From positions 1 through 64,000 of the forward strand of contig PLYN01000024.1 of NCBI GenBank assembly GCA_003151815.1: a DNA stretch of 64,000 nucleotides, in the 5' to 3' direction. A program made the translations under genes and the position numbers. This DNA is from Bacteroidota bacterium. GTDB taxonomy: Bacteria > Bacteroidota > Bacteroidia > 2-12-FULL-35-15. Below, piece after piece: positions 1-64,000 of this stretch. The first letter of the stretch is position 1; the number at the start of each line of letters is the position of its first letter. The notes under the pieces were generated by a model that was not told where the DNA came from, did no database searches, and was given only the letters and a program-made list of their open reading frames with translations.

Positions 1-31
1 GTGTCACTGGTTCGATCCCAGTGGGTACCAC
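1..31 (+). tRNA. 3' end of a tRNA gene (T-arm plus 3' acceptor strand), 5' part outside the window; specificity not determinable
   Basis: ACTGG-TTCGATC-CCAGT forms a 5-bp T-stem with a 7-nt loop, followed by GGGTACC-A. The antisense reading is VVPTGIEPVT, the peptide typical of reading across a tRNA 3' end. Confidence 0.8.
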
Positions 32-1456
32 TTGAAAAATTAGAAGCCTTTGATTATCATATAGATAGTTGAAGGCTTTTTCTTTTACGGTGAAATGTAC
101 AATCTTACCCATTGGGTTATTGGGTGTTTTATCTGGATGGGTAACATTATCAATAACCGATTCATTTACCATCATCAAAGATAAATTTGAATAAAATGTC
201 TTTTTGAAATCATGCGTTGAGATTACCTCGTTTATAGGTTTTTGTTCTGAAATTACACCAAGTTTGTAGGTGTGGTAAGTGATTTTTTCTAATACAGTAA
301 TTTTAAGTTCAGTAAATAATTCTTTTAACCATCGATTGATTTCTTGATTAGAAGAGAATTTTGGAAATTCATTATTGTGTCTGCTTATGACTTTTTGGAC
401 AGGTTTTAATAAGGGTATTATCACTTCTGTGCCAGTTTTTGGCTGTTTAGAGTATATGTGTTTAAAATTGTAAGCCCCTTCGTTACACTCTTCAATTGGG
501 GTTCCAAATCCGTCCTTCATAGATTCATATCTCATACCCAATAAACTAGCTAAAATAACATAGTCTTTGGCTTGTTCAAATTCTCTGGTATTTACCTTTG
601 AATTGATAATTTTCTCCAGAGAATCTTGATTGAGGTATAAATCTTTACTATTAGGCTTTGATTCTAATACGAGATTTTCATCATCCAAATCCAAAATAAT
701 TTCAATACCACTTTTCTTGGCTAAACGCATTACCTTTATTAGAGTCTTTTGATATTTACAAATGGAATTCACTAAAAAACCATTTTTTTTAACTTGTTGC
801 TTTCTTGTTCTATCTTCAAAGATAACAGTTTTAATGCCTCTTAATATTTCATCCTGTACGTCCCAGAAATTCCAATAAATATCTACATCTAATCTGTCAA
901 ATGTTAAAGGCGTATTCGTAATATATTCATAGTTTTCAATGTATTTAGAAAGTGTTTTATAGGATTTTATCGTGTTGAATTGTAGCTCTTCTTTTTTTGA
1001 ACTGTCAATGTTTTTTATATCATTTTCAATTTTTGTTAATAGGAATTCCAATAATGTGGGAACTAGTATTCGTTCCCTTTCTTTTCGACCCATTCTAATC
1101 TCTAATGCACCTTTAAATTCTTTCGCAGTAGGGTAGGTGTCATTAATTTCATAATTACTATAAATTGCATCAACTGCACGTTCAAGTTTTTCCATTTTAT
1201 TTTTAACACCAGCATTGCTTTTGGAAAATTTTGCAAAGACATCTTTATCTAACTTGAAGTTCTTTTCTGAAAGACCAAAATTCTTAGGCAAAATTGTTAC
1301 CTCTAAACTGTATTTAACCCGTTGATATTTCTTATTATTACCGATAATTGAAACAAATCCAGCGTTGATTTCCCCAATCACTAACTCTGGTTTATTTCTT
1401 TTCTTTACATCCTTAGATTTTTGTTCTAAAGTATATCGTATTTTTGGTTTTTTCAT
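1..1456 (-). CDS. Tyrosine-recombinase-type site-specific integrase, C-terminus beyond the window edge
   Basis: Manual reverse-strand translation from ATG at 1456 is open to position 2 (485 codons): MKKPKIRYTLEQKSKDVKKRNKPELVIGEINAGFVSII...YVILASLLGMRYESM...EVISTHDFKKTFYSNLSLMMVNESVIDNVTHPDKTPNNPMGKIVHF. It has the integrase-like order GMRYES / HDFKKTF / THPDK. It is missing from the ORF track because no stop lies in the window. Confidence 0.75.
   Translation of the reverse strand, partial: MKKPKIRYTLEQKSKDVKKRNKPELVIGEINAGFVSIIGNNKKYQRVKYSLEVTILPKNFGLSEKNFKLDKDVFAKFSKSNAGVKNKMEKLERAVDAIYSNYEINDTYPTAKEFKGALEIRMGRKERERILVPTLLEFLLTKIENDIKNIDSSKKEELQFNTIKSYKTLSKYIENYEYITNTPLTFDRLDVDIYWNFWDVQDEILRGIKTVIFEDRTRKQQVKKNGFLVNSICKYQKTLIKVMRLAKKSGIEIILDLDDENLVLESKPNSKDLYLNQDSLEKIINSKVNTREFEQAKDYVILASLLGMRYESMKDGFGTPIEECNEGAYNFKHIYSKQPKTGTEVIIPLLKPVQKVISRHNNEFPKFSSNQEINRWLKELFTELKITVLEKITYHTYKLGVISEQKPINEVISTHDFKKTFYSNLSLMMVNESVIDNVTHPDKTPNNPMGKIVHFTVKEKAFNYLYDNQRLLIFQVVPTGIEPVT
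19..31 (+). repeat. att-like direct repeat copy 1 (CAGTGGGTACCAC), in the tRNA 3' end
   Basis: Identical 13-mer at 19-31 and 1639-1651. Confidence 0.7.
44..84 (+). terminator. Hairpin plus T-rich tract downstream of the tRNA 3' end
   Basis: AAGCCTT (44-50) / AAGGCTT (72-78) followed by TTTCTTTT; lies inside the antisense integrase ORF. Confidence 0.45.
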
Positions 1457-1638
1457 CGTATCTAAGTTGGGTATAAATATACTAATTACGGTGAAATATA
1501 CGGTGAAATAATGTGATATAAAATGACCTTTTATGATAAATTTTGGTCTTTGGTAAATTTTAAGATGTTCTGTAAGTGTCTATATTATTGGGATGTTTGT
1601 AGTAATAACGAGGTATTCCATAATATCGCTGTATAGTA

Positions 1639-1651
1639 CAGTGGGTACCAC
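1639..1651 (+). repeat. att-like direct repeat copy 2 (CAGTGGGTACCAC)
   Basis: Exact copy of 19-31 at the other side of the integrase gene. Confidence 0.7.
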
Positions 1652-1675
1652 ACGATAAGTATCAATATGTTTCAA

Positions 1676-1712
1676 AGCCCTTTAAACCATGTATTTAAAG
1701 GGCTTCTGTTTT
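1676..1712 (+). terminator. Intrinsic terminator just after the second att-like repeat
   Basis: AGCCCTTTAAA (1676-1686) / TTTAAAGGGCT (1694-1704), perfect 11-bp stem, followed by TCTGTTTTTC. Confidence 0.6.
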
Positions 1713-1812
1713 TCATTTGGTTTCATATTCTATCAGAATATGTCATATTTTACTTCACTTTTATCTCACCGTTTTAAAGAATTTCACCAAAAATCATTTA
1801 AAACCAAAAAAG

Positions 1813-2010
1813 ATGAAAACAGCAACACTTAAAATCTTCCCAAATGTGAGGAAAGTCAGTAAAAAGGACAACTCTATACCTGTTTATTTTAGGGTAATTG
1901 TAGATTGTATTAAAGCAGAAGGTAAAATACCCGATGTTTCGTTAACCGAGAACTTCCAAACTGTTTCAAAAAAGAAAACGAAAATAAAATGGTACATTTT
2001 TCTTAAGTAA
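1813..2010 (+). pseudogene. N-terminal remnant of a second tyrosine integrase
   Basis: MKTATLKIFPNVRKVSKKDNSIPVYFRVIVDCIKAEGKIPDVSL... resembles the N-terminal arm-binding segment of Bacteroidota integrases but stops after about 65 aa. Confidence 0.45.
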
Positions 2011-2146
2011 TGGTACATTTATATTTGAATTATTTTTATTGCAACCTTCTTTCATATTTTTATATCTATACTTTGTACTTTTGCATAGGAATAGATAACA
2101 AGATATTACTATTTATTCAAAATTCTATTCTGCTTGAAACTAAATA

Positions 2147-5100
2147 ATGAAAACAAAAATGTATTCAAAATATCATAATCCGATTAATAGAAAGTTCTAT
2201 TTTTCTTTGATTTTTATTTTAAGTGCTTTTCTGCAAAACATTTATTCCCAAGCGTTACCGGATAGTGTGGTTGGCAACAATGATACCATTTTATTTTTCA
2301 TGCCGGGTAATTTTAAATATAAGATCCCTAATAATTGTGTTACATCAATTACAGTTCAAGTATGGGGTGCCAGTGGTGCCGGAACGGGTGTTGCCTCAGG
2401 TGCGACAAACGGTGGCGGTGGCGGTGGCGGTGGCGCATTCAGTAGCGCAACATTTACAGTTACACCCGGCACAACTTATAATTTAACGGTTGGAAATCCG
2501 GGTGCCGGAGGTACCGGCAGCGGAGGCACCGGAGCCGATTCATGGTTTGGTTCTACTACAACAGTTATGGCAAAAGGTGGCACCGGAAGTTCAGGTACTA
2601 ACGGAGGAGCCGGAGGTGCCGCTGCATCAGGTGTTGGCAGTGTTAAATATTCAGGTGGCACAGGCGGTACTTATACAAATGATGGTGGTGGTGGTGGTGG
2701 TGCATCAGCTGGTCCAACAGGAAACGGTGCAAACGGAAGCAATGGAAATGGGAGTAACGGTGGTGCCGGGGGTGTCGGATATGTTGGTAGCGGCGGTGCA
2801 GGCGGATCCAATAATGGCCCAGGACAAGATAATTCACAATGTTCGGGTTGTGGCGGTGGCGGCGGAGTTGGAACCAATGGTGGAAATGGCGGAAGTGGTT
2901 CGGGTGGATTAATAAAAATAATTCTTCCTCCTCCTTTAAATGTTAATATAACCGGATCTCAAACAATTTGTCCGGGTGGAACTCCTTCAACATTTATAGC
3001 CACTGCAACAGGCGCAAGCGGAGGTCCGTATTCATATGCATGGCTATCATCAATAACAGATAGCATTTCCGGATTTTCTCCTATTGGCGGCGGAACAAGT
3101 TCAACTTATTCTTCCGGTGCATTGTCTGTTACTACTTGGTATCGATGTATCGCTAATGCAGGTAATTGTCTCCCTGATACTTCAAATACAATAAACATTA
3201 CTGTAACCAATCTTTCAGGTACAATAGCCTTTCCACAAACTATTTGTACGGGCAGCACACCTTCTCCCTTAACAATAACAACAATTCCAAGCACTGTTGC
3301 TGCAACTTATACCTGGCAATCGTCAACAACAGGAAGCGGTTCAGGGTTTTCCCCAATTGGTGGCGCAACAGCATCTAATTATGCACCTGGTGCAGTAGCC
3401 GCATCAACTTGGTACAATGCTATTATTAGCGCTACCGGCTGTGTTACTTACACCACAACTGCACTTTCTGTAACTACCTCAAATGCACCCGCAACCTGTA
3501 ATGCCGGAAACACAAGCACCATATACAGCACCAATGTCCTTCCTTTAACTAAATCAAGCGTAGGAGGCTCTGTTACTACCGGAGCCTGGTCTGTTTTTTC
3601 ATCAACGCCTGCATCTACACCAACTTTAAGTTCAACAGCCCAAACAACAGATCCGGCTTCCGTAACATTTACTCCACAAGCAGGTTTTAATGGAACTGTT
3701 GTTTTAGCGTTAACAATAAATTCAAACGGCTGTAATGCATCGGTCTGCAAAAAAACGATCAATATTATTCCTGCTACACTTACTACCTTAACATTTACAA
3801 ATACAGGAGCAAGTACATGGACCGTTCCTGGTTGCGTGAGCACAGTTACCGTTCAAACCTGGGGAGCTGGTGCTGGCGGTGGAAGCGGTGGCGGGACATT
3901 TGACGATGATGGATCAGGTGGCGGTGGTGGAGCATTTAGCAGTTCTGTATTATCTGTAACACAAAGTACCGTTTATAATTATTTTGTGGGTGCAGGAGGT
4001 ATCGGTGCTGTACATACAACATCCGGTAAAAATGGAACGAATGGAGGAGATTCCTGGTTTGGAAGCCCGAGTACTGTGTCTGCCCAAGGCGGAATTGGCG
4101 GATTAGGAGTTAATCAACCGGGGTACGGAAATCCTTCTCCCGGAGGCTTAGCTACGGCTGGTCATGGAACAATCAAATATAATGCTGGGGTTGGAGCTTC
4201 AGGATGCCTTTGGGCAGGTGGTGGTGGTGGTGGATCCGGATGCCCTACAACCAAAGGGACGGATGCTCCACTGACATCTACTGTTAATAATTGTAACGCA
4301 TCCAGTACTAATTCAACTCCCGGTGCAACGGCTTGTACCGGTGGTGGCTATGGTGGTGATGGAGGAGAATCTCAAGGACCGGCCATATCAGGTACCTGTA
4401 GTACACTGTTAGCTACTCCCGGTGGATTTCCAGGTGGCGGTGGTGGTGGTGGTACCAATGCCTGCGATCAACCGGGTCAAAATGGTGGTAACGGACAAGT
4501 GGTACTTGTATATGGACCTTCACTGCCTGTAATTATTTTTCTTAATTCAGCAACCATTTGTAGCGGACAATCTGCTATTTTAAAAGCTTCAACTGACTTT
4601 CCGATAAGCTATAAATGGTCAACCGGAGCAACTGCCGATTCAATAATTGTATCACCTACTGTCAATACCAGTTATACCGTTACCGATGCGGGAGGTTGTG
4701 CCAGCCCGGTAACAGTTACTGTTACTGTTAATGCTGCGTTTGCAGCATCTGCAACTTCCACTACTATTTGCAGTGGACAAGCCGGAACAATAACCGCTAC
4801 CGGTGCCACATCGTATTTATGGTCAACGGGAGCTACTACAAACACCATTACCACATCTCCTTCTGTAACTACTCCATATACAGTTGCGGCAACTAAAAAT
4901 GGTTGTTCCATTAATCTCACAGGAACTATTTCCGTTAACTCCTCTGCTTCTTTATTTGTTAATTCTGCATCTATATGTGCAGGTCAAAATACCATACTCA
5001 ATGCAACCGGTGCAACATCATTTTCATGGGCTCCCAATACCAACCTATCCGCTACAACAGGATCGAGTGTTACAGCAAACCCTTCCTCTGATATAACATA

Positions 5101-7801
5101 CACGGTTACCGGGACAACTAACAACTGTGTTAGCACAACTACCTCTGCTGTTACAGTTAATCAAATACCAATTTCCAATGCAGGTAATGATATTACTATT
5201 TGTACAGGAGCAACAGGAAATATTGGTGCCCCTTTAACAGCAGGTTATATTTATTCATGGTCGCCTGCAACAGGTTTAAGCAGCAGCACTGATGCTGCTC
5301 CTGCTGTAACTTTAACAAATGTTACGGCAAACCCTATTGTCTCTTCCTATTCAATAACAACTACTTCAGCTGCCGGATGCTTATCCACCGATGTGGTGAA
5401 TGTTACGGTTAAACCTAAGGATAATGCTGCATTCAGTTATACTCCAGCTACTGTATGTAAAGTTGGTGGTTCGGATCCTACACCCAGCGTGGCAATTACA
5501 AGCGGTGGTATTTATTCCTGTCCGGATGGAAATTTGACGCTTAATGTAAATACCGGAGTGATCACTCTTTCTTTAACACCTACCGCAACATATACCGTTA
5601 CTTATATTACTTCAGGAACTTGTCCTGATACTTCAACCGCTATTGTTTCTATTGTAACTTCTCCTAATGCTACTTTTAGTTATGCAGGTCCGTATTGCCA
5701 AAATGTTATTTCTAATCCTACACCTGTATTTCCTATAGGTTCCAGTGCGGGAGCTTTTAGTTCTTCAGCAGGATTGGTATTTGTAAATACTGCCACCGGT
5801 GTAATTGATTTATCAGCAAGCACCCCCGCTGCATATACGGTCACTAACTTCATTGCAGCAGGTGGTGGCTGTTCAGCAGCAACATCAACCAATACCATCA
5901 CAATTAATGCAGTACCTATTACTACCGTAAATAATACAACAGTTTGCGCCGGAACACAAGCTATATTAACCGCCAGTGGTGCAAATGCTTATGTATGGTC
6001 CGACGCTTCTAATACTAACCCTTTAACAATTAATCCGGCAGTAGCTGCAACTTACACTGTTACAGGTACAACAGCAGGATGTTCATCCACTGCACAGGGA
6101 ACAGTTACCGTTACCCCTTTACCCACTTCAACGTTTACTGTTACAAATGTATGCGTTGGAAATGCTTCTGCCATAGGCTATACGGGAAATCCTCTTCCAA
6201 ATGCTACCTATAATTGGAACTTTGCAGGAGGAACGACTCTTTCAGGCAGCGGAATAGGACCTTACTCGGTCAGTTGGGCCACAAGTGGCTCTCCGAATGT
6301 AACACTTACAGTAACTGATGGAACCTGCGTTTCTCCTGTAACAACAGTTCCGGTTACCGTTAATGCAACACCGACCGTTACTGCGGGATCAGCACCAATT
6401 TGCCAGGGTTCGGCTGCTATAATAACTGCCAGTGGTGCTAACTCGTATTTATGGTCAGACGGTTCTACTACCAATCCTTTAACGGTTGCTGTACCGGTAA
6501 ACAACACATCCTACACTGTCACCGGAACCACCACAGGATGCAGCGGAACAGGGAATGCCACACTTTCAGTGAATCCCATGCCTACTTCAACTTTCAGTGT
6601 TACCCCTGTATGCGTTGGAGCGGGTTCTGCTATCGGCTATACGGGCAACGCTCCTGTAACTGCTACGTATACATGGAACTTTGCAGGAGGAACAACTATT
6701 TCCGGAAGCGGACAAGGACCTTATTCTGTTAGTTGGTCAACACCTGGTTCACAAATTGTTACGCTTGGTGTTTCTATTGGAACCTGCAACTCTCCTGCAA
6801 CAACTATGACGGTTACAGTAAATCCTGCACCTGTTGTTAATGTTAATTCAGCTTTAATTTGTTTAGGGCAAACGGCAACATTAACAGCAAATGGTGCTGC
6901 CTCATACCTTTGGTCTGACGGCTCAACAACAAACCCTTTAATTGTTTCACCAATAACGGCAGCCAATACATCCTATACTGTTACAGGTACTTCTTTAGGA
7001 TGTTCAGCAAAAGCAACAACTTTTGTTGATGTAACACCATTGCCCAATGTAACTGTTAATACAGCTAGTGCTTGTCCGGGACAAACTGTTATACTTACCG
7101 CCAGCGGTGCAACTACTTATTCCTGGTCAACAGGTTCTATAGCTGATTCAACATCTGTCGGACCTCTCGCGGCAACACCGTCTTCCTTCACCGTTTCAGT
7201 TACAGGAACAGGTAGCGGCTGTTCAAATACAGCCATTGGTGCTGTTACTGTATTCCCGATACCAACAGCTGATTTTAGCTTTACGCCAAATCCTGCGGGT
7301 GTGTTAAACCCTGTCATTACATTTACTGATAAATCATCTGCCGGTGTGAACTACTGGAATTGGAGTTTTGGGGACGGTGATTCATTGGCGCCCAATACTA
7401 ACAATCCTATACATACATATCCAAATATAGAAACAACGTATACCGTTACTTTAAATGTACAAAATACCGGAAAATGTTCCGCATCAAAAAGTAATGAAAT
7501 TATAATCGGACCTGAATTCACATTTTATATTCCAAATGCATTTTCACCCAATAACGACCAGATCAATGATGTGTTCGGTGGTTCCGGTGGTGGCATTGTG
7601 AAATACCAATTATTGGTTTTTGATCGTTGGGGAAATTTAATATTTACAGCCGATGACATCAGTAAAACCTGGGATGGAAAAGCCAATGGTGGTGCAGAAG
7701 TTGTGCAACAAGATGTGTTTATATGGAAAGCGGCGATTACTGACATCTTTAAAAAAGAACATAGTTATATTGGTACGGTGACACTTGTGAATGGTAAATA
7801 G
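2147..7801 (+). CDS. Giant secreted surface protein: signal peptide, two Gly-rich domains, Ig-like repeats, a PKD domain, and a T9SS type-B (gliding-motility-associated) C-terminal domain
   Basis: 1884 aa; C-terminus FYIPNAFSPNNDQINDVFGGSG...YQLLVFDRWGNLIFTADDISKTWDGKANGG...DVFIWKAAITDIFKKEHSYIGTVTLVNGK is a type-B CTD. PKD signature DKSSAGVNYWNWSFGDGD. Repeated ICSGQ...YLWSTGATTN Ig-like modules. Confidence 0.9.
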   Translation: MKTKMYSKYHNPINRKFYFSLIFILSAFLQNIYSQALPDSVVGNNDTILFFMPGNFKYKIPNNCVTSITVQVWGASGAGTGVASGATNGGGGGGGGAFSSATFTVTPGTTYNLTVGNPGAGGTGSGGTGADSWFGSTTTVMAKGGTGSSGTNGGAGGAAASGVGSVKYSGGTGGTYTNDGGGGGGASAGPTGNGANGSNGNGSNGGAGGVGYVGSGGAGGSNNGPGQDNSQCSGCGGGGGVGTNGGNGGSGSGGLIKIILPPPLNVNITGSQTICPGGTPSTFIATATGASGGPYSYAWLSSITDSISGFSPIGGGTSSTYSSGALSVTTWYRCIANAGNCLPDTSNTINITVTNLSGTIAFPQTICTGSTPSPLTITTIPSTVAATYTWQSSTTGSGSGFSPIGGATASNYAPGAVAASTWYNAIISATGCVTYTTTALSVTTSNAPATCNAGNTSTIYSTNVLPLTKSSVGGSVTTGAWSVFSSTPASTPTLSSTAQTTDPASVTFTPQAGFNGTVVLALTINSNGCNASVCKKTINIIPATLTTLTFTNTGASTWTVPGCVSTVTVQTWGAGAGGGSGGGTFDDDGSGGGGGAFSSSVLSVTQSTVYNYFVGAGGIGAVHTTSGKNGTNGGDSWFGSPSTVSAQGGIGGLGVNQPGYGNPSPGGLATAGHGTIKYNAGVGASGCLWAGGGGGGSGCPTTKGTDAPLTSTVNNCNASSTNSTPGATACTGGGYGGDGGESQGPAISGTCSTLLATPGGFPGGGGGGGTNACDQPGQNGGNGQVVLVYGPSLPVIIFLNSATICSGQSAILKASTDFPISYKWSTGATADSIIVSPTVNTSYTVTDAGGCASPVTVTVTVNAAFAASATSTTICSGQAGTITATGATSYLWSTGATTNTITTSPSVTTPYTVAATKNGCSINLTGTISVNSSASLFVNSASICAGQNTILNATGATSFSWAPNTNLSATTGSSVTANPSSDITYTVTGTTNNCVSTTTSAVTVNQIPISNAGNDITICTGATGNIGAPLTAGYIYSWSPATGLSSSTDAAPAVTLTNVTANPIVSSYSITTTSAAGCLSTDVVNVTVKPKDNAAFSYTPATVCKVGGSDPTPSVAITSGGIYSCPDGNLTLNVNTGVITLSLTPTATYTVTYITSGTCPDTSTAIVSIVTSPNATFSYAGPYCQNVISNPTPVFPIGSSAGAFSSSAGLVFVNTATGVIDLSASTPAAYTVTNFIAAGGGCSAATSTNTITINAVPITTVNNTTVCAGTQAILTASGANAYVWSDASNTNPLTINPAVAATYTVTGTTAGCSSTAQGTVTVTPLPTSTFTVTNVCVGNASAIGYTGNPLPNATYNWNFAGGTTLSGSGIGPYSVSWATSGSPNVTLTVTDGTCVSPVTTVPVTVNATPTVTAGSAPICQGSAAIITASGANSYLWSDGSTTNPLTVAVPVNNTSYTVTGTTTGCSGTGNATLSVNPMPTSTFSVTPVCVGAGSAIGYTGNAPVTATYTWNFAGGTTISGSGQGPYSVSWSTPGSQIVTLGVSIGTCNSPATTMTVTVNPAPVVNVNSALICLGQTATLTANGAASYLWSDGSTTNPLIVSPITAANTSYTVTGTSLGCSAKATTFVDVTPLPNVTVNTASACPGQTVILTASGATTYSWSTGSIADSTSVGPLAATPSSFTVSVTGTGSGCSNTAIGAVTVFPIPTADFSFTPNPAGVLNPVITFTDKSSAGVNYWNWSFGDGDSLAPNTNNPIHTYPNIETTYTVTLNVQNTGKCSASKSNEIIIGPEFTFYIPNAFSPNNDQINDVFGGSGGGIVKYQLLVFDRWGNLIFTADDISKTWDGKANGGAEVVQQDVFIWKAAITDIFKKEHSYIGTVTLVNGK

Positions 7802-7967
7802 AGAATTTGTCTTTCCTACCTTTCGTGACATTTTTTCTGGAAAGGATAATAAAAAAAGATTAAGCTCTAATTGATTTATAAATTATTCCTTTATTGGAAT
7901 TTTCTGAAAATAAAAAACAGTTACATTTTTAAAGCGTTGTTTTTAGTAAGGTGGAAAATAATATTTT

Positions 7968-9314
7968 TCAATCCCTGATTTTCATCTTTAAACTTTTAAC
8001 TACTGTTTCACCAATTTGTCTCCCAATTTCAGTACTGACAATACATGAATTGTGAAAATGAATTCCACCATAAAACCTTGCCCAATTGTTTTCATCAGCA
8101 GCTTGTCTGAATGATTTAAAGTTGCGGCTTTCAATTCCAAATTCGAGTTCTGTAGAATCGGTATATGAAAAATCATTTCCGAATGCTGCTGTTAATGCTT
8201 CTGCCGCTGAAGCTGAAATGGTAGAATGCCCACAGGTGTATTCAGGAAATGCAGGAGTTTGCAAATATGGTTTCCATTGTTGGGAAAAGTATTTATTAAT
8301 AACAGTTTCCGGTCTTATACAATTGTACTTGTATTTTATGTAAAAACATTCAATAAAGGCATCAAACAAAGCAATGCTTGTTAATGCTGTTGCATAAACC
8401 GTTGTAGCATAATCCGCATTTGCTTTAGCAGCAGCTATTCCGCAAATGCTCATCCAATGTCCGGGAGGTGAAAACTTTTTGGTTGAATACGAAAAATGCC
8501 CCTGAACATTTAATTTAAAAGGATTGTCGTCCCAAAACATGGCGATGTGTTTTTGTTCGGGAGTAAGATGTTCAACAGTATTTTTTATTTTCAACACTTC
8601 TTTATAGTAGCTGCTGTTACTATCATTTACGTTAAACGAAAATGGAGGAGGAACATTAAAAGCAGATGCACTGTCAATGACAAGCGTTCGTATTTCTCCC
8701 CAATGAGGTTCGGCAGCTTCAAAATAACCGGGAGGAGTAGGAACCCATCTTCCCTGTTCATCAGTAATTTCATACTTGAGAGCTGTGCGTGTTTGTAAAT
8801 AATTATCTTTTTTGCTCCATGCAATAATTGCTAAACTGATACTATCCGCAAATTGCTGAGAAGCTTTTTCAACTTCAGCAGGCAATCCTTTTTCACGGCT
8901 TTTAATTAACAAATTTTTTTTATAATCTTTCATACTTCCTTCCGGAAAAGTAACCGCTTCACCAACTTTTATATAGGCGAGCAATGCCGCTAATTCAAAA
9001 TCAACAGGTTCTTTTAAATTAACAGCTGGCAATTGATTTAGCCCATGAAGCTGACCCGATAATGATTTATATTTTTTTGGAAATTGTGCTGCAATGATTT
9101 CATAAGCCGCCACTGCTGCATAAACGTAATTACGCGAAGCAACCATAGGGGAAAAATTATTAGCCATCACTACCTCGTTCAGTTGATAAACTGTTTTCGT
9201 GAATAAAGCCGGATCATGCAAAAAAAACTGATATTCTTTTGCATCTATAGTACCGGCATTTAAAATTGAATTTTTAAAAATAAAAAATAAAAAAATAATA
9301 CGAAGAAATTTCAT
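7968..9314 (-). CDS. Vanadium-dependent haloperoxidase / PAP2-fold phosphatase family protein
   Basis: CIRPETVINKYF, PAFPEYTCGHSTISASAAEAL and ARFYGGIHFHNSCIVSTEIG are arranged as in the VHPO/PAP2 active site. Confidence 0.85.
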   Translation of the reverse strand: MKFLRIIFLFFIFKNSILNAGTIDAKEYQFFLHDPALFTKTVYQLNEVVMANNFSPMVASRNYVYAAVAAYEIIAAQFPKKYKSLSGQLHGLNQLPAVNLKEPVDFELAALLAYIKVGEAVTFPEGSMKDYKKNLLIKSREKGLPAEVEKASQQFADSISLAIIAWSKKDNYLQTRTALKYEITDEQGRWVPTPPGYFEAAEPHWGEIRTLVIDSASAFNVPPPFSFNVNDSNSSYYKEVLKIKNTVEHLTPEQKHIAMFWDDNPFKLNVQGHFSYSTKKFSPPGHWMSICGIAAAKANADYATTVYATALTSIALFDAFIECFYIKYKYNCIRPETVINKYFSQQWKPYLQTPAFPEYTCGHSTISASAAEALTAAFGNDFSYTDSTELEFGIESRNFKSFRQAADENNWARFYGGIHFHNSCIVSTEIGRQIGETVVKSLKMKIRD

Positions 9315-12300
9315 GGTTTTAATTTAGGTTTATAAAACAATAACTTCTCGTTGTTTCTTGCAACCAGCAGCACTTTCCCGTAAGCAGTATTTATCCATTT
9401 AATATCTCTCACTTGTCCTTTAATGATATCAAAATTACGTTGATGAATTCTATTGATGCTGTTTTTATTAAAATTGAAAAGTGCAAATGGTTGTGCATCG
9501 TATCTGCCTTCATAGGGAGGAGCTTCAAACAAATTACCACCTAACAAAAACTCGTTTGTTTGAAGCGTTTTTCCTATTGAACACACGGGAGCAAGTTGCA
9601 GGTCTTTTGGTAAATCTTCCATTTTAAAACTTCCTTTTCCATCTCCATAACATAAAGCAGAACCCAATCGTTCCGCTTCTAAAGGCTTAACGTTGGCTAC
9701 CCAGGCACCAAACGCATCTTTAAACGGAACGCCTGAAAAATTTTTGAAATACAAATATTTTTTTTTGAGTGCAGGTAAGGAACGTTCAATTTTTTCTTTT
9801 CCTAAAAAAGAATATTCAACGCCATTTGTTATGTATGTTAATAGATGATCTATATTTCCATTTTTATCAAAGTCGCCAATATAAAGCCTTAGAGGAGGAT
9901 TTTTGTTATCCCAAAATTTATTGTTGTATCCCCAGTTGCCCAATACAATATCCATATTACCATCCGAATTAACATCATCTAAAAATACACTTTGCCATAA
10001 ACCTGTGGAGTTTGGAATGACTGTTTTTATGAATTCTCCTTTTTTATTAATGAAGACAGTAACGGGCATCCACTCTCCAATTACAACCAAGTCATTATAG
10101 TTATCATTGTTAACATCAGCAAATTCAGCGTCGGTAACTATTCCCATGTTTTCGAAATTATTTTCTTTGATAGAAAAAATTCCCTTACCGTTATTTATCA
10201 GCAGATAGGACGTTTGAGGAATGCCATAATTTTCGGCATCTACGAATCCTCCTACAAACAAATCTATATCTCCGTCATTGTCAATATCCGAAGTAGTTAT
10301 ACAGGATTTGTCTTTATAAATAAGTGGCGAGGCATTGATAGATTTTTTAAATTCCCCTTTACCATTATTCAGATACAACCTGTCCAATAAATTGATGTCG
10401 TTATTCTTAAACATATTGCCACCACTCACCACGTAAAGATCTAAATCATTATCGTTGTCGGCATCAAAAAAAACAGCATCCACATCTTCTGCAACAGAAT
10501 CAATTCTGAACAAGGCAACATTGGATCTTAAAAAATGTCCTTCCTTATTTTGTATCATGAGCGCGCCGGGTTGTTTATAGGCACCGCATACATAAAAGTC
10601 ATCCAAGCCGTCTTTATTTACATCAGCAATTGCAACTTTTGGACCTCGTTTTGATTTTGCCTGCGGTATTAAAAACTGGGCATAAAAATCATTCGCTGTA
10701 TTTTCTTTGTGTTTCCAATCGCAATTAATTTTATCCGTTATGTCTTCAAACTTGTCTTCGTTTTGCTTAAAATAATTTGAATATACAAAATCAGCTCCTG
10801 CATTGTCTTGCTGAATAATGTAATGATTGTTTGCAGTCAGGTTTTTCAGGGTTACATATTTTTGTGAAGTCCAAACAATTAATGCACTGTCAATGTTTGT
10901 CAGATCATTCAATCCAAAATAAATACGCGGATCAACAGAGGACTGAAACCCTCTGGTCATAATAATTTGCCGATATTGTATTTTTCCATTAGAAAATAAA
11001 TATACTTTTGCTCCAATTGCATTTTTATTCAAATCATTTCCTTTTAGTGTAAACACAATAAAGTTTTTTTGATGTGTATTATTTTTCAAGATAAGCGCTG
11101 TATCATTAAAACTATTTAATACCAGATCCAAATCGCCATCGTTGTCAAAATCAGCATAGGCGGCTCCATTGGTACATCCTTCAAGTTTTTTTGTCCCCCA
11201 ATTATCGCTAACATCTTTAAACATTAATTGTCCATCGCCTTTAAATAAAAAGGGATGCGAAGCACCGGACGACATTGAGTTAATCGCTTGAAGGTTCAAT
11301 GCATTTTGGTCCGGGCTATATTCTTTTTTTACCTGCTCTTTCGCGAACTTAAGAAAATCCATGTCGATGAAATTTTTCTCGATACCGGAAGTAATTATTA
11401 AATCTTTGTTTCCATCGTTATCAAAATCAGCGAATAATGGAGCCCAACTCCAAGCCGTTGCAGATACTCCACTTATCAAGGATGTTTCACTAAAACTTGC
11501 GCCATCACCATTATTGGTTTGCAAACAATTTTTCACATATTGATAATAAAATCCGTTATCTGTGTATTTGAAATCATAGATATATGGTTCTTCATCAACA
11601 GCTTCTTTCTTTAATCTTTTTTCATCACTCGAAAGCATATCGGTTGTTATTATATCCAATTGTCCGTCGTTGTTGTAATCAGCAATGTCATTGCCCATGC
11701 TGTTCATTGTAAAATGATTGAATGTTTTTTCACCACTCTCCGTAAACGTTCCATTCCCGTTATTTACATAGTAATAATCATTTTCATAAAAATCATTTCC
11801 TATATAAATATCTTCCCAACCATCATTGTTTACATCGGCAACTGATATTCCTAAACCGTAGCCTATATCACTTTGATAGATACCTGCAAAAGCACTGACA
11901 TCTGTAAATTTATTTTGCCCCTTACTTATTTCGTTCCTAAATAATCTGCTTTTAAAAATGGAGTCCACATAAATTCTTTTTTTAGAATTAGGAAAACGGT
12001 CGTTGGGAATAAGTGATTGACTCAAAATAAAGCAGTCCAAATCACCATCGTGGTCGTAGTCAAAAAACGCAGACTGAGAAGTGGCACCATAAATATCCAA
12101 ACCGAATGCTTCGGACTGGTCCGTGAATGTTCCGTTTCCATTATTGATAAATAATTGATTATGCCCCTTCAAATTAAAAACATTACTAATTACAGAAACA
12201 TAAATGTCCAAAAAACCATCGCTATTAATATCAGCCATGGTAACACCCGAACACCAGTCGGAAATGCCTGCCACTCCGGCTCTTTCAGTAATGTCTTGAA

Positions 12301-12598
12301 AAACAAAATTTCCTTTATTCAAATAAAGTTTGTTGCCTCCTTTTACGTTTGAAGTAAAGTAAACATCTACCAGCCCATCGTTATTTAAGTCTCCCACAGC
12401 AACGCCGCCACCATTATAGTAATATGGATATTGTAAAATATTTAACTCTGAAGAAAAGACGGTAGTATTTTTAAAATAAATGTTTGTTTTTGATGGTGGG
12501 ACAGATTCAAATAATGTATCGGAAATTGAAAACAACGTACCGGTATAAAATGAAAATATAAGACCAAAACTGCTGAGTAATACTTGTTTTCGACGCAT
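9311..12598 (-). CDS. FG-GAP/VCBS-repeat protein with an ASPIC/UnbV-like segment
   Basis: Many DxNxDGxxD repeats (GDLNNDGLVDVYFTSN, DYDHDGDLDCFI, DFDNDGNKDLIITSG); NAIGAKVYLFSNGKIQYRQIIMTRGFQSSVDPRIYFGL is ASPIC-like. Overlaps the VHPO gene by 4 bp. Confidence 0.88.
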   Translation of the reverse strand: MRRKQVLLSSFGLIFSFYTGTLFSISDTLFESVPPSKTNIYFKNTTVFSSELNILQYPYYYNGGGVAVGDLNNDGLVDVYFTSNVKGGNKLYLNKGNFVFQDITERAGVAGISDWCSGVTMADINSDGFLDIYVSVISNVFNLKGHNQLFINNGNGTFTDQSEAFGLDIYGATSQSAFFDYDHDGDLDCFILSQSLIPNDRFPNSKKRIYVDSIFKSRLFRNEISKGQNKFTDVSAFAGIYQSDIGYGLGISVADVNNDGWEDIYIGNDFYENDYYYVNNGNGTFTESGEKTFNHFTMNSMGNDIADYNNDGQLDIITTDMLSSDEKRLKKEAVDEEPYIYDFKYTDNGFYYQYVKNCLQTNNGDGASFSETSLISGVSATAWSWAPLFADFDNDGNKDLIITSGIEKNFIDMDFLKFAKEQVKKEYSPDQNALNLQAINSMSSGASHPFLFKGDGQLMFKDVSDNWGTKKLEGCTNGAAYADFDNDGDLDLVLNSFNDTALILKNNTHQKNFIVFTLKGNDLNKNAIGAKVYLFSNGKIQYRQIIMTRGFQSSVDPRIYFGLNDLTNIDSALIVWTSQKYVTLKNLTANNHYIIQQDNAGADFVYSNYFKQNEDKFEDITDKINCDWKHKENTANDFYAQFLIPQAKSKRGPKVAIADVNKDGLDDFYVCGAYKQPGALMIQNKEGHFLRSNVALFRIDSVAEDVDAVFFDADNDNDLDLYVVSGGNMFKNNDINLLDRLYLNNGKGEFKKSINASPLIYKDKSCITTSDIDNDGDIDLFVGGFVDAENYGIPQTSYLLINNGKGIFSIKENNFENMGIVTDAEFADVNNDNYNDLVVIGEWMPVTVFINKKGEFIKTVIPNSTGLWQSVFLDDVNSDGNMDIVLGNWGYNNKFWDNKNPPLRLYIGDFDKNGNIDHLLTYITNGVEYSFLGKEKIERSLPALKKKYLYFKNFSGVPFKDAFGAWVANVKPLEAERLGSALCYGDGKGSFKMEDLPKDLQLAPVCSIGKTLQTNEFLLGGNLFEAPPYEGRYDAQPFALFNFNKNSINRIHQRNFDIIKGQVRDIKWINTAYGKVLLVARNNEKLLFYKPKLKP

Positions 12599-12914
12599 TA
12601 AGAAGTTGCTTAAAATAATTACAGGAAATTTTAATCAGTAGCAAAATGTTCAGGCTATTCTACCATTTAGAATCGCTTTTTAGTTATTTACAAAAATATT
12701 AAAAAGGGACTAAAGTATCAATGAAAATATAAACATCTATAAATTAACAATAAATATTGTATAAATACTGTGTTAGTGTAGTATTCAACACTAAACATAC
12801 CAATGAAAAGTTCTCTACTCGAAATAAGTTAAACAATGTATAACCGGTGTTCTGATTTGTTGATTGGATGTATCTTAGAAAAAAAATGAAAAAGGTGGTT
12901 TACTGATGCCGCGA

Positions 12915-13802
12915 TTATTTTCCAAAATATTCATTAAGAGCAAATGTTTCTTTCAAGCGAACACCTTTGTCTGTATGTTGAACAGTACAGCATTCATTCA
13001 CAGAATCGTGTTCTAAAAACAATACAAATTCTTCGTCTGCCGCAAGGTTCAAAAACTTTTCTTTTTCAGAAAGTGTAATTAAGGGGCGGGTATCATAGCT
13101 GGGAATATAAGGTAATGAAATATGCCCGACAGATGGCATCAGGTCAGCCATAAAAGCAATTGTTTTTCCTTTGTATTTTACATGAGGTATCATCATTGCA
13201 TCGGTATGGCCTCGCGATAAAAGGAATGACATGTTTTCTCCTAATTGTTTACTGCTAATATATTCGTTTTCACCTTTGGTAAAATCACTTGCTCCTTCTA
13301 TCCATTTCAGTTGACCGCTTTCCTGAATGGGCAAAATATTTTCTTTCAAAAAGCTTGGTTTTTCTCTAGGGTTTGGTTTGATTGCCCATTCCCAATGTTC
13401 GGCATGACTCCAGTACGTTGCATTTTTAAAGGTTGTTTCATAACCGGAATTATCTTTATTAATTTTAATACTGCCTCCGCAATGATCGAAATGCAGATGT
13501 GTTAAAAACATATCGGTAACATCATCAGTGCTGAACCCTGCTGTCTGCAAAGACTTTTCCATTGAATCAGTACCGTTTAAAAAAAAGTGACTAAAATATT
13601 TAGCATCCTGTTTGTTGCCCATACCGTTATCAATCAATATAAGCCGGTTTCCATCTTCAATTAATAAGCAGCGTGTGGACCAGTTGCAATAATTGGCGGC
13701 ATCTGCCGGATTTGTTTTACTCCAAAGTGTTTTAGGAACAACGCCAAACATGGCGCCGCCATCCAATTTAAAGTTGCCTGAATTTATTACGTGTAGTTTC
13801 AT
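12915..13802 (-). CDS. Metallo-beta-lactamase-fold hydrolase
   Basis: THLHFDHCGG (HxHxDH) plus LLSRGHTDAMMIPHV and FMADLMPSVGHI. Confidence 0.85.
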   Translation of the reverse strand: MKLHVINSGNFKLDGGAMFGVVPKTLWSKTNPADAANYCNWSTRCLLIEDGNRLILIDNGMGNKQDAKYFSHFFLNGTDSMEKSLQTAGFSTDDVTDMFLTHLHFDHCGGSIKINKDNSGYETTFKNATYWSHAEHWEWAIKPNPREKPSFLKENILPIQESGQLKWIEGASDFTKGENEYISSKQLGENMSFLLSRGHTDAMMIPHVKYKGKTIAFMADLMPSVGHISLPYIPSYDTRPLITLSEKEKFLNLAADEEFVLFLEHDSVNECCTVQHTDKGVRLKETFALNEYFGK

Positions 13803-13933
13803 TAGTAAGTTCTAATTTAGAAAAATAAGTAATATAGTTACCTAATTTTATTCTTTTAATTCGTGAAATTAGTGTCTTACGATACCTCGAGGCTCTGCCT
13901 CTAGTAATTTAATAAAACATTTTCTCATCGAAT

Positions 13934-14530
13934 TTACAGATCATTTAATCCCTTTCCATTGAGAATTTGCTGCATCCATTTTTCAACCCTCGACTCTCGG
14001 GTTTTGGATTGTTTGGGTGCAGAAAAATAAAGAATATATGCTCTTTGCCGTCCCGGCGTCAATGCTTTAAAAGCAGTTTTCAAGGCAGGGGTTTTATCTA
14101 ATTTCTTTTGAAATTCTTCAGGAATTTTGAATTCAGCAGGCTTTTTTAATTCCACTTTCAAGCCGGCTTTTTCTACTTCAATGGCTTCATAAATATAGGC
14201 TTTTAGGATGGTTTTCATCTTTGTTATTTCCTGAACATTGCTGAACCGGATCTGGCGCGCTGCCTGCACATTCTCCGTTTGTTGGATTAAAATACCATTG
14301 GTATCATTTAACAAGGCACCTTTAAAAAACAAAAGTGCACAGTATTCTTTAAACACATGTATTAAAACGATGTTACTTTTCTGAAACATATAACAAGGAA
14401 CACCCCATTTTAATTCTTCGGTCAGCCCACAGTCAAGAACGATTATTCTCAATTGCTCCAGTTCTTCCTGCCACTTTTTGGCTTTACTAAAATAAAAATC
14501 AACCTTAGGATTCATTCTACTCTTTGTCAT
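13934..14530 (-). CDS. YdeI/OmpD-associated (DUF1801-like) family protein
   Basis: KVDFYFSKAKKWQEELEQLRIIVLDCGLTEELKWGVPCYMFQKSNIVLIHVFKEYCALLFFKGALL and C-terminal LTPGRQRAYILYFSAPKQSKTRESRVEKWMQQILNGKGLNDL. Confidence 0.8.
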   Translation of the reverse strand: MTKSRMNPKVDFYFSKAKKWQEELEQLRIIVLDCGLTEELKWGVPCYMFQKSNIVLIHVFKEYCALLFFKGALLNDTNGILIQQTENVQAARQIRFSNVQEITKMKTILKAYIYEAIEVEKAGLKVELKKPAEFKIPEEFQKKLDKTPALKTAFKALTPGRQRAYILYFSAPKQSKTRESRVEKWMQQILNGKGLNDL

Positions 14531-14830
14531 AATATGTCATTTTATTTATAAGTATTGGGCTGTGTGGTGTCTAGCCCCTGTTTCATGCACAAAAATAAAA
14601 AAAATAAAAAAAATATTTTTTATTTCAAGCAAAAGTATTCAACAATTCGATGTGAGTTTTTAGACAGTTTGACGGTTGGCAGCTAAAGAAAGTGCGGAAT
14701 TAATAATTCCTCACTTTCTTACCGCACTAAAGATATAAAATGTTCCACAGTGAATTGCAAGCGCCAACACTTTCTGCCGCTGAAAAATGCGCTTGCAACT
14801 TGCATGAACTCCGCATTTTTTTAAGGCGCT

Positions 14831-14850
14831 GTTAGCGGTTCGTTGTTTCT
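14831..14850. repeat. Left inverted-repeat boundary of the R-M island (TGTTAGCGGTTCGTTGTTT; 10-bp core 14830-14839)
   Basis: TGTTAGCGGT is the exact reverse complement of ACCGCTAACA at 17911-17920; similarity continues inward (TCGTTGTT versus CATTGTT). Confidence 0.6.
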
Positions 14851-14874
14851 TTTTGGACTTTTAAAATCTACTCG

Positions 14875-14997
14875 TTACTTCTTAGTTACAGGAGGAGGAG
14901 GGGGATTCTCCATTTTAGGAACTTGTCCCTTAATTAAATCTACGCCTATTACTTTTGTAATAGTCATTTGTGTTTTTGTTGTGTTTGTTTTACTCAT
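14875..14997 (-). CDS. Possible 40-aa proline-tailed small protein
   Basis: MSKTNTTKTQMTITKVIGVDLIKGQVPKMENPPPPPVTKK*, starts 13 bp after the stop of the two-TM gene in the same orientation. The ORF-track version (to 15123) uses an upstream start overlapping that gene. Confidence 0.3.
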   Translation of the reverse strand: MSKTNTTKTQMTITKVIGVDLIKGQVPKMENPPPPPVTKK

Positions 14998-15010
14998 TTT
15001 GATTTTGGTT

Positions 15011-15499
15011 TTAAGAATGATATTGATTGAAATAGTTTCTAGTTTCGGTGTCTGCAATGTTGCAGAGCTTTTTGATTTTACTAATATGTAATTTGTTATC
15101 GAAAGCTTCGATGTCAGCACCAACTTGTCGCAATTGATAAAATTGATCGGTCGCTTGTTCTTCCGTCAGTCGTTTAGCATTAAAGTCAGTCCACAATTTT
15201 TCGAGTTTATTGAAATAGGAAATATAGCGATTACGAAGATCGCTAACCTTATCAAGGTCGTTGTCCGTGAGAATAAATTGATTTTCTATTAGTCGAACGA
15301 GTTGCATAACGGCTATAAGTCCACAAGCAATTATTGGAATAGCTACCCATAGCTTCCAGCCCAAAACACCAGAGGTCGAAAAGAGTAGCATAAAAACAAT
15401 ATACCATTTTCTAATTGTCCTTTGCCTATTGAGATAAAGAGCCAAGAAGGCGTCCCCGTATTTTGTGTGCATCATCTCATACCAAATTTTATCTCTCAT
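15011..15499 (-). CDS. Two-TM membrane protein, SLATT-like topology, last main gene of the R-M operon
   Basis: N-terminal amphipathic helix, two hydrophobic helices (WYIVFMLLFSTSGVLGW; LWVAIPIIACGLIAVMQLV), then a long charged helical tail; 12 bp downstream of the endonuclease gene. Confidence 0.6.
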   Translation of the reverse strand: MRDKIWYEMMHTKYGDAFLALYLNRQRTIRKWYIVFMLLFSTSGVLGWKLWVAIPIIACGLIAVMQLVRLIENQFILTDNDLDKVSDLRNRYISYFNKLEKLWTDFNAKRLTEEQATDQFYQLRQVGADIEAFDNKLHISKIKKLCNIADTETRNYFNQYHS

Positions 15500-15511
15500 T
15501 GTGACGTCTAG

Positions 15512-16408
15512 CTAAATAAATTTCCAAATATCTTCAATCAGTAAGTTGTCAAAGGTTTTGATGTGGTCTTTCAAAATACTTTCTGTCCGCATATTTGGTC
15601 TGATGTCGCAATAATATACTCCATCAAGCGGATTAAGTTTTACGGTGTAACCCTTGAAGTGTCCGGGAAGAAAGGTTGAATTTATACCATACTCATTTTC
15701 TTTTCTTGCGTTTTTTCTTTGCACGTCATTTAGGAAGATTGCAATATGCGGGGTTGCTTTTTCTGTGAGCTTAATATAAAGAAATTTGTCGATGAATATT
15801 TTGTCAATTCGGTCTTTGCTGGATGTTTTGATAGAACCGATAACTTTTACATCAAAGTTTTTCTCAATAATCAAATCATGCTGATAACTCATATTGAATT
15901 GTGGTTCTCCCTCCAGAACTACCGGAACTTGTATTGTTCCTGCTTTGCAGTCAATTCCGATTTCACGAATAATTAGTCGAATAAAATGCTCAAATAAATC
16001 TCCGTTCAGTTTTCTTGCGGTATTGGATTGTCCTGCCGGCAAACCATCTAATGCAGCGCCAACAGATTGCTGAATGGTGTATGTTGAGTTGTTGAGAATA
16101 TTTCTTAACGATTCATCTTTTTTATTTATCGTCTTAATAGTTTTCAATATTTTCAAAAACTCTTTTGATGTTTTAGCAAATAACTTTGCGTCATACATCA
16201 GGTTGGAGTTTATCGGTCTTGTAATTTGAAAATTACCTTCTTTACGATACTGGTAAAAACGATAATGATTTTCGTTTTGAGAAATGATTGTCGCTTGCAA
16301 GTTGTCAGCGATATACGATAAGTACTCATTGCAAAAGGCAACATACCCTTTCAAGTCGGTGAAGTTCTTTTTGTCCTTCGCTTTATCTACAAGTTGTTTT
16401 AATTTCAT
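15512..16408 (-). CDS. Putative type II restriction endonuclease
   Basis: Overlaps the methyltransferase gene by 4 bp. Candidate PD-(D/E)xK-like core QHDLIIEKNFDVKVIGSIKTSSKDRIDKIFIDKFLY; KTSxKDR-type motif seen in type II endonucleases. Confidence 0.75.
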   Translation of the reverse strand: MKLKQLVDKAKDKKNFTDLKGYVAFCNEYLSYIADNLQATIISQNENHYRFYQYRKEGNFQITRPINSNLMYDAKLFAKTSKEFLKILKTIKTINKKDESLRNILNNSTYTIQQSVGAALDGLPAGQSNTARKLNGDLFEHFIRLIIREIGIDCKAGTIQVPVVLEGEPQFNMSYQHDLIIEKNFDVKVIGSIKTSSKDRIDKIFIDKFLYIKLTEKATPHIAIFLNDVQRKNARKENEYGINSTFLPGHFKGYTVKLNPLDGVYYCDIRPNMRTESILKDHIKTFDNLLIEDIWKFI

Positions 16409-17385
16409 CTTATTGAGTTTCTTCTTTTTTGATTATCAAAATCGTATTTTATCCATTTTTCAATTGTCCAATCTTCTACTAATTCGATTCGGTGTGCAGC
16501 CCAATCTAAATACTCGGGCGAAAGGTCGCAAGACATCCATTTACGCCCAAGCTGTTGAGCGCAAACAGGTGTAGTACCTGAACCACAAAATGGATCAATT
16601 ATCGTATCTCCAACATTTGATGAAGCTAATATTAGTTTTCTAAGTAGCTCTTCCGGTTTTTGTGTTGGATGTGGTGTCTTTTCGTGCATTCCGTTGCAAG
16701 TTGTTGGTACTTCGATTAAGTCTTGTGGAATTTCTAAAACATCCTTTGGCTTTGCTCCAAGAGGGTTAGGCTCCCATATATGATTACTATTTTTTCCATT
16801 TCCGTATTGACTTGTTTCGGCTTGTGGATGACTAGGATATTTTAATGTATGTTCTCCGTATGGAATACGGATTTCATCAATATTGAATGTAAAATTTTTA
16901 GTTTTTCGAAAATGCAAAATACTTTCGTGACTGCGTCCCCAATCTTTACCAAGATTAGCTTTGTTTTTATAATTCCATATAATCCAGCGGCACGATTTGA
17001 AATATCTAGTTGCTGGATGTTTTAAATCAGCGAGAATTTCAGAGAAACCACAAACGAAAAGAGTTCCAGTAGGTTTTAAAACTCTTGCCGCCTGCTCAAT
17101 CCATTTCATAGAAAATTTGATATACTCTTCTTGACTTTCAAACGTGTCCCAATCCGCTTTTTTTATGTTGTAAGGAGGATCAGCAAAAATCATATCAACA
17201 CTTTCGTCAGGTAATGATCTTAACCATTCAATGCTGTCGCCTTGCCATAGTTTTCCTTGTGGATGCTTATAGAATAAAGTTGGCTTCACATTGTTTTCAA
17301 AGTGGTTAGGTTGGCGTGAGCCTTTGAGTTGAACAGCACCGAAAAATGTCGGTAGTTCCTTATTTCGTGTCAAAGTTTTACCCAT
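16405..17385 (-). CDS. DNA methyltransferase, beta-type motif order (N6-adenine or N4-cytosine)
   Basis: GDSIEWLRSLPDESVDMIFADPPYNIKKADWDTF (motif IV) precedes HPTQKPEELLRKLILASSNVGDTIIDPFCGSGTTPVCAQQLGRKWMSCDLSPEY (motif I). Confidence 0.92.
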   Translation of the reverse strand: MGKTLTRNKELPTFFGAVQLKGSRQPNHFENNVKPTLFYKHPQGKLWQGDSIEWLRSLPDESVDMIFADPPYNIKKADWDTFESQEEYIKFSMKWIEQAARVLKPTGTLFVCGFSEILADLKHPATRYFKSCRWIIWNYKNKANLGKDWGRSHESILHFRKTKNFTFNIDEIRIPYGEHTLKYPSHPQAETSQYGNGKNSNHIWEPNPLGAKPKDVLEIPQDLIEVPTTCNGMHEKTPHPTQKPEELLRKLILASSNVGDTIIDPFCGSGTTPVCAQQLGRKWMSCDLSPEYLDWAAHRIELVEDWTIEKWIKYDFDNQKRRNSIR

Positions 17386-17701
17386 TGCGTAAATTTTTTA
17401 AGTAAGATACTTTTTTTTCTGCGACCTTTAGAATATTCAAGTCGGCTTCTTCGTCTAAAATTTTGTAAGCGATTTGATCACTTAGAAATTCGTTTTGTAA
17501 TTCTTTTTCGTCAACCTTGAAAAATAATGCAACTTGTTTAATAAGTTGTTTTGTTGGTTGTCTTTCGTTGCGTTCAATTTTTGCAAGTAGAGAAGGATCA
17601 ATACTAATGTTGGTCGCTACTTCCCGAAGTGTTTGTTTCGACACTTCTCTTAATTCTCTCAGGTGTTCTCCAAAAGTTGTAAATTTTTTCACAGTCGCCA
17701 T
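17378..17701 (-). CDS. XRE-family HTH regulator, probable R-M controller (C) protein
   Basis: MATVKKFTTFGEHLRELREVSKQTLREVATNISIDPSLLAKIERNERQPTKQLIKQVALFFKVDEKEL. The start at 17701 is preferred over the track start at 17758, which reads through the putative operator. Confidence 0.85.
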   Translation of the reverse strand: MATVKKFTTFGEHLRELREVSKQTLREVATNISIDPSLLAKIERNERQPTKQLIKQVALFFKVDEKELQNEFLSDQIAYKILDEEADLNILKVAEKKVSYLKNLRNG

Positions 17702-17711
17702 TTGGTCATAT

Positions 17712-17757
17712 TTTGTCCAAAAATAACAATAGATTTTTTCTGGACAAATAAAGTCCA
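17712..17757. promoter_or_regulatory. Candidate C-box/operator for the controller protein
   Basis: TTTGTCCA (17712-17719) / TGGACAAA (17741-17748) and TGGAC (17741-17745) / GTCCA (17753-17757): overlapping dyads directly upstream of the regulator ATG. Confidence 0.45.
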
Positions 17758-17787
17758 CAAAAAGTTATTCACAAAGTGGGTGGGGAA

Positions 17788-17850
17788 ATTTTAGCTCTTT
17801 TGGTTGCTGAGTGGTTGCCAGTGTGTAAGGGCAACCAAAAGAGCTAAAAT
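17788..17850. repeat. Perfect 20-bp inverted repeat with a 23-nt loop
   Basis: ATTTTAGCTCTTTTGGTTGC (17788-17807) / GCAACCAAAAGAGCTAAAAT (17831-17850). Confidence 0.9.
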
Positions 17851-17903
17851 GTGCGGTGGCTTTTCTTTTATTTATTATAGATTTTGATGGTCGGTCTTTT
17901 TTT

Positions 17904-17920
17904 AACAATGACCGCTAACA
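17904..17920. repeat. Right inverted-repeat boundary of the R-M island (AACAATGACCGCTAACA)
   Basis: ACCGCTAACA is the reverse complement of TGTTAGCGGT at 14830-14839. Confidence 0.6.
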
Positions 17921-18070
17921 TGTTTATTAACGCAATTACCTGCGCGTAATTTGGTATATTGGGATGTAAGGCGCAACTGGTTGCGCTAAAATCCTAATTA
18001 GATGATAAGTTTCGCCTATTAACAAAAATAGCACAATAAACGGAACTGTTCCGTTTTAAATATAATCTTT

Positions 18071-20455
18071 TTATTCAATAATTAACATTTCCACACGTCT
18101 GTTTTTCTGACGTCCTTCTTCTGTTTTATTATCTGCGATAGGTTTTGTAGCGCCGAACCATTCTACTTTAAATCTATCAGGAGCTATTCCTTTATCTACC
18201 AAGTGTTTTTTAATTGCTTCGGCACGTTTTTCAGATAACTTCATATTGGTTACCGCATTACCTTGATTATCGGTATGTCCGGAAATTTTTAGGCGCCAGT
18301 TTGGTTTTTTTGTCATTAAAGTTGCCAATTCATCCAATGAAGGGAAGGACTCCTCTTTAATAATTCCTTTTGCCGATGCAAATTCAAGATTATTAAACGC
18401 TTTTTTAAGCACTTCAGCTTCTTGCGCATCTAATTTTACAGTAACCTCTTGCACTGGTTCCGGAGCTACGGCTTGTTTAGCGATAACAAAGTGGAAGTAT
18501 TTGCCGGTACTGTCTTTCACCGCTTTTTTAGTGATGCCGCCAATAATAACATTAACTTCATTGATGCTATCCGCTTTATCACTTTCCAGTTTAAATCTAA
18601 CTAAGTCATCGGAAGGCAAATTATCAAAAGTGAAACTGCCATCTTTTGCAGCCACTACTGTTTTTATGGTTGCGCCAAGCGTATCAATTACATTCAATTT
18701 ATTTTCCGGACAACCGTTATTACTTGCCGGTCCGGCTTTATCAGGACATAAGTCAATTTTGTCCATCACTCCGTCGCCATCTCTGTCAGGGCAACCTTTA
18801 AATTGCGGTAAACCGGCAACATCCGGACAGTCATCTAATTTATCTATAATTTTATCGCCGTCTTTATCCGGGCAACCATGGAACTCCGCCAAACCGGCAA
18901 TATCCGGACAAGAATCTGTTATGTCAATAATTTTGTCGCCATCGCGATCAGGACAACCTTTAAATTCAACCGATCCGGAATCGTTCGGACAAAGGTCATC
19001 TTTATCCGGAACATGATCTTTATCTTTATCCGGACAACCGTTGAACTCCAATATTCCGGGAACATCCGGACATTTATCTTTATTGTCGGCAATTCCATCT
19101 TTATCTTTATCCTTCTTAGCTCTACCAAATCTCAAATTAACACCGGCATGCAGATGTATGTTTTTGGTATTTTGCGGAAAAATAGCTCCTAATAAATTAT
19201 CACTTATCATATACCATTGAACGCTTCCTATGTTAAGCCCTAAACCTACGCCTATATTATTGTAGCTTCTATTATACATGGAATACGAAAGTGAATAGTT
19301 TAGCCATCTGCCAACTATTTGATTATAGGACAATGCCAATGCAGGATGAATTTGTTTATCGTAAATCTGACCGTAAAATAATACGCCTGTTTTTATTTTA
19401 TCTGTTAAATTATAATTGGCTCCAAGATAAATTTTGGAAGATAAATGAGTAGTATATGATTTGTGAATGGTATCGATTTTCATCATTTTGTTGAGGGAAT
19501 CAGTAACAATCTTTGTCGGATTTTTAGATGAATCTGCATTGATTAACTGATTCATATCTAAACCTTGAAATACAAATTTAGAATTCGGATTAGCGCTTTG
19601 GTAGGTAGTTACGTCCTGATTCCATTTAATGAATCCCAGGTCAATCAAACTACCGGAAAATGAAAATTTATCGTTTAATTTATATTCAGCTCCCAAGTCA
19701 ATGCCCATCCCATTATTTTTCTTTTTAAAAAGGTATTGACTTGCATTAAAATTACCGGTATTTATGGAACTGTTAATTTTTACATTTGCCTGCGCGGTAA
19801 TTGCGAAATTGGTAGGGTCAGTATTAACAGAGATATCAGATGTTTCTGTCTGGACATTTTCCATCCCATAAAGATATTTTACTTTACCTCCAACGGTAAG
19901 CTTATCATTTACTTTCCTTGAATAACCAAGCCCATATTCGCGATAATGTGTAAAATCTATTCCAAAATTAAAATTTACATCTTGTCCCAAAAGTCCACCA
20001 TTTCCTTGTCCGATAAATTGCATAAAACCTTTTGGGTAGCGAAAGCTAAAATTTGCTTTTTCGGTAATATTAAAACTGAAGTAATTTTTTTTAACAGCAA
20101 AACCAAATGAAAGTATGTCGATTTGTAAAGCTGTTGTTAGGTAATTATTGGCTTTTAACTTGCTAAGCATATTGTTATAATCAACATATAAAGAATCTTT
20201 ATACCGAGGATCATTATTATAATGCTTCACAAGATCGGAATATTTGAAGCCGCTGTTACTTAGATTAAAATAGGTTGAAGAAATAACAGGTAATCCAATG
20301 TTTACCTTGCTGTAGGCAGGAAAAAATGCCGGATTGACTGACAATCGTTGGGGATTCATTTCCATATTGTATAAGGTAAGGTCTTGTTGTGCGGACAAGG
20401 TATAGCTCCATATAAAGCCAATTGAAAGGAGGAGATAATGAGTAATTTTTTTCAT
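18071..20455 (-). CDS. Outer-membrane beta-barrel (DUF5723/PorP-like) fused to thrombospondin type-3 repeats and an OmpA C-terminal domain
   Basis: N-terminus QQDLTLYNMEMNPQRLSVNPAFFPAYS; five DKDGD..DK.D.CPDVAG-type repeats; C-terminus LKISGHTDNQGNAVTNMKLSEKRAEAIKKHLVDKGIAPDRFKVEWFGATKPIADNKTEEGRQKNRRVEMLI. Confidence 0.9.
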   Translation of the reverse strand: MKKITHYLLLSIGFIWSYTLSAQQDLTLYNMEMNPQRLSVNPAFFPAYSKVNIGLPVISSTYFNLSNSGFKYSDLVKHYNNDPRYKDSLYVDYNNMLSKLKANNYLTTALQIDILSFGFAVKKNYFSFNITEKANFSFRYPKGFMQFIGQGNGGLLGQDVNFNFGIDFTHYREYGLGYSRKVNDKLTVGGKVKYLYGMENVQTETSDISVNTDPTNFAITAQANVKINSSINTGNFNASQYLFKKKNNGMGIDLGAEYKLNDKFSFSGSLIDLGFIKWNQDVTTYQSANPNSKFVFQGLDMNQLINADSSKNPTKIVTDSLNKMMKIDTIHKSYTTHLSSKIYLGANYNLTDKIKTGVLFYGQIYDKQIHPALALSYNQIVGRWLNYSLSYSMYNRSYNNIGVGLGLNIGSVQWYMISDNLLGAIFPQNTKNIHLHAGVNLRFGRAKKDKDKDGIADNKDKCPDVPGILEFNGCPDKDKDHVPDKDDLCPNDSGSVEFKGCPDRDGDKIIDITDSCPDIAGLAEFHGCPDKDGDKIIDKLDDCPDVAGLPQFKGCPDRDGDGVMDKIDLCPDKAGPASNNGCPENKLNVIDTLGATIKTVVAAKDGSFTFDNLPSDDLVRFKLESDKADSINEVNVIIGGITKKAVKDSTGKYFHFVIAKQAVAPEPVQEVTVKLDAQEAEVLKKAFNNLEFASAKGIIKEESFPSLDELATLMTKKPNWRLKISGHTDNQGNAVTNMKLSEKRAEAIKKHLVDKGIAPDRFKVEWFGATKPIADNKTEEGRQKNRRVEMLIIE

Positions 20456-20498
20456 AAAAACGTTTAAGAATTAATTTTTGATTAAATTAAATAGAAGA

Positions 20499-22163
20499 TT
20501 ATCGTTTAATTTGAACATGCATTTGTACTTGTACACCAAGTTTAAAATCCAGTTTATAATCCGAATAAATTTTCACATCCGTTGCGCCCGAATTGGTGGT
20601 ATTAGCAATTGCTTTTATAACAAGATTTTTTGCGTTTTTTAATTTTAATAACCTCGCTTTGTCAACTGTAGCATCAAATATTGTTGATGTAGGTGAAGTT
20701 ACAAGTCCTGTGGTAGCGTTAACAACACCTGATTTTAATAATATCTGGTTGGGAGATACCAAGGAGTCGAGCACATTATAAAGACTATCTACAAAGTAAA
20801 CTTGTAAGTCGATATCCATCGGAAATCCATTAGAATTGTAGGTTCTGATTAAACCGGATTGAACCTGATCGGGAATACTCTGGCTAAATGTAAAAGGGAT
20901 AGAATCAACTAACAAAAAGTTTTTGGCGGTGCCATATAAAGGGAGATCAAATTCAACATCCATTTTAAACTGACTTGAGTCAATAATAAAATTGTGTTGC
21001 GTAGCACCTGCAGGGTTCGTATGCGCATCCACTTTATAAACTATTTTTTTCGGTGTGTTGTTTATAATTGTTGCAATGTTACTGCCATTGGCGGTATTCA
21101 ATGAAAAAGAGTCAACCAGTATTTGACCCACCTGATTTATATTAGGACTGTGAATTGGAATCGGGCTAGGTAACCCGGTAATGGGATAAAAATTTACGCC
21201 GGGGTTATATCCTTCAAATACGGGAATTCTAAAATCAATAGGCATCCCATAAGAATTGGAGATAGTTACTTTTACAGTAGGATCTTTTAAAGTAAAAGAT
21301 GCTGCACCCGCTGCATTTGTAAAAACACTAAGATCAATGGTGTCGGAAGGTATTGATAAATCCTGCTGACCAATATATCCAAATAATTTTGAAAATTGCA
21401 TGTTGACCATGGATAAGGAAACAGCAATCTGATCGGAGTTCGAAGCAGCAGTGGTTGAACCGTTAAAAGTTACAGCATAATTGATAACAAATTGGTTATA
21501 AGGGGCTCCACCTTGAGTTAAATCCAGGTCATAGCCGGTTAAGTCATAATTTGAATCCGCCAGAACAGGAACAGTGTTGGTATAGTTTAAAGGAAGTATC
21601 TTTGAAAAAGCGATGCCTTTCTTTTTTAATTTTGGAATTGTTATCAATATGGATCCGCTGTTATGAAGGTCGGAAGCAAATGAGAAAACAAAAATTCCTG
21701 CTTTATATGTTATTGAATCAATTAAAGGACCGGCAACACCCGAACCAAATGGAACAGTTTGGCTATTATTAACTGTAAAAACACTGCCTACATTGAAAGG
21801 AACCGGCAAGGCAGCACCAATGGGCGCAGAAAATGGTAAGGTTTGGTCGGGAAGATTTACCAAATCGGATGCATTCATGGAGAACAAGCTGCTTTTGTAA
21901 ACAAGGGTCAATGACTTATCGGCGGCTTCAACTACCAAAGCCTGACCTCCGGTGTTATTAAGCATATCTTTAATACTTAACGAAGAATATACTAATGGTG
22001 CAGCAACATTAGGATCCCATTGCACAGTAGCAATTTTGTTAATTTGGAAGTTGTCTTTCACGCAGGATTGCAATGTAGAAATTAGTATTGCAACAATAAG
22101 CAATGATGAAGAAGTCCCGTGTTTTAATTTATTTTTGATAATTTTTTTCATGGTTTTTAACAT
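20499..22163 (-). CDS. Putative lipoprotein of unknown function
   Basis: Signal with lipobox-like ILISTLQSC; beta-rich sequence; no family recognised. Confidence 0.6.
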   Translation of the reverse strand: MLKTMKKIIKNKLKHGTSSSLLIVAILISTLQSCVKDNFQINKIATVQWDPNVAAPLVYSSLSIKDMLNNTGGQALVVEAADKSLTLVYKSSLFSMNASDLVNLPDQTLPFSAPIGAALPVPFNVGSVFTVNNSQTVPFGSGVAGPLIDSITYKAGIFVFSFASDLHNSGSILITIPKLKKKGIAFSKILPLNYTNTVPVLADSNYDLTGYDLDLTQGGAPYNQFVINYAVTFNGSTTAASNSDQIAVSLSMVNMQFSKLFGYIGQQDLSIPSDTIDLSVFTNAAGAASFTLKDPTVKVTISNSYGMPIDFRIPVFEGYNPGVNFYPITGLPSPIPIHSPNINQVGQILVDSFSLNTANGSNIATIINNTPKKIVYKVDAHTNPAGATQHNFIIDSSQFKMDVEFDLPLYGTAKNFLLVDSIPFTFSQSIPDQVQSGLIRTYNSNGFPMDIDLQVYFVDSLYNVLDSLVSPNQILLKSGVVNATTGLVTSPTSTIFDATVDKARLLKLKNAKNLVIKAIANTTNSGATDVKIYSDYKLDFKLGVQVQMHVQIKR

Positions 22164-22221
22164 TTTTTGGGAATGCTAAAATATGAATTTTATCAATTAG
22201 TTGCACTTTTTCTTTATAAGA

Positions 22222-24957
22222 TTATTCCAGTTGGTAAACATAAATGCTATTGTCTGAACTGCCTGTAATGAGGTTGAATAAGCCTTCATTGTTGAGGTCG
22301 CCAATGCTAAAAGCTGTTTTTCCTGTAATGGGGAAACCTTTGTATAAGGAACCGTTATCGTTAAATAAATAGATCTCGTTTTTTGTTTTTGAAACTACTC
22401 CTATCTTTCCTTTTCCATCAGGAAAAATGAAAAATAAAATGTTTGGACTTACACTTTCTTTGAATTCGTATTTAAAGAGCAGGGATTTATCCTTCGAAAA
22501 TACTTTTAATACATTATTGGTAAGAAAAATGTATTCTTTCGTTTTATCGTTATTGATGTCTTTATAATCAAAGACTGGAGATGAATCAAAATTTTGTATT
22601 TTAATTCGTTCCTTGTCGCCCGATAAATTTACTTTAATCACATTTCCTAATGTATCTGCAGCAACAATATATGTATTGCTTTCATTTTTTCCTGTTTCAA
22701 TATAAAAATTACGGATGCCATGCGCCAAACCTTCTTTCATTTTAATTTGCGTTTTCCCGCGTCGGTCGAATAGATATATTTTTCCTTTTTCATCAATAGC
22801 ACATAAATAATCTTTGTTGTTAATATTAAAATATTGAAGTGGCAAATGCACATTGTTATTTGTTTTATCGAACTTGAAGGTTGTAACTTCTTCTCCATTT
22901 GTTTTATAGCAGAGGATTTTATCAGATGAGCATGCAACAAAAATACGATAATCGCGATTTTTTTCATAATCAAACAGAGCAATAGGATTAGTTGCAGGTG
23001 ATTTTAATTTGATTGGAAAACCTCTCGTATCTTTTCCATTTCTATCGAAAAGGTATATCGCATTTTTTGTGTTAAACAACATTTGTAATTTGTTATTTTT
23101 AAAAGCATCTATTTGAATAATATCGCTCACTATTTTTTCATGCAGTTGTTTTGTCCAGATAATTTTTCCTGTATTGCTGATAAGATAAATTTTATTGGCA
23201 TCGTCCTGCACCAATATTTCTTTGGCTTTTGTTATGTGATTTGTAACAAGATACGGCTTGGAACTTACAGTGGTATCTAATTTCGATTCCCAGATGGTGC
23301 CGCTCTCTTGTTTATAAAGAGGATTGTATTTTAAATAAATATTGCTGTAAAATAATTTATTACTGGCAGTAAATTGTAGTCCGACAGCTTCAAATTTGTT
23401 AAACACTTCCAATTTATTTTCAATGTCTTTTGCTAACTCTTCAGTAACATATGCACTGTATATATTGGTAGAACGGGCTATTGAAGAATATACATATATG
23501 TTTGCTTCATTTGAAATGTTTTCTGAAAAAGCCTGGTAGTTTTTGTCGTTGCCCAATGTTTTATTCTTTTCAAAGCTATTGATAAAATAGCGCAATGCCT
23601 CATCGCTATTAGCAAATACAATGTAATCATCAATAGTTGTATAATAGTTATTGGTTATTTTATCGAAAGTCCAACCAAACAATTGAGGTAGAATGTTAGG
23701 TAAATTTAAGTGTGTGATGAGGTGATTTCGATAGCTTGTCGTATCTAATTTTACATGATCTGTTTTACTAATGGAATCAGCCAAGCCATTTAATGTATTA
23801 CTGGCATCATCAATGTTATTGCTATGTATGACAGCATACGAATTCTTTGTATAATTTATGGAAGAAGGTTCGGTAATTACCAATGCCATTTCATTATCAA
23901 TCCACTCAAGCATGGAGCGTTCAATATTGATGTGATACTTTTTGTTTAGATCGTCAATGTGTTGTTTATAGCTGGATGAATATTTTTTTGTACTTAAATA
24001 TTTATGATAATCATGTTGAAAAGTCTTCGCATTGCTAAGTCCGAAAAATAACAATAACGCGGTTTTCGATGGAATAACTTTTGTTAATTCAATTTGCTGT
24101 GGTTTTTGTTTGAGGAATAAATTTAAAAAATTGGTAGATGAATCGTTAGCCTGAGTAAATCCGCTTAACATGATTGCATTTGGTTTAATAGTCACATCCC
24201 AGCCCGAACAGTCGGCAAAATCGGTAAGTGTATTGATCTCTTTTTTAACGATTGGAGAAATGAAATTAGTTAGAATGCCAGGAAAATTTTTATAATTGAT
24301 ATATACATTGGCATCTACATTTTTTCCTGCCGTGTTTATTACTTTGCTGAAATTTTTGTCGTTTACTATTGAAAGCCCCGATTTTAACTGACGAATACCG
24401 GCTTCCACTAAGTTTTGCTTTGTGCTGATCAGCAAAATTCCTTTTAAAATAACATAACTCAATGAATCTTTTGCGGGATAAATGGTGCCAATATTAACTC
24501 CGTCATAATCCCTGTAAGTTGGTTCTGCGGCATTGTTAACAGCTTTTATAAATTCCTCAAGAGTAGATTTATTGCTGAGATTTGGCAAACTATACACATA
24601 TAAAAAATCAAATGTATTGGCGCCTGAAATGTGCGCTGAAATAAATACCGATCCACTATTTAATAACTTAACAACTGATTTATTCGTGTTAATTAATGAA
24701 TCTATATAATGCGCTTGATTATTGAGCTTTGAGAAGGTTTGTGTGTTAAGCAATTCTTCCCAGATAATATTTGTCTGAGATAATTTTTCCCATGTTTTTT
24801 TGGACTGCGTGCTTTCCAAAATAATTGCCGCATTGCTGGGTATGGCATTAATGCCCTCACTTATGGGTGTGTGTATCTCTTTGGTATATGTGAACCAATA
24901 GATACCACAAGCAATCCCGGCTGTTATTAGTATTCCCAAAAATATTTTTTTCCACAT
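22222..24957 (-). CDS. Membrane-anchored protein: DUF3352-like N-terminal part and C-terminal beta-propeller
   Basis: N-terminal TM; PSNAAIILESTQSKKTWEKLSQTNIIWEELL; C-terminal repeats such as YLFDRNGKDTRGFPIKLKSPATNPIALFD and IYLFNDNGSLYKGFPITGKTAFSIGDLNNEG. Confidence 0.6.
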   Translation of the reverse strand: MWKKIFLGILITAGIACGIYWFTYTKEIHTPISEGINAIPSNAAIILESTQSKKTWEKLSQTNIIWEELLNTQTFSKLNNQAHYIDSLINTNKSVVKLLNSGSVFISAHISGANTFDFLYVYSLPNLSNKSTLEEFIKAVNNAAEPTYRDYDGVNIGTIYPAKDSLSYVILKGILLISTKQNLVEAGIRQLKSGLSIVNDKNFSKVINTAGKNVDANVYINYKNFPGILTNFISPIVKKEINTLTDFADCSGWDVTIKPNAIMLSGFTQANDSSTNFLNLFLKQKPQQIELTKVIPSKTALLLFFGLSNAKTFQHDYHKYLSTKKYSSSYKQHIDDLNKKYHINIERSMLEWIDNEMALVITEPSSINYTKNSYAVIHSNNIDDASNTLNGLADSISKTDHVKLDTTSYRNHLITHLNLPNILPQLFGWTFDKITNNYYTTIDDYIVFANSDEALRYFINSFEKNKTLGNDKNYQAFSENISNEANIYVYSSIARSTNIYSAYVTEELAKDIENKLEVFNKFEAVGLQFTASNKLFYSNIYLKYNPLYKQESGTIWESKLDTTVSSKPYLVTNHITKAKEILVQDDANKIYLISNTGKIIWTKQLHEKIVSDIIQIDAFKNNKLQMLFNTKNAIYLFDRNGKDTRGFPIKLKSPATNPIALFDYEKNRDYRIFVACSSDKILCYKTNGEEVTTFKFDKTNNNVHLPLQYFNINNKDYLCAIDEKGKIYLFDRRGKTQIKMKEGLAHGIRNFYIETGKNESNTYIVAADTLGNVIKVNLSGDKERIKIQNFDSSPVFDYKDINNDKTKEYIFLTNNVLKVFSKDKSLLFKYEFKESVSPNILFFIFPDGKGKIGVVSKTKNEIYLFNDNGSLYKGFPITGKTAFSIGDLNNEGLFNLITGSSDNSIYVYQLE

Positions 24958-25012
24958 ATTCTATTAAAATAAACTCTAAATTTTAAATTCTAAACTTTCC
25001 AAATTTAACTTC

Positions 25013-25606
25013 TTATTCGTCATAAACTAAACGAAAACTTTTTCGATGATGTTCGCAAGTTCCATGCTGCATGAGAGCTTCTCTATGCTTTAGAGTAGCA
25101 TATGCTTTATTGTCTATCCAATTATACATTGGGAATTTTATATGTAAGTCATCCATATGGTCATCACGATAGGTTTTTGCTAAAATAGATGCAGCAGCTA
25201 TACTCAAATACTTTCCATCTCCTTCAATGATACAGGTATGAGGAATAGTTTTGTATTTTTTAAAACGATTGCCGTCTATTAATAAACTTTCCGGGATGTG
25301 CTTCAATTGCTTAATAGCCCTATGCATTGCCAGAAAGGAGGCATTCAGAATATTTATTTTATCAATTTCCTTTGCACTTGCTTGTCCAACTGCCCAAGCA
25401 ATTGCTTCTGCTTCAATGATGGGGCGAAGGTGTTTACGTTGTTTATCGCTTAATTTTTTGGAATCATTTAATAGTGAGTTCTTAAAGTTTTTTGGAAGTA
25501 TCACTGCGGCAGCAAATACCGGTCCGGCAAGGCATCCGCGACCGGCTTCATCACAGCCTGCTTCCATTATTTTTTTATCGAAATATTGTTTTAGCATAAA
25601 GTTCAT
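25013..25606 (-). CDS. rnhB: Ribonuclease HII
   Basis: [56 protein letters not shown] at 25606 overlaps the upstream stop (ATGA), so this start is preferred over the track start. Confidence 0.95.
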
Positions 25607-26733
25607 CTCATAATTACTGCTTTCTCGATACTTTTCCAAAGTGAATCAGCGGTTTTATCCCAACTAAAATCAAGCTTTCTTTTTCTTCCTTTATCGATCA
25701 ATATTTTACGCATATCGTCATCCTTATAAATATATAACATCGCGTTGGCCATAGACTCCGTTGAAAATGGATCAACCAGCAGTGCGGCATCTTTTGCTAT
25801 TTCGGGCATGGATGTTACATTGCTTGTAATCACCGGGACATCACAATTCATAGCTTCCAATATCGGTATCCCGAAACCTTCAAAATAGGGTAGGTAGGTC
25901 ATTGCCAATGCAGAACCGATCACATTTTTTAAGTCTTCTGTTGAGAGGCGACCGGTAAAAATTACATCGTCCTTAAATTTCATATTAATGAACGTTCTTT
26001 TGATATCACTTGTCCAGTAATATTTTTCGCCAACGATCACCAGCTTTATAGTACTTGGCAGAGTGCTTTTAAATTTGTCGAATGCTTCAAATAAACGGGA
26101 AATATTTTTTCGTGGTTGTAAAGCGCCAACAAATACAAAGTAATCGCAATTTTGAGAGTATTTTTGTTTGGTTAGTTGTTGCGTTGTTTCGTTGATCGGA
26201 TGGTATTGATCATTACAACCATTATATACTATATCAATTTTTGAAGGATCAATTTGATATTGTTTTATGATATCGTTTTTTGAAAATTCTGAAACAGTTG
26301 CGATCCTGCTTGCTTTCCTCGCAAACTTTGGAAAAAAATGTTTGTAATATTTTCGAACTAAAAAAGGGACATCCTTCGGATAATGTTCGAAATTGAGATC
26401 ATGGATCACTGCTAATTGCTTGACTTTTGCCTTGATTGACATATAACCATCTGGTGAAATAAAAAGGTCGGGACGGTATTGATTTAAAAAATCAGCGACG
26501 GAAAATTCGAACCACCAGTAAAATAAAAAGGGATGGCGTGCCTGTGGTGAAAGGATGATAGGAGTAATGTTGTCGGAAAAAATAAATTCCTGATCAAAAT
26601 CGCGATCAAATAAAAATATAAAATGGACCTCAGGATGATTGGTAGTGATACGTTTGAGTGTTTCATAAGTAAACCAACCAATGCCTTCCAGTTTATTTTT
26701 TATTAATAAACGTGTGTTTACAACTATTTCCAA
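25603..26733 (-). CDS. Glycosyltransferase family 4/1-type
   Basis: [80 protein letters not shown]. Confidence 0.93.
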
Positions 26734-26936
26734 GGTTTTACTTTTTTTTAATGGAAACGAAATTAAGGATTAAAATGGAGAAGTTAATAAAAAGTTAACA
26801 ACAGAGAGACCGAGTTCACAGAGTTTCATAAAGTACTTTTTAGCTATATTCCTTTGTGTTGTCCTTATCTCGATGGTTATTTTATATTCCGGTTTTTAGA
26901 TAAAATTCTGATAAAAAATAATACTTTTACCATCTG

Positions 26937-27674
26937 ATGAAAAGCGCAACTAAATATATACTTCATCGGTTATTAGGTTTTAAAAATTACCTTTTTGTTT
27001 TTTCTTTGTTTAAAATTTACACTTTAAAACAAGATAAAAAAGAAAAAGATTTTTTTCATTTTTTGAGCTTAATACCCGATAACACCGCGGTGCTTGATAT
27101 AGGTGCTAATATTGGTATCATGACCGTTCATCTGGCTCGCTCCTTGGAAAATGTAAAGGTTTATTGTTTTGAACCCATGCCTAACAATATTGCTGCATTT
27201 AAGCGCATTGTAAATTATTTTAAATTAATTAACATTCAACTTTTTGAATGTGCATTGGGAAACACCGAAGGTGAGGTTGAAATGGTGATGCCGATTATTG
27301 ATTCCGTGAGGATGCAAGGATTGAGTCACGTAGTTCATAAAAGCATTTCAGTAAATAATGAAGGCGAACGATTTATTGTTCCTTTGAAAATGTTGGATAA
27401 TATTGACACTTTGAAGGATACTTCTCAACGAATAAGTGCCATTAAAATTGATGTAGAAAATTTCGAATATTTTGTTTTGGATGGTGCCAAAAAACTGATA
27501 GAAAAAAATAAACCCATTGTGTATGCGGAACTGTGGGAAAATGAAAACCGTGAAAAATGTTTTGGTTTATTCCGTAATTTGAATTATAAAGCATTTGTAG
27601 TATTCGAAAACAAAATGGTTCAATTTGACCATACAAGCCACAAAACTCAAAATTTCATCTTTCTCCCTGCTTAA
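26937..27674 (+). CDS. FkbM family methyltransferase
   Basis: NTAVLDIGANIGIMTVHLARSLENVKVYCFEPMPNN; ISAIKIDVENFEYFVLDGA. Confidence 0.92.
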   Translation: MKSATKYILHRLLGFKNYLFVFSLFKIYTLKQDKKEKDFFHFLSLIPDNTAVLDIGANIGIMTVHLARSLENVKVYCFEPMPNNIAAFKRIVNYFKLINIQLFECALGNTEGEVEMVMPIIDSVRMQGLSHVVHKSISVNNEGERFIVPLKMLDNIDTLKDTSQRISAIKIDVENFEYFVLDGAKKLIEKNKPIVYAELWENENREKCFGLFRNLNYKAFVVFENKMVQFDHTSHKTQNFIFLPA

Positions 27675-27692
27675 AATTCTTATTTTTGCCCG

Positions 27693-29138
27693 ATGCAAAA
27701 GAAATTTGTAACCAATCTTGCTTTTTTACTTTTTATGAACTTGTTCATAAAATCCATTTATATTTTGGGCTTCGACAGAGCCGTTCAAAATGAAGTAGGT
27801 GCTGCAAGTTATGGTATTTACTACGCAATTTTAAACTTCTCTATTATATTTACTGTGATCCTTGACTTTGGTATCACCAATTTCAATAATAAAAACATTG
27901 CTCAAAATAATCATTTATTGAGCAAACATTTTTCGGGTTTATTTACTCTGAAAATAGTATTGGCAATTATCTATTTTATTGTTTTGCTGATAACGGGTTT
28001 ATTAATTGGATATGATAACAAACTAATGAAACTATTGTTGGTGCAAGGATTTAATATGTTCTTGTTGGTTTTTATTACTTATTTGCGCTCTAATTTATCC
28101 GGATTACATTTGTTTAAAACGGATGCCATTGTTTCCGTTTTAGATAGATTTATTTTAATAATAATATGCACCATATTGCTTCAAATAGGAGCCTTTAAAA
28201 ATCCTAACGGCGATGGCATTATGTATTTTGTATACGCTCAAACATTCGCTTATCTGATAACTGCAATTGTCGCATTTATTCTTATTCTGAGTAAAACACA
28301 GGTATTTAAATTTCAATGGAACTGGGCATTTTCATTGATGATATTAAAAAAAAGTTTACCATTTGCCATTTTAACATTGTTGATGTCGTCCTATAACCGA
28401 ATCGATACGGTGATGATAGAGCGTATGTTGCCGGATGGGGATGTACAAGTGGGTATCTACGCACAGGCATTTCGTTTGCTCGATGCAACCAATATGATAG
28501 CCCTTTTAACAGCAAGTCAGTTATTACCAATATTTTCCAGAATGTTAAAACACAAGGAGTCTGTTGAATCTTTAGTAAAATTGATCAGCACTTTGCTACT
28601 TACACCAGCTATTGTTATTGGTGTTGGTTGTGTTTTTTATAATACAGATTTGATGAACTTGCTTTATAAGGTTCATATTGCAGAGTCGGCAAAAATATTC
28701 AGTTTACTGATGTTAAGTTTCATTGCCGTGGCAACTACTTATATTTTCGGAACCTTACTAACAGCAAATGGGAATATGAAACAACTTAATATAATGGCTG
28801 CCTTCGGAATGGTATTAAATATTTCATTGAACTTAATTCTTATCAGACAATTTTCAGCATACGGAGGAGCAATTTCAAGTATAATAACTCAATTTTTAAC
28901 AGCCATTATTCAGGTAATAATTGCACAACGTATTTTTAAATTTAAAGTAAATGTTAAATTGATCAGTACATTAATAATGTTTGCAATAGGAGTTATAGCA
29001 ATCAATTACGGCTCTAAATTACTTCAGTTTAACTGGATGGTAAGTTTTGTAATAATGGTTGCATCTTGCGGCTTATGGGCATTTGTTTCCGGGCTCATAA
29101 GTATTAAGGGGATTTTTCGCTTGATTAAATATGGATAG
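27693..29138 (+). CDS. Polysaccharide flippase / oligosaccharide transporter (MOP superfamily)
   Basis: Multi-TM protein, about 12 helices, Wzx-like; in a polysaccharide cluster. Confidence 0.85.
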   Translation: MQKKFVTNLAFLLFMNLFIKSIYILGFDRAVQNEVGAASYGIYYAILNFSIIFTVILDFGITNFNNKNIAQNNHLLSKHFSGLFTLKIVLAIIYFIVLLITGLLIGYDNKLMKLLLVQGFNMFLLVFITYLRSNLSGLHLFKTDAIVSVLDRFILIIICTILLQIGAFKNPNGDGIMYFVYAQTFAYLITAIVAFILILSKTQVFKFQWNWAFSLMILKKSLPFAILTLLMSSYNRIDTVMIERMLPDGDVQVGIYAQAFRLLDATNMIALLTASQLLPIFSRMLKHKESVESLVKLISTLLLTPAIVIGVGCVFYNTDLMNLLYKVHIAESAKIFSLLMLSFIAVATTYIFGTLLTANGNMKQLNIMAAFGMVLNISLNLILIRQFSAYGGAISSIITQFLTAIIQVIIAQRIFKFKVNVKLISTLIMFAIGVIAINYGSKLLQFNWMVSFVIMVASCGLWAFVSGLISIKGIFRLIKYG

Positions 29139-29209
29139 GAACCATAATATTTTAAGTAATTTCCCGTTTCATTTATTTTTTTATCCATCCAAAAAATTAG
29201 ATTTTTATT

Positions 29210-30235
29210 ATGAAAGAGAACAACAAAACAACCGATGATTTCAACTCGTTAAACGTATTGTTTTTTATTTACAAATGGCGTAAACAACTTATAATTGTTG
29301 GTTTGTCAGCAGCCATCATTTCGGCAATTGTTGCTTTACTGATACAAGATAAATATAAGTCAACTGTTGTATTATTTCCGGCAACAACCAATTCTATTTC
29401 CAAATCATTGCTTAATGATAATTACGTGAAAGAGGATGTGTTGCAATTTGGTGAGGAGGAGCAGGCCGAGCAGATGTTGCAAATACTAAATTCGGATGCC
29501 TTACGCGGACGAATTATCGAAAAGTATCATTTAATGCAACACTACAAAATTGACCCTACTGATAAATACAGTCGTACAAAATTATCGGATGAGTTTGAAA
29601 GTAATGTTAGTTTTAAGCGTACTGAATTCATGTCGGTAAAAATTGATGTAATGGACTGGAATGCAGATACGGCAGCCCTTATCGCTAATGATATAGCTGC
29701 TTTGTACGATTCCACAAAATTAAATATTCAGCGTTCGCGTTCGGTGGCAGCCTTAAAAATTGTAGAAGGAGAATATTTTGCCCGTTTAAAAGAAATAAAA
29801 GAGATTACTGATTCAATTACAAAAATTAATGAAATGGGATTATTTGGTGGGGAATCCGGAGGTTTATCGGATGGTGATTCTCAGGATGATTTTCAAGGCA
29901 AGCAACGTCCTGTTAGGATTGCAAATGGTGGTAAATCATCGAACGAAAAATTAAGAATAATGGCTAAATATGGAAGCACTTTAGTGGAACTTCAAAATGA
30001 AATAAAGCTTTTTCAAAAACAATTAATTATTATTAAAACTAAATATGAGCAGGCAAAAGTAGACGCTGAACAAATATTACCTCAAAAATTTATTGTCAGC
30101 ATGGCTTACCCTGCCGAAAAAAAATCCTATCCGGTACGTTGGTTAATTGTGGCGATTTCAACGATGTCTTCTCTTCTTTTAGCGATCATTTCAATTTTAT
30201 TAATTGAAAATATTAAACAATTTAAAACGGAATAG
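29210..30235 (+). CDS. Wzz-type chain-length determinant protein
   Basis: Two flanking TM segments with a coiled-coil middle; C-terminal SMAYPAEKKSYPVRWLIVAISTMSSLLLAIISILLIE. Confidence 0.85.
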   Translation: MKENNKTTDDFNSLNVLFFIYKWRKQLIIVGLSAAIISAIVALLIQDKYKSTVVLFPATTNSISKSLLNDNYVKEDVLQFGEEEQAEQMLQILNSDALRGRIIEKYHLMQHYKIDPTDKYSRTKLSDEFESNVSFKRTEFMSVKIDVMDWNADTAALIANDIAALYDSTKLNIQRSRSVAALKIVEGEYFARLKEIKEITDSITKINEMGLFGGESGGLSDGDSQDDFQGKQRPVRIANGGKSSNEKLRIMAKYGSTLVELQNEIKLFQKQLIIIKTKYEQAKVDAEQILPQKFIVSMAYPAEKKSYPVRWLIVAISTMSSLLLAIISILLIENIKQFKTE

Positions 30236-30322
30236 AAGGATGAATTACGATTGGTGATTGTCGCGAATATCCAACTTCATTGATCGTACTTCGTTAATCG
30301 TAACTCGTCAATTATTTTTACT

Positions 30323-31759
30323 TTGTTGGATCAAAAAAATATAAAGTTGTTGTATGCATTAAGTATATCATTTATACTTATTAATGCGGTATGTACGTAT
30401 TTAGAGTTTTATTATTTCAATTTAATCCCCGCCGCTTTATTAATAATTCTTTTAGCTCTTTTCTCTTTAGATAAACTTATTTTATTTGTTGTTTTTCTGA
30501 CACCTTTAGCTGTTAACCTTCAGGACCTTGAAGGAGGGCTGGGGCTTAGCTTGCCTACAGAGCCGATTATCTTTGGTATCATGCTTGTTTTCATCTTAAA
30601 ACAATTACATAAAAATACGATGGACAGCAGGGTGATCAATCATCCCATTACCATTTTTATAATTATTAATTTAATTTGGATTTTTATTACCAGTATTACC
30701 AGTGAAATTCCGGTAGTATCATTTAAGTTTTTGATTTCACGTTTATGGTTTATCATCACTTTTTATTTTTTAGGTATCCGGTTATTTAAGGATTACACTA
30801 ACATTAAAAAGTTTTTTTGGCTGTATATTATTTCATTTACCATTGTGATTTTTTATACGCTTTATAATCACTATTTAAGAGGGTTTGCTGAAGAGCCTGC
30901 TAATTATGTGATGTCACCATTTTATAACGATCATACCATTTATGGAGCAATTATAGCCATGTATTTTCCCGTTCTTATATTCTTCATGATGAATAAAAAA
31001 TATTCAGCAAGTATTAAATTTGCTGCATTTTTATTTTCAGTTTGCTTTTTTGCTGCTTTAGTTTTTTCTTATACCCGAGCTGCATGGCTTAGCTTGGTGG
31101 TGGCTTTTGGGGCATATTGTTTATTATTGTTGCGAGTTAAGTTCCGAACTGTTTTGATCGCTTCTTTATCACTAGGAATTGTTTTTTTTATGTTTCAAAC
31201 AGAAATTGTAATGAAACTTGCAAAAAACAGACAAGATGCTTCACAGGATTTCGATAAACATATTCAGTCAATTTCTAATATTTCTACTGACGCGTCTAAT
31301 CTTGAACGCTTGAATCGTTGGGGGGCAGCATTCCGTATGTTTAATGAGCGACCTTTTTTTGGTTGGGGACCGGGCACTTATAGTTTTGAATATGCTCCAT
31401 TCCAACTTGCGAACGATAAAACAATTATTAGCACCAACATGGGTGATAGAGGAAATGCGCATAGTGAATACATTGGACCTTTATGCGAATCGGGTGTATT
31501 GGGGGCACTCACCTTTATCGCCATTATCATAAGCACTCTTTTTACCGGATTTAGATTGTACTATACGGTAAGTGATACAGAAACAAAAAATATTGTTTTA
31601 GTAACCTTACTTGGTTTTATAACTTACATTGTTCATGGTGCTTTAAATAATTTTTTGGATACCGATAAAGCATCCGTTCCTTTTTGGGGTTTTATTGCAA
31701 TACTTGTCGCAATAGATGTTTATCACAAAAAAATGCAATTTGAAAATGTGTCAATTTGA
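30323..31759 (+). CDS. O-antigen ligase/polymerase family membrane protein
   Basis: Multi-TM; FSYTRAAWLSLVVAFGAYCLLLL and FGWGPGTYSFEYAPFQ...NAHSEYIGPLCESGVLGALTFIAIIISTLF are typical Wzy/WaaL motifs. Start codon TTG. Confidence 0.9.
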   Translation: MLDQKNIKLLYALSISFILINAVCTYLEFYYFNLIPAALLIILLALFSLDKLILFVVFLTPLAVNLQDLEGGLGLSLPTEPIIFGIMLVFILKQLHKNTMDSRVINHPITIFIIINLIWIFITSITSEIPVVSFKFLISRLWFIITFYFLGIRLFKDYTNIKKFFWLYIISFTIVIFYTLYNHYLRGFAEEPANYVMSPFYNDHTIYGAIIAMYFPVLIFFMMNKKYSASIKFAAFLFSVCFFAALVFSYTRAAWLSLVVAFGAYCLLLLRVKFRTVLIASLSLGIVFFMFQTEIVMKLAKNRQDASQDFDKHIQSISNISTDASNLERLNRWGAAFRMFNERPFFGWGPGTYSFEYAPFQLANDKTIISTNMGDRGNAHSEYIGPLCESGVLGALTFIAIIISTLFTGFRLYYTVSDTETKNIVLVTLLGFITYIVHGALNNFLDTDKASVPFWGFIAILVAIDVYHKKMQFENVSI

Positions 31760-31822
31760 AGATTTGAAAATTAATCACGACCTAATTTTCAAATTAGTAC
31801 ATTTTCAAATTTTCAAATTGAA
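31740..31822. repeat. AT-rich 'AATTTGAAAATGTG' imperfect palindrome between convergent genes (likely bidirectional terminator)
   Basis: caatttgaaaatgtgtcaatttgaagatttgaaaatt ... attttcaaattagtacattttcaaattttcaaattg. Confidence 0.6.
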
Positions 31823-31823
31823 A

Positions 31824-33047
31824 TTAATGTATCCTGATACTAAACAAAGCAATATCGTCGATATAAGGTTTACTTTGTTTGTAGGAAATAACAGATTCCA
31901 TGATTAATTTATTGAGGTTACTCATATCCTTTTCAGGATTATTTTGGATAATTTCTTTCAGGCGATCAATTCCAAAATCTTCTTCATTTTCATTTTCTAA
32001 TTCTACCAGGCCGTCTGTATAACATACAATGGATGTACCTGCTTCAATTTTGATAACGCCTTCTTCAATGGTTTCAATTTTGTTAAACATTCCTAAACCG
32101 GTACAGCCTTTGGTTAAAAGTGAAACAGATCTGTTCGAGGACAATATTGGTGGATTATGGGCTGCATTTATATACGTGAGTGTACTGGTTAAGAAATTAT
32201 ATTTAGCAATGAAAAAGGTAATAAATTTTTCTCCCTTAGCGGTGGCCATCACAATGGTGTTTAAAACACGAACGAGTTTTGTAAGTGAGGTGGTGTGATT
32301 AAACAAAACACGCAAATTGGCCTGAAAGTTAGACATTAACAGGGCCGCGGCAATTCCTTTTCCGGAAACATCAGCAACACAAAAGGCACATTCACTTTTA
32401 TTCAGCCAACTAAAATCATAATAATCACCGCCAACCTTCTGATGGGGTAAATAAAATGCCGCCGTATCTATTATGGAATTACTTGGTAAAGTAGCCGGAA
32501 ATAGCATTGATTGCATTTCTGAACCAAGTTCCAGCTCCTTTTTCATGGCTGCTTGTCGGATATTTTCTTTGGCAAGTTTTTTATTTTCAATGGCAACTAC
32601 AATAATACTTGTAAGTGTCTGAACAAAATTTAAATGTTTGTAGGATGGACTTAACTCAACTTTGTGCTCTGAATCGCCAATTAATACATAAGCCAAAGGT
32701 TGTGATTTATGAAAAACAGGAATGACAATGTCAAATAATTTATTCAAGGATGTTTCAGAAAAGTTGATAGGACCTATTTCCTTAATGGACAATAAATCTT
32801 GTTCTATATTTATGGATTTGTATTCTTCTCCTACACCATATTTTAAGATACATTTCCAGCCATTATCATCATGACTGAATAAAATCAGTTTTACAATTTT
32901 TAATTTTGTTTCAAGTACTTCTTTGAAAATTTCAAGTAATTGTTCGGTAGAAAAATTATTGTTAATGGCCTTGGTAATTTCCAGTAACGAATTAAGCTTA
33001 ATATCTTTTATCCGTTTTTCTATATTTTTATTTACTTGGGAAGTCAT
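31824..33047 (-). CDS. GAF-like plus PP2C/SpoIIE-type serine phosphatase (RsbU-like)
   Basis: LGSEMQSMLFPATLPSNSIIDTAAFYLPHQKVGGDYYDFSWLNKSECAFCVADVSGKGIAAALLMSNFQANLR; GTSIVCYTDGLVELENENEEDFGIDRL. Confidence 0.92.
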   Translation of the reverse strand: MTSQVNKNIEKRIKDIKLNSLLEITKAINNNFSTEQLLEIFKEVLETKLKIVKLILFSHDDNGWKCILKYGVGEEYKSINIEQDLLSIKEIGPINFSETSLNKLFDIVIPVFHKSQPLAYVLIGDSEHKVELSPSYKHLNFVQTLTSIIVVAIENKKLAKENIRQAAMKKELELGSEMQSMLFPATLPSNSIIDTAAFYLPHQKVGGDYYDFSWLNKSECAFCVADVSGKGIAAALLMSNFQANLRVLFNHTTSLTKLVRVLNTIVMATAKGEKFITFFIAKYNFLTSTLTYINAAHNPPILSSNRSVSLLTKGCTGLGMFNKIETIEEGVIKIEAGTSIVCYTDGLVELENENEEDFGIDRLKEIIQNNPEKDMSNLNKLIMESVISYKQSKPYIDDIALFSIRIH

Positions 33048-33116
33048 TTATTAATTTGTTAATTTGAAAATATGCCAATTTGCGGTATGTTTAAAACATG
33101 CTTTTAAATTAGAACA

Positions 33117-34067
33117 TCAGCTCATTTTTTTTATTAAATCAGGCAACATTTTCAGAGCAGCCACTTCTTTCATCTTAATTCTGGCTTCGCCTGCAGGCGA
33201 ACCAAAATAAGTTTTGCCTTCAGGCACATTTTCAACTAAACCGGATTGAGCTAAAAGTGAAGCTCCCTTCCCAATAGTTATGGCACTTTTAACGCCGCAT
33301 TGTCCCCAAATTGTAACACCGTCTTCTATGATAACTGTCCCGGCAATAGCAACATGTGCTGCCATTAAGCACATTTTTCCAACTACTGTATCGTGACCGA
33401 TTTGTACATGGTTATCAATTTTTGTTCCTGCACCAATTACCGTATCTCCCGAAACACCTTTGTCAATACTGGATAATGCACCAATTTCAACATCATCTTC
33501 AATTATCACTCGTCCACAGGAAATCATTTTATCGTGCTTGTCGCTGCGCTTTTTATAATAAAATGCATCAGCACCAATCACTGCGTTAGCATGTATAATT
33601 ACATTATTTTTTAAATGGCAATTGTTATAAATAACAACGTTAGGATGTATCACACAATTATCACCGATAGTAACATTGGCACCCAAATATACGCCTGGCA
33701 TTATTATAGTGTTGACACCTATTTTTGCGGTTTCACTAATTTGTTTTTGAGAATAATTTATTGGATGAAAATGTCGCACCAGTCGATTATAATCTCTGAA
33801 AGGGTCATCAGAAATCAATAATGCCTTGCCTTCTGGGCATTTTATTTTTTTATTTTCATTACCTTGACTGAGGTTGATAAGAATGGTGGTGGCTTTCGAG
33901 TTGAGCGCTTTATCGTAATATTTGGGATGATCTACAAAAACGAGATCACCTTCTTCAACCATATGGATTTCATTTAATCCACTAACGACATGGTTGGGCT
34001 CACCTTCAAATTCACAATTTATGATAGCAGCAATATCTTTTAATTTATAAAGGTAAGGTAATTTCAT
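33117..34067 (-). CDS. lpxD: LpxD-like UDP-3-O-acylglucosamine N-acyltransferase
   Basis: N-terminal LpxD domain; hexapeptide repeats; [62 protein letters not shown]. Confidence 0.8.
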
Positions 34068-34166
34068 GCTGTGGAATTAGTGTTTCTAGGTTGCAAATAT
34101 AGGAAATTTTGCAATACTTTGATAGATGGGCGTGTTTGATATTCGTTAATCATCAATCGTAACCTG

Positions 34167-35231
34167 TTAATCCAGGGCATATCGGGGTAAAGGAGTTGTT
34201 GACTGAGTAGTAAAATCATGGTTTAAATATTTATAATAACCCGTTATCGCAATCATTGCAGCGTTATCAGTACAGTATTCAAATTTTGGGATAAATACCT
34301 GCCATCCTAATTGTTGAGCCAATTGGTTCAAGGTACTTCTTAATAAAGAGTTTGCAGATACTCCTCCGGAAATCGCTATTTGTGAAATGGCAGTTTGTGT
34401 TGCTGCCAACTTTAATTTATCCATCAACATTTCAATAATAGTTTGCTGAATTGATGCGCAGATATCCGCTTTGTTTTCTTCTATAAAGTTTGGGTTTTTA
34501 GCAGTTTCATTATTTATAAAATTCATGAATCCAGTTTTTAATCCACTGAAACTGAAGTTAAGTCCGGGTACTTTTGGCTTCGTAAAAGAAAATGCTTTTG
34601 AGTTTCCTTCTTTTGCATATTGATCAATGAGAGGTCCACCGGGGTATTGGATCCCCATAATTTTTGCAGCTTTATCAAATGCTTCTCCGGCAGCATCGTC
34701 AATAGTCTCACCGATTATCTGCATATCAAAAAAGTTTTTCACCAACACAATTTGGGTATGTCCACCTGAAACCGTTAAACACAAAAATGGAAAAGATGGA
34801 GTTTTATTTTTAGAATTTTCATTGTCTTTGATGATTTGCGCTTCGTCACTTTCACAAATAAAATGAGCCAGAATATGACCTTGCATGTGATTTACTTCAA
34901 TAAGAGGAATATCCAATCCTAATGCAAAAGCTTTTGCAAATGAAGTTCCGACTAACAATGATCCCATTAATCCGGGTCCACGCGTAAAGGCTATAGCATT
35001 TAACTCACACATGTTAACTCCGGCTTGTTTTAAAGCCTGATCAACCACAGGAATAATATTTTGTTGATGTGCCCTCGATGCTAATTCAGGAACCACTCCG
35101 CCAAACGCTTTATGCACATTTTGGGTAGCAATGATATTGGCAAGCAATTTGCCATCTTTGATAACAGCAGCTGCCGTATCATCGCATGATGATTCAATAC
35201 CTAAAATGATGATTGGTTTGCTCATATTCAT
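34167..35231 (-). CDS. tsaD: tRNA N6-adenosine threonylcarbamoyltransferase
   Basis: IILGIESSCDDTAAAVIKDGKLLANIIATQNVHKAFGGVVPELASRAHQ; CLTVSGGHTQIVLV; ISGGVSANSLLR. Confidence 0.97.
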   Translation of the reverse strand: MNMSKPIIILGIESSCDDTAAAVIKDGKLLANIIATQNVHKAFGGVVPELASRAHQQNIIPVVDQALKQAGVNMCELNAIAFTRGPGLMGSLLVGTSFAKAFALGLDIPLIEVNHMQGHILAHFICESDEAQIIKDNENSKNKTPSFPFLCLTVSGGHTQIVLVKNFFDMQIIGETIDDAAGEAFDKAAKIMGIQYPGGPLIDQYAKEGNSKAFSFTKPKVPGLNFSFSGLKTGFMNFINNETAKNPNFIEENKADICASIQQTIIEMLMDKLKLAATQTAISQIAISGGVSANSLLRSTLNQLAQQLGWQVFIPKFEYCTDNAAMIAITGYYKYLNHDFTTQSTTPLPRYALD

Positions 35232-35350
35232 TAACTTCGCGCTTGCATCAGTATTCGTAATTCTTTTTTTTATTCGTAATTCATTGTAAACATTACAAAG
35301 GTATTAAAAAACTATCTCATATATTATTAAGGTTCATTTCAACCATCCTT

Positions 35351-38300
35351 TTGGTGTTGCTTGTTTTGTTTTTGCTTATTCAAATTCGGAATGTGCAAAC
35401 ATACGTCGCGCATAAGGCAGCCAACTATTTATCGGAAAAACTGCATACACGTGTTCAAATTGGAAGTGTTGATATTCAGTTTTTTAAAAAATTGGTTTTG
35501 GAAGATGTATATATTGAGGACCTGCATCACGATACACTACTTTATTCAAAAAAATTAAAATTGAATATCAAGACTATCGATTTGGAAAAGCATAAAATAG
35601 ACATTGGTGAAATAGAATTGCTGAATACCAAAAGCAAGTTGATTCAATACATTACCGATGATAATTTTAATTTTCAGTTTATCATTGATTCTTTTATATC
35701 TGATACATCAAAAAAAGCTTCTAAAACTCCATGGGACATTAAATTTGACGAAGTAATATTAATCAACACCGATTTTACATATCGCAATGAACACGATACT
35801 TTATTAACTACCGGTGTAAATTACTTTGATTTGAGAACTACCTCTGTTAATGCTAAGTTTAAAGATATCACAATTGATCGCGATACGATATTTGCAAAAA
35901 TTGAATATTTGTCCGCTCTTGAAAAAAGCGGTTTCATCCTTGATGACTTCAGTGGTGTGGCAAAAGTTAGTCCTGTGGGAATTCAAGTTGATAAACTTAA
36001 AATTAAAACTCCTCATAGCTTAATATCAACTGATTTAACCTTTACTTATAAGCAGTTTAAGGATTTTAAAGATTTCAATAATCAGGTTTCAATGAAAGCT
36101 GAATTCAATCATTCCCAAATTGAAATGAATGACATATCTTATTTTGCACCTGCGTTAAATGGCTTATATAAAAAATTGATTTTTAGTGGTAAAATAAGTG
36201 GAAAGGTAAATGATCTGAAAGGAAAAAAAATGAATATTTTGGTAGGTGGAACTACAACTCAATTCATTGGTGATATTAAATTAACCGGATTACCCAATAT
36301 AGAAGAAACAGCTATTTATCTTAATGTTGAGTCTTTAAAAACCAATTATAAAGATCTAATACAAATACCCATTCCACCTTTTTCAACGCAGCAGACTTTG
36401 GATATACCAGTTAGTATTGCCAAACTGGGCAACATGAGATTTAAAGGTACTTTCGCCGGTTTATATAACGATTTTTATACCTACGGAAATTTTTCATCAG
36501 CGCTTGGTAATCTTTCATCCGATCTTTCAATGAGAAATGACGAACTAAAGGATAAAGAGTTTTATAAAGGGATATTAAAATCTACATCTTTTGATTTCGG
36601 AAAATTTTTTGGTACACCAATTTTGGGTAAAGTTACTGCTGATGTTGCCATTGATGGCTCGGGGTTTACAGTGGAAAAAGTATCTGCTAACTTAAAAGGA
36701 ACTATTACCAGTTTGGATTTCAAAAATTACACCTATAAAAATATACTCGTTGAAGGTGATGTTGCCAAGCAAATTTTTAAAGGTAAATTAAACGTAAAAG
36801 ACGACAATATCGATTTTGATTTTAATGGTAAGGTTGATTTTACTCAAAAACTACCCAAGCTTGATTTTATTACTACAATCAACAAGGCAGATTTGGGTGC
36901 TCTGCATTTCGTAAATTCAACTAAAAAAACAAATTTTTCTACGCAACTTATTGTGAATGTTACTGGCAATAACATCGACAATTTAATTGGTCAGATTAAT
37001 TTTGATAACACCATTTATCAGCAAGACAATGAAATTTATAAATTAAGCGTTTTTGATCTTGATGCTGAACAAATAAATGGTTTAAAGTCAATTACATTGT
37101 CTTCCGATTTTATGGATGCAAAAGTGAAGGGCACCTTCAAAATTCTTGAATTACCCTTAACCGTTGAAAAATTATTAAGTAACTATTTGCCTTCGTATTT
37201 TGGAATAAAATCATTTCCAAAAAATATTCAAGCCCAAAATTTCGAATACAGTTTTTTGTTCAAAAAAACAGATGCTGTTACTCGATTATTTGCACCAAGT
37301 GTTACCATTGCGCCGAAAACTATTATTGAAGGCAATTTCAATTCTGTTAATAATAAGATGTCATTAATAGGAAATTCATCGAAACTTACATTTGCCAATT
37401 TTGTCCTTAAGAACTGGAATATAAATGCCAGCTCAAATAATAAATTTCAATTTAGTACTGGTTGTGAAAGATTGTATATAACCGACAGTACCTGGTTAAA
37501 TGGTTTTAGTTTAAATAGTATTACAAACTCAGATAGTGTGAATTTAGCATTAGTTTGGGATAATAAAACCGCGAAACAATCAAAAGGTGATATAAAAGCC
37601 TTTTTGCATTTTAATCCCAACAGTATTATTAATTTTAAAATATTACCTTCTCAATTTAGTATTGCTGATTCCGTTTGGAATATTAATAAAGCGAATGAAG
37701 TGCTGATAGATACTAACCGCATTACGGTGAGCCAAGTTATTCTTGAGCACGATAATCAATCTATTGGAGTAAATGGTATCATCTCTGAAAATAAAGAAGA
37801 TCAGATAAAACTCACACTCAATAATTTTAATTTAGCCAATCTAAATATATATGTTAAAGTTTTAGGTTTAAATTTTAAAGGTACTGTAAACGGAGAGTCA
37901 ACAATAACGGATATCTATCATGAACCTTTGTTTTTGAGTAATAACAATTTCAGTTCACTCTTTATAAACGATAATAAAATAGGAGATGGATCGATAGAAA
38001 GTATCTGGAATAGCACAAAAGAAGCACTCTACTTACACGGTTCCTTTACCTTAGGGATCGTCCCAAATATTTTATTTTCAGGTTATTATTATCCTAAAAA
38101 GAAAATAGATAATATTGATATGGAACTAAATCTTCAAGCCATACAAATGCAGATATTTGAGCCATTTGTGAAAGATTATTGTTCTGATTTTTCAGGATTT
38201 ATTGCAGGAAATATTGCTGTTCGGGGTTCAATAAAAGAGCCCAAACTATCAGGTGTTCTGGATGTGAATGCAAAAAAAATTAAGGTAAATTATTTGAATA

Positions 38301-39799
38301 CAGTATATAATTTTTCACAAGAAATAATTATTAAAAATAATTCATTTGATTTTGATAATATAATTGTTTATGATATTAACCACAATAAAGCGGTGGTTAA
38401 TGGAAAGGTTTATCATGACAATTTTAAAAATTTTCAACTTGATTTTGATATTCATACTAAAAAATTCATGTGTTTAAATACCACAGAAATAAATAACAAT
38501 TTATATTATGGAAAAGCATTTGTTTCCGGTATTATTAATATTTCAGGGTATACCGATAATATTTTAATTGAGGCTAAGGTAAAAACAGAGAGTGCAACCT
38601 CTAATGATAAATCAGATAAAATAAATGTACTTGCAAAAACGGAGATGACAAAATTTTATATTCCACTTACCAGTTCGGGTGAGTTGAGTGAAAATGGCTT
38701 TATTACATTTGTTAAGAAGGATAGCAGTTTTCGCGTTAAAAATGATTACAAAGTTACATTAGGTGGTTTAACACTTAACTTTGATTTAGATGTTACATCT
38801 GATGCTGAAGTTCAATTAATATTTGATCAAAGTGTAGGCGATATAATTAAAACGAGAGGTAATGGTAATATTAAACTGAATATTGATACTAAAGGAGAAT
38901 TTAAAATGTATGGTGATTATGTGATTACAACCGGTGATTATTTGTTTACGCTTAAAAATATTATTAACAAAAAATTTGAAATTGAAAATGGAAGCACTAT
39001 TAAATGGACAGGTAGTCCTTATAAGGCTGATTTGAATTTGGATGCTATATATAAAGCACGAGCATTGCTTAGTCCCTTTTTCCCGGATCCTGTTATGAAT
39101 ACAAGTCAAATAAATTTAAAAAAACGATACCCTGTTGATTTGAAATTATTAATGACCGGAGGTTTAATGTCGCCGGATATTAATTTTAATATTGGAATTC
39201 CTACCGTGGATGTAAGTACACGCCAAAGAGTGTTGGGTTATATTGACAATGATGCCGAAGTAAATCGGCAGGTTTTTTCTCTTCTCATTTTGAACAGTTT
39301 TGTTACACCTTACCAACTTAGCAATTCGGGTGGCGCAGCAACACCTACTGTTAGTTCTGCTGCAGGTTCTGCTGCAGGGGCAAATACCAGTGAGTTGTTA
39401 TCCAATCAGCTTAGTAATATGTTAAGCAATATAAGTAAGGATTTCGATGTTGGTGTGAATTATCGTAAAGGGGACGCAATAACTAAAGACGAAGCAGCAT
39501 TGGCTTTATCAACCCAGTTATTTAATGATAAATTATCTATCGATGGTAACGTGGGTGTAAATAATAATAATCAAAGTACCAATAATATTGTGGGGGATGT
39601 AAATATAGATTATAAATTAACAGATGATGGAAAGGTAAGAGTGAAGGCGTTTAATAAGACGAATGATATCGTCAATCAGGTAATTTCTACTGGGCCATAC
39701 ACACAGGGAATAGGCGCTTTTTATAGAGAAGAGTTTGATACGATTGGAGAATTGTACAGGCGGTATTTGGAGCGTTTAAAGAAAGGAAAAAAGAAATGA
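35351..39799 (+). CDS. tamB: TamB/AsmA-like translocation and assembly module protein
   Basis: 1482 aa; N-terminal TM then VQTYVAHKAANYLSEKLHTRVQIGSVDIQFFKKLVLEDVYIEDL; C-terminal DUF490 region ending RVKAFNKTNDIVNQVISTGPYTQGIGAFYREEFDTIGELYRRYLER. Confidence 0.85.
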   Translation: MVLLVLFLLIQIRNVQTYVAHKAANYLSEKLHTRVQIGSVDIQFFKKLVLEDVYIEDLHHDTLLYSKKLKLNIKTIDLEKHKIDIGEIELLNTKSKLIQYITDDNFNFQFIIDSFISDTSKKASKTPWDIKFDEVILINTDFTYRNEHDTLLTTGVNYFDLRTTSVNAKFKDITIDRDTIFAKIEYLSALEKSGFILDDFSGVAKVSPVGIQVDKLKIKTPHSLISTDLTFTYKQFKDFKDFNNQVSMKAEFNHSQIEMNDISYFAPALNGLYKKLIFSGKISGKVNDLKGKKMNILVGGTTTQFIGDIKLTGLPNIEETAIYLNVESLKTNYKDLIQIPIPPFSTQQTLDIPVSIAKLGNMRFKGTFAGLYNDFYTYGNFSSALGNLSSDLSMRNDELKDKEFYKGILKSTSFDFGKFFGTPILGKVTADVAIDGSGFTVEKVSANLKGTITSLDFKNYTYKNILVEGDVAKQIFKGKLNVKDDNIDFDFNGKVDFTQKLPKLDFITTINKADLGALHFVNSTKKTNFSTQLIVNVTGNNIDNLIGQINFDNTIYQQDNEIYKLSVFDLDAEQINGLKSITLSSDFMDAKVKGTFKILELPLTVEKLLSNYLPSYFGIKSFPKNIQAQNFEYSFLFKKTDAVTRLFAPSVTIAPKTIIEGNFNSVNNKMSLIGNSSKLTFANFVLKNWNINASSNNKFQFSTGCERLYITDSTWLNGFSLNSITNSDSVNLALVWDNKTAKQSKGDIKAFLHFNPNSIINFKILPSQFSIADSVWNINKANEVLIDTNRITVSQVILEHDNQSIGVNGIISENKEDQIKLTLNNFNLANLNIYVKVLGLNFKGTVNGESTITDIYHEPLFLSNNNFSSLFINDNKIGDGSIESIWNSTKEALYLHGSFTLGIVPNILFSGYYYPKKKIDNIDMELNLQAIQMQIFEPFVKDYCSDFSGFIAGNIAVRGSIKEPKLSGVLDVNAKKIKVNYLNTVYNFSQEIIIKNNSFDFDNIIVYDINHNKAVVNGKVYHDNFKNFQLDFDIHTKKFMCLNTTEINNNLYYGKAFVSGIINISGYTDNILIEAKVKTESATSNDKSDKINVLAKTEMTKFYIPLTSSGELSENGFITFVKKDSSFRVKNDYKVTLGGLTLNFDLDVTSDAEVQLIFDQSVGDIIKTRGNGNIKLNIDTKGEFKMYGDYVITTGDYLFTLKNIINKKFEIENGSTIKWTGSPYKADLNLDAIYKARALLSPFFPDPVMNTSQINLKKRYPVDLKLLMTGGLMSPDINFNIGIPTVDVSTRQRVLGYIDNDAEVNRQVFSLLILNSFVTPYQLSNSGGAATPTVSSAAGSAAGANTSELLSNQLSNMLSNISKDFDVGVNYRKGDAITKDEAALALSTQLFNDKLSIDGNVGVNNNNQSTNNIVGDVNIDYKLTDDGKVRVKAFNKTNDIVNQVISTGPYTQGIGAFYREEFDTIGELYRRYLERLKKGKKK

Positions 39800-39893
39800 T
39801 GTGCTGATGTGTTGATTAGTTGATGTGCTGATTCGTATTACCAAATTAACACATCTGAAAATTGTTCAATCAGCACATTAGCACATCGTTATT
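39800..39893. repeat. GATGTGCTGATGTG palindromic intergenic repeat between convergent tamB and ribBA
   Basis: gatgtgctgatgtgttgatt ... aatcagcacattagcacatc (near-perfect 20-bp arms). Confidence 0.7.
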
Positions 39894-41103
39894 TATCTAC
39901 CTTTAAAGTATGCCCCATTTTATCGCGTTTGGTTTGCAGATAAAATTTGTTATACTCATTCGATTCAATTTCAATAGCAATGTTTTCAACAATTTCGAGC
40001 CCATAGCCAATAAGTCCGGCACGTTTTTTAGGATTGTTACTCATTAAACGAATTTTAGAAACTCCCAGGTCACGTAAAATTTGCGCTCCAACTCCATAAT
40101 CGCGTTCATCCATTTCGAATCCTAATTCCAAATTCGCTTCAACGGTATCGCGTCCTTCTTCCTGCAACTTGTATGCTTTAAGTTTGTTTAACAGTCCGAT
40201 GCCTCGCCCTTCCTGATTCATATAAACGATCACACCTTTACCTTCTTTTTCAATCATTTCCATTGATTTATGAAGTTGTGGTCCGCAATCGCAACGGCAT
40301 GAACCAAAAATATCACCTGTTAAACAAGAGGAGTGAACACGAACCAGAACAGGTTCATCAATTTCCCATTTTCCTTTTATCAATGCCAGATGTTCTTGTT
40401 CGTTAGTAGTTTGTTTGTAGGCTACCAGTTCAAAATTGCCCCATTTTGTTGGCATTTTTACCTGAACATTTTTAGTAATAATGCTTTCGTTCTTTATGCG
40501 GTATGCTATCAGATCTTCAATGGAAATTATTTTCAGGTTGAATTTTTTAGCTATTTCAAGCAATTGAGGCAGGCGGGCCATTGTTCCATCTTCATTCATG
40601 ATCTCAACCAGTGCACCTACCGGGTCGAAACCTGCCAATCGTGCAAGGTCAATGGTAGCTTCTGTATGCCCGGCTCTGCGCAGAACTCCTCCGTTTTTTG
40701 CTTTTAATGGAAAAATATGTCCGGGTTTACCGAATTCTTCAGGTTGAATGTCCGGATTGATCAATGCAAGAATTGTTTTTGAACGGTCGCTGGCAGAGAT
40801 CCCTGTAGTACAACCATAACCTAACAGATCGATAGAAACTGTAAAAGCGGTAGTGTTTTGTGAAGTGTTATTACTAACCATCATTTCCAAACCCAATTGT
40901 TCACAACGCTTTTCCGTGATCGCTGCACATATAAGTCCGCGTCCGTGAGTAGCCATAAAATTGATAACTTCAGGGGTAACGTTGGCCGCGGCAGCAATAA
41001 AATCACCTTCATTTTCGCGATCTTCATCATCAACCACAATAATTACCTTCCCGGCTTTAAGATCGGCAATCGCCTCTTCAATAGTGTTTAAAACAGAATC
41101 CAT
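39889..41103 (-). CDS. ribBA: Bifunctional 3,4-dihydroxy-2-butanone-4-phosphate synthase / GTP cyclohydrolase II
   Basis: [80 protein letters not shown]. Start taken as [12 protein letters not shown] (41103), not the track's extended start. Confidence 0.96.
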
Positions 41104-41203
41104 TCTTTTAAGATTTGTACAAAGATAAGAAAAATAGGCTGTGGACATTTTTATCGAAACAATTTCAATAAAGTTATGGGGAAGAGTCTTTTCAATAAAA
41201 TAA

Positions 41204-43267
41204 TTATTGAACAATAATTTTACCTGTTTTAGTGGTATTATTTATTATCAATTGATAAAAATAAATTCCTGCCGCTCTTTCTTTTCTTTCAAAAACTATC
41301 TTCAATTCTCCTGAAGGTTGATTTTCATTTAAAAGCAGAGCAATCTCTTTACCTATTACATCAAATATTTTTAGCGATACATTCGCCTCTTCAGTTATAT
41401 GAATTGCAAATGTAGTGATAGATTCAAAAGGGTTTGGGTAAACAACTATATTATTATCAAAACTATTTTCTTTTATCCCAACTACAACTTTTGGACAATA
41501 GCCGGAGCCTGTTATAGCCCAATCCATCCATCCCGCGCGATTAGCAATCCAGGTTTTTAAATCATTCACTTCTCCTTGATAATTTGCATTGGTTTGATTT
41601 TGTGGATTGGGATAAATATAGGTTCCTAAAATTGGCCATTGAGTAAAATTGCGCTGTTGTGATTCGTTGAGTGCAGTAGCAGATGAATCTATATATGCAT
41701 TCATATGGCTGTTGCTTAATACGCCCTGACGTAAATCATTCCACCTGCAATAAAGTTTATTGACAAAAGTACTATCTTGAAAAAAACGACCCCACCAACT
41801 TGGGGTTGGATGCACTGTATCTGTTTGTTGATATTGCCATAAAGTAGGATCGAATGAGTTACCGTAATTGCAATTATGCCAGGCAATGTCATAATCCCAA
41901 ACCGGTCCGATGTGCAGTTTTCCGCCTTTTGTAATATTATCTTTATACAAATAAGTACTCAATCTGTACGCATCTACGTTTTTACTCAACTCATTGATAA
42001 TAAAAAAATCAATGAATGATTCTACATCAATATATTTCTGATACCCATCAGTTGGACTATTAAAAGAAGAAGAATTCATCGCTGTTTCAAAATCATCCAT
42101 GTATCCTTTAATATAAGCTTGTTGCTGAGGAGTAATAGCCGTTGTTGGATAAATGTATTGATAATAAAAATGTGCATTGCCCGATGGATCTCCTGGAAAC
42201 TTGGAGGACCAACCGGCTGCATCAGATCTGTCAATTTTTAAAATATACCCTCCTGTAATTGCCGGTGATGCATTATCAACAGATGTTAATTTAGCAACAT
42301 TAACCCTATATTTACCCTGCTTTATTTTTTCCATCAGAGAATATACACCACGATATTCACCATTTATCACTACTTCCACAGTTTTGCAGCGGGGAGCATA
42401 ATCTCCCATTTGTTGTGCAAGATCATTGGTAATCGAACCTCTGATAAGACTTTTATCCTGATATATCGCTATTAGATCCCAATCACTTTCATTGGGCATT
42501 CCAAGTAAGGAAACTTTGAGTGTGTTGCCCGTTCCATCAGTGGTTGTGAGGCTGAAGGATTTCTTTTCGAAATTTGCACTGGAGTTTCCCCTAATATGAA
42601 TATCGGTTTTATCATTAAAATTATTCATAGGATCTGTCAAATTATTTCTTTGATTTACACCATTGTAAATTATTCCCATATTAACTGAAGCCTTTACATC
42701 AGTTATCTGTTGACCGTTTGTATTGATAACAACGATCGGAAGATTAGAAGAAGTAAATACCACCGGCTGAGGAGGATTAGTCCCAAAGTTAAGGCTCCAA
42801 CTTATAACACTGCCAGAGTCAACAAATGCGAGATAATCATGAACGATAAGTTGCCATACACCGTTTCCGGCTTGTCCATTATTAAATCGTCCCAAATATC
42901 CCACAGGTTTAAAACTCCCGGTATAAGGTGCTTGAGATTGAGTAATTGACGTAACGGCACTATTATTAAAGCAAGTGTTTGTATAATTACTGTCTTTACA
43001 ACTGGTACCTTCTGTAAGCTCAACCACTATACCACTGGGTGATTGAAGATAAATATATAATTCTTCAACTTTAGGATGTATGATATTGATACATACTTCT
43101 TCAACACCAAAAGTATTTGTCATTTGTGCCGGACTTAAACCGGAAACTGAAATATCAAAATAAGTATCCACACCATTATTTTGAATATTTCCTCCTGTTC
43201 CTGTATATACTTGAGCTTTGATATAAAAAGAAAGCGACAAGAAAATAATAGTAAATATTTTTCTCAT
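41204..43267 (-). CDS. Secreted CotH-kinase-family protein with a proprotein-convertase P-like domain and T9SS type-A CTD
   Basis: [73 protein letters not shown]-terminus [16 protein letters not shown]...[21 protein letters not shown]. Confidence 0.9.
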
Positions 43268-43275
43268 GTGTTTTT

Positions 43276-43761
43276 TTAAGTAAGAGTATTTAATTTTGCA
43301 TTAATGCTAGTGGTTGTGTGAGGAACGCTTCTTAGTCTTTCCTTTGGAATTAAGTCCCCTGTAATCCTGCATGTTCCATACGTTTTATTTTCTATTCGAA
43401 TCAATGCATTGTTAAGATGCTGAATAAATTTTTCTTGTCTTATGGCATGTTGCGCAGTTTCTTCTTTTGATATAACATCACTTGCATCCTCAAGGACTTT
43501 AAAAGTAGGTGAAGTGTCATTCGTGCCATTATCATCCCGAAGTGAAAGGGTACTTTTTAAAAGTTCATAGTCTATTTTCGCCTCACCAAGCTTCGCCAAA
43601 ATTAATTCTTTGAATTCTCTAAGTTCCTCATCCGAAAGTCGAACTTGTGTATCCTCATTTTTAGGAGTGGAGATAGGTTGAGTTACTTTTGCTTCAACCA
43701 TAATTGGCATTATCACCATTTTGGACTCCGTCGCTTGTTTTGCCATTTTATTATTTTTCAT
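43276..43761 (-). CDS. DksA/TraR-family protein with a degenerate zinc finger
   Basis: FIQHLNNALIRIENKTYGTCRITGDLIPKERLRSVPHTTTSINAKLNTLT: TraR/DksA C-terminal pattern with only one Cys. Confidence 0.75.
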   Translation of the reverse strand: MKNNKMAKQATESKMVIMPIMVEAKVTQPISTPKNEDTQVRLSDEELREFKELILAKLGEAKIDYELLKSTLSLRDDNGTNDTSPTFKVLEDASDVISKEETAQHAIRQEKFIQHLNNALIRIENKTYGTCRITGDLIPKERLRSVPHTTTSINAKLNTLT

Positions 43762-43867
43762 ATGTTTGATCTTTTATGATGTTGTTATTTTTTAAATTTA
43801 ATAAGCTTAGAATAATCGGATAAAATTTATTAATGCAAAGGTAATTTGACTAATAACAATGATCTTC

Positions 43868-43930
43868 CATTTTTCGTTTAGTTCTCTCATAAAATAGCCA
43901 AAAACTATTAAATAGTCGGTGGTGATATAA
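43868..43930 (+). promoter_or_regulatory. Intergenic element copy A (TTTTTCGTTTAGTTC...ATAGCCAAAAACTATTAAATAGTCGGTGGTG)
   Basis: Shared with copies B and C. Confidence 0.55.
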
Positions 43931-44212
43931 ATTTTAAAAATCTGTCTACCAACTAGAATTATATAGTCATATAATATTAAGATTCTCTATGAGAAATTGC
44001 ATGAATCCCCTAAAAAGTCAAAATCATTATCTATTATCGTGCAAATTTCGATAGTCGGCGGCTCTGATATTATTTGAGAGGCTGGGACTTGCTCTGTTGT
44101 TTTGAAATTTTTCATGTCGCTGCATTTTTTATGATTTGTTTTTATTGAACAAGAATAAACTGATATTATAAATTACTTGTTCAAAAATAGTATCGTTTAT
44201 TTCTAATTCCTT

Positions 44213-44275
44213 CCTTTTTTCGTTTAGTTCGATTTAATAATAGCCAAAAAGTGTTAAACATTCGTTAGTAGAGTA
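44213..44275 (+). promoter_or_regulatory. Intergenic element copy B, upstream of the 1133-aa glycosidase
   Basis: ttttttcgtttagttcgatttaataatagccaaaaagtgttaaacattcgttagtag. Confidence 0.55.
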
Positions 44276-44310
44276 ACCCATGTAAGTCAATGCCGTAGAA
44301 GGCTTCAGGA

Positions 44311-44358
44311 AATCGACTAAAGGGAATAAAAAATCGCTAAGAACAATAAATGAATTGC
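44311..44358 (+). promoter_or_regulatory. 21-bp-phased direct-repeat triplet (AATCGA-N15-AATCGC-N15-AATTGC)
   Basis: 44311-44316, 44332-44337, 44353-44358; spacing exactly 21 and 21 bp. Confidence 0.55.
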
Positions 44359-44398
44359 CAAAAACGTTTTTAGACAAATAAACATTTAATCATAAAAA

Positions 44399-47300
44399 AT
44401 GAAAAACATAAAAAAAATTATCAAAGTAAGTTTACTTACAGTTGGGTTTTTACTTTCTGTAAAAAGTAGTTACTCACAATTGATCTCGGATCATTTTTTT
44501 GGTGAAAACACCTGGATGCCGGATACCATTGGTGATTACAAAGCGTGTAAAGAGCCGCCATGTATTTTATATGGTAAATTGCATAAACAATGGAGCAACA
44601 TTAAAAGTAGTGGAGCATCAATTGTTCGTTTTGGAGGTATTGCAGCTGACAAAAACATGCCAACTAATTATCAATATATAAAGATGATCGATTCCATTCG
44701 TGCAAAAGGTATGGAGCCAATTATTCAAGTTCCATTTTGTAATAATCGTTATACCGCTCAACAAGCAGCCGATATTGTTAAGTATATAAATATTATTAAA
44801 GGCAAAAAAATTAAATACTGGATCATTGCAAACGAACCTGATCTGAGTTATTCCTTCACTACTTCTTCACAAATAGCGCAATATTTTAAACCTTTTGCTT
44901 CAGCAATGAAAGCAGTGGACCCATCCATCCTTATTGTGGGGCCCGAATGTGCCTGGTTTAATCAAACCATTTTAACAGGTTTAACAACTCCGAATGGTCC
45001 TGATGACATTACAGGTAAAGATGCATCCGGAAATTATTACCTTGATATTATTTCTTTTCATACTTATCCTTTTGATGGAACTCAAACTAGAGCTGATGTT
45101 GTTTCAAAATTAACAGCTCCCAATTCATTAAATGAGAATTTGGCTTATCTAAACACTCGTGTAGCTAATTGTAATTCTGCGCATAATAGAACAGGTGTAG
45201 CATTACTAAAGACAGCTATTACAGAGGCGAATATAAATTGGCAAAACAACACTTCAGATAATTTAAATGGCTTAGGTGCCAATAGTTTTATTGGTGGTCA
45301 ATTTATGGCGGAAATGATGGGCATTGGAATGAAAAATAATTTAGATTTTATTAATATCTGGAGTGTAATTGAAGGAAATTCAACGGCCAGCAATATTGGT
45401 TTTATAGATGCTACTACCAATAATAAAAAGCCATTGTATTATCATTTTAAACTTCTTGCCAACAATTTCAAAGGAAATTATTTGAACGGTATTACTAACC
45501 AGGTAAATGTTAAATCCTTTGGAAGTCAGAATGCGCAACAAACTTCAGTACTGATTTTAAATGAAGATCTTACCAATAATTATAATTTCACCGTTCGATT
45601 AGATAATTCAGCTATTTCAGGAAATGGTGGATTAAATATTAACATAAATGCAGGATTGAATAAAGAGTATTCCGGTGTTATTAGTAATCAGTCTACCACT
45701 ATTTTGAAGTTTGATGCGGCAGGAAATTTAATAGAAAAAACGGAATATAAACTTTCAGGAAATGCTGATGTCAATCTTGCTCCAACAGTTACAACATTGC
45801 CTTCTGCTTTGTCAGCAATAATTATTCCGGCTGCTTCAACTACCATTTGTTCTGGAAGCAGTGTAACATTAAATGCGAATGTTGGAACAGGTTATTCATA
45901 TCAGTGGAAAAAAGATAATACTTCTTTAGCGGGTGCTACCAACTCATCATATATAGCGAATGCCGCCGGAAATTATTCGGTTAGCATAACTTCCGCAGAA
46001 ATAACTACTACATCTGCAGCAACAACAATCACGTTATTGCCTGCTCCAATTGCTTCAATTACGCCTCAGGGTGCAACCTCATTTATTGCAGGTGATAGTG
46101 TTGTTTTAAATGCAACTACAGGAACAGATTACATTTACCAATGGAAAAAAGATAATATAGGTATTAATGGTGCAACTAACACTTCTTATGTTGCAAATCA
46201 GTCAGGGGCTTACCAAATAAAAACTACCTTGGGTATTTGCAACAATTGGTCTGCTCCACTATCAATTACTGTCTTTCCAAAAGCAACGATCACTGCTGCC
46301 GGTGCAACTAATTTTTGCTCAGGTGGAAATGTTAAGTTGAATGCAAATGTTGTTAAAGGATATGCTTATCAATGGAAAAAAGATAATGTTGCTATTGCCG
46401 GATCAACCGATTCATCTTACATTGCTATAGAATCCGGTGGTTATTCTGTTGTCGCAACTATTGCAGGCCTTACAACAACTTCAGGGATTCAAGTTATAAA
46501 AGTAACACCTTTACCTAGCGCTATTATAACAGCAGCAAGTGCAACTTCATTTGTTGAAGGTAATAGTGTAGTTCTAAATGCAACTACCGGAACAGGATAT
46601 ACTTATCAATGGAAAAAAGATAATGAACTTATAACAGGAGCTACCAATGGATCATATACAACTTCCATAGCCGGATCATACCAGGTAGAAATTACTTCAG
46701 AAATTTGTAAATCATTATCCGCTTCAGTTACCGTTGCTGTTCTGCCAATAGCGGTGATCACTGCAGCAGGTAGCACGAGTTTTTGTGCCGGAGGAAACGT
46801 AAGGTTGAATGCTAAAGTAATGACAGGGTATACGTTTCAATGGAAAAAGGATAATATCGAGATTGCCGGAGCAACCGATTCATTATACATTGCTGCTGCG
46901 TCAGGAAGTTATTCGGTGGTTGTAACTAAAGGAGGCAATACAAATACTTCAACAGCAATTGCCGTTACAGCAATATCTGTTCCTGTTGCAACAATTACTC
47001 CTTTAGGCGCAACAACAATATGTTCCGGTACTGTTGGTTTACAAGCAAATACGGGTTCCGGCTTGATCTATCAATGGAAAAAAGATAATAATGCAATAGA
47101 TGGAGCTACCAATTCTTCTTATTCAGCAACTGTTACAGGATCTTATCAAATAAGAGTTACACAAGGTTCATGCACATCGTGGTCAGCACCATTAAGTGTA
47201 AGTATTCAAGGTGATAAAAATGCCACGATAACACCGGATGGACCAATCACATTTTGTTCCGGTGGTAAAGTAGTATTGTATGCTAATACTTGTTCCGACT

Positions 47301-47800
47301 ATTTATATCAATGGAAGAAAAATGGAGCAAATATTAAAGGAGCAACTGCATCATCATATATTGCTACAACTTCCGGAAGCTATCAGGTAAAAATTACGTC
47401 AAGTGCATTCACAGAATGGTCGGCACCTTTATCGGTAACGGTTAATAACTGCAAGCCTTCCGGTTCAATTGCAAGTAAAGAATTGACTTTGGATTCAACT
47501 ACTGTTACATCTTTATCGAACGAGGAAAATGTTAATAGTATTTTTGAAATTAATGTATTTCCAAATCCATCAAATGGAAAATTTACGATACAATTAAGTA
47601 ATAAAAATTCCGAACAAAATAATATTGAAATTCAACTTATCAATTCTAACGGACAAGAGGTTTACCATGAAAACGGTAATTTCTTAAATGGCAAAGAAGA
47701 AATAATATTGGGAGACAATATTACATCCGGACTTTATATCATGAGAGTGATGGTTGGAAATAACATTATCATTAAAAGAATTATAATTAATAATCTTTAA
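44399..47800 (+). CDS. Secreted clan-A-like glycoside hydrolase with tandem Ig-like repeats and T9SS type-A CTD
   Basis: TIM-barrel-type sequence with YWIIANEPDLSY (candidate acid/base) and LLKTAITEANINWQN (candidate nucleophile); Ig-like repeats ('YQWKKDNxxIxGATxSSYxA') at about 45820-47450; CTD VFPNPSNGKFTIQL...IIIKRIIINNL. Confidence 0.8.
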   Translation: MKNIKKIIKVSLLTVGFLLSVKSSYSQLISDHFFGENTWMPDTIGDYKACKEPPCILYGKLHKQWSNIKSSGASIVRFGGIAADKNMPTNYQYIKMIDSIRAKGMEPIIQVPFCNNRYTAQQAADIVKYINIIKGKKIKYWIIANEPDLSYSFTTSSQIAQYFKPFASAMKAVDPSILIVGPECAWFNQTILTGLTTPNGPDDITGKDASGNYYLDIISFHTYPFDGTQTRADVVSKLTAPNSLNENLAYLNTRVANCNSAHNRTGVALLKTAITEANINWQNNTSDNLNGLGANSFIGGQFMAEMMGIGMKNNLDFINIWSVIEGNSTASNIGFIDATTNNKKPLYYHFKLLANNFKGNYLNGITNQVNVKSFGSQNAQQTSVLILNEDLTNNYNFTVRLDNSAISGNGGLNININAGLNKEYSGVISNQSTTILKFDAAGNLIEKTEYKLSGNADVNLAPTVTTLPSALSAIIIPAASTTICSGSSVTLNANVGTGYSYQWKKDNTSLAGATNSSYIANAAGNYSVSITSAEITTTSAATTITLLPAPIASITPQGATSFIAGDSVVLNATTGTDYIYQWKKDNIGINGATNTSYVANQSGAYQIKTTLGICNNWSAPLSITVFPKATITAAGATNFCSGGNVKLNANVVKGYAYQWKKDNVAIAGSTDSSYIAIESGGYSVVATIAGLTTTSGIQVIKVTPLPSAIITAASATSFVEGNSVVLNATTGTGYTYQWKKDNELITGATNGSYTTSIAGSYQVEITSEICKSLSASVTVAVLPIAVITAAGSTSFCAGGNVRLNAKVMTGYTFQWKKDNIEIAGATDSLYIAAASGSYSVVVTKGGNTNTSTAIAVTAISVPVATITPLGATTICSGTVGLQANTGSGLIYQWKKDNNAIDGATNSSYSATVTGSYQIRVTQGSCTSWSAPLSVSIQGDKNATITPDGPITFCSGGKVVLYANTCSDYLYQWKKNGANIKGATASSYIATTSGSYQVKITSSAFTEWSAPLSVTVNNCKPSGSIASKELTLDSTTVTSLSNEENVNSIFEINVFPNPSNGKFTIQLSNKNSEQNNIEIQLINSNGQEVYHENGNFLNGKEEIILGDNITSGLYIMRVMVGNNIIIKRIIINNL

Positions 47801-47810
47801 ATATATTTTT

Positions 47811-47847
47811 AAAAAACCTATCCTGAGATCAGGATAGGTTTTTTTAA
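47811..47847. terminator. Intrinsic terminator
   Basis: AAAAAACCTATCCT (47811-47824) / AGGATAGGTTTTTT (47831-47844), perfect 14-bp stem. Confidence 0.8.
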
Positions 47848-47882
47848 TTTTAATTACCATAGTGTAAAGTAATTTAATACTT

Positions 47883-48290
47883 TCAATTCACGGAGAGATG
47901 AAGATCTTTATTGCATCTTCTGGACTCATATTGTATACAGTGCTTTACCTTTTTCAATAAAGTGTCCAATTCATAAGGTTTAACAAGATAATCATCAGCA
48001 CCTTGTTCCAACGCTCTGGTTAAATAATTTTTTTCAGACATTGTAGTACTAAAAATAAATGGTATTAGAGATGTTTGAGCCGTTTCCGAAAGAAATCGAA
48101 GAACTTCGTAACCATCCATTTTTGGCATTAAAATATCACAAACTATTAAATCAGGAATAAACTTGTTGGCAAGTTCAAGTCCGATTTTTCCATTATTTGT
48201 TCCAAGTATATTATAACCTTCTATTTCGAGATATTCAGTCAAATTCTCTAGAAAATCATTGTTATGTTCAATCAGCAAAATTGTTTTCAT
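47883..48290 (-). CDS. Response regulator receiver-domain protein
   Basis: MKTILLIEHNNDFLENLTEYLEIEGYNILGTNNGKIGLELANKFIPDLIVCDILMPKMDGYEVLRFL...ADDYLVKPYELDTLL. Start moved to 48290 from the track's 48350. Confidence 0.93.
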   Translation of the reverse strand: MKTILLIEHNNDFLENLTEYLEIEGYNILGTNNGKIGLELANKFIPDLIVCDILMPKMDGYEVLRFLSETAQTSLIPFIFSTTMSEKNYLTRALEQGADDYLVKPYELDTLLKKVKHCIQYESRRCNKDLHLSVN

Positions 48291-48350
48291 AGTCGTTTGA
48301 TTATTTGTGGTTGCAATTGCAATGATAGTCCTGCCTCCCCTTTGCTTCAT

Positions 48351-48412
48351 TTCTTTTTCGTTTAATTCTTATTTATAATAGCCAAAAACTGTTAAATAGT
48401 CGTTGGTGGCAT
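48351..48412 (+). promoter_or_regulatory. Intergenic element copy C, upstream of the 575-aa glycosidase
   Basis: tctttttcgtttaattcttatttataatagccaaaaactgttaaatagtcgttggtgg. Confidence 0.55.
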
Positions 48413-48447
48413 AACATTAGTAATATATGCTCGTAATACGAACAGTG

Positions 48448-48495
48448 AATCGCCGAAAGGGAGATTAAAATCGCCCAGAACAATAAACGAATCGC
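48448..48495 (+). promoter_or_regulatory. 21-bp-phased direct-repeat triplet (AATCGC-N15-AATCGC-N15-AATCGC)
   Basis: 48448-48453, 48469-48474, 48490-48495; spacing exactly 21 and 21 bp, in the same context as 44311-44358. Confidence 0.6.
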
Positions 48496-48525
48496 TAATG
48501 AGTTTTTTAAACTAAATCATATATC

Positions 48526-50253
48526 ATGAAAAACATAAAAAAAATATTTCAAGTAAGTTTACTTACAATGAGTTTGTTTTTTTCAATGAAGAGTGGTTAT
48601 GCACAAGTAATTTCAAATCATTTTTTTGGTGAAAATGCATGGATGCCTGATACCATTGGGGATTACCAAGCATGTAAAGAACCACCATGTATTTTAAATG
48701 GTAAACTGCATAAACAATGGGGCAACATTAAAAACAGTGGAACATCCATTGTTCGTTTTGGAGGTATTGCTCCTGATAAAAATATGCCAACCAATTATCA
48801 ATACATCAAGATGATTGATTCCATTCGTGCAAATGGTATGGAGCCAATAATGCAAGTACCTTTTTATAATAACCGTTATACAGCTCAACAAGCAGCGGAT
48901 ATTGTTAAATTTATAAATGTTACAAAAAACGAAAAAATTAAATACTGGATCATCGCGAATGAACCCGATCTAGGTTATTCTTATACTACTTCGGCACAGA
49001 TAGCTCAATATTTTAGACCATTTGCTTCAGCTATGAAAGCGATTGATCCATCCATCTTGATTATCGGACCTGAAATATCAAGTTTTAATCAAACTATAAT
49101 GAATGGTTTAACAACACCAAATGGACCAGATGATATCACAGGAAAAGATGCATCAGGAAATTACTACCTCGATGTTATTTCTTTTCATACCTATCCTTTT
49201 AATGGAAGTCAAACCAGAGCACAAGTTGTTTCAAAATTAACGGCTCCCTATTCTTTGAATGATAATTTAATTTATCTAAACACCAGAGTAGCTGCTTGTA
49301 ATATCGCTCATAATAGAACAGGAGTAGCACTTCTTAAAACAGCTATTACAGAGGCGAATATCAATTGGCAAAATAGTGCTTCTGATAATTTATCCGGCGT
49401 AGGTGCCAATAGTTTTATTGGAGGTCAATTTATTGCTGAAATGATGGGTATTGGAATGAAGAATAGTGTAGATTTTATTAATATATGGAGTGTCGTAGAA
49501 GGAAATTCAACAGTCAGTAACGTTGGTTTTATAGATGCCACTACGTATAATAAAAAACCTTCATTTTTTCATTTTAAACTTCTTGCCGAAAATTTTAAAG
49601 GAAATTACGTGAACGGTATTACCAATCAGTCAAACGTAAAATCCTTTGGAAGTCAAGATGCTCAACAGGTTTCCGTTTTGATTTTAAACGAAGATCAAAC
49701 CAATAATTATAATTTTACTGTTCGTTTAAATAATGATAAGGCTAATGTAAACAATGCATTAATAATAAATATTAATGCAGGTATCAGCAAAGAATATGTA
49801 GGTAAAATATCAAGTCAATCTTCTGTATTGCTTATTTTTAATGCTTCAGGAGATATTATTAAGAAGTATGAATATTCACTTAATGACAATGCAATGGCTA
49901 ACCTTGCGCCTACTTATACAGAATTCGCTTCTACAGTTATAACTCCTCCTGCTCCTGCTACTGATTCTGCAGTTGTAGCAACAACTATAAATGGGATTAG
50001 CAATGATTCTGAAATGAAAGTATTTCCAAATCCTTCAAACGGAAAGTTTACCATTCAATTTAATAATGAAAATTCCGAGCTAAAGAATATTCAACTTATT
50101 AATACAATCGGACAAGAGGTTTATAGCAAAAGCTCAACCTTCATAGGTGGTAACGAAGAAATAGAATTAGAAGGCAACATAGCCGCCGGAGCTTATATAT
50201 TGAGGGTGATGGACGGAAAAAATACAACAACAAAAAAAATTATCATCAATTAA
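48526..50253 (+). CDS. Secreted clan-A-like glycoside hydrolase, paralog of 44399-47800 without the Ig repeats, T9SS type-A CTD
   Basis: YWIIANEPDLGYSYTTSAQIAQYFRPFASAMKAIDPSILIIGPE; LLKTAITEANINWQN; CTD VFPNPSNGKFTIQFNNENSELKNIQLINTIGQEVY. Confidence 0.85.
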   Translation: MKNIKKIFQVSLLTMSLFFSMKSGYAQVISNHFFGENAWMPDTIGDYQACKEPPCILNGKLHKQWGNIKNSGTSIVRFGGIAPDKNMPTNYQYIKMIDSIRANGMEPIMQVPFYNNRYTAQQAADIVKFINVTKNEKIKYWIIANEPDLGYSYTTSAQIAQYFRPFASAMKAIDPSILIIGPEISSFNQTIMNGLTTPNGPDDITGKDASGNYYLDVISFHTYPFNGSQTRAQVVSKLTAPYSLNDNLIYLNTRVAACNIAHNRTGVALLKTAITEANINWQNSASDNLSGVGANSFIGGQFIAEMMGIGMKNSVDFINIWSVVEGNSTVSNVGFIDATTYNKKPSFFHFKLLAENFKGNYVNGITNQSNVKSFGSQDAQQVSVLILNEDQTNNYNFTVRLNNDKANVNNALIININAGISKEYVGKISSQSSVLLIFNASGDIIKKYEYSLNDNAMANLAPTYTEFASTVITPPAPATDSAVVATTINGISNDSEMKVFPNPSNGKFTIQFNNENSELKNIQLINTIGQEVYSKSSTFIGGNEEIELEGNIAAGAYILRVMDGKNTTTKKIIIN

Positions 50254-50278
50254 TAATAATTTAAACTGCTTTTAAATA

Positions 50279-50313
50279 AAAATCCCATCCTGCTATAAGT
50301 GGGATGGGATTTT
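50279..50313. terminator. Intrinsic terminator
   Basis: AAAATCCCATCC (50279-50290) / GGATGGGATTTT (50302-50313). Confidence 0.75.
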
Positions 50314-50444
50314 AAATTTATTCAATAAATTCATTCAACTATTAAATAATGATTCTCTTGTTCGGCTATCTGAAATGCCCTCTTAACGAATATAAAGAAA
50401 GCGGATATTGACATATAGGTACATTTGAAAAAACGAAAAAAAAT

Positions 50445-51140
50445 ATGTGTTTTTCAGCTGAAGCCAGTTTTGGAGCAAGTGTAATTCTTGGTACTGTGGG
50501 TGTTATAACAGTGAGACAAGTTCAAACCAAATCGCAATTGCCTTTTGCAATCATTCCTTTTATTTTTTCATTTCAACAGTTTACAGAAGGTGTTTTGTGG
50601 ATGACATTTCACAATAACAATCTTGCTTTTTTGCAGCCAATTGCTACTTACACTTTTTTAATATTTGCTCAGATTGTTTGGCCTACATGGGTTCCTCTTT
50701 CAATTGTTTTGCTTGAAAAGGATGTTAGACGTAAAAAAATATTATACGTTATTTTAGGATTAGGGATACTATGTTCGGTTTATATAACATATAGTTTTTT
50801 ATTCTACAATGTTCATTCTGAAATAAGTAATCATCATATTCAATATACTTTTGATTATCCTCATACAGCTCATTTTTTATGGTTAACAGGATTATTTTAT
50901 TTTATTCCAACAGTTGTTTCTACTTTTATTTCCAGCGTTAAAAGAATGCAAATTCTTGGAATAATTATTTTACTTTCTTGTCTTATTACTAGAATATTAA
51001 TGCAACAGCATTTTATTTCTGTATGGTGTTTCTTTGCTGCTCTTATAAGCGTAATTGTCCTTTTTATAATTTTCAGACTGCAAAAATCTGCAGATGTGCT
51101 TGATACCTTAACACCTCTATCTACAACCTTTCAAAGGTAG
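50445..51140 (+). CDS. DUF6629-like multi-TM membrane protein
   Basis: MCFSAEASFGASVILGTVGVITVRQVQTKSQLPFAIIPFIFSFQQFTEGVLW; about 7 TM helices. Confidence 0.7.
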   Translation: MCFSAEASFGASVILGTVGVITVRQVQTKSQLPFAIIPFIFSFQQFTEGVLWMTFHNNNLAFLQPIATYTFLIFAQIVWPTWVPLSIVLLEKDVRRKKILYVILGLGILCSVYITYSFLFYNVHSEISNHHIQYTFDYPHTAHFLWLTGLFYFIPTVVSTFISSVKRMQILGIIILLSCLITRILMQQHFISVWCFFAALISVIVLFIIFRLQKSADVLDTLTPLSTTFQR

Positions 51141-51352
51141 ATTTCCTGTTTACTTGCTTCGCTACCCTTCACAAAGAAATCAATCAGGCAATACAAATTT
51201 AAACTATCACGATAACTATTAAGATTCCTGTTTGGGCTATTGAAAATACCGCATCACCGAATACTGCTTTGTGGATACCCTTTTCTCTAATAGATTTGTT
51301 AGCGGAAGAAAATATGTTCATCATCTAAAAAGCAAAATATCAATAAATATCA

Positions 51353-52651
51353 ATGAAAAACCAGTTGCCAAAAGTTTTAATGTTAGGTTGGGAATTTCCA
51401 CCGATAATTAATGGAGGGTTAGGAGTTGCATGTCATGACCTTTCTTGTGCCATGTCAGAGTTGGCAAATATTACAATGGTTGTGCCCAAATCCAGTCCCG
51501 ACTTTAAAGTGAAAAACATGAACTTAATTGGTATCAACAATATCGATCCCAATAGCTATGCGGATTCTTTTGATAATTCTTTCAATAACAAATTACCTTT
51601 CAAACTTCACTCAGTTCCTTCCGATCTTAATCCATATCATTCAGAGGCAATAAATTCTCACAATAACCCACATGGTTATAGGGATTCAAGTGTGATGGGT
51701 GGAAGTGAAATGAGAGAATCTTTTAATATTGATAATTTATATGGAGGTGATGTTATTAATAAAGTTTTTCAATATGCTGAGATCACTTCCAACCTTGCTG
51801 CTAAAATCGATTTTGATGTTATTCATGCACATGACTGGATGACGATGCTTGCAGGTATTAAAATAAAACAACAAACAGGAAAACCTTTAGTGATGCATAT
51901 TCATTCTTTGGAAGTTGATAGGAGTGGGGTGGATAGTACAGGATGGGTGTATGACCTTGAAAAAAAAGGAATGGAATATGCTGATCTATTAATGCCGGTG
52001 AGCAATTTTACGGCAAATAATATTCATCAGTATTATGGAATAAAAAAAAATAAAATGTCTGTAATACACAATGGTAGTATTGTTGTAGAACCATTTAAAA
52101 GTAAAAGAACATTCAAAGAAAAAACAGTTTTATTTGTTGGTCGTCTTACAAGACAAAAAGGACCCGAAAGATTCTTGGATATCGCGTCAAAGGTGTTGGA
52201 AAAAAATCCTGATGTTAGATTTGTAATGGCAGGTGTTGGAGATTATTTTAAATCAATGCTTGAACAAAGTTCATATAAACATATTGGCAATCGTTTTCAC
52301 ATGACCGGATTTTTAAATCAGGAAAAACTTAGGTATTTGTTTTCTGTTAGTGATGTTTATTGCATGCCTTCCGTATCTGAACCTTTTGGATTATCTGCTG
52401 TTGAAGCAGCTCAATTTGGAATTCCTTGTGTTATTTCCAAACAATCGGGAGTAGCAGAGGTATTAAGTGGAGCATTAAAATTTAATCATTGGGATGTAAA
52501 CAAGGCTGCCAGTGACATTTTAAATTTACTAAGCGATTCCGTTCTAAGGAAGAAAGTAGTTGAGGATGCTTCCCATAATTTGCAAAATATAACCTGGAAT
52601 AATTCAGCACAAAAAATTATGAATGCCTATTCGTCAAACAATTTTATTTAA
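51353..52651 (+). CDS. Glycosyltransferase, glycogen-synthase-like (GT4/GT5 type)
   Basis: KVLMLGWEFPPIINGGLGVACHDLSCAMSELANITMVVPK; VLFVGRLTRQKGPERFLDIA; YCMPSVSEPFGLSAVEAAQFGIPCVISKQSGVAEVL. Confidence 0.9.
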   Translation: MKNQLPKVLMLGWEFPPIINGGLGVACHDLSCAMSELANITMVVPKSSPDFKVKNMNLIGINNIDPNSYADSFDNSFNNKLPFKLHSVPSDLNPYHSEAINSHNNPHGYRDSSVMGGSEMRESFNIDNLYGGDVINKVFQYAEITSNLAAKIDFDVIHAHDWMTMLAGIKIKQQTGKPLVMHIHSLEVDRSGVDSTGWVYDLEKKGMEYADLLMPVSNFTANNIHQYYGIKKNKMSVIHNGSIVVEPFKSKRTFKEKTVLFVGRLTRQKGPERFLDIASKVLEKNPDVRFVMAGVGDYFKSMLEQSSYKHIGNRFHMTGFLNQEKLRYLFSVSDVYCMPSVSEPFGLSAVEAAQFGIPCVISKQSGVAEVLSGALKFNHWDVNKAASDILNLLSDSVLRKKVVEDASHNLQNITWNNSAQKIMNAYSSNNFI

Positions 52652-52656
52652 ACATC

Positions 52657-53961
52657 ATGCCATCTATCTGCTTTTATTTTCAAGTACACCAACCCTTTAG
52701 AATAAGGGATTATTCTTTTTTTGATATTGGGAATTCTCATGTTTATGAGGATGATAAAAAGAATGAGGAGGTTTTAAACAAGGTAGCTGATAAATGCTAT
52801 ATCAAAACCAATCAAAAAATGTTGGAGCTCATTCATCGGCATCAAGGAAAATTTAAAATAAGTTATTCTTTAAGCGGAACAGCTATAGAGCAATTTGAAA
52901 AATACAGACCCGATGTTTTACAATCCTTTATTGACCTTGCAAATACAGGTTGTGTAGAATTTTTATCGGAAACATATTCCCATTCACTTAGTTTTATTTA
53001 TTCTAAAAATGAATTTAAAAGGCAAGTAGAAAAACATGCGCAAGTAATTAAAAAATATTTTAATCAGGTTCCGAAAGTTTTCAGAAATACGGAATTAATT
53101 TACAATAATGAATTGGCTTCATTTATTGAAGGTATGGGTTATAAAGGCATAATATGCGAAGGTGTCGACAGATTGCTCAATGGTAGAACTCCCAATTTTC
53201 TATATCAGCCGGTTGGAGCGAAAAATGTAAAATTATTATTAAAGAACTATACCCTATCAGATGATATTGCTTTTAGATTTTCCGATAAAGGCTGGAAAGA
53301 ATTTCCATTAACGGCAGATAAATTTAAAAACTGGGTGCATGATGTTGCCGGCAACGGTGAAACGGTGAATTTGTTCATGGACTATGAAACCTTTGGTGAA
53401 CACCAATGGGAGTCAACAGGAATTTTTAATTTCCTGGATCAGCTTCCCACTGAAATTTTAAAACATCCCGACTTTGATTTTAAAACTCCTTCTGAAGTTA
53501 TTGACTCTTATCCTGCAAGAGAAGTTTATGATGCACACGATTTTACTTCATGGGCAGACACGGAAAGAGACCTTTCTGCCTGGTTAAGCAATTCCATGCA
53601 AAAGGAATCCATTCAACGAATTTATTCTATTGAAAAAGATATATTGGCTTGTGGAGATCCTTCATTATTAAAGGTATGGGAACGACTTCAAACATCAGAT
53701 CATTATTATTATATGTGTACCAAATTTTGGAACGATGGAGATGTACATAAATATTTCAGTCCTTTTGATTCACCTTATGATGCCTATATGTATTTTATGA
53801 ATGTGTTCAGCGATTTAGAATGTTCATTGAAAGAGTTGCGCCTATCTAAAGAAAAGGCAGACAAAAAATCAAAAAAAATCGACCAACTGGCAGACATCTT
53901 AGCGTTTGGGAAGGAAGTAAAAATTAAACCGGTTAAAAAAAATAAATTGATATTGAATTAA
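52657..53961 (+). CDS. Glycoside hydrolase family 57 (alpha-amylase-like)
   Basis: MPSICFYFQVHQPFRIRDYSFFDIGNSHVYEDDKKNEEVLNKVADKCY; VNLFMDYETFGEHQWESTGIFNFLDQLPTEIL. Starts 5 bp after the GT gene. Confidence 0.93.
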   Translation: MPSICFYFQVHQPFRIRDYSFFDIGNSHVYEDDKKNEEVLNKVADKCYIKTNQKMLELIHRHQGKFKISYSLSGTAIEQFEKYRPDVLQSFIDLANTGCVEFLSETYSHSLSFIYSKNEFKRQVEKHAQVIKKYFNQVPKVFRNTELIYNNELASFIEGMGYKGIICEGVDRLLNGRTPNFLYQPVGAKNVKLLLKNYTLSDDIAFRFSDKGWKEFPLTADKFKNWVHDVAGNGETVNLFMDYETFGEHQWESTGIFNFLDQLPTEILKHPDFDFKTPSEVIDSYPAREVYDAHDFTSWADTERDLSAWLSNSMQKESIQRIYSIEKDILACGDPSLLKVWERLQTSDHYYYMCTKFWNDGDVHKYFSPFDSPYDAYMYFMNVFSDLECSLKELRLSKEKADKKSKKIDQLADILAFGKEVKIKPVKKNKLILN

Positions 53962-53971
53962 ATAAATTATT

Positions 53972-56782
53972 ATGAAAAAAAAGCTACTTGTAAGTTTGTG
54001 TTTATTAGCTATCTCAAATATTGTATCTTCTCAGAATTTACTTTGGTCAAAAAAAATAGAGCAGTCCACTGTTTGTGTAAGCAAAGGTTTAATGACTGAT
54101 AAAAATGGAATTGTGTATTCGTATGGATCGAGAAGTCTTGACAATAATCAAAATCCTGCAACTCCACCTTTAAATGATACTTCAGGATCATTCTTACAAA
54201 GTTATTCGACTAATGGAGCCTTGCTTTTTTCAAAAAGGTGGGTAATTCCTTTTTATATTGAGAAGATGGAATATGATGGAAATCTAAACATTTATTTTTC
54301 CGGAACATTTATTGGTACTCAGATAATTGATGGAATTACAATTGTAAGCGAGGGTAATTTGGATGGTGTTACAGGTAAGATGGATCTAACAGGTCATATC
54401 CTTTGGATGAAAACTTTTGGTGGAAGTGGTGGAGATAGAGGGAATGGGATTTGTTTTAATTCAGCAGATAACAGTGTTTATGCAACCGGAGATATCAGAG
54501 ATACTTTATCTCTAAATAATTCTTTTGTATCCATCAATCAACAATCGGCAATTATTGTGCATTATTCTTCAACCGGAACTTTCATCAATCACAAGTTATA
54601 TGATTTTGTATCAAACAGAAATTTGGGAAATATTAATTCGGGAAGAGAGATTTGCAAAGATCAATCAGGAAATTTTTTCTTATTGATGGATCGCGATGGT
54701 CAAACGCCACTTTCGATTGCGAGTACACAAGACACTGTTACCGGTCCGATAATGGGAAGGTATGTCATAAAATTAAATTCTAATTTAGATACTGTTTGGT
54801 CAACTTATATCATTGGGCCAGCAGCTTATTACGGATGGGACTGCAAAGATTTAAGGGCAGCAGCGAATGGCGATGTTTATATTGCCTGGGAAGGTAATGG
54901 TAAATATGGAGGCGATGCATACTTATCGAGATTGAATGGAAGCACAGGACAAATAAACTGGAATTACCATAATCAAGATGGATCCTATGCTGATCTGTTT
55001 ATTGATGTTAACACTGTTTATCTTATTGGTAATGAAGGTGCAAATGGTTGTCCTTGCCAAGACAACAACGCAGGTTATTATGTGCTGAAGAAATTTGATT
55101 CTAATAACGCACTTTTAGGAGAAACAAGATTTTCAAATGTTTATTTAAATAGTATTACGAAAGACGTATCCGGAAATCTGTTTGTGACCGGTAATTTTAG
55201 TGAAAAAACAGTGATTATCGGGAAGGATACGTTATCGGGAGACATCGACACCTTATTTTCTCCGGGATTACCTCGTTATTACGGAAGATTTCTCACTAAA
55301 TTAAGTGATATTAATTGTATTGCTCCGATTATTTCTGTTTCTGTTCCTATCTCATCCAGCGGAGGACAGTCTTATCCGCTTTGTTCTGGTAATGCGGCTA
55401 CTTTAACAGTAAATTTAACTCAAGGAACTTTTGTCTGGTCCAATGGTGTTACAGGCACTCACACGGATGTTACCGTTACAGGTTTTTATTCTGTTATAAA
55501 TACTCAAGCCAGTGGCTGCATAGCATATTCTCTACCTGTGGATATAGAAGTTAACGGTGTTACTCCGGGAGCAATTTTCGGAAATACAACAATATGTTCA
55601 GGGACTATAAATACATATAGCATTACTCCCGTGAACGGTGCATCAGATTACACATGGACATTGCCACCGGGATGGACAGGCACTTCGACATCAAATAAAA
55701 TTAACGCAACAGCAAGCACAACAAGTGGAAACATTAGTGTTACAGAAAACAATATATGTGGTACATCCGCTGCCCGAACGTTTAGCGTTACCGTTGGGGC
55801 TACTTCTATTGCCACTCCGGGATCAATTTCCGGAAATACTACCGTGTGTTCAGGAAGCTCGAATACATATAGCATAACTGCTGTTAGCGATGCATCATCT
55901 TATATCTGGACAATTCCTTCAGGATGGACAGGCTCTTCCACAACCAATTTAATTAATACAACTGCAAGCACAACAAGCGGAATCATTACCGTTAAAGGAA
56001 CAAGCAGCTGCGGTACATCTGCTTCCCGAACATTTAATGTTAACATTAATGCTGCATCCTCCGGCACACCGAGAGTAATTTCAGGAGATGCAACGGTATG
56101 CTTCGGGAGTTCAAATACATATAGTATTAATGCTATAAACAGCTCATCGTCTTTTATATGGACCTTGCCTTCAGGATGGAGCGGCTCTTCCACATCAACT
56201 TCAATTAACACTACAGCAGGCGCAACAAGCGGAAATATCAGCGTTACTGAAAACGGACTTTGTGGTGTGTACACGCCTAAAACAATTACAGTTCAGGCTA
56301 TTGATAATACGGTTACTCAAACAGGAGATACTTTAACCGCTAATATGAATAATGCAACTTATCAATGGATCGATTGCAGTAATAATGCAACGATTACGAA
56401 TGCAACAAATCAAGATTTTATTCCATCTGCTTCCGGTACATACGCCGTTATCATCACGAAAAATAGTTGTATGGATACTTCCGCATGTAACAATTTTGTA
56501 ATGACAGGAATTGTAAATGTTTCGGTAGCAACTGAGTTTTCTGTCTTTCCAAATCCTACAGACAATTTCATTAATATTAATTATAAAAGCAATGAATTAA
56601 ATGGTGGTTTTTCTTTAGAAATAAAAAATATACTGGGACAAACTGTTTATGCATCAGCTATCTCATCATTTCAAGGAGAATATAAAAATGCTATTGATTT
56701 AAGTAAAGAGCATTCAGGAATTTATTTTGTGCAAATAATTGCCGGCGGAAAAACAATAGTGAAAAAGATTATTTTGAATTAA
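53972..56782 (+). CDS. Secreted multidomain protein: N-terminal beta-propeller-like part, PKD/Ig-like repeats, T9SS type-A CTD
   Basis: Three tandem about 80-aa repeats (SGNTTICSGTINTYSITPVNGASDYTWTLPPGWTGTSTSNKINATASTTSGNISV...); CTD VFPNPTDNFININYKSN...GIYFVQIIAGGKTIVKKIILN. Confidence 0.85.
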   Translation: MKKKLLVSLCLLAISNIVSSQNLLWSKKIEQSTVCVSKGLMTDKNGIVYSYGSRSLDNNQNPATPPLNDTSGSFLQSYSTNGALLFSKRWVIPFYIEKMEYDGNLNIYFSGTFIGTQIIDGITIVSEGNLDGVTGKMDLTGHILWMKTFGGSGGDRGNGICFNSADNSVYATGDIRDTLSLNNSFVSINQQSAIIVHYSSTGTFINHKLYDFVSNRNLGNINSGREICKDQSGNFFLLMDRDGQTPLSIASTQDTVTGPIMGRYVIKLNSNLDTVWSTYIIGPAAYYGWDCKDLRAAANGDVYIAWEGNGKYGGDAYLSRLNGSTGQINWNYHNQDGSYADLFIDVNTVYLIGNEGANGCPCQDNNAGYYVLKKFDSNNALLGETRFSNVYLNSITKDVSGNLFVTGNFSEKTVIIGKDTLSGDIDTLFSPGLPRYYGRFLTKLSDINCIAPIISVSVPISSSGGQSYPLCSGNAATLTVNLTQGTFVWSNGVTGTHTDVTVTGFYSVINTQASGCIAYSLPVDIEVNGVTPGAIFGNTTICSGTINTYSITPVNGASDYTWTLPPGWTGTSTSNKINATASTTSGNISVTENNICGTSAARTFSVTVGATSIATPGSISGNTTVCSGSSNTYSITAVSDASSYIWTIPSGWTGSSTTNLINTTASTTSGIITVKGTSSCGTSASRTFNVNINAASSGTPRVISGDATVCFGSSNTYSINAINSSSSFIWTLPSGWSGSSTSTSINTTAGATSGNISVTENGLCGVYTPKTITVQAIDNTVTQTGDTLTANMNNATYQWIDCSNNATITNATNQDFIPSASGTYAVIITKNSCMDTSACNNFVMTGIVNVSVATEFSVFPNPTDNFININYKSNELNGGFSLEIKNILGQTVYASAISSFQGEYKNAIDLSKEHSGIYFVQIIAGGKTIVKKIILN

Positions 56783-56790
56783 ATTCGATA

Positions 56791-56862
56791 TGCTGCGCTC
56801 GTTTCTCTCCTACACTCGAAATGCCCAGTGCGACGTCATTCCGAGCGATTGAGGAATCTCAT
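56791..56862. repeat. Degenerate extragenic palindrome (REP-like), copy 1
   Basis: tgctgcgctcgtttctctcctacactcgaaatgcccagtgcgacgtcattccgagcgattgaggaat. Confidence 0.6.
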
Positions 56863-56993
56863 TAAAAAATGTATAAGAGTTTTCCCGATAACCATTTTAA
56901 TTACTCCTTAGACTATTTTAAATCCCTTCTCAACGAATATGTAAAACGGAAACAAAATCCTTAAATATCTTTATAAAAATAATTAGGGCTATC

Positions 56994-57380
56994 ATGAAAA
57001 ATAAAAATCAATTACCTTTTATGTATTATGAATTAATTAACAAAAAATTATTCCTTCTTCTGTTAATAGTGATTCTATTTATAGCATTAAAATCAAATGC
57101 TCAAACCGTTTCATCTCCAAAAAATATTGATGAAGTTGAAGTTGTAAGTGATGAGTTAAATAATAAAATGAATATAGAATTTAGCACAGAAAAGGAAATA
57201 TATAATTTGTTGGTTTTAATTACAGATAGTCTTGGGCAAACTGTTTTCCTTGATAATCGTTATCGTTTTAAAGGAGATTATAAGCATAGTATTGACTTTA
57301 AAAACTATAATAAAGGACCGTATTCAATTAAAATAATTGGTGATAATGAAAAGATCATTAAAAAAGTTGATGTAAAATAA
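56994..57380 (+). CDS. Small secreted protein made essentially of a T9SS type-A-like C-terminal domain
   Basis: Signal segment LFLLLLIVILFIALKSNAQ, then NKMNIEFSTEKEIYNLLVLITDSLGQTVFLDNRYRFKGDYKHSIDFKNYNKGPYSIKIIGDNEKIIKKVDVK. Confidence 0.6.
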   Translation: MKNKNQLPFMYYELINKKLFLLLLIVILFIALKSNAQTVSSPKNIDEVEVVSDELNNKMNIEFSTEKEIYNLLVLITDSLGQTVFLDNRYRFKGDYKHSIDFKNYNKGPYSIKIIGDNEKIIKKVDVK

Positions 57381-57426
57381 TACCATTTGTAAATATATTT
57401 TAGTCTAATATTTAACGCTAACACAC

Positions 57427-57482
57427 TTTCTCGACTACGCTCGAAATGACAGTGCGCAGTCATTTCGAGCGTAGTCGAGAAA
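57427..57482. repeat. Extragenic palindrome (REP-like), copy 2: perfect 24-bp inverted repeat
   Basis: TTTCTCGACTACGCTCGAAATGAC (57427-57450) / GTCATTTCGAGCGTAGTCGAGAAA (57459-57482), loop AGTGCGCA. Confidence 0.92.
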
Positions 57483-57582
57483 CGAGCGTGGCATTGCAAC
57501 ATCAGACTATTTTGAATGTATAATTGAAATAAGTTGTTTTATTTCTGACGATTCGATAAAAATTATTAAATATTGTCTAAAC

Positions 57583-60366
57583 ATGAAAATAAAAGTACAC
57601 AGATATTTGAAAATATTTTTAGTTTGTCTTTCATTTAGTTTATCTATACATAATTCATTCGGACAACTTTTAAAATCAATTGTATATGATTTTGATGGCT
57701 TAGATATAAATCAGACAGATTTGCCGGAAGGAGATTATTCGGCATTAGATCTTAGCTACAAGGTTGCTGCAAATCCTCTTCCGGCAAACGATATGATAGG
57801 TGATCGGGTTTTAAAATTGAACCTTGTATGGAATAATGGGTATGGCACTTTTGGACGGGGGATTTCTCGTTTTATAGAATTTAATCCGAATACGGATATG
57901 TTTAATTTTTATTTTTATAATCCCGTTTCAAATAATCAGAGTGCAACTTTCGATGTAGTGATCACTGATGATGACAATCAAAATAACACGTATGAAAGCG
58001 ATTCTGATGATACGTGGAAAAAAAGTTTTACAGTTGCGGGTTCATCGGGTTGGCAATTATTTTCTGTTCCATTAAGTTCTTTTACCGATAGTAATACAGG
58101 AGGAAATGGAATTTTTGACATCGCTTTTACCAATAATGCCGGCATGTTGCTGATGGTCGAATTTCAATTTACCAAACCTGCTGTGGGAGTGAGCAATCCA
58201 ATTTTTTATTTAGATATGATAAATTTTTCAGATGGAAATTTACCAACAGGCTCTACAGTTTTTGATTTGCCTCCGAAAAATTCCGCTGATTATTGTCGAC
58301 TTGGTGCTTTTCAAGATAATCCTCGTGGACAGGAATATTTAATTCCTTCACAGGTAGAAAGTTTATTTCCTGTTGTATCAGGGAAAAAATTAAAGTACGC
58401 AAACTATTTTCTTGATTTTGCTTATGATGGAACCACTGTCGCAAAAGAATTGCCCGGAGTTGAAGTTCAGAATTTAATAACTAATGGTTACCGACCCATC
58501 ATTACCTGGGAACCGATGTTTCAAGGCTATGATAGATTAGATCCAAAGCAACCACGATTAAATAATATTATTAATGGTGATTACAATTCCTATATAGATC
58601 AATTTGCAGATAAAATAAAATCATATACCGATACTGTCATTATTCGGTTTATGCATGAGTTTGAAGGTAATTGGTATTCATGGTCATTATCCCAAAACGG
58701 AAATGATCCTGCGTTATATGTTTCAGCATTCCGTACAGTAGTTGACCGTTTTCGTGCAAGAGGTGCTAGCAACGTGAAGTGGATGTGGTGTGTCAATTCT
58801 GATTATTTTCCATACCAGTCTTACAACTGGATTGTTCCGGCATATCCCGGTGATAATTATGTGGATATTATCGCCAATGATATTTATAATAATCATTATC
58901 CTACTGATTTACCTTGGTGGAGATCTTTCAGATGGCAAATGACTGAAAGTTATTATTACCTCACCAAATATTTTCCTCAAAAGCCTTTGTACATGTGCGA
59001 ATTGGGTTGTAGAGAGAGAAAAAGTACTGAAGATACAACATCGGAAAGCAAAGGTGCTTGGTTTGCAAGAATGGATAAAGAATTGCAATCGAATTATCAT
59101 AAAACAAGGGCATTGATTTTTTTTAATGCTGCTCCTGATCAAAATTGGTTTATTAATTCATCAACTTCAGCATTACAATCTCTCACTGATAATATTTGGG
59201 GAGATGATTATTATTTTGGAATAGCAAATACCAATGCTCCTCCTGCTATTACTACTCAACCAGTTAACAAAACAGTTTCACAAGGACAATCCGCAACATT
59301 CAATGTTGCGGCATCGGGAGCAGCGCCTCTTACTTATCAATGGCAAAAAAACGGCGTTAATATTTCCGGCGCTAATGCGGCTTCTTATACAATAAATAGT
59401 GTACAATCGGCTGATGCCGGATCATACAGAGCAATCGTAACTAATAGTTTTAGCAATGCCACAAGTAATGCCGCGACTCTTACTGTAAGCGCCACTGTTA
59501 CTTGCACTCCACCACCAGCACCCACAGGAGCCAATGCCACTATATGCGCTAACAAAACCGCTAATTTATCAGCAACCGGAACAGGCACTTTAGGTTGGTA
59601 CAGTCAAGCCGTAGCAGGTAATTATTTAGGAGGGGGAGCAAATTACACCACACCAATATTAACTACAAATACTACATATTATGTTCAAGATAGTACCTGT
59701 GCAGTAAGTTCAACGCGCAAAGCAGTGCTTGTTACAGTATTGCAAACTACAACAAGTAGTCAAACAGATACAATTTGTGCAGGACAAAATTTAGCAGTTG
59801 GTACTCACACATACTCTGTTAGTGGCACATATCTCGATACATTAACAGCAGTCAGCACTTGTGATAGCATAGTTACTACTCACTTAACTGTATCAACAGC
59901 TACCAACTGTGTACCTACTACACCAATAATTACTTTGAATGGAACAACCTTAACATCAAGTTCAACAACTGGTAATCAATGGTATTTCAATGGAAATATT
60001 ATTACAGGAGCGACAGCACAAAACTATACTGCTACACAAAATGGAAATTACATTGTTAAAGTTAATGGTTCGGCTACTTCTGCACCATATAGTGTAACAA
60101 CCACAACAGGTATTGTTGAAAATAGTTTTGCAAGTACAATAAATATTTATCCTAATCCTTTTTCTTCATCAACCACCATTGCATTTGCTCAAGAGCAAAA
60201 AAAAACCACCATAAAAATAATGGATGTGTTGGGTTGTGAAATAAGAGCAATATACTTTACAGGAACACAATGTGTAATAGAAAAAGGAGAAATGAAGGAA
60301 GGGATTTATTTTGTGCAAATAATTGCAGATAGAAAAATAATAGTTAAAAAAATTATTTTGAATTAA
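57583..60366 (+). CDS. Secreted GH26-like glycoside hydrolase with N-terminal CBM-like region, Ig domains and T9SS type-A CTD
   Basis: IIRFMHEFEGNWYSWSLSQNGNDPALYVSAFRTVVDRFRARGASNVKWMWCVNSD; KPLYMCELGCRERKST; Ig domain ITTQPVNKTVSQGQSATFNVAASGAAPLTYQWQKNGVNISGANAASYTI; CTD IYPNPFSSSTTIAF...GIYFVQIIADRKIIVKKIILN. Confidence 0.88.
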   Translation: MKIKVHRYLKIFLVCLSFSLSIHNSFGQLLKSIVYDFDGLDINQTDLPEGDYSALDLSYKVAANPLPANDMIGDRVLKLNLVWNNGYGTFGRGISRFIEFNPNTDMFNFYFYNPVSNNQSATFDVVITDDDNQNNTYESDSDDTWKKSFTVAGSSGWQLFSVPLSSFTDSNTGGNGIFDIAFTNNAGMLLMVEFQFTKPAVGVSNPIFYLDMINFSDGNLPTGSTVFDLPPKNSADYCRLGAFQDNPRGQEYLIPSQVESLFPVVSGKKLKYANYFLDFAYDGTTVAKELPGVEVQNLITNGYRPIITWEPMFQGYDRLDPKQPRLNNIINGDYNSYIDQFADKIKSYTDTVIIRFMHEFEGNWYSWSLSQNGNDPALYVSAFRTVVDRFRARGASNVKWMWCVNSDYFPYQSYNWIVPAYPGDNYVDIIANDIYNNHYPTDLPWWRSFRWQMTESYYYLTKYFPQKPLYMCELGCRERKSTEDTTSESKGAWFARMDKELQSNYHKTRALIFFNAAPDQNWFINSSTSALQSLTDNIWGDDYYFGIANTNAPPAITTQPVNKTVSQGQSATFNVAASGAAPLTYQWQKNGVNISGANAASYTINSVQSADAGSYRAIVTNSFSNATSNAATLTVSATVTCTPPPAPTGANATICANKTANLSATGTGTLGWYSQAVAGNYLGGGANYTTPILTTNTTYYVQDSTCAVSSTRKAVLVTVLQTTTSSQTDTICAGQNLAVGTHTYSVSGTYLDTLTAVSTCDSIVTTHLTVSTATNCVPTTPIITLNGTTLTSSSTTGNQWYFNGNIITGATAQNYTATQNGNYIVKVNGSATSAPYSVTTTTGIVENSFASTINIYPNPFSSSTTIAFAQEQKKTTIKIMDVLGCEIRAIYFTGTQCVIEKGEMKEGIYFVQIIADRKIIVKKIILN

Positions 60367-60373
60367 ATTTGAT

Positions 60374-60470
60374 ATGCCGCGCTCGTTTCTCGATGGAGTT
60401 TATCCAGAGCGAAGCCGAAGGGCTCGAAATGACAGTGCGCCGTCATTTCGAGCGTAGTCGAGAAACGAGC
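60374..60470. repeat. Extragenic palindrome (REP-like), copy 3, with an insertion/replacement in the left arm
   Basis: gccgcgctcgtttctcga-tggagtttatccagagcgaagccgaaggg-ctcgaaatgacagtgcgccgtcatttcgagcgtagtcgagaaacgagc. Confidence 0.85.
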
Positions 60471-60539
60471 ATTCTGCGTTGAAGCAAACATATCGGGAAT
60501 TGTGTTAGATTTTAAATATTAGAAAAAATATATTTACCA

Positions 60540-61400
60540 ATGATTTTAATTGCAGATAGTGGTTCTACTAAAACAGATTGGATTCTAACGGATGAAAACA
60601 AAAATAAAACCCGTTATAGTACCGTTGGCTATAATCCCTATTTTATAGATTCGGAAAGCATTTATGATTCTATTACTCTTAAATTAAAATCTCAATTGGA
60701 TGGAGCAACAGTAAAAAAGGTTTTTTTTTATGGCGCAGGTTGTTCAACTCCGGAAAAAGTAGCTATTGTTTATAATGCATTATCCAAATGTTTTCCCAAT
60801 TCAGAAGTATTTGTTGAACATGATCTGTTAGGTGCTGCCAAAGCTTTATTGGGAGATAACAGAGGTTTTGCCGCTATCATCGGTACGGGTTCCAATACCT
60901 GTATTTATAATGGGATCGGAATTGTAAAAAATATTGATTCATTGGGATACCTTCTTGGTGATGAAGGAAGTGGTAGTTATATTGGAAAAAAAATTGTCAA
61001 GGATTTTATGAGAGGTTATATGCCTCCGGAATTGTTCGATAAATTTAGTAAGACCTATCAACTTAGTAACGAAGATATTTTTGATTCAATATATCATACA
61101 ACATTTCCTAATCGTTTTCTGGCAAGCTTTTGCAAGTTTGCTGACGAAAATAAGGAACATGAATATATAAAAAATATTGTGAGAGAATCATTCAATGATC
61201 TTTTTAAAAATTTGGTGAGCAGGTATCCCGGCTATGAAAAATATAACTTTAATTGTGTTGGATCGGTAGGTTATATATTTAAGGACATATTAAAAGAAGT
61301 TGCCAAATCATATAAAATGGAAATAGGTAAAATGATATCTTCTCCTATCGAAGATTTAGTAAACTATCATTTCAATCAAAAAACAATAATTAAAAAATAA
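60540..61400 (+). CDS. BadF/BadG-type ATPase, N-acetylglucosamine-kinase-like
   Basis: MILIADSGSTKTDWILTDENKNK; RGFAAIIGTGSNTCIYNG; LGYLLGDEGSGSYIGKKIVKDFM. Confidence 0.88.
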   Translation: MILIADSGSTKTDWILTDENKNKTRYSTVGYNPYFIDSESIYDSITLKLKSQLDGATVKKVFFYGAGCSTPEKVAIVYNALSKCFPNSEVFVEHDLLGAAKALLGDNRGFAAIIGTGSNTCIYNGIGIVKNIDSLGYLLGDEGSGSYIGKKIVKDFMRGYMPPELFDKFSKTYQLSNEDIFDSIYHTTFPNRFLASFCKFADENKEHEYIKNIVRESFNDLFKNLVSRYPGYEKYNFNCVGSVGYIFKDILKEVAKSYKMEIGKMISSPIEDLVNYHFNQKTIIKK

Positions 61401-61405
61401 AAAGA

Positions 61406-62830
61406 ATGACAAAAATTAAATTCGGAACCGATGGTTGGCGCGCTATAATAGCCAAAGACTTCACAGTTGATAATGTTGCAAGAGTTGCTGAGGCAACCGC
61501 ACAATGGCTTTTAAAGAATTATGCGCAACCATCGGTAGTGTTGGGTCATGATAGCAGGTTTGGAGGAGAGTTATTCGCTGAAACTACAGGTAAGGTATTA
61601 TGTAATCATGGCATTAAAGTTTATTTAGCCAAAGGTTTGGTATCAACTCCTATGATATCTCTGGGCACACTGAGGAAACAAGCCGATATTGGAATTATCA
61701 TTACTGCAAGTCATAATCCACCATCTTACAATGGTTTTAAAATAAAAGGTTTTTATGGTGGTCCTTTGCTTCCGGAGAAAATTGAAGAGATAGAAACATT
61801 GATCCCTGAAAAGAATCTGATTGACATTGATAAATTAAATTTAAAAGATTTTAAGGATCAGGGTCTTTTGGAAAATATTGATCTGGAAACAATGTATTGT
61901 AATCATGTTGAAGATAACTTCGATCTTGAAACCATTCGTAAATCAGGACTTCGTTTGGGTTATGATGCTATGTATGGTGCAGGGCAAAATGTAATAAAAC
62001 GTTTACTGCCCGAAACAACGATGCTTCATTGTGATGATAATCCTTCTTTTCACGGTCAGGCACCGGAACCTATTCATAAAAATTTACAGGAATTTTCTAC
62101 GTTAATTAAAACATCGAAAAATATTGATTGTGGTTTAGCTACCGATGGAGATGCTGACAGAATAGGTTTGTATGATAGTGAAGGAAATTTTATAGACTCT
62201 AACCATATTATTTTATTGTTGATCAAATATTTATATGAGCAAAAAGGAATGAGAGGCAAAGTAGTTACTGCTTTTTCGGTTAGTCCGAAGATTGGTAAGA
62301 TGTGTAAATATTTAGGTTTAGAGCAAGAGGTAACGAAGATCGGTTTTAAATATATTGCAAGCATCATGATCTCAGAAGATGTATTATTGGGCGGAGAAGA
62401 GTCGGGAGGTATTGCCATCAAAGGCCATATTCCTGAACGGGATGGAATATGGATCGGCTTAACGATCTTGGAATACATGGCGAAATCAGGGAAATCATTG
62501 CAAGAGCTTATAAAGGATGTATATGCTATTGTAGGACCTTTTGCATTTGAACGCTCAGATCTGCATTTGGAAGAAGAACTTAAAAATGAGATCGTAGAAA
62601 ATTGTAAAAATAATGTGTACAAAAATTTTGGCGATTACAAAGTACTAAAAGTAGAAACTACAGATGGCTTTAAGTATTTTTTCAATGATGATGAATGGTT
62701 GATGATCCGTGCTTCAGGAACAGAACCTGTTCTGAGAAATTATGCAGAATCCAGCACATCGGAAAAAACCTTTGCAATTTTAAAAGCTGCCGAGAAAACA
62801 TTGCTAAAGAAAGTTGCAGAAGTGATTTAG
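61406..62830 (+). CDS. Phosphoglucomutase/phosphomannomutase family protein
   Basis: KFGTDGWRAIIAKDF; GIIITASHNPPSYNGFKIKG; GLATDGDADRIGLYD; GGEESGGIAIKGHIPERDGIW; RASGTEPVLRNYAES. Confidence 0.95.
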   Translation: MTKIKFGTDGWRAIIAKDFTVDNVARVAEATAQWLLKNYAQPSVVLGHDSRFGGELFAETTGKVLCNHGIKVYLAKGLVSTPMISLGTLRKQADIGIIITASHNPPSYNGFKIKGFYGGPLLPEKIEEIETLIPEKNLIDIDKLNLKDFKDQGLLENIDLETMYCNHVEDNFDLETIRKSGLRLGYDAMYGAGQNVIKRLLPETTMLHCDDNPSFHGQAPEPIHKNLQEFSTLIKTSKNIDCGLATDGDADRIGLYDSEGNFIDSNHIILLLIKYLYEQKGMRGKVVTAFSVSPKIGKMCKYLGLEQEVTKIGFKYIASIMISEDVLLGGEESGGIAIKGHIPERDGIWIGLTILEYMAKSGKSLQELIKDVYAIVGPFAFERSDLHLEEELKNEIVENCKNNVYKNFGDYKVLKVETTDGFKYFFNDDEWLMIRASGTEPVLRNYAESSTSEKTFAILKAAEKTLLKKVAEVI

Positions 62831-62852
62831 TGATCTCAAATAAAATTATCAT

Positions 62853-62887
62853 AAAAAAATATCGTTCTTTAAGGACGATATTTTTTT
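62853..62887. terminator. Intrinsic terminator
   Basis: AAAAAAATATCGT (62853-62865) / ACGATATTTTTTT (62875-62887), perfect 13-bp stem. Confidence 0.85.
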
Positions 62888-62945
62888 GTGTTAAAAATTT
62901 TTATAGAAGTATATTTACCAAGTTATATATGCCTTAGGAAATTTA

Positions 62946-63386
62946 TTAATTTAAATCACCTTCAACAAGTTTTTTCAAACCTTCTAATATTTTATCCCAA
63001 CCTTTCTGAGATCTTTGAAATCTTTTTTCTGCCCCTTCTCCTATACCAATGTCATCTGTAATAGATAAGGTAGTTACTCCGTTTTCATAAATTAATTCGT
63101 CAGTTACTGTAGAAAAGTTGGACGAATTATCACTACTTCCACCATTCTTTAAAATGTATTGTAAAAGCTTTTCAGGTTCTATTTTTACTATTTTACCCTT
63201 CATTTCTATTTTTTTTATTAGAAATATTTTCCCTTTAAAGGTGATAGAACTTCCTGCTTTCCATTCGGAAAAAACTTCACAATTAAAAAAATATTTCTTT
63301 GTCTTTTCCGGGTTGGTAAGTGCATCCCAAACTTGGGAAGGCTTTGCCTTAATGGCTACTTTTTTCTTTACAATAAATTCATTCAT
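62946..63386 (-). CDS. SRPBCC / AHSA1-like domain protein
   Basis: VKKKVAIKAKPSQVWDALTNPEKTKKYFFNCEVFSEWKAGSSITFKG ... QKGWDKILEGLKKLVEGDL. Confidence 0.9.
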   Translation of the reverse strand: MNEFIVKKKVAIKAKPSQVWDALTNPEKTKKYFFNCEVFSEWKAGSSITFKGKIFLIKKIEMKGKIVKIEPEKLLQYILKNGGSSDNSSNFSTVTDELIYENGVTTLSITDDIGIGEGAEKRFQRSQKGWDKILEGLKKLVEGDLN

Positions 63387-63435
63387 AACATTCCGGGATT
63401 AATAATTTTAATATTTGGGTCATTGACCGCAATTC

Positions 63436-64000
63436 TTATTCCAAAATAAGTTTTTTGGTTGTTGAACTCGTTGTAGATTGTATGGTTAGAAAATAAATTC
63501 CGGGTTCTTTGTCTGAAATGTCAATAGTAGATTGTCCGATTGGTAAATTGGATGAATACACTTTTTCTCCAAGAAGATTTTTTATTTCAATGGAAGAAAT
63601 TTTTTCCGAACACTTGACAGTAAATTTTCCGGAAGAAGGATTAGGGTAAATTGTTATTTGTTCATTTTTTGATGCTAACTGATTTATCCCTGTTACTGCT
63701 TGATTGGTAGTATTACTATGCGATTTTAAATAAGTGTTTTGTGTTCTTATTGGCGTACAATTAAAACCAAACGCATCTATGCGCCAATTGCCATTAGGAT
63801 AATTTGCATAGTTAGGGTCTGTACTTGAAAGACCTGTTGTATTTACCAATACATGCCAGTTGCCGGTATTATTATCATCTCTTAAAAATGAATATCCTGT
63901 TATTGGATTTGTTTGTCCGCTTTCAACTGCATAGGCATTCCAAGAAAAATTAGAACCGCTTTTCTGAACAAACATTGATTGATGATAAGGGCTTTGTGTG
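63436..64000 (-). CDS. C-terminal part of a secreted T9SS type-A protein, 5' end beyond the window
   Basis: CTD IYPNPSSGKFTVKCSEKISSIEIKNLLGEKVYSSNLPIGQSTIDISDKEPGIYFLTIQSTTSSTTKKLILE; the frame stays open (..TQSPYHQSM) from 63975 to the window edge. Confidence 0.8.
   Translation of the reverse strand, partial: TQSPYHQSMFVQKSGSNFSWNAYAVESGQTNPITGYSFLRDDNNTGNWHVLVNTTGLSSTDPNYANYPNGNWRIDAFGFNCTPIRTQNTYLKSHSNTTNQAVTGINQLASKNEQITIYPNPSSGKFTVKCSEKISSIEIKNLLGEKVYSSNLPIGQSTIDISDKEPGIYFLTIQSTTSSTTKKLILE

Follow-up and report, generated by a model that had tools for sequence, protein, structure and literature searches.

The triplets of short boxes phased at 21 bp that precede two glycosidase-like genes in the window, the 64,000-nt stretch of contig PLYN01000024.1 from a Bacteroidota bacterium (assembly GCA_003151815.1) analyzed in this study, are very likely, as judged from the sequence, operator arrays of a LytTR-type response regulator. 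The boxes, their spacing, their conservation, their fixed distance to the -7 box of promoters and their association with one LytTR clade were all observed directly. In this group of uncultured bacteria, dozens of genes for stress, storage sugars and signalling have the same sites at a constant distance from their start signals, so that a whole regulon becomes readable. A search of the literature found no paper defining a LytTR operator or regulon in Bacteroidota, and the proposed operator sequence, the promoter geometry in Bacteroidota, the predicted regulon and the double-array leader are new.

Both glycosidase-like genes are on the plus strand and encode predicted secreted proteins with Por sorting tails, of which the first (44399–47800) has Ig-like domains and the second (48526–50253) matches GH39 only weakly, under the Pfam cut-off. 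The initial annotation had reported triplets at 44311/44332/44353 and 48448/48469/48490, and direct reading of the sequence confirmed that the steps are exactly 21 bp in both. These triplets, referred to as array B, span 44311–44359 (plus strand; AATCGAC at 44311, AATCGCT at 44332 and AATTGCC at 44353) and 48448–48496 (plus strand; AATCGCC at 48448, AATCGCC at 48469 and AATCGCT at 48490), and were matched within the window by a profile of array B (R1) with E values of 7.7e-10 and 3.4e-12, respectively. Their claimed distance to the start codon was also accurate, the final 6-nt box stopping about 40 nt short of the ATG at 44399 and about 30 nt short of that at 48526. When the suggested genome scan was run with a generalised pattern, (AATYGM-N15)2-AATYGM was found at both triplets and nowhere else in the 2.53-Mb assembly, where the pattern read backwards had 0 occurrences; it also occurred 0 times in 100 dinucleotide shuffles of the window. 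The spacing had, furthermore, been described as kept across two diverged leaders, which holds for the spacing itself. The two leaders are, however, homologous, with 72% identity across about 160 bp, so that the phase common to both is no independent evidence; it is the approximately 15 homologs of other genomes, not the two window copies, that provide the evidence for selection. The triplets, although correctly observed, represent the downstream halves of a longer leader, and further arrays had been overlooked, namely, three more 21-bp arrays within and next to these leaders, together with two promoter arrays that are one-sided (51214–51298 and 56911–56973). The 21-nt period is present in five window arrays and also across the homologs.

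The upstream halves, referred to as array A, are positioned about 70 bp upstream of array B at both glycosidase-like genes, spanning 44218–44266 (plus strand; TTTCGTT at 44218, AATAGCC at 44239 and ATTCGTT at 44260) and 48356–48404 (plus strand; TTTCGTT at 48356, AATAGCC at 48377 and AGTCGTT at 48398), with E values of 1.1e-13 and 2.9e-15, respectively, by a profile of array A (R2). A lone array A is present at 43872–43920 (plus strand; TTTCGTT at 43872, AATAGCC at 43893 and AGTCGGT at 43914; profile R2, E 9.6e-11). When the smaller glycosidase-like protein was searched against 99 relatives, 14 genomes were found to have homologs, of which 12 belong to the same genus, and the carriers are related, uncultured, metagenome-assembled Bacteroidota. 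The leader was kept, with its 21-bp steps and a gap of 70–72 bp, 5' of about 15 homologous glycosidase-like genes (about 60% protein identity), the gap between arrays A and B being 70–72 bp in most of the leaders. Array A of the homologs consists of ATCGTT or ATAGCC, then ATAGCCAAAAnCTGTTAAA, and a third box 21 bp further, and array B of ATCGTTAAGAGGGG.., ATAGCC and ATAGCC, the last box mostly beginning 36–65 nt before the ATG. Since the homolog boxes are usually AATAGCC, the AATCGC noticed initially is a local variant of the AATAGCC box.

It is very improbable that this likeness is a functionless relic, left by duplication of the gene or by an intergenic repeat that spread. The window leaders are indeed homologous, and copies of array A were found singly and in tandem (at 43870 in the window and at G015:C54 and G022:C527), as would suit such an origin, but the boxes and distances are kept while the intervening sequence diverges among homologs of about 60% protein identity, the matches at unrelated genes have little in common beyond the boxes and the -7 distance, and the geometry disappears in genomes without the LytTR clade. 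An origin as a tandem repeat was also considered and dropped; a 21-bp minisatellite in G004 is unrelated.

The sequence-only profiles R1 and R2 were used to find further members in the genus, and most of the non-glycosidase arrays were, unexpectedly, located directly 5' of a gene that is read in the opposite direction. In the sense of the gene, these arrays have the form GGCTATT-N14-GGCTATT-N14-(A/C)CGAATAT. TAnnTTTG, which serves the primary sigma factor of Bacteroidota as its -7 element (PMC7366714, PMC9723704), was found with at most one mismatch 25–26 nt after the last box in 15 of the 20 non-glycosidase matches, compared with a chance expectation of about 0.02 per match. In a distance test, in which the distance from box to -7 was left free over 25 values in 36 genus genomes, one distance (total 61–62 nt) accounted for 44 of the 52 matches in 12 LytTR-clade genomes, compared with 2 of the 38 in the 24 others (P = 7e-15), and no distance peak was found in these 24 genomes outside the clade. 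Among 295 genomes of the class, the fixed-spacing pattern was at chance level or had no more than three matches in any other genome, and the regulon therefore looks restricted to this lineage. Counts of exact ATAGCC-N14-16-ATAGCC across the genus were mostly those of chance and did not, for the majority of genomes, clearly exceed the reversed control; the signal was separated from noise only by the profiles and the promoter-anchored pattern. At array promoters, the ORF starts mostly 20–60 nt past the -7 box.

This architecture recurs within the window. The lone array at 43872–43920 is predicted to serve the leftward promoter of a gene for a DksA/TraR C4 zinc-finger-like protein (43276–43761, minus strand), a predicted target, with a perfect -7 box, TACCTTTG, at the fixed distance from it (43836–43843, minus strand). 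A sense-oriented array at 51214–51264 (plus strand; AACTATT at 51214, GGGCTATT at 51234 and ACCGAATAC at 51256) is accompanied by the perfect -7 box TAGATTTG (51291–51298, plus strand) of a glycogen-synthase-like operon, in which a starch/glycogen-synthase-like glycosyltransferase (51353–52651, plus strand) is the predicted target, and the orthologs of this gene in G009, G012 and G018 have the same promoter. A two-box array at 56911–56940 (plus strand; GACTATT at 56911 and AACGAATAT at 56932) is located 5' of a predicted target encoding a small secreted protein with a Por sorting tail (56994–57380, plus strand), and a -7-like box with one mismatch, TATCTTTA (56966–56973, plus strand), is found 25 nt past the last box. 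At the glycosidase genes, the box orientation is reversed relative to that at ordinary targets, and only a weak -7-like YAAYTTT is found rightward from array A, fixed 28 nt away. Leftward, array A has a -7 box in the window, which is perfect for gene 1 (TATTTTTG, 44182–44189, minus strand) and has one mismatch for gene 2 (TATCATTG, 48320–48327, minus strand), so that array A may work both ways. As a general feature of the homologs, such a leftward promoter was rejected, the -7 box being present in both window copies and L060 and absent from most others.

The initial annotation had offered two readings of the triplets, a regulator lining one DNA face and a repeated binding site in RNA. The former gained support, the same boxes being found 5' of the -7 box at many promoters, on the non-transcribed side. 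The latter, in which a protein would bind repeated sites within the 5' UTR RNA of the glycosidase genes, is extremely unlikely. Transcription starting near array A would pass through array B, which is situated 30–40 nt ahead of the ATG, but most arrays at other targets are 5' of the -7 box and hence outside the transcript, so that those arrays represent promoter-upstream DNA sites rather than RNA. Folding of the leaders was not better than that of shuffles (z −0.45 and 0.23), and there was no Rfam family match at gathering thresholds; neither a transcribed and structured element nor a known RNA family, either of which would mark a cis-regulatory RNA, was found in the arrays.

With respect to the regulator, the nearby response regulator that had been suggested as the binder (47883–48290, minus strand; likely start ATG 48290) has a receiver domain only and was dropped as a candidate. 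It has the same promoter architecture and is, hence, probably a target rather than the binder. Several array loci elsewhere adjoin a gene for a response regulator that opens with MNCIIVDD and consists of a receiver and a LytTR domain. Strong full-length LytTR orthologs (at least 330 bits and at least 66% identity) were found in 11 genomes and form a supported clade, and the motif (E<1e-4) was present in all 11 of these genomes, compared with 3 of the 25 others (Fisher P 6e-7), although this association could partly come from the shared descent of the genomes. The twelfth clade genome in the distance test, G017, has only a 74%-identical fragment of the clade's gene, and its longest LytTR match is outside the clade. 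Among the remaining genomes, G005, in line with the association, has the glycosidase without the leader and a LytTR relative of only 55%. G003 and G016, which have the motif with LytTR relatives of only 46–47%, run against it, as does the mere fragment in G017. Furthermore, arrays were found within 500 bp of 7 of the 25 LytTR genes of the candidate type, compared with 0 of the 44 other LytTR genes, the two groups being split by similarity with one borderline pick (G003 replacing G002:C30) that leaves the count at 7. LytTR regulators are common in these genomes. The likely binder is a LytTR response regulator encoded 40–50 kb away on the window's own contig, the best candidates being the two paralogs G000:C13:97191-97889 and 89562-90257. 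It is rather unlikely that the arrays serve instead as operators for some other DNA-binding protein, one that happens to be co-inherited with the LytTR clade or encoded close to it. Co-occurrence and gene neighbourhood provide indirect evidence, and response regulators and hybrid kinases are often targets themselves, but the proximity is confined to one LytTR clade and its near relatives (the above counts among LytTR genes), and direct repeats phased at 21 bp are the geometry known from LytTR sites.

Known LytTR sites consist of 9–11-nt repeats with 11–13-nt spacers near promoters (PMC6193735, PMC4847170), and RcoM1 and CoxC have operators of three repeats (PMC11347149). The window-type arrays, with direct repeats at a period of about 21 nt just 5' of the core promoter and with a LytTR regulator encoded, fit this layout, and the shared repeat length, spacing and three-repeat form indicate that they belong to a known kind of operator. 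LytTR sites are described in the literature as being without a common consensus, and the boxes match the broad published consensus only partly, as compared by eye. The operators of RcoM1 and CoxC resemble the window arrays in having three direct repeats with 12–13-bp spacers bound by LytTR near a promoter, and in the box core, which ends in GC(A/N) there and in GCC in the window-type boxes; both regulators are CO-responsive and belong to Proteobacteria, with CoxC being a membrane-bound MHYT-LytTR protein (PMC11347149), unlike the candidate, which is a receiver-LytTR response regulator of Bacteroidota with many targets and a different box. HdrR/BrsR of Streptococcus mutans, an example of the LytTR Regulatory System, bind 9-bp direct repeats with mostly 12-bp spacers, 5' of promoters and also at their own locus, and the BrsR half-site ACCGCTTAT agrees with ACCGAATAT at 7 of 9 positions by eye (PMC6193735). 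That system, however, pairs a LytTR regulator with a membrane inhibitor and acts at sigma-70 -35/-10 promoters (PMC6193735), whereas the case described here has a receiver domain in the candidate, often three boxes, and the TAnnTTTG -7 box. A LytTR Regulatory System is defined by a regulator with no receiver and a paired membrane inhibitor, and the candidate, having a receiver domain, falls outside this class. YpdB of E. coli, a two-component LytTR regulator, binds cooperatively and sequentially to a direct repeat of the 21-bp type, GGCATTTCAT, the box of which begins with GGC like GGCTATT (PMC4847170), but it differs in having two boxes and few targets and in its organism and promoter type. 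The LytTR response regulator AgrA also uses direct repeats, which in the agr intergenic region are flanked by divergently oriented promoters, near its own operon, with sites centred near -60 (PMC4227749), compared with a last box near -42 here, with the Bacteroidota sigma factor.

For the mechanism, we infer protein binding and the sign of control as follows. The operator unit would be composed of boxes about 9 bp long, separated by spacers of some 12 bp, with the regulator occupying adjacent boxes on one DNA face. Since the array ends 25–26 nt 5' of TAnnTTTG, the last box would be at about -38 to -46 at ordinary targets, where the regulator may assist RNA polymerase as a substitute for the -33 element; judging from its position, a promoter-proximal box at the -33 place would occupy the usual spot for an activator touching RNA polymerase. 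Array A may also drive leftward transcription of the response-regulator gene starting at 48290, and perhaps transcription toward the DksA-like gene. The start site of the glycosidase genes is presumed to be near array A, which would place array B between the start and the ATG, and its putative role may be in cooperative binding, looping with array A, or a roadblock to elongation. The weak rightward -7 sequence, the reversed box orientation at the glycosidase genes and the location of array B, downstream of the presumed start on the side unsuited to an activator, argue against the LytTR reading.

The orthologous genes that recur behind array promoters include those for glycogen-synthase-like proteins, response regulators, Usp, ferritin-like proteins, and secreted proteins bearing either Por tails or beta-propeller repeats. 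In the genome of the window, the predicted targets, drawn from genome searches and individually read stretches, include the DksA/TraR-like gene, the receiver-only response regulator, a Dps-like ferritin, a pair of STAS and cellulose-synthase-like genes, and a hybrid kinase with Hpt. The best explanation is that the arrays control signalling, glycogen-type, Dps/Usp stress and secreted-protein genes. More tentatively, and with somewhat more doubt than confidence, we suggest that the LytTR regulator, fed by hybrid kinases of which some bear arrays, may govern a regulon for general stress and carbon storage (Dps-like, Usp, DksA-like, glycogen-type and Por-secreted enzymes) in this uncultured Bacteroidota lineage, in which the array would replace the -33 element and the second array, downstream of the start, would add a switch at the secreted-enzyme genes. 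Taken together, the operator, its exact promoter distance, a probable regulator and about 50 target promoters could be proposed from DNA alone, which gives a directly testable regulon in uncultured bacteria, and the spacing rule may serve for other LytTR clades.

The surroundings of the two LytTR response regulator genes on the window's contig (L144, G000:C13:84001-100471) also hold a hybrid kinase, an Hpt protein, a cellulose-synthase-like glycosyltransferase and a STAS protein in the same group, and the array promoters in this group face each other. On contig C40 of the same genome, hybrid histidine kinases, PAS kinases and response regulators are clustered (L142, G000:C40:1-20000), and five array copies lie between the genes of this cluster, all in the same orientation.

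A secreted protein family that carries YDNFEGxKxxxYxxKxGVLDT close to the N-terminus (members at L143, 12589-13269, minus strand; L153, 3293-3985, plus strand; and L144, 12405-13091, plus strand) has an array upstream in two genomes; for the paralog in L144, Pfam gave no match.

In relative G004, a true tandem minisatellite whose 21-bp repeat unit starts with ATAGCC (G004:C45:242843-243079 and G004:C57:39456-39524) is apparently unrelated to the promoter arrays. Three matches of the fixed-spacing promoter pattern in G307, from another family of the same class (C18:32931, C18:96642 and C34:31517), possibly represent a related regulon.

Within the window, a glycogen-synthase-like glycosyltransferase gene followed by that of a GH57-type-looking enzyme (51353-53961) has its own array promoter (51214-51298), which suggests that storage glucan is under the control of the same predicted LytTR regulator as the other arrays.
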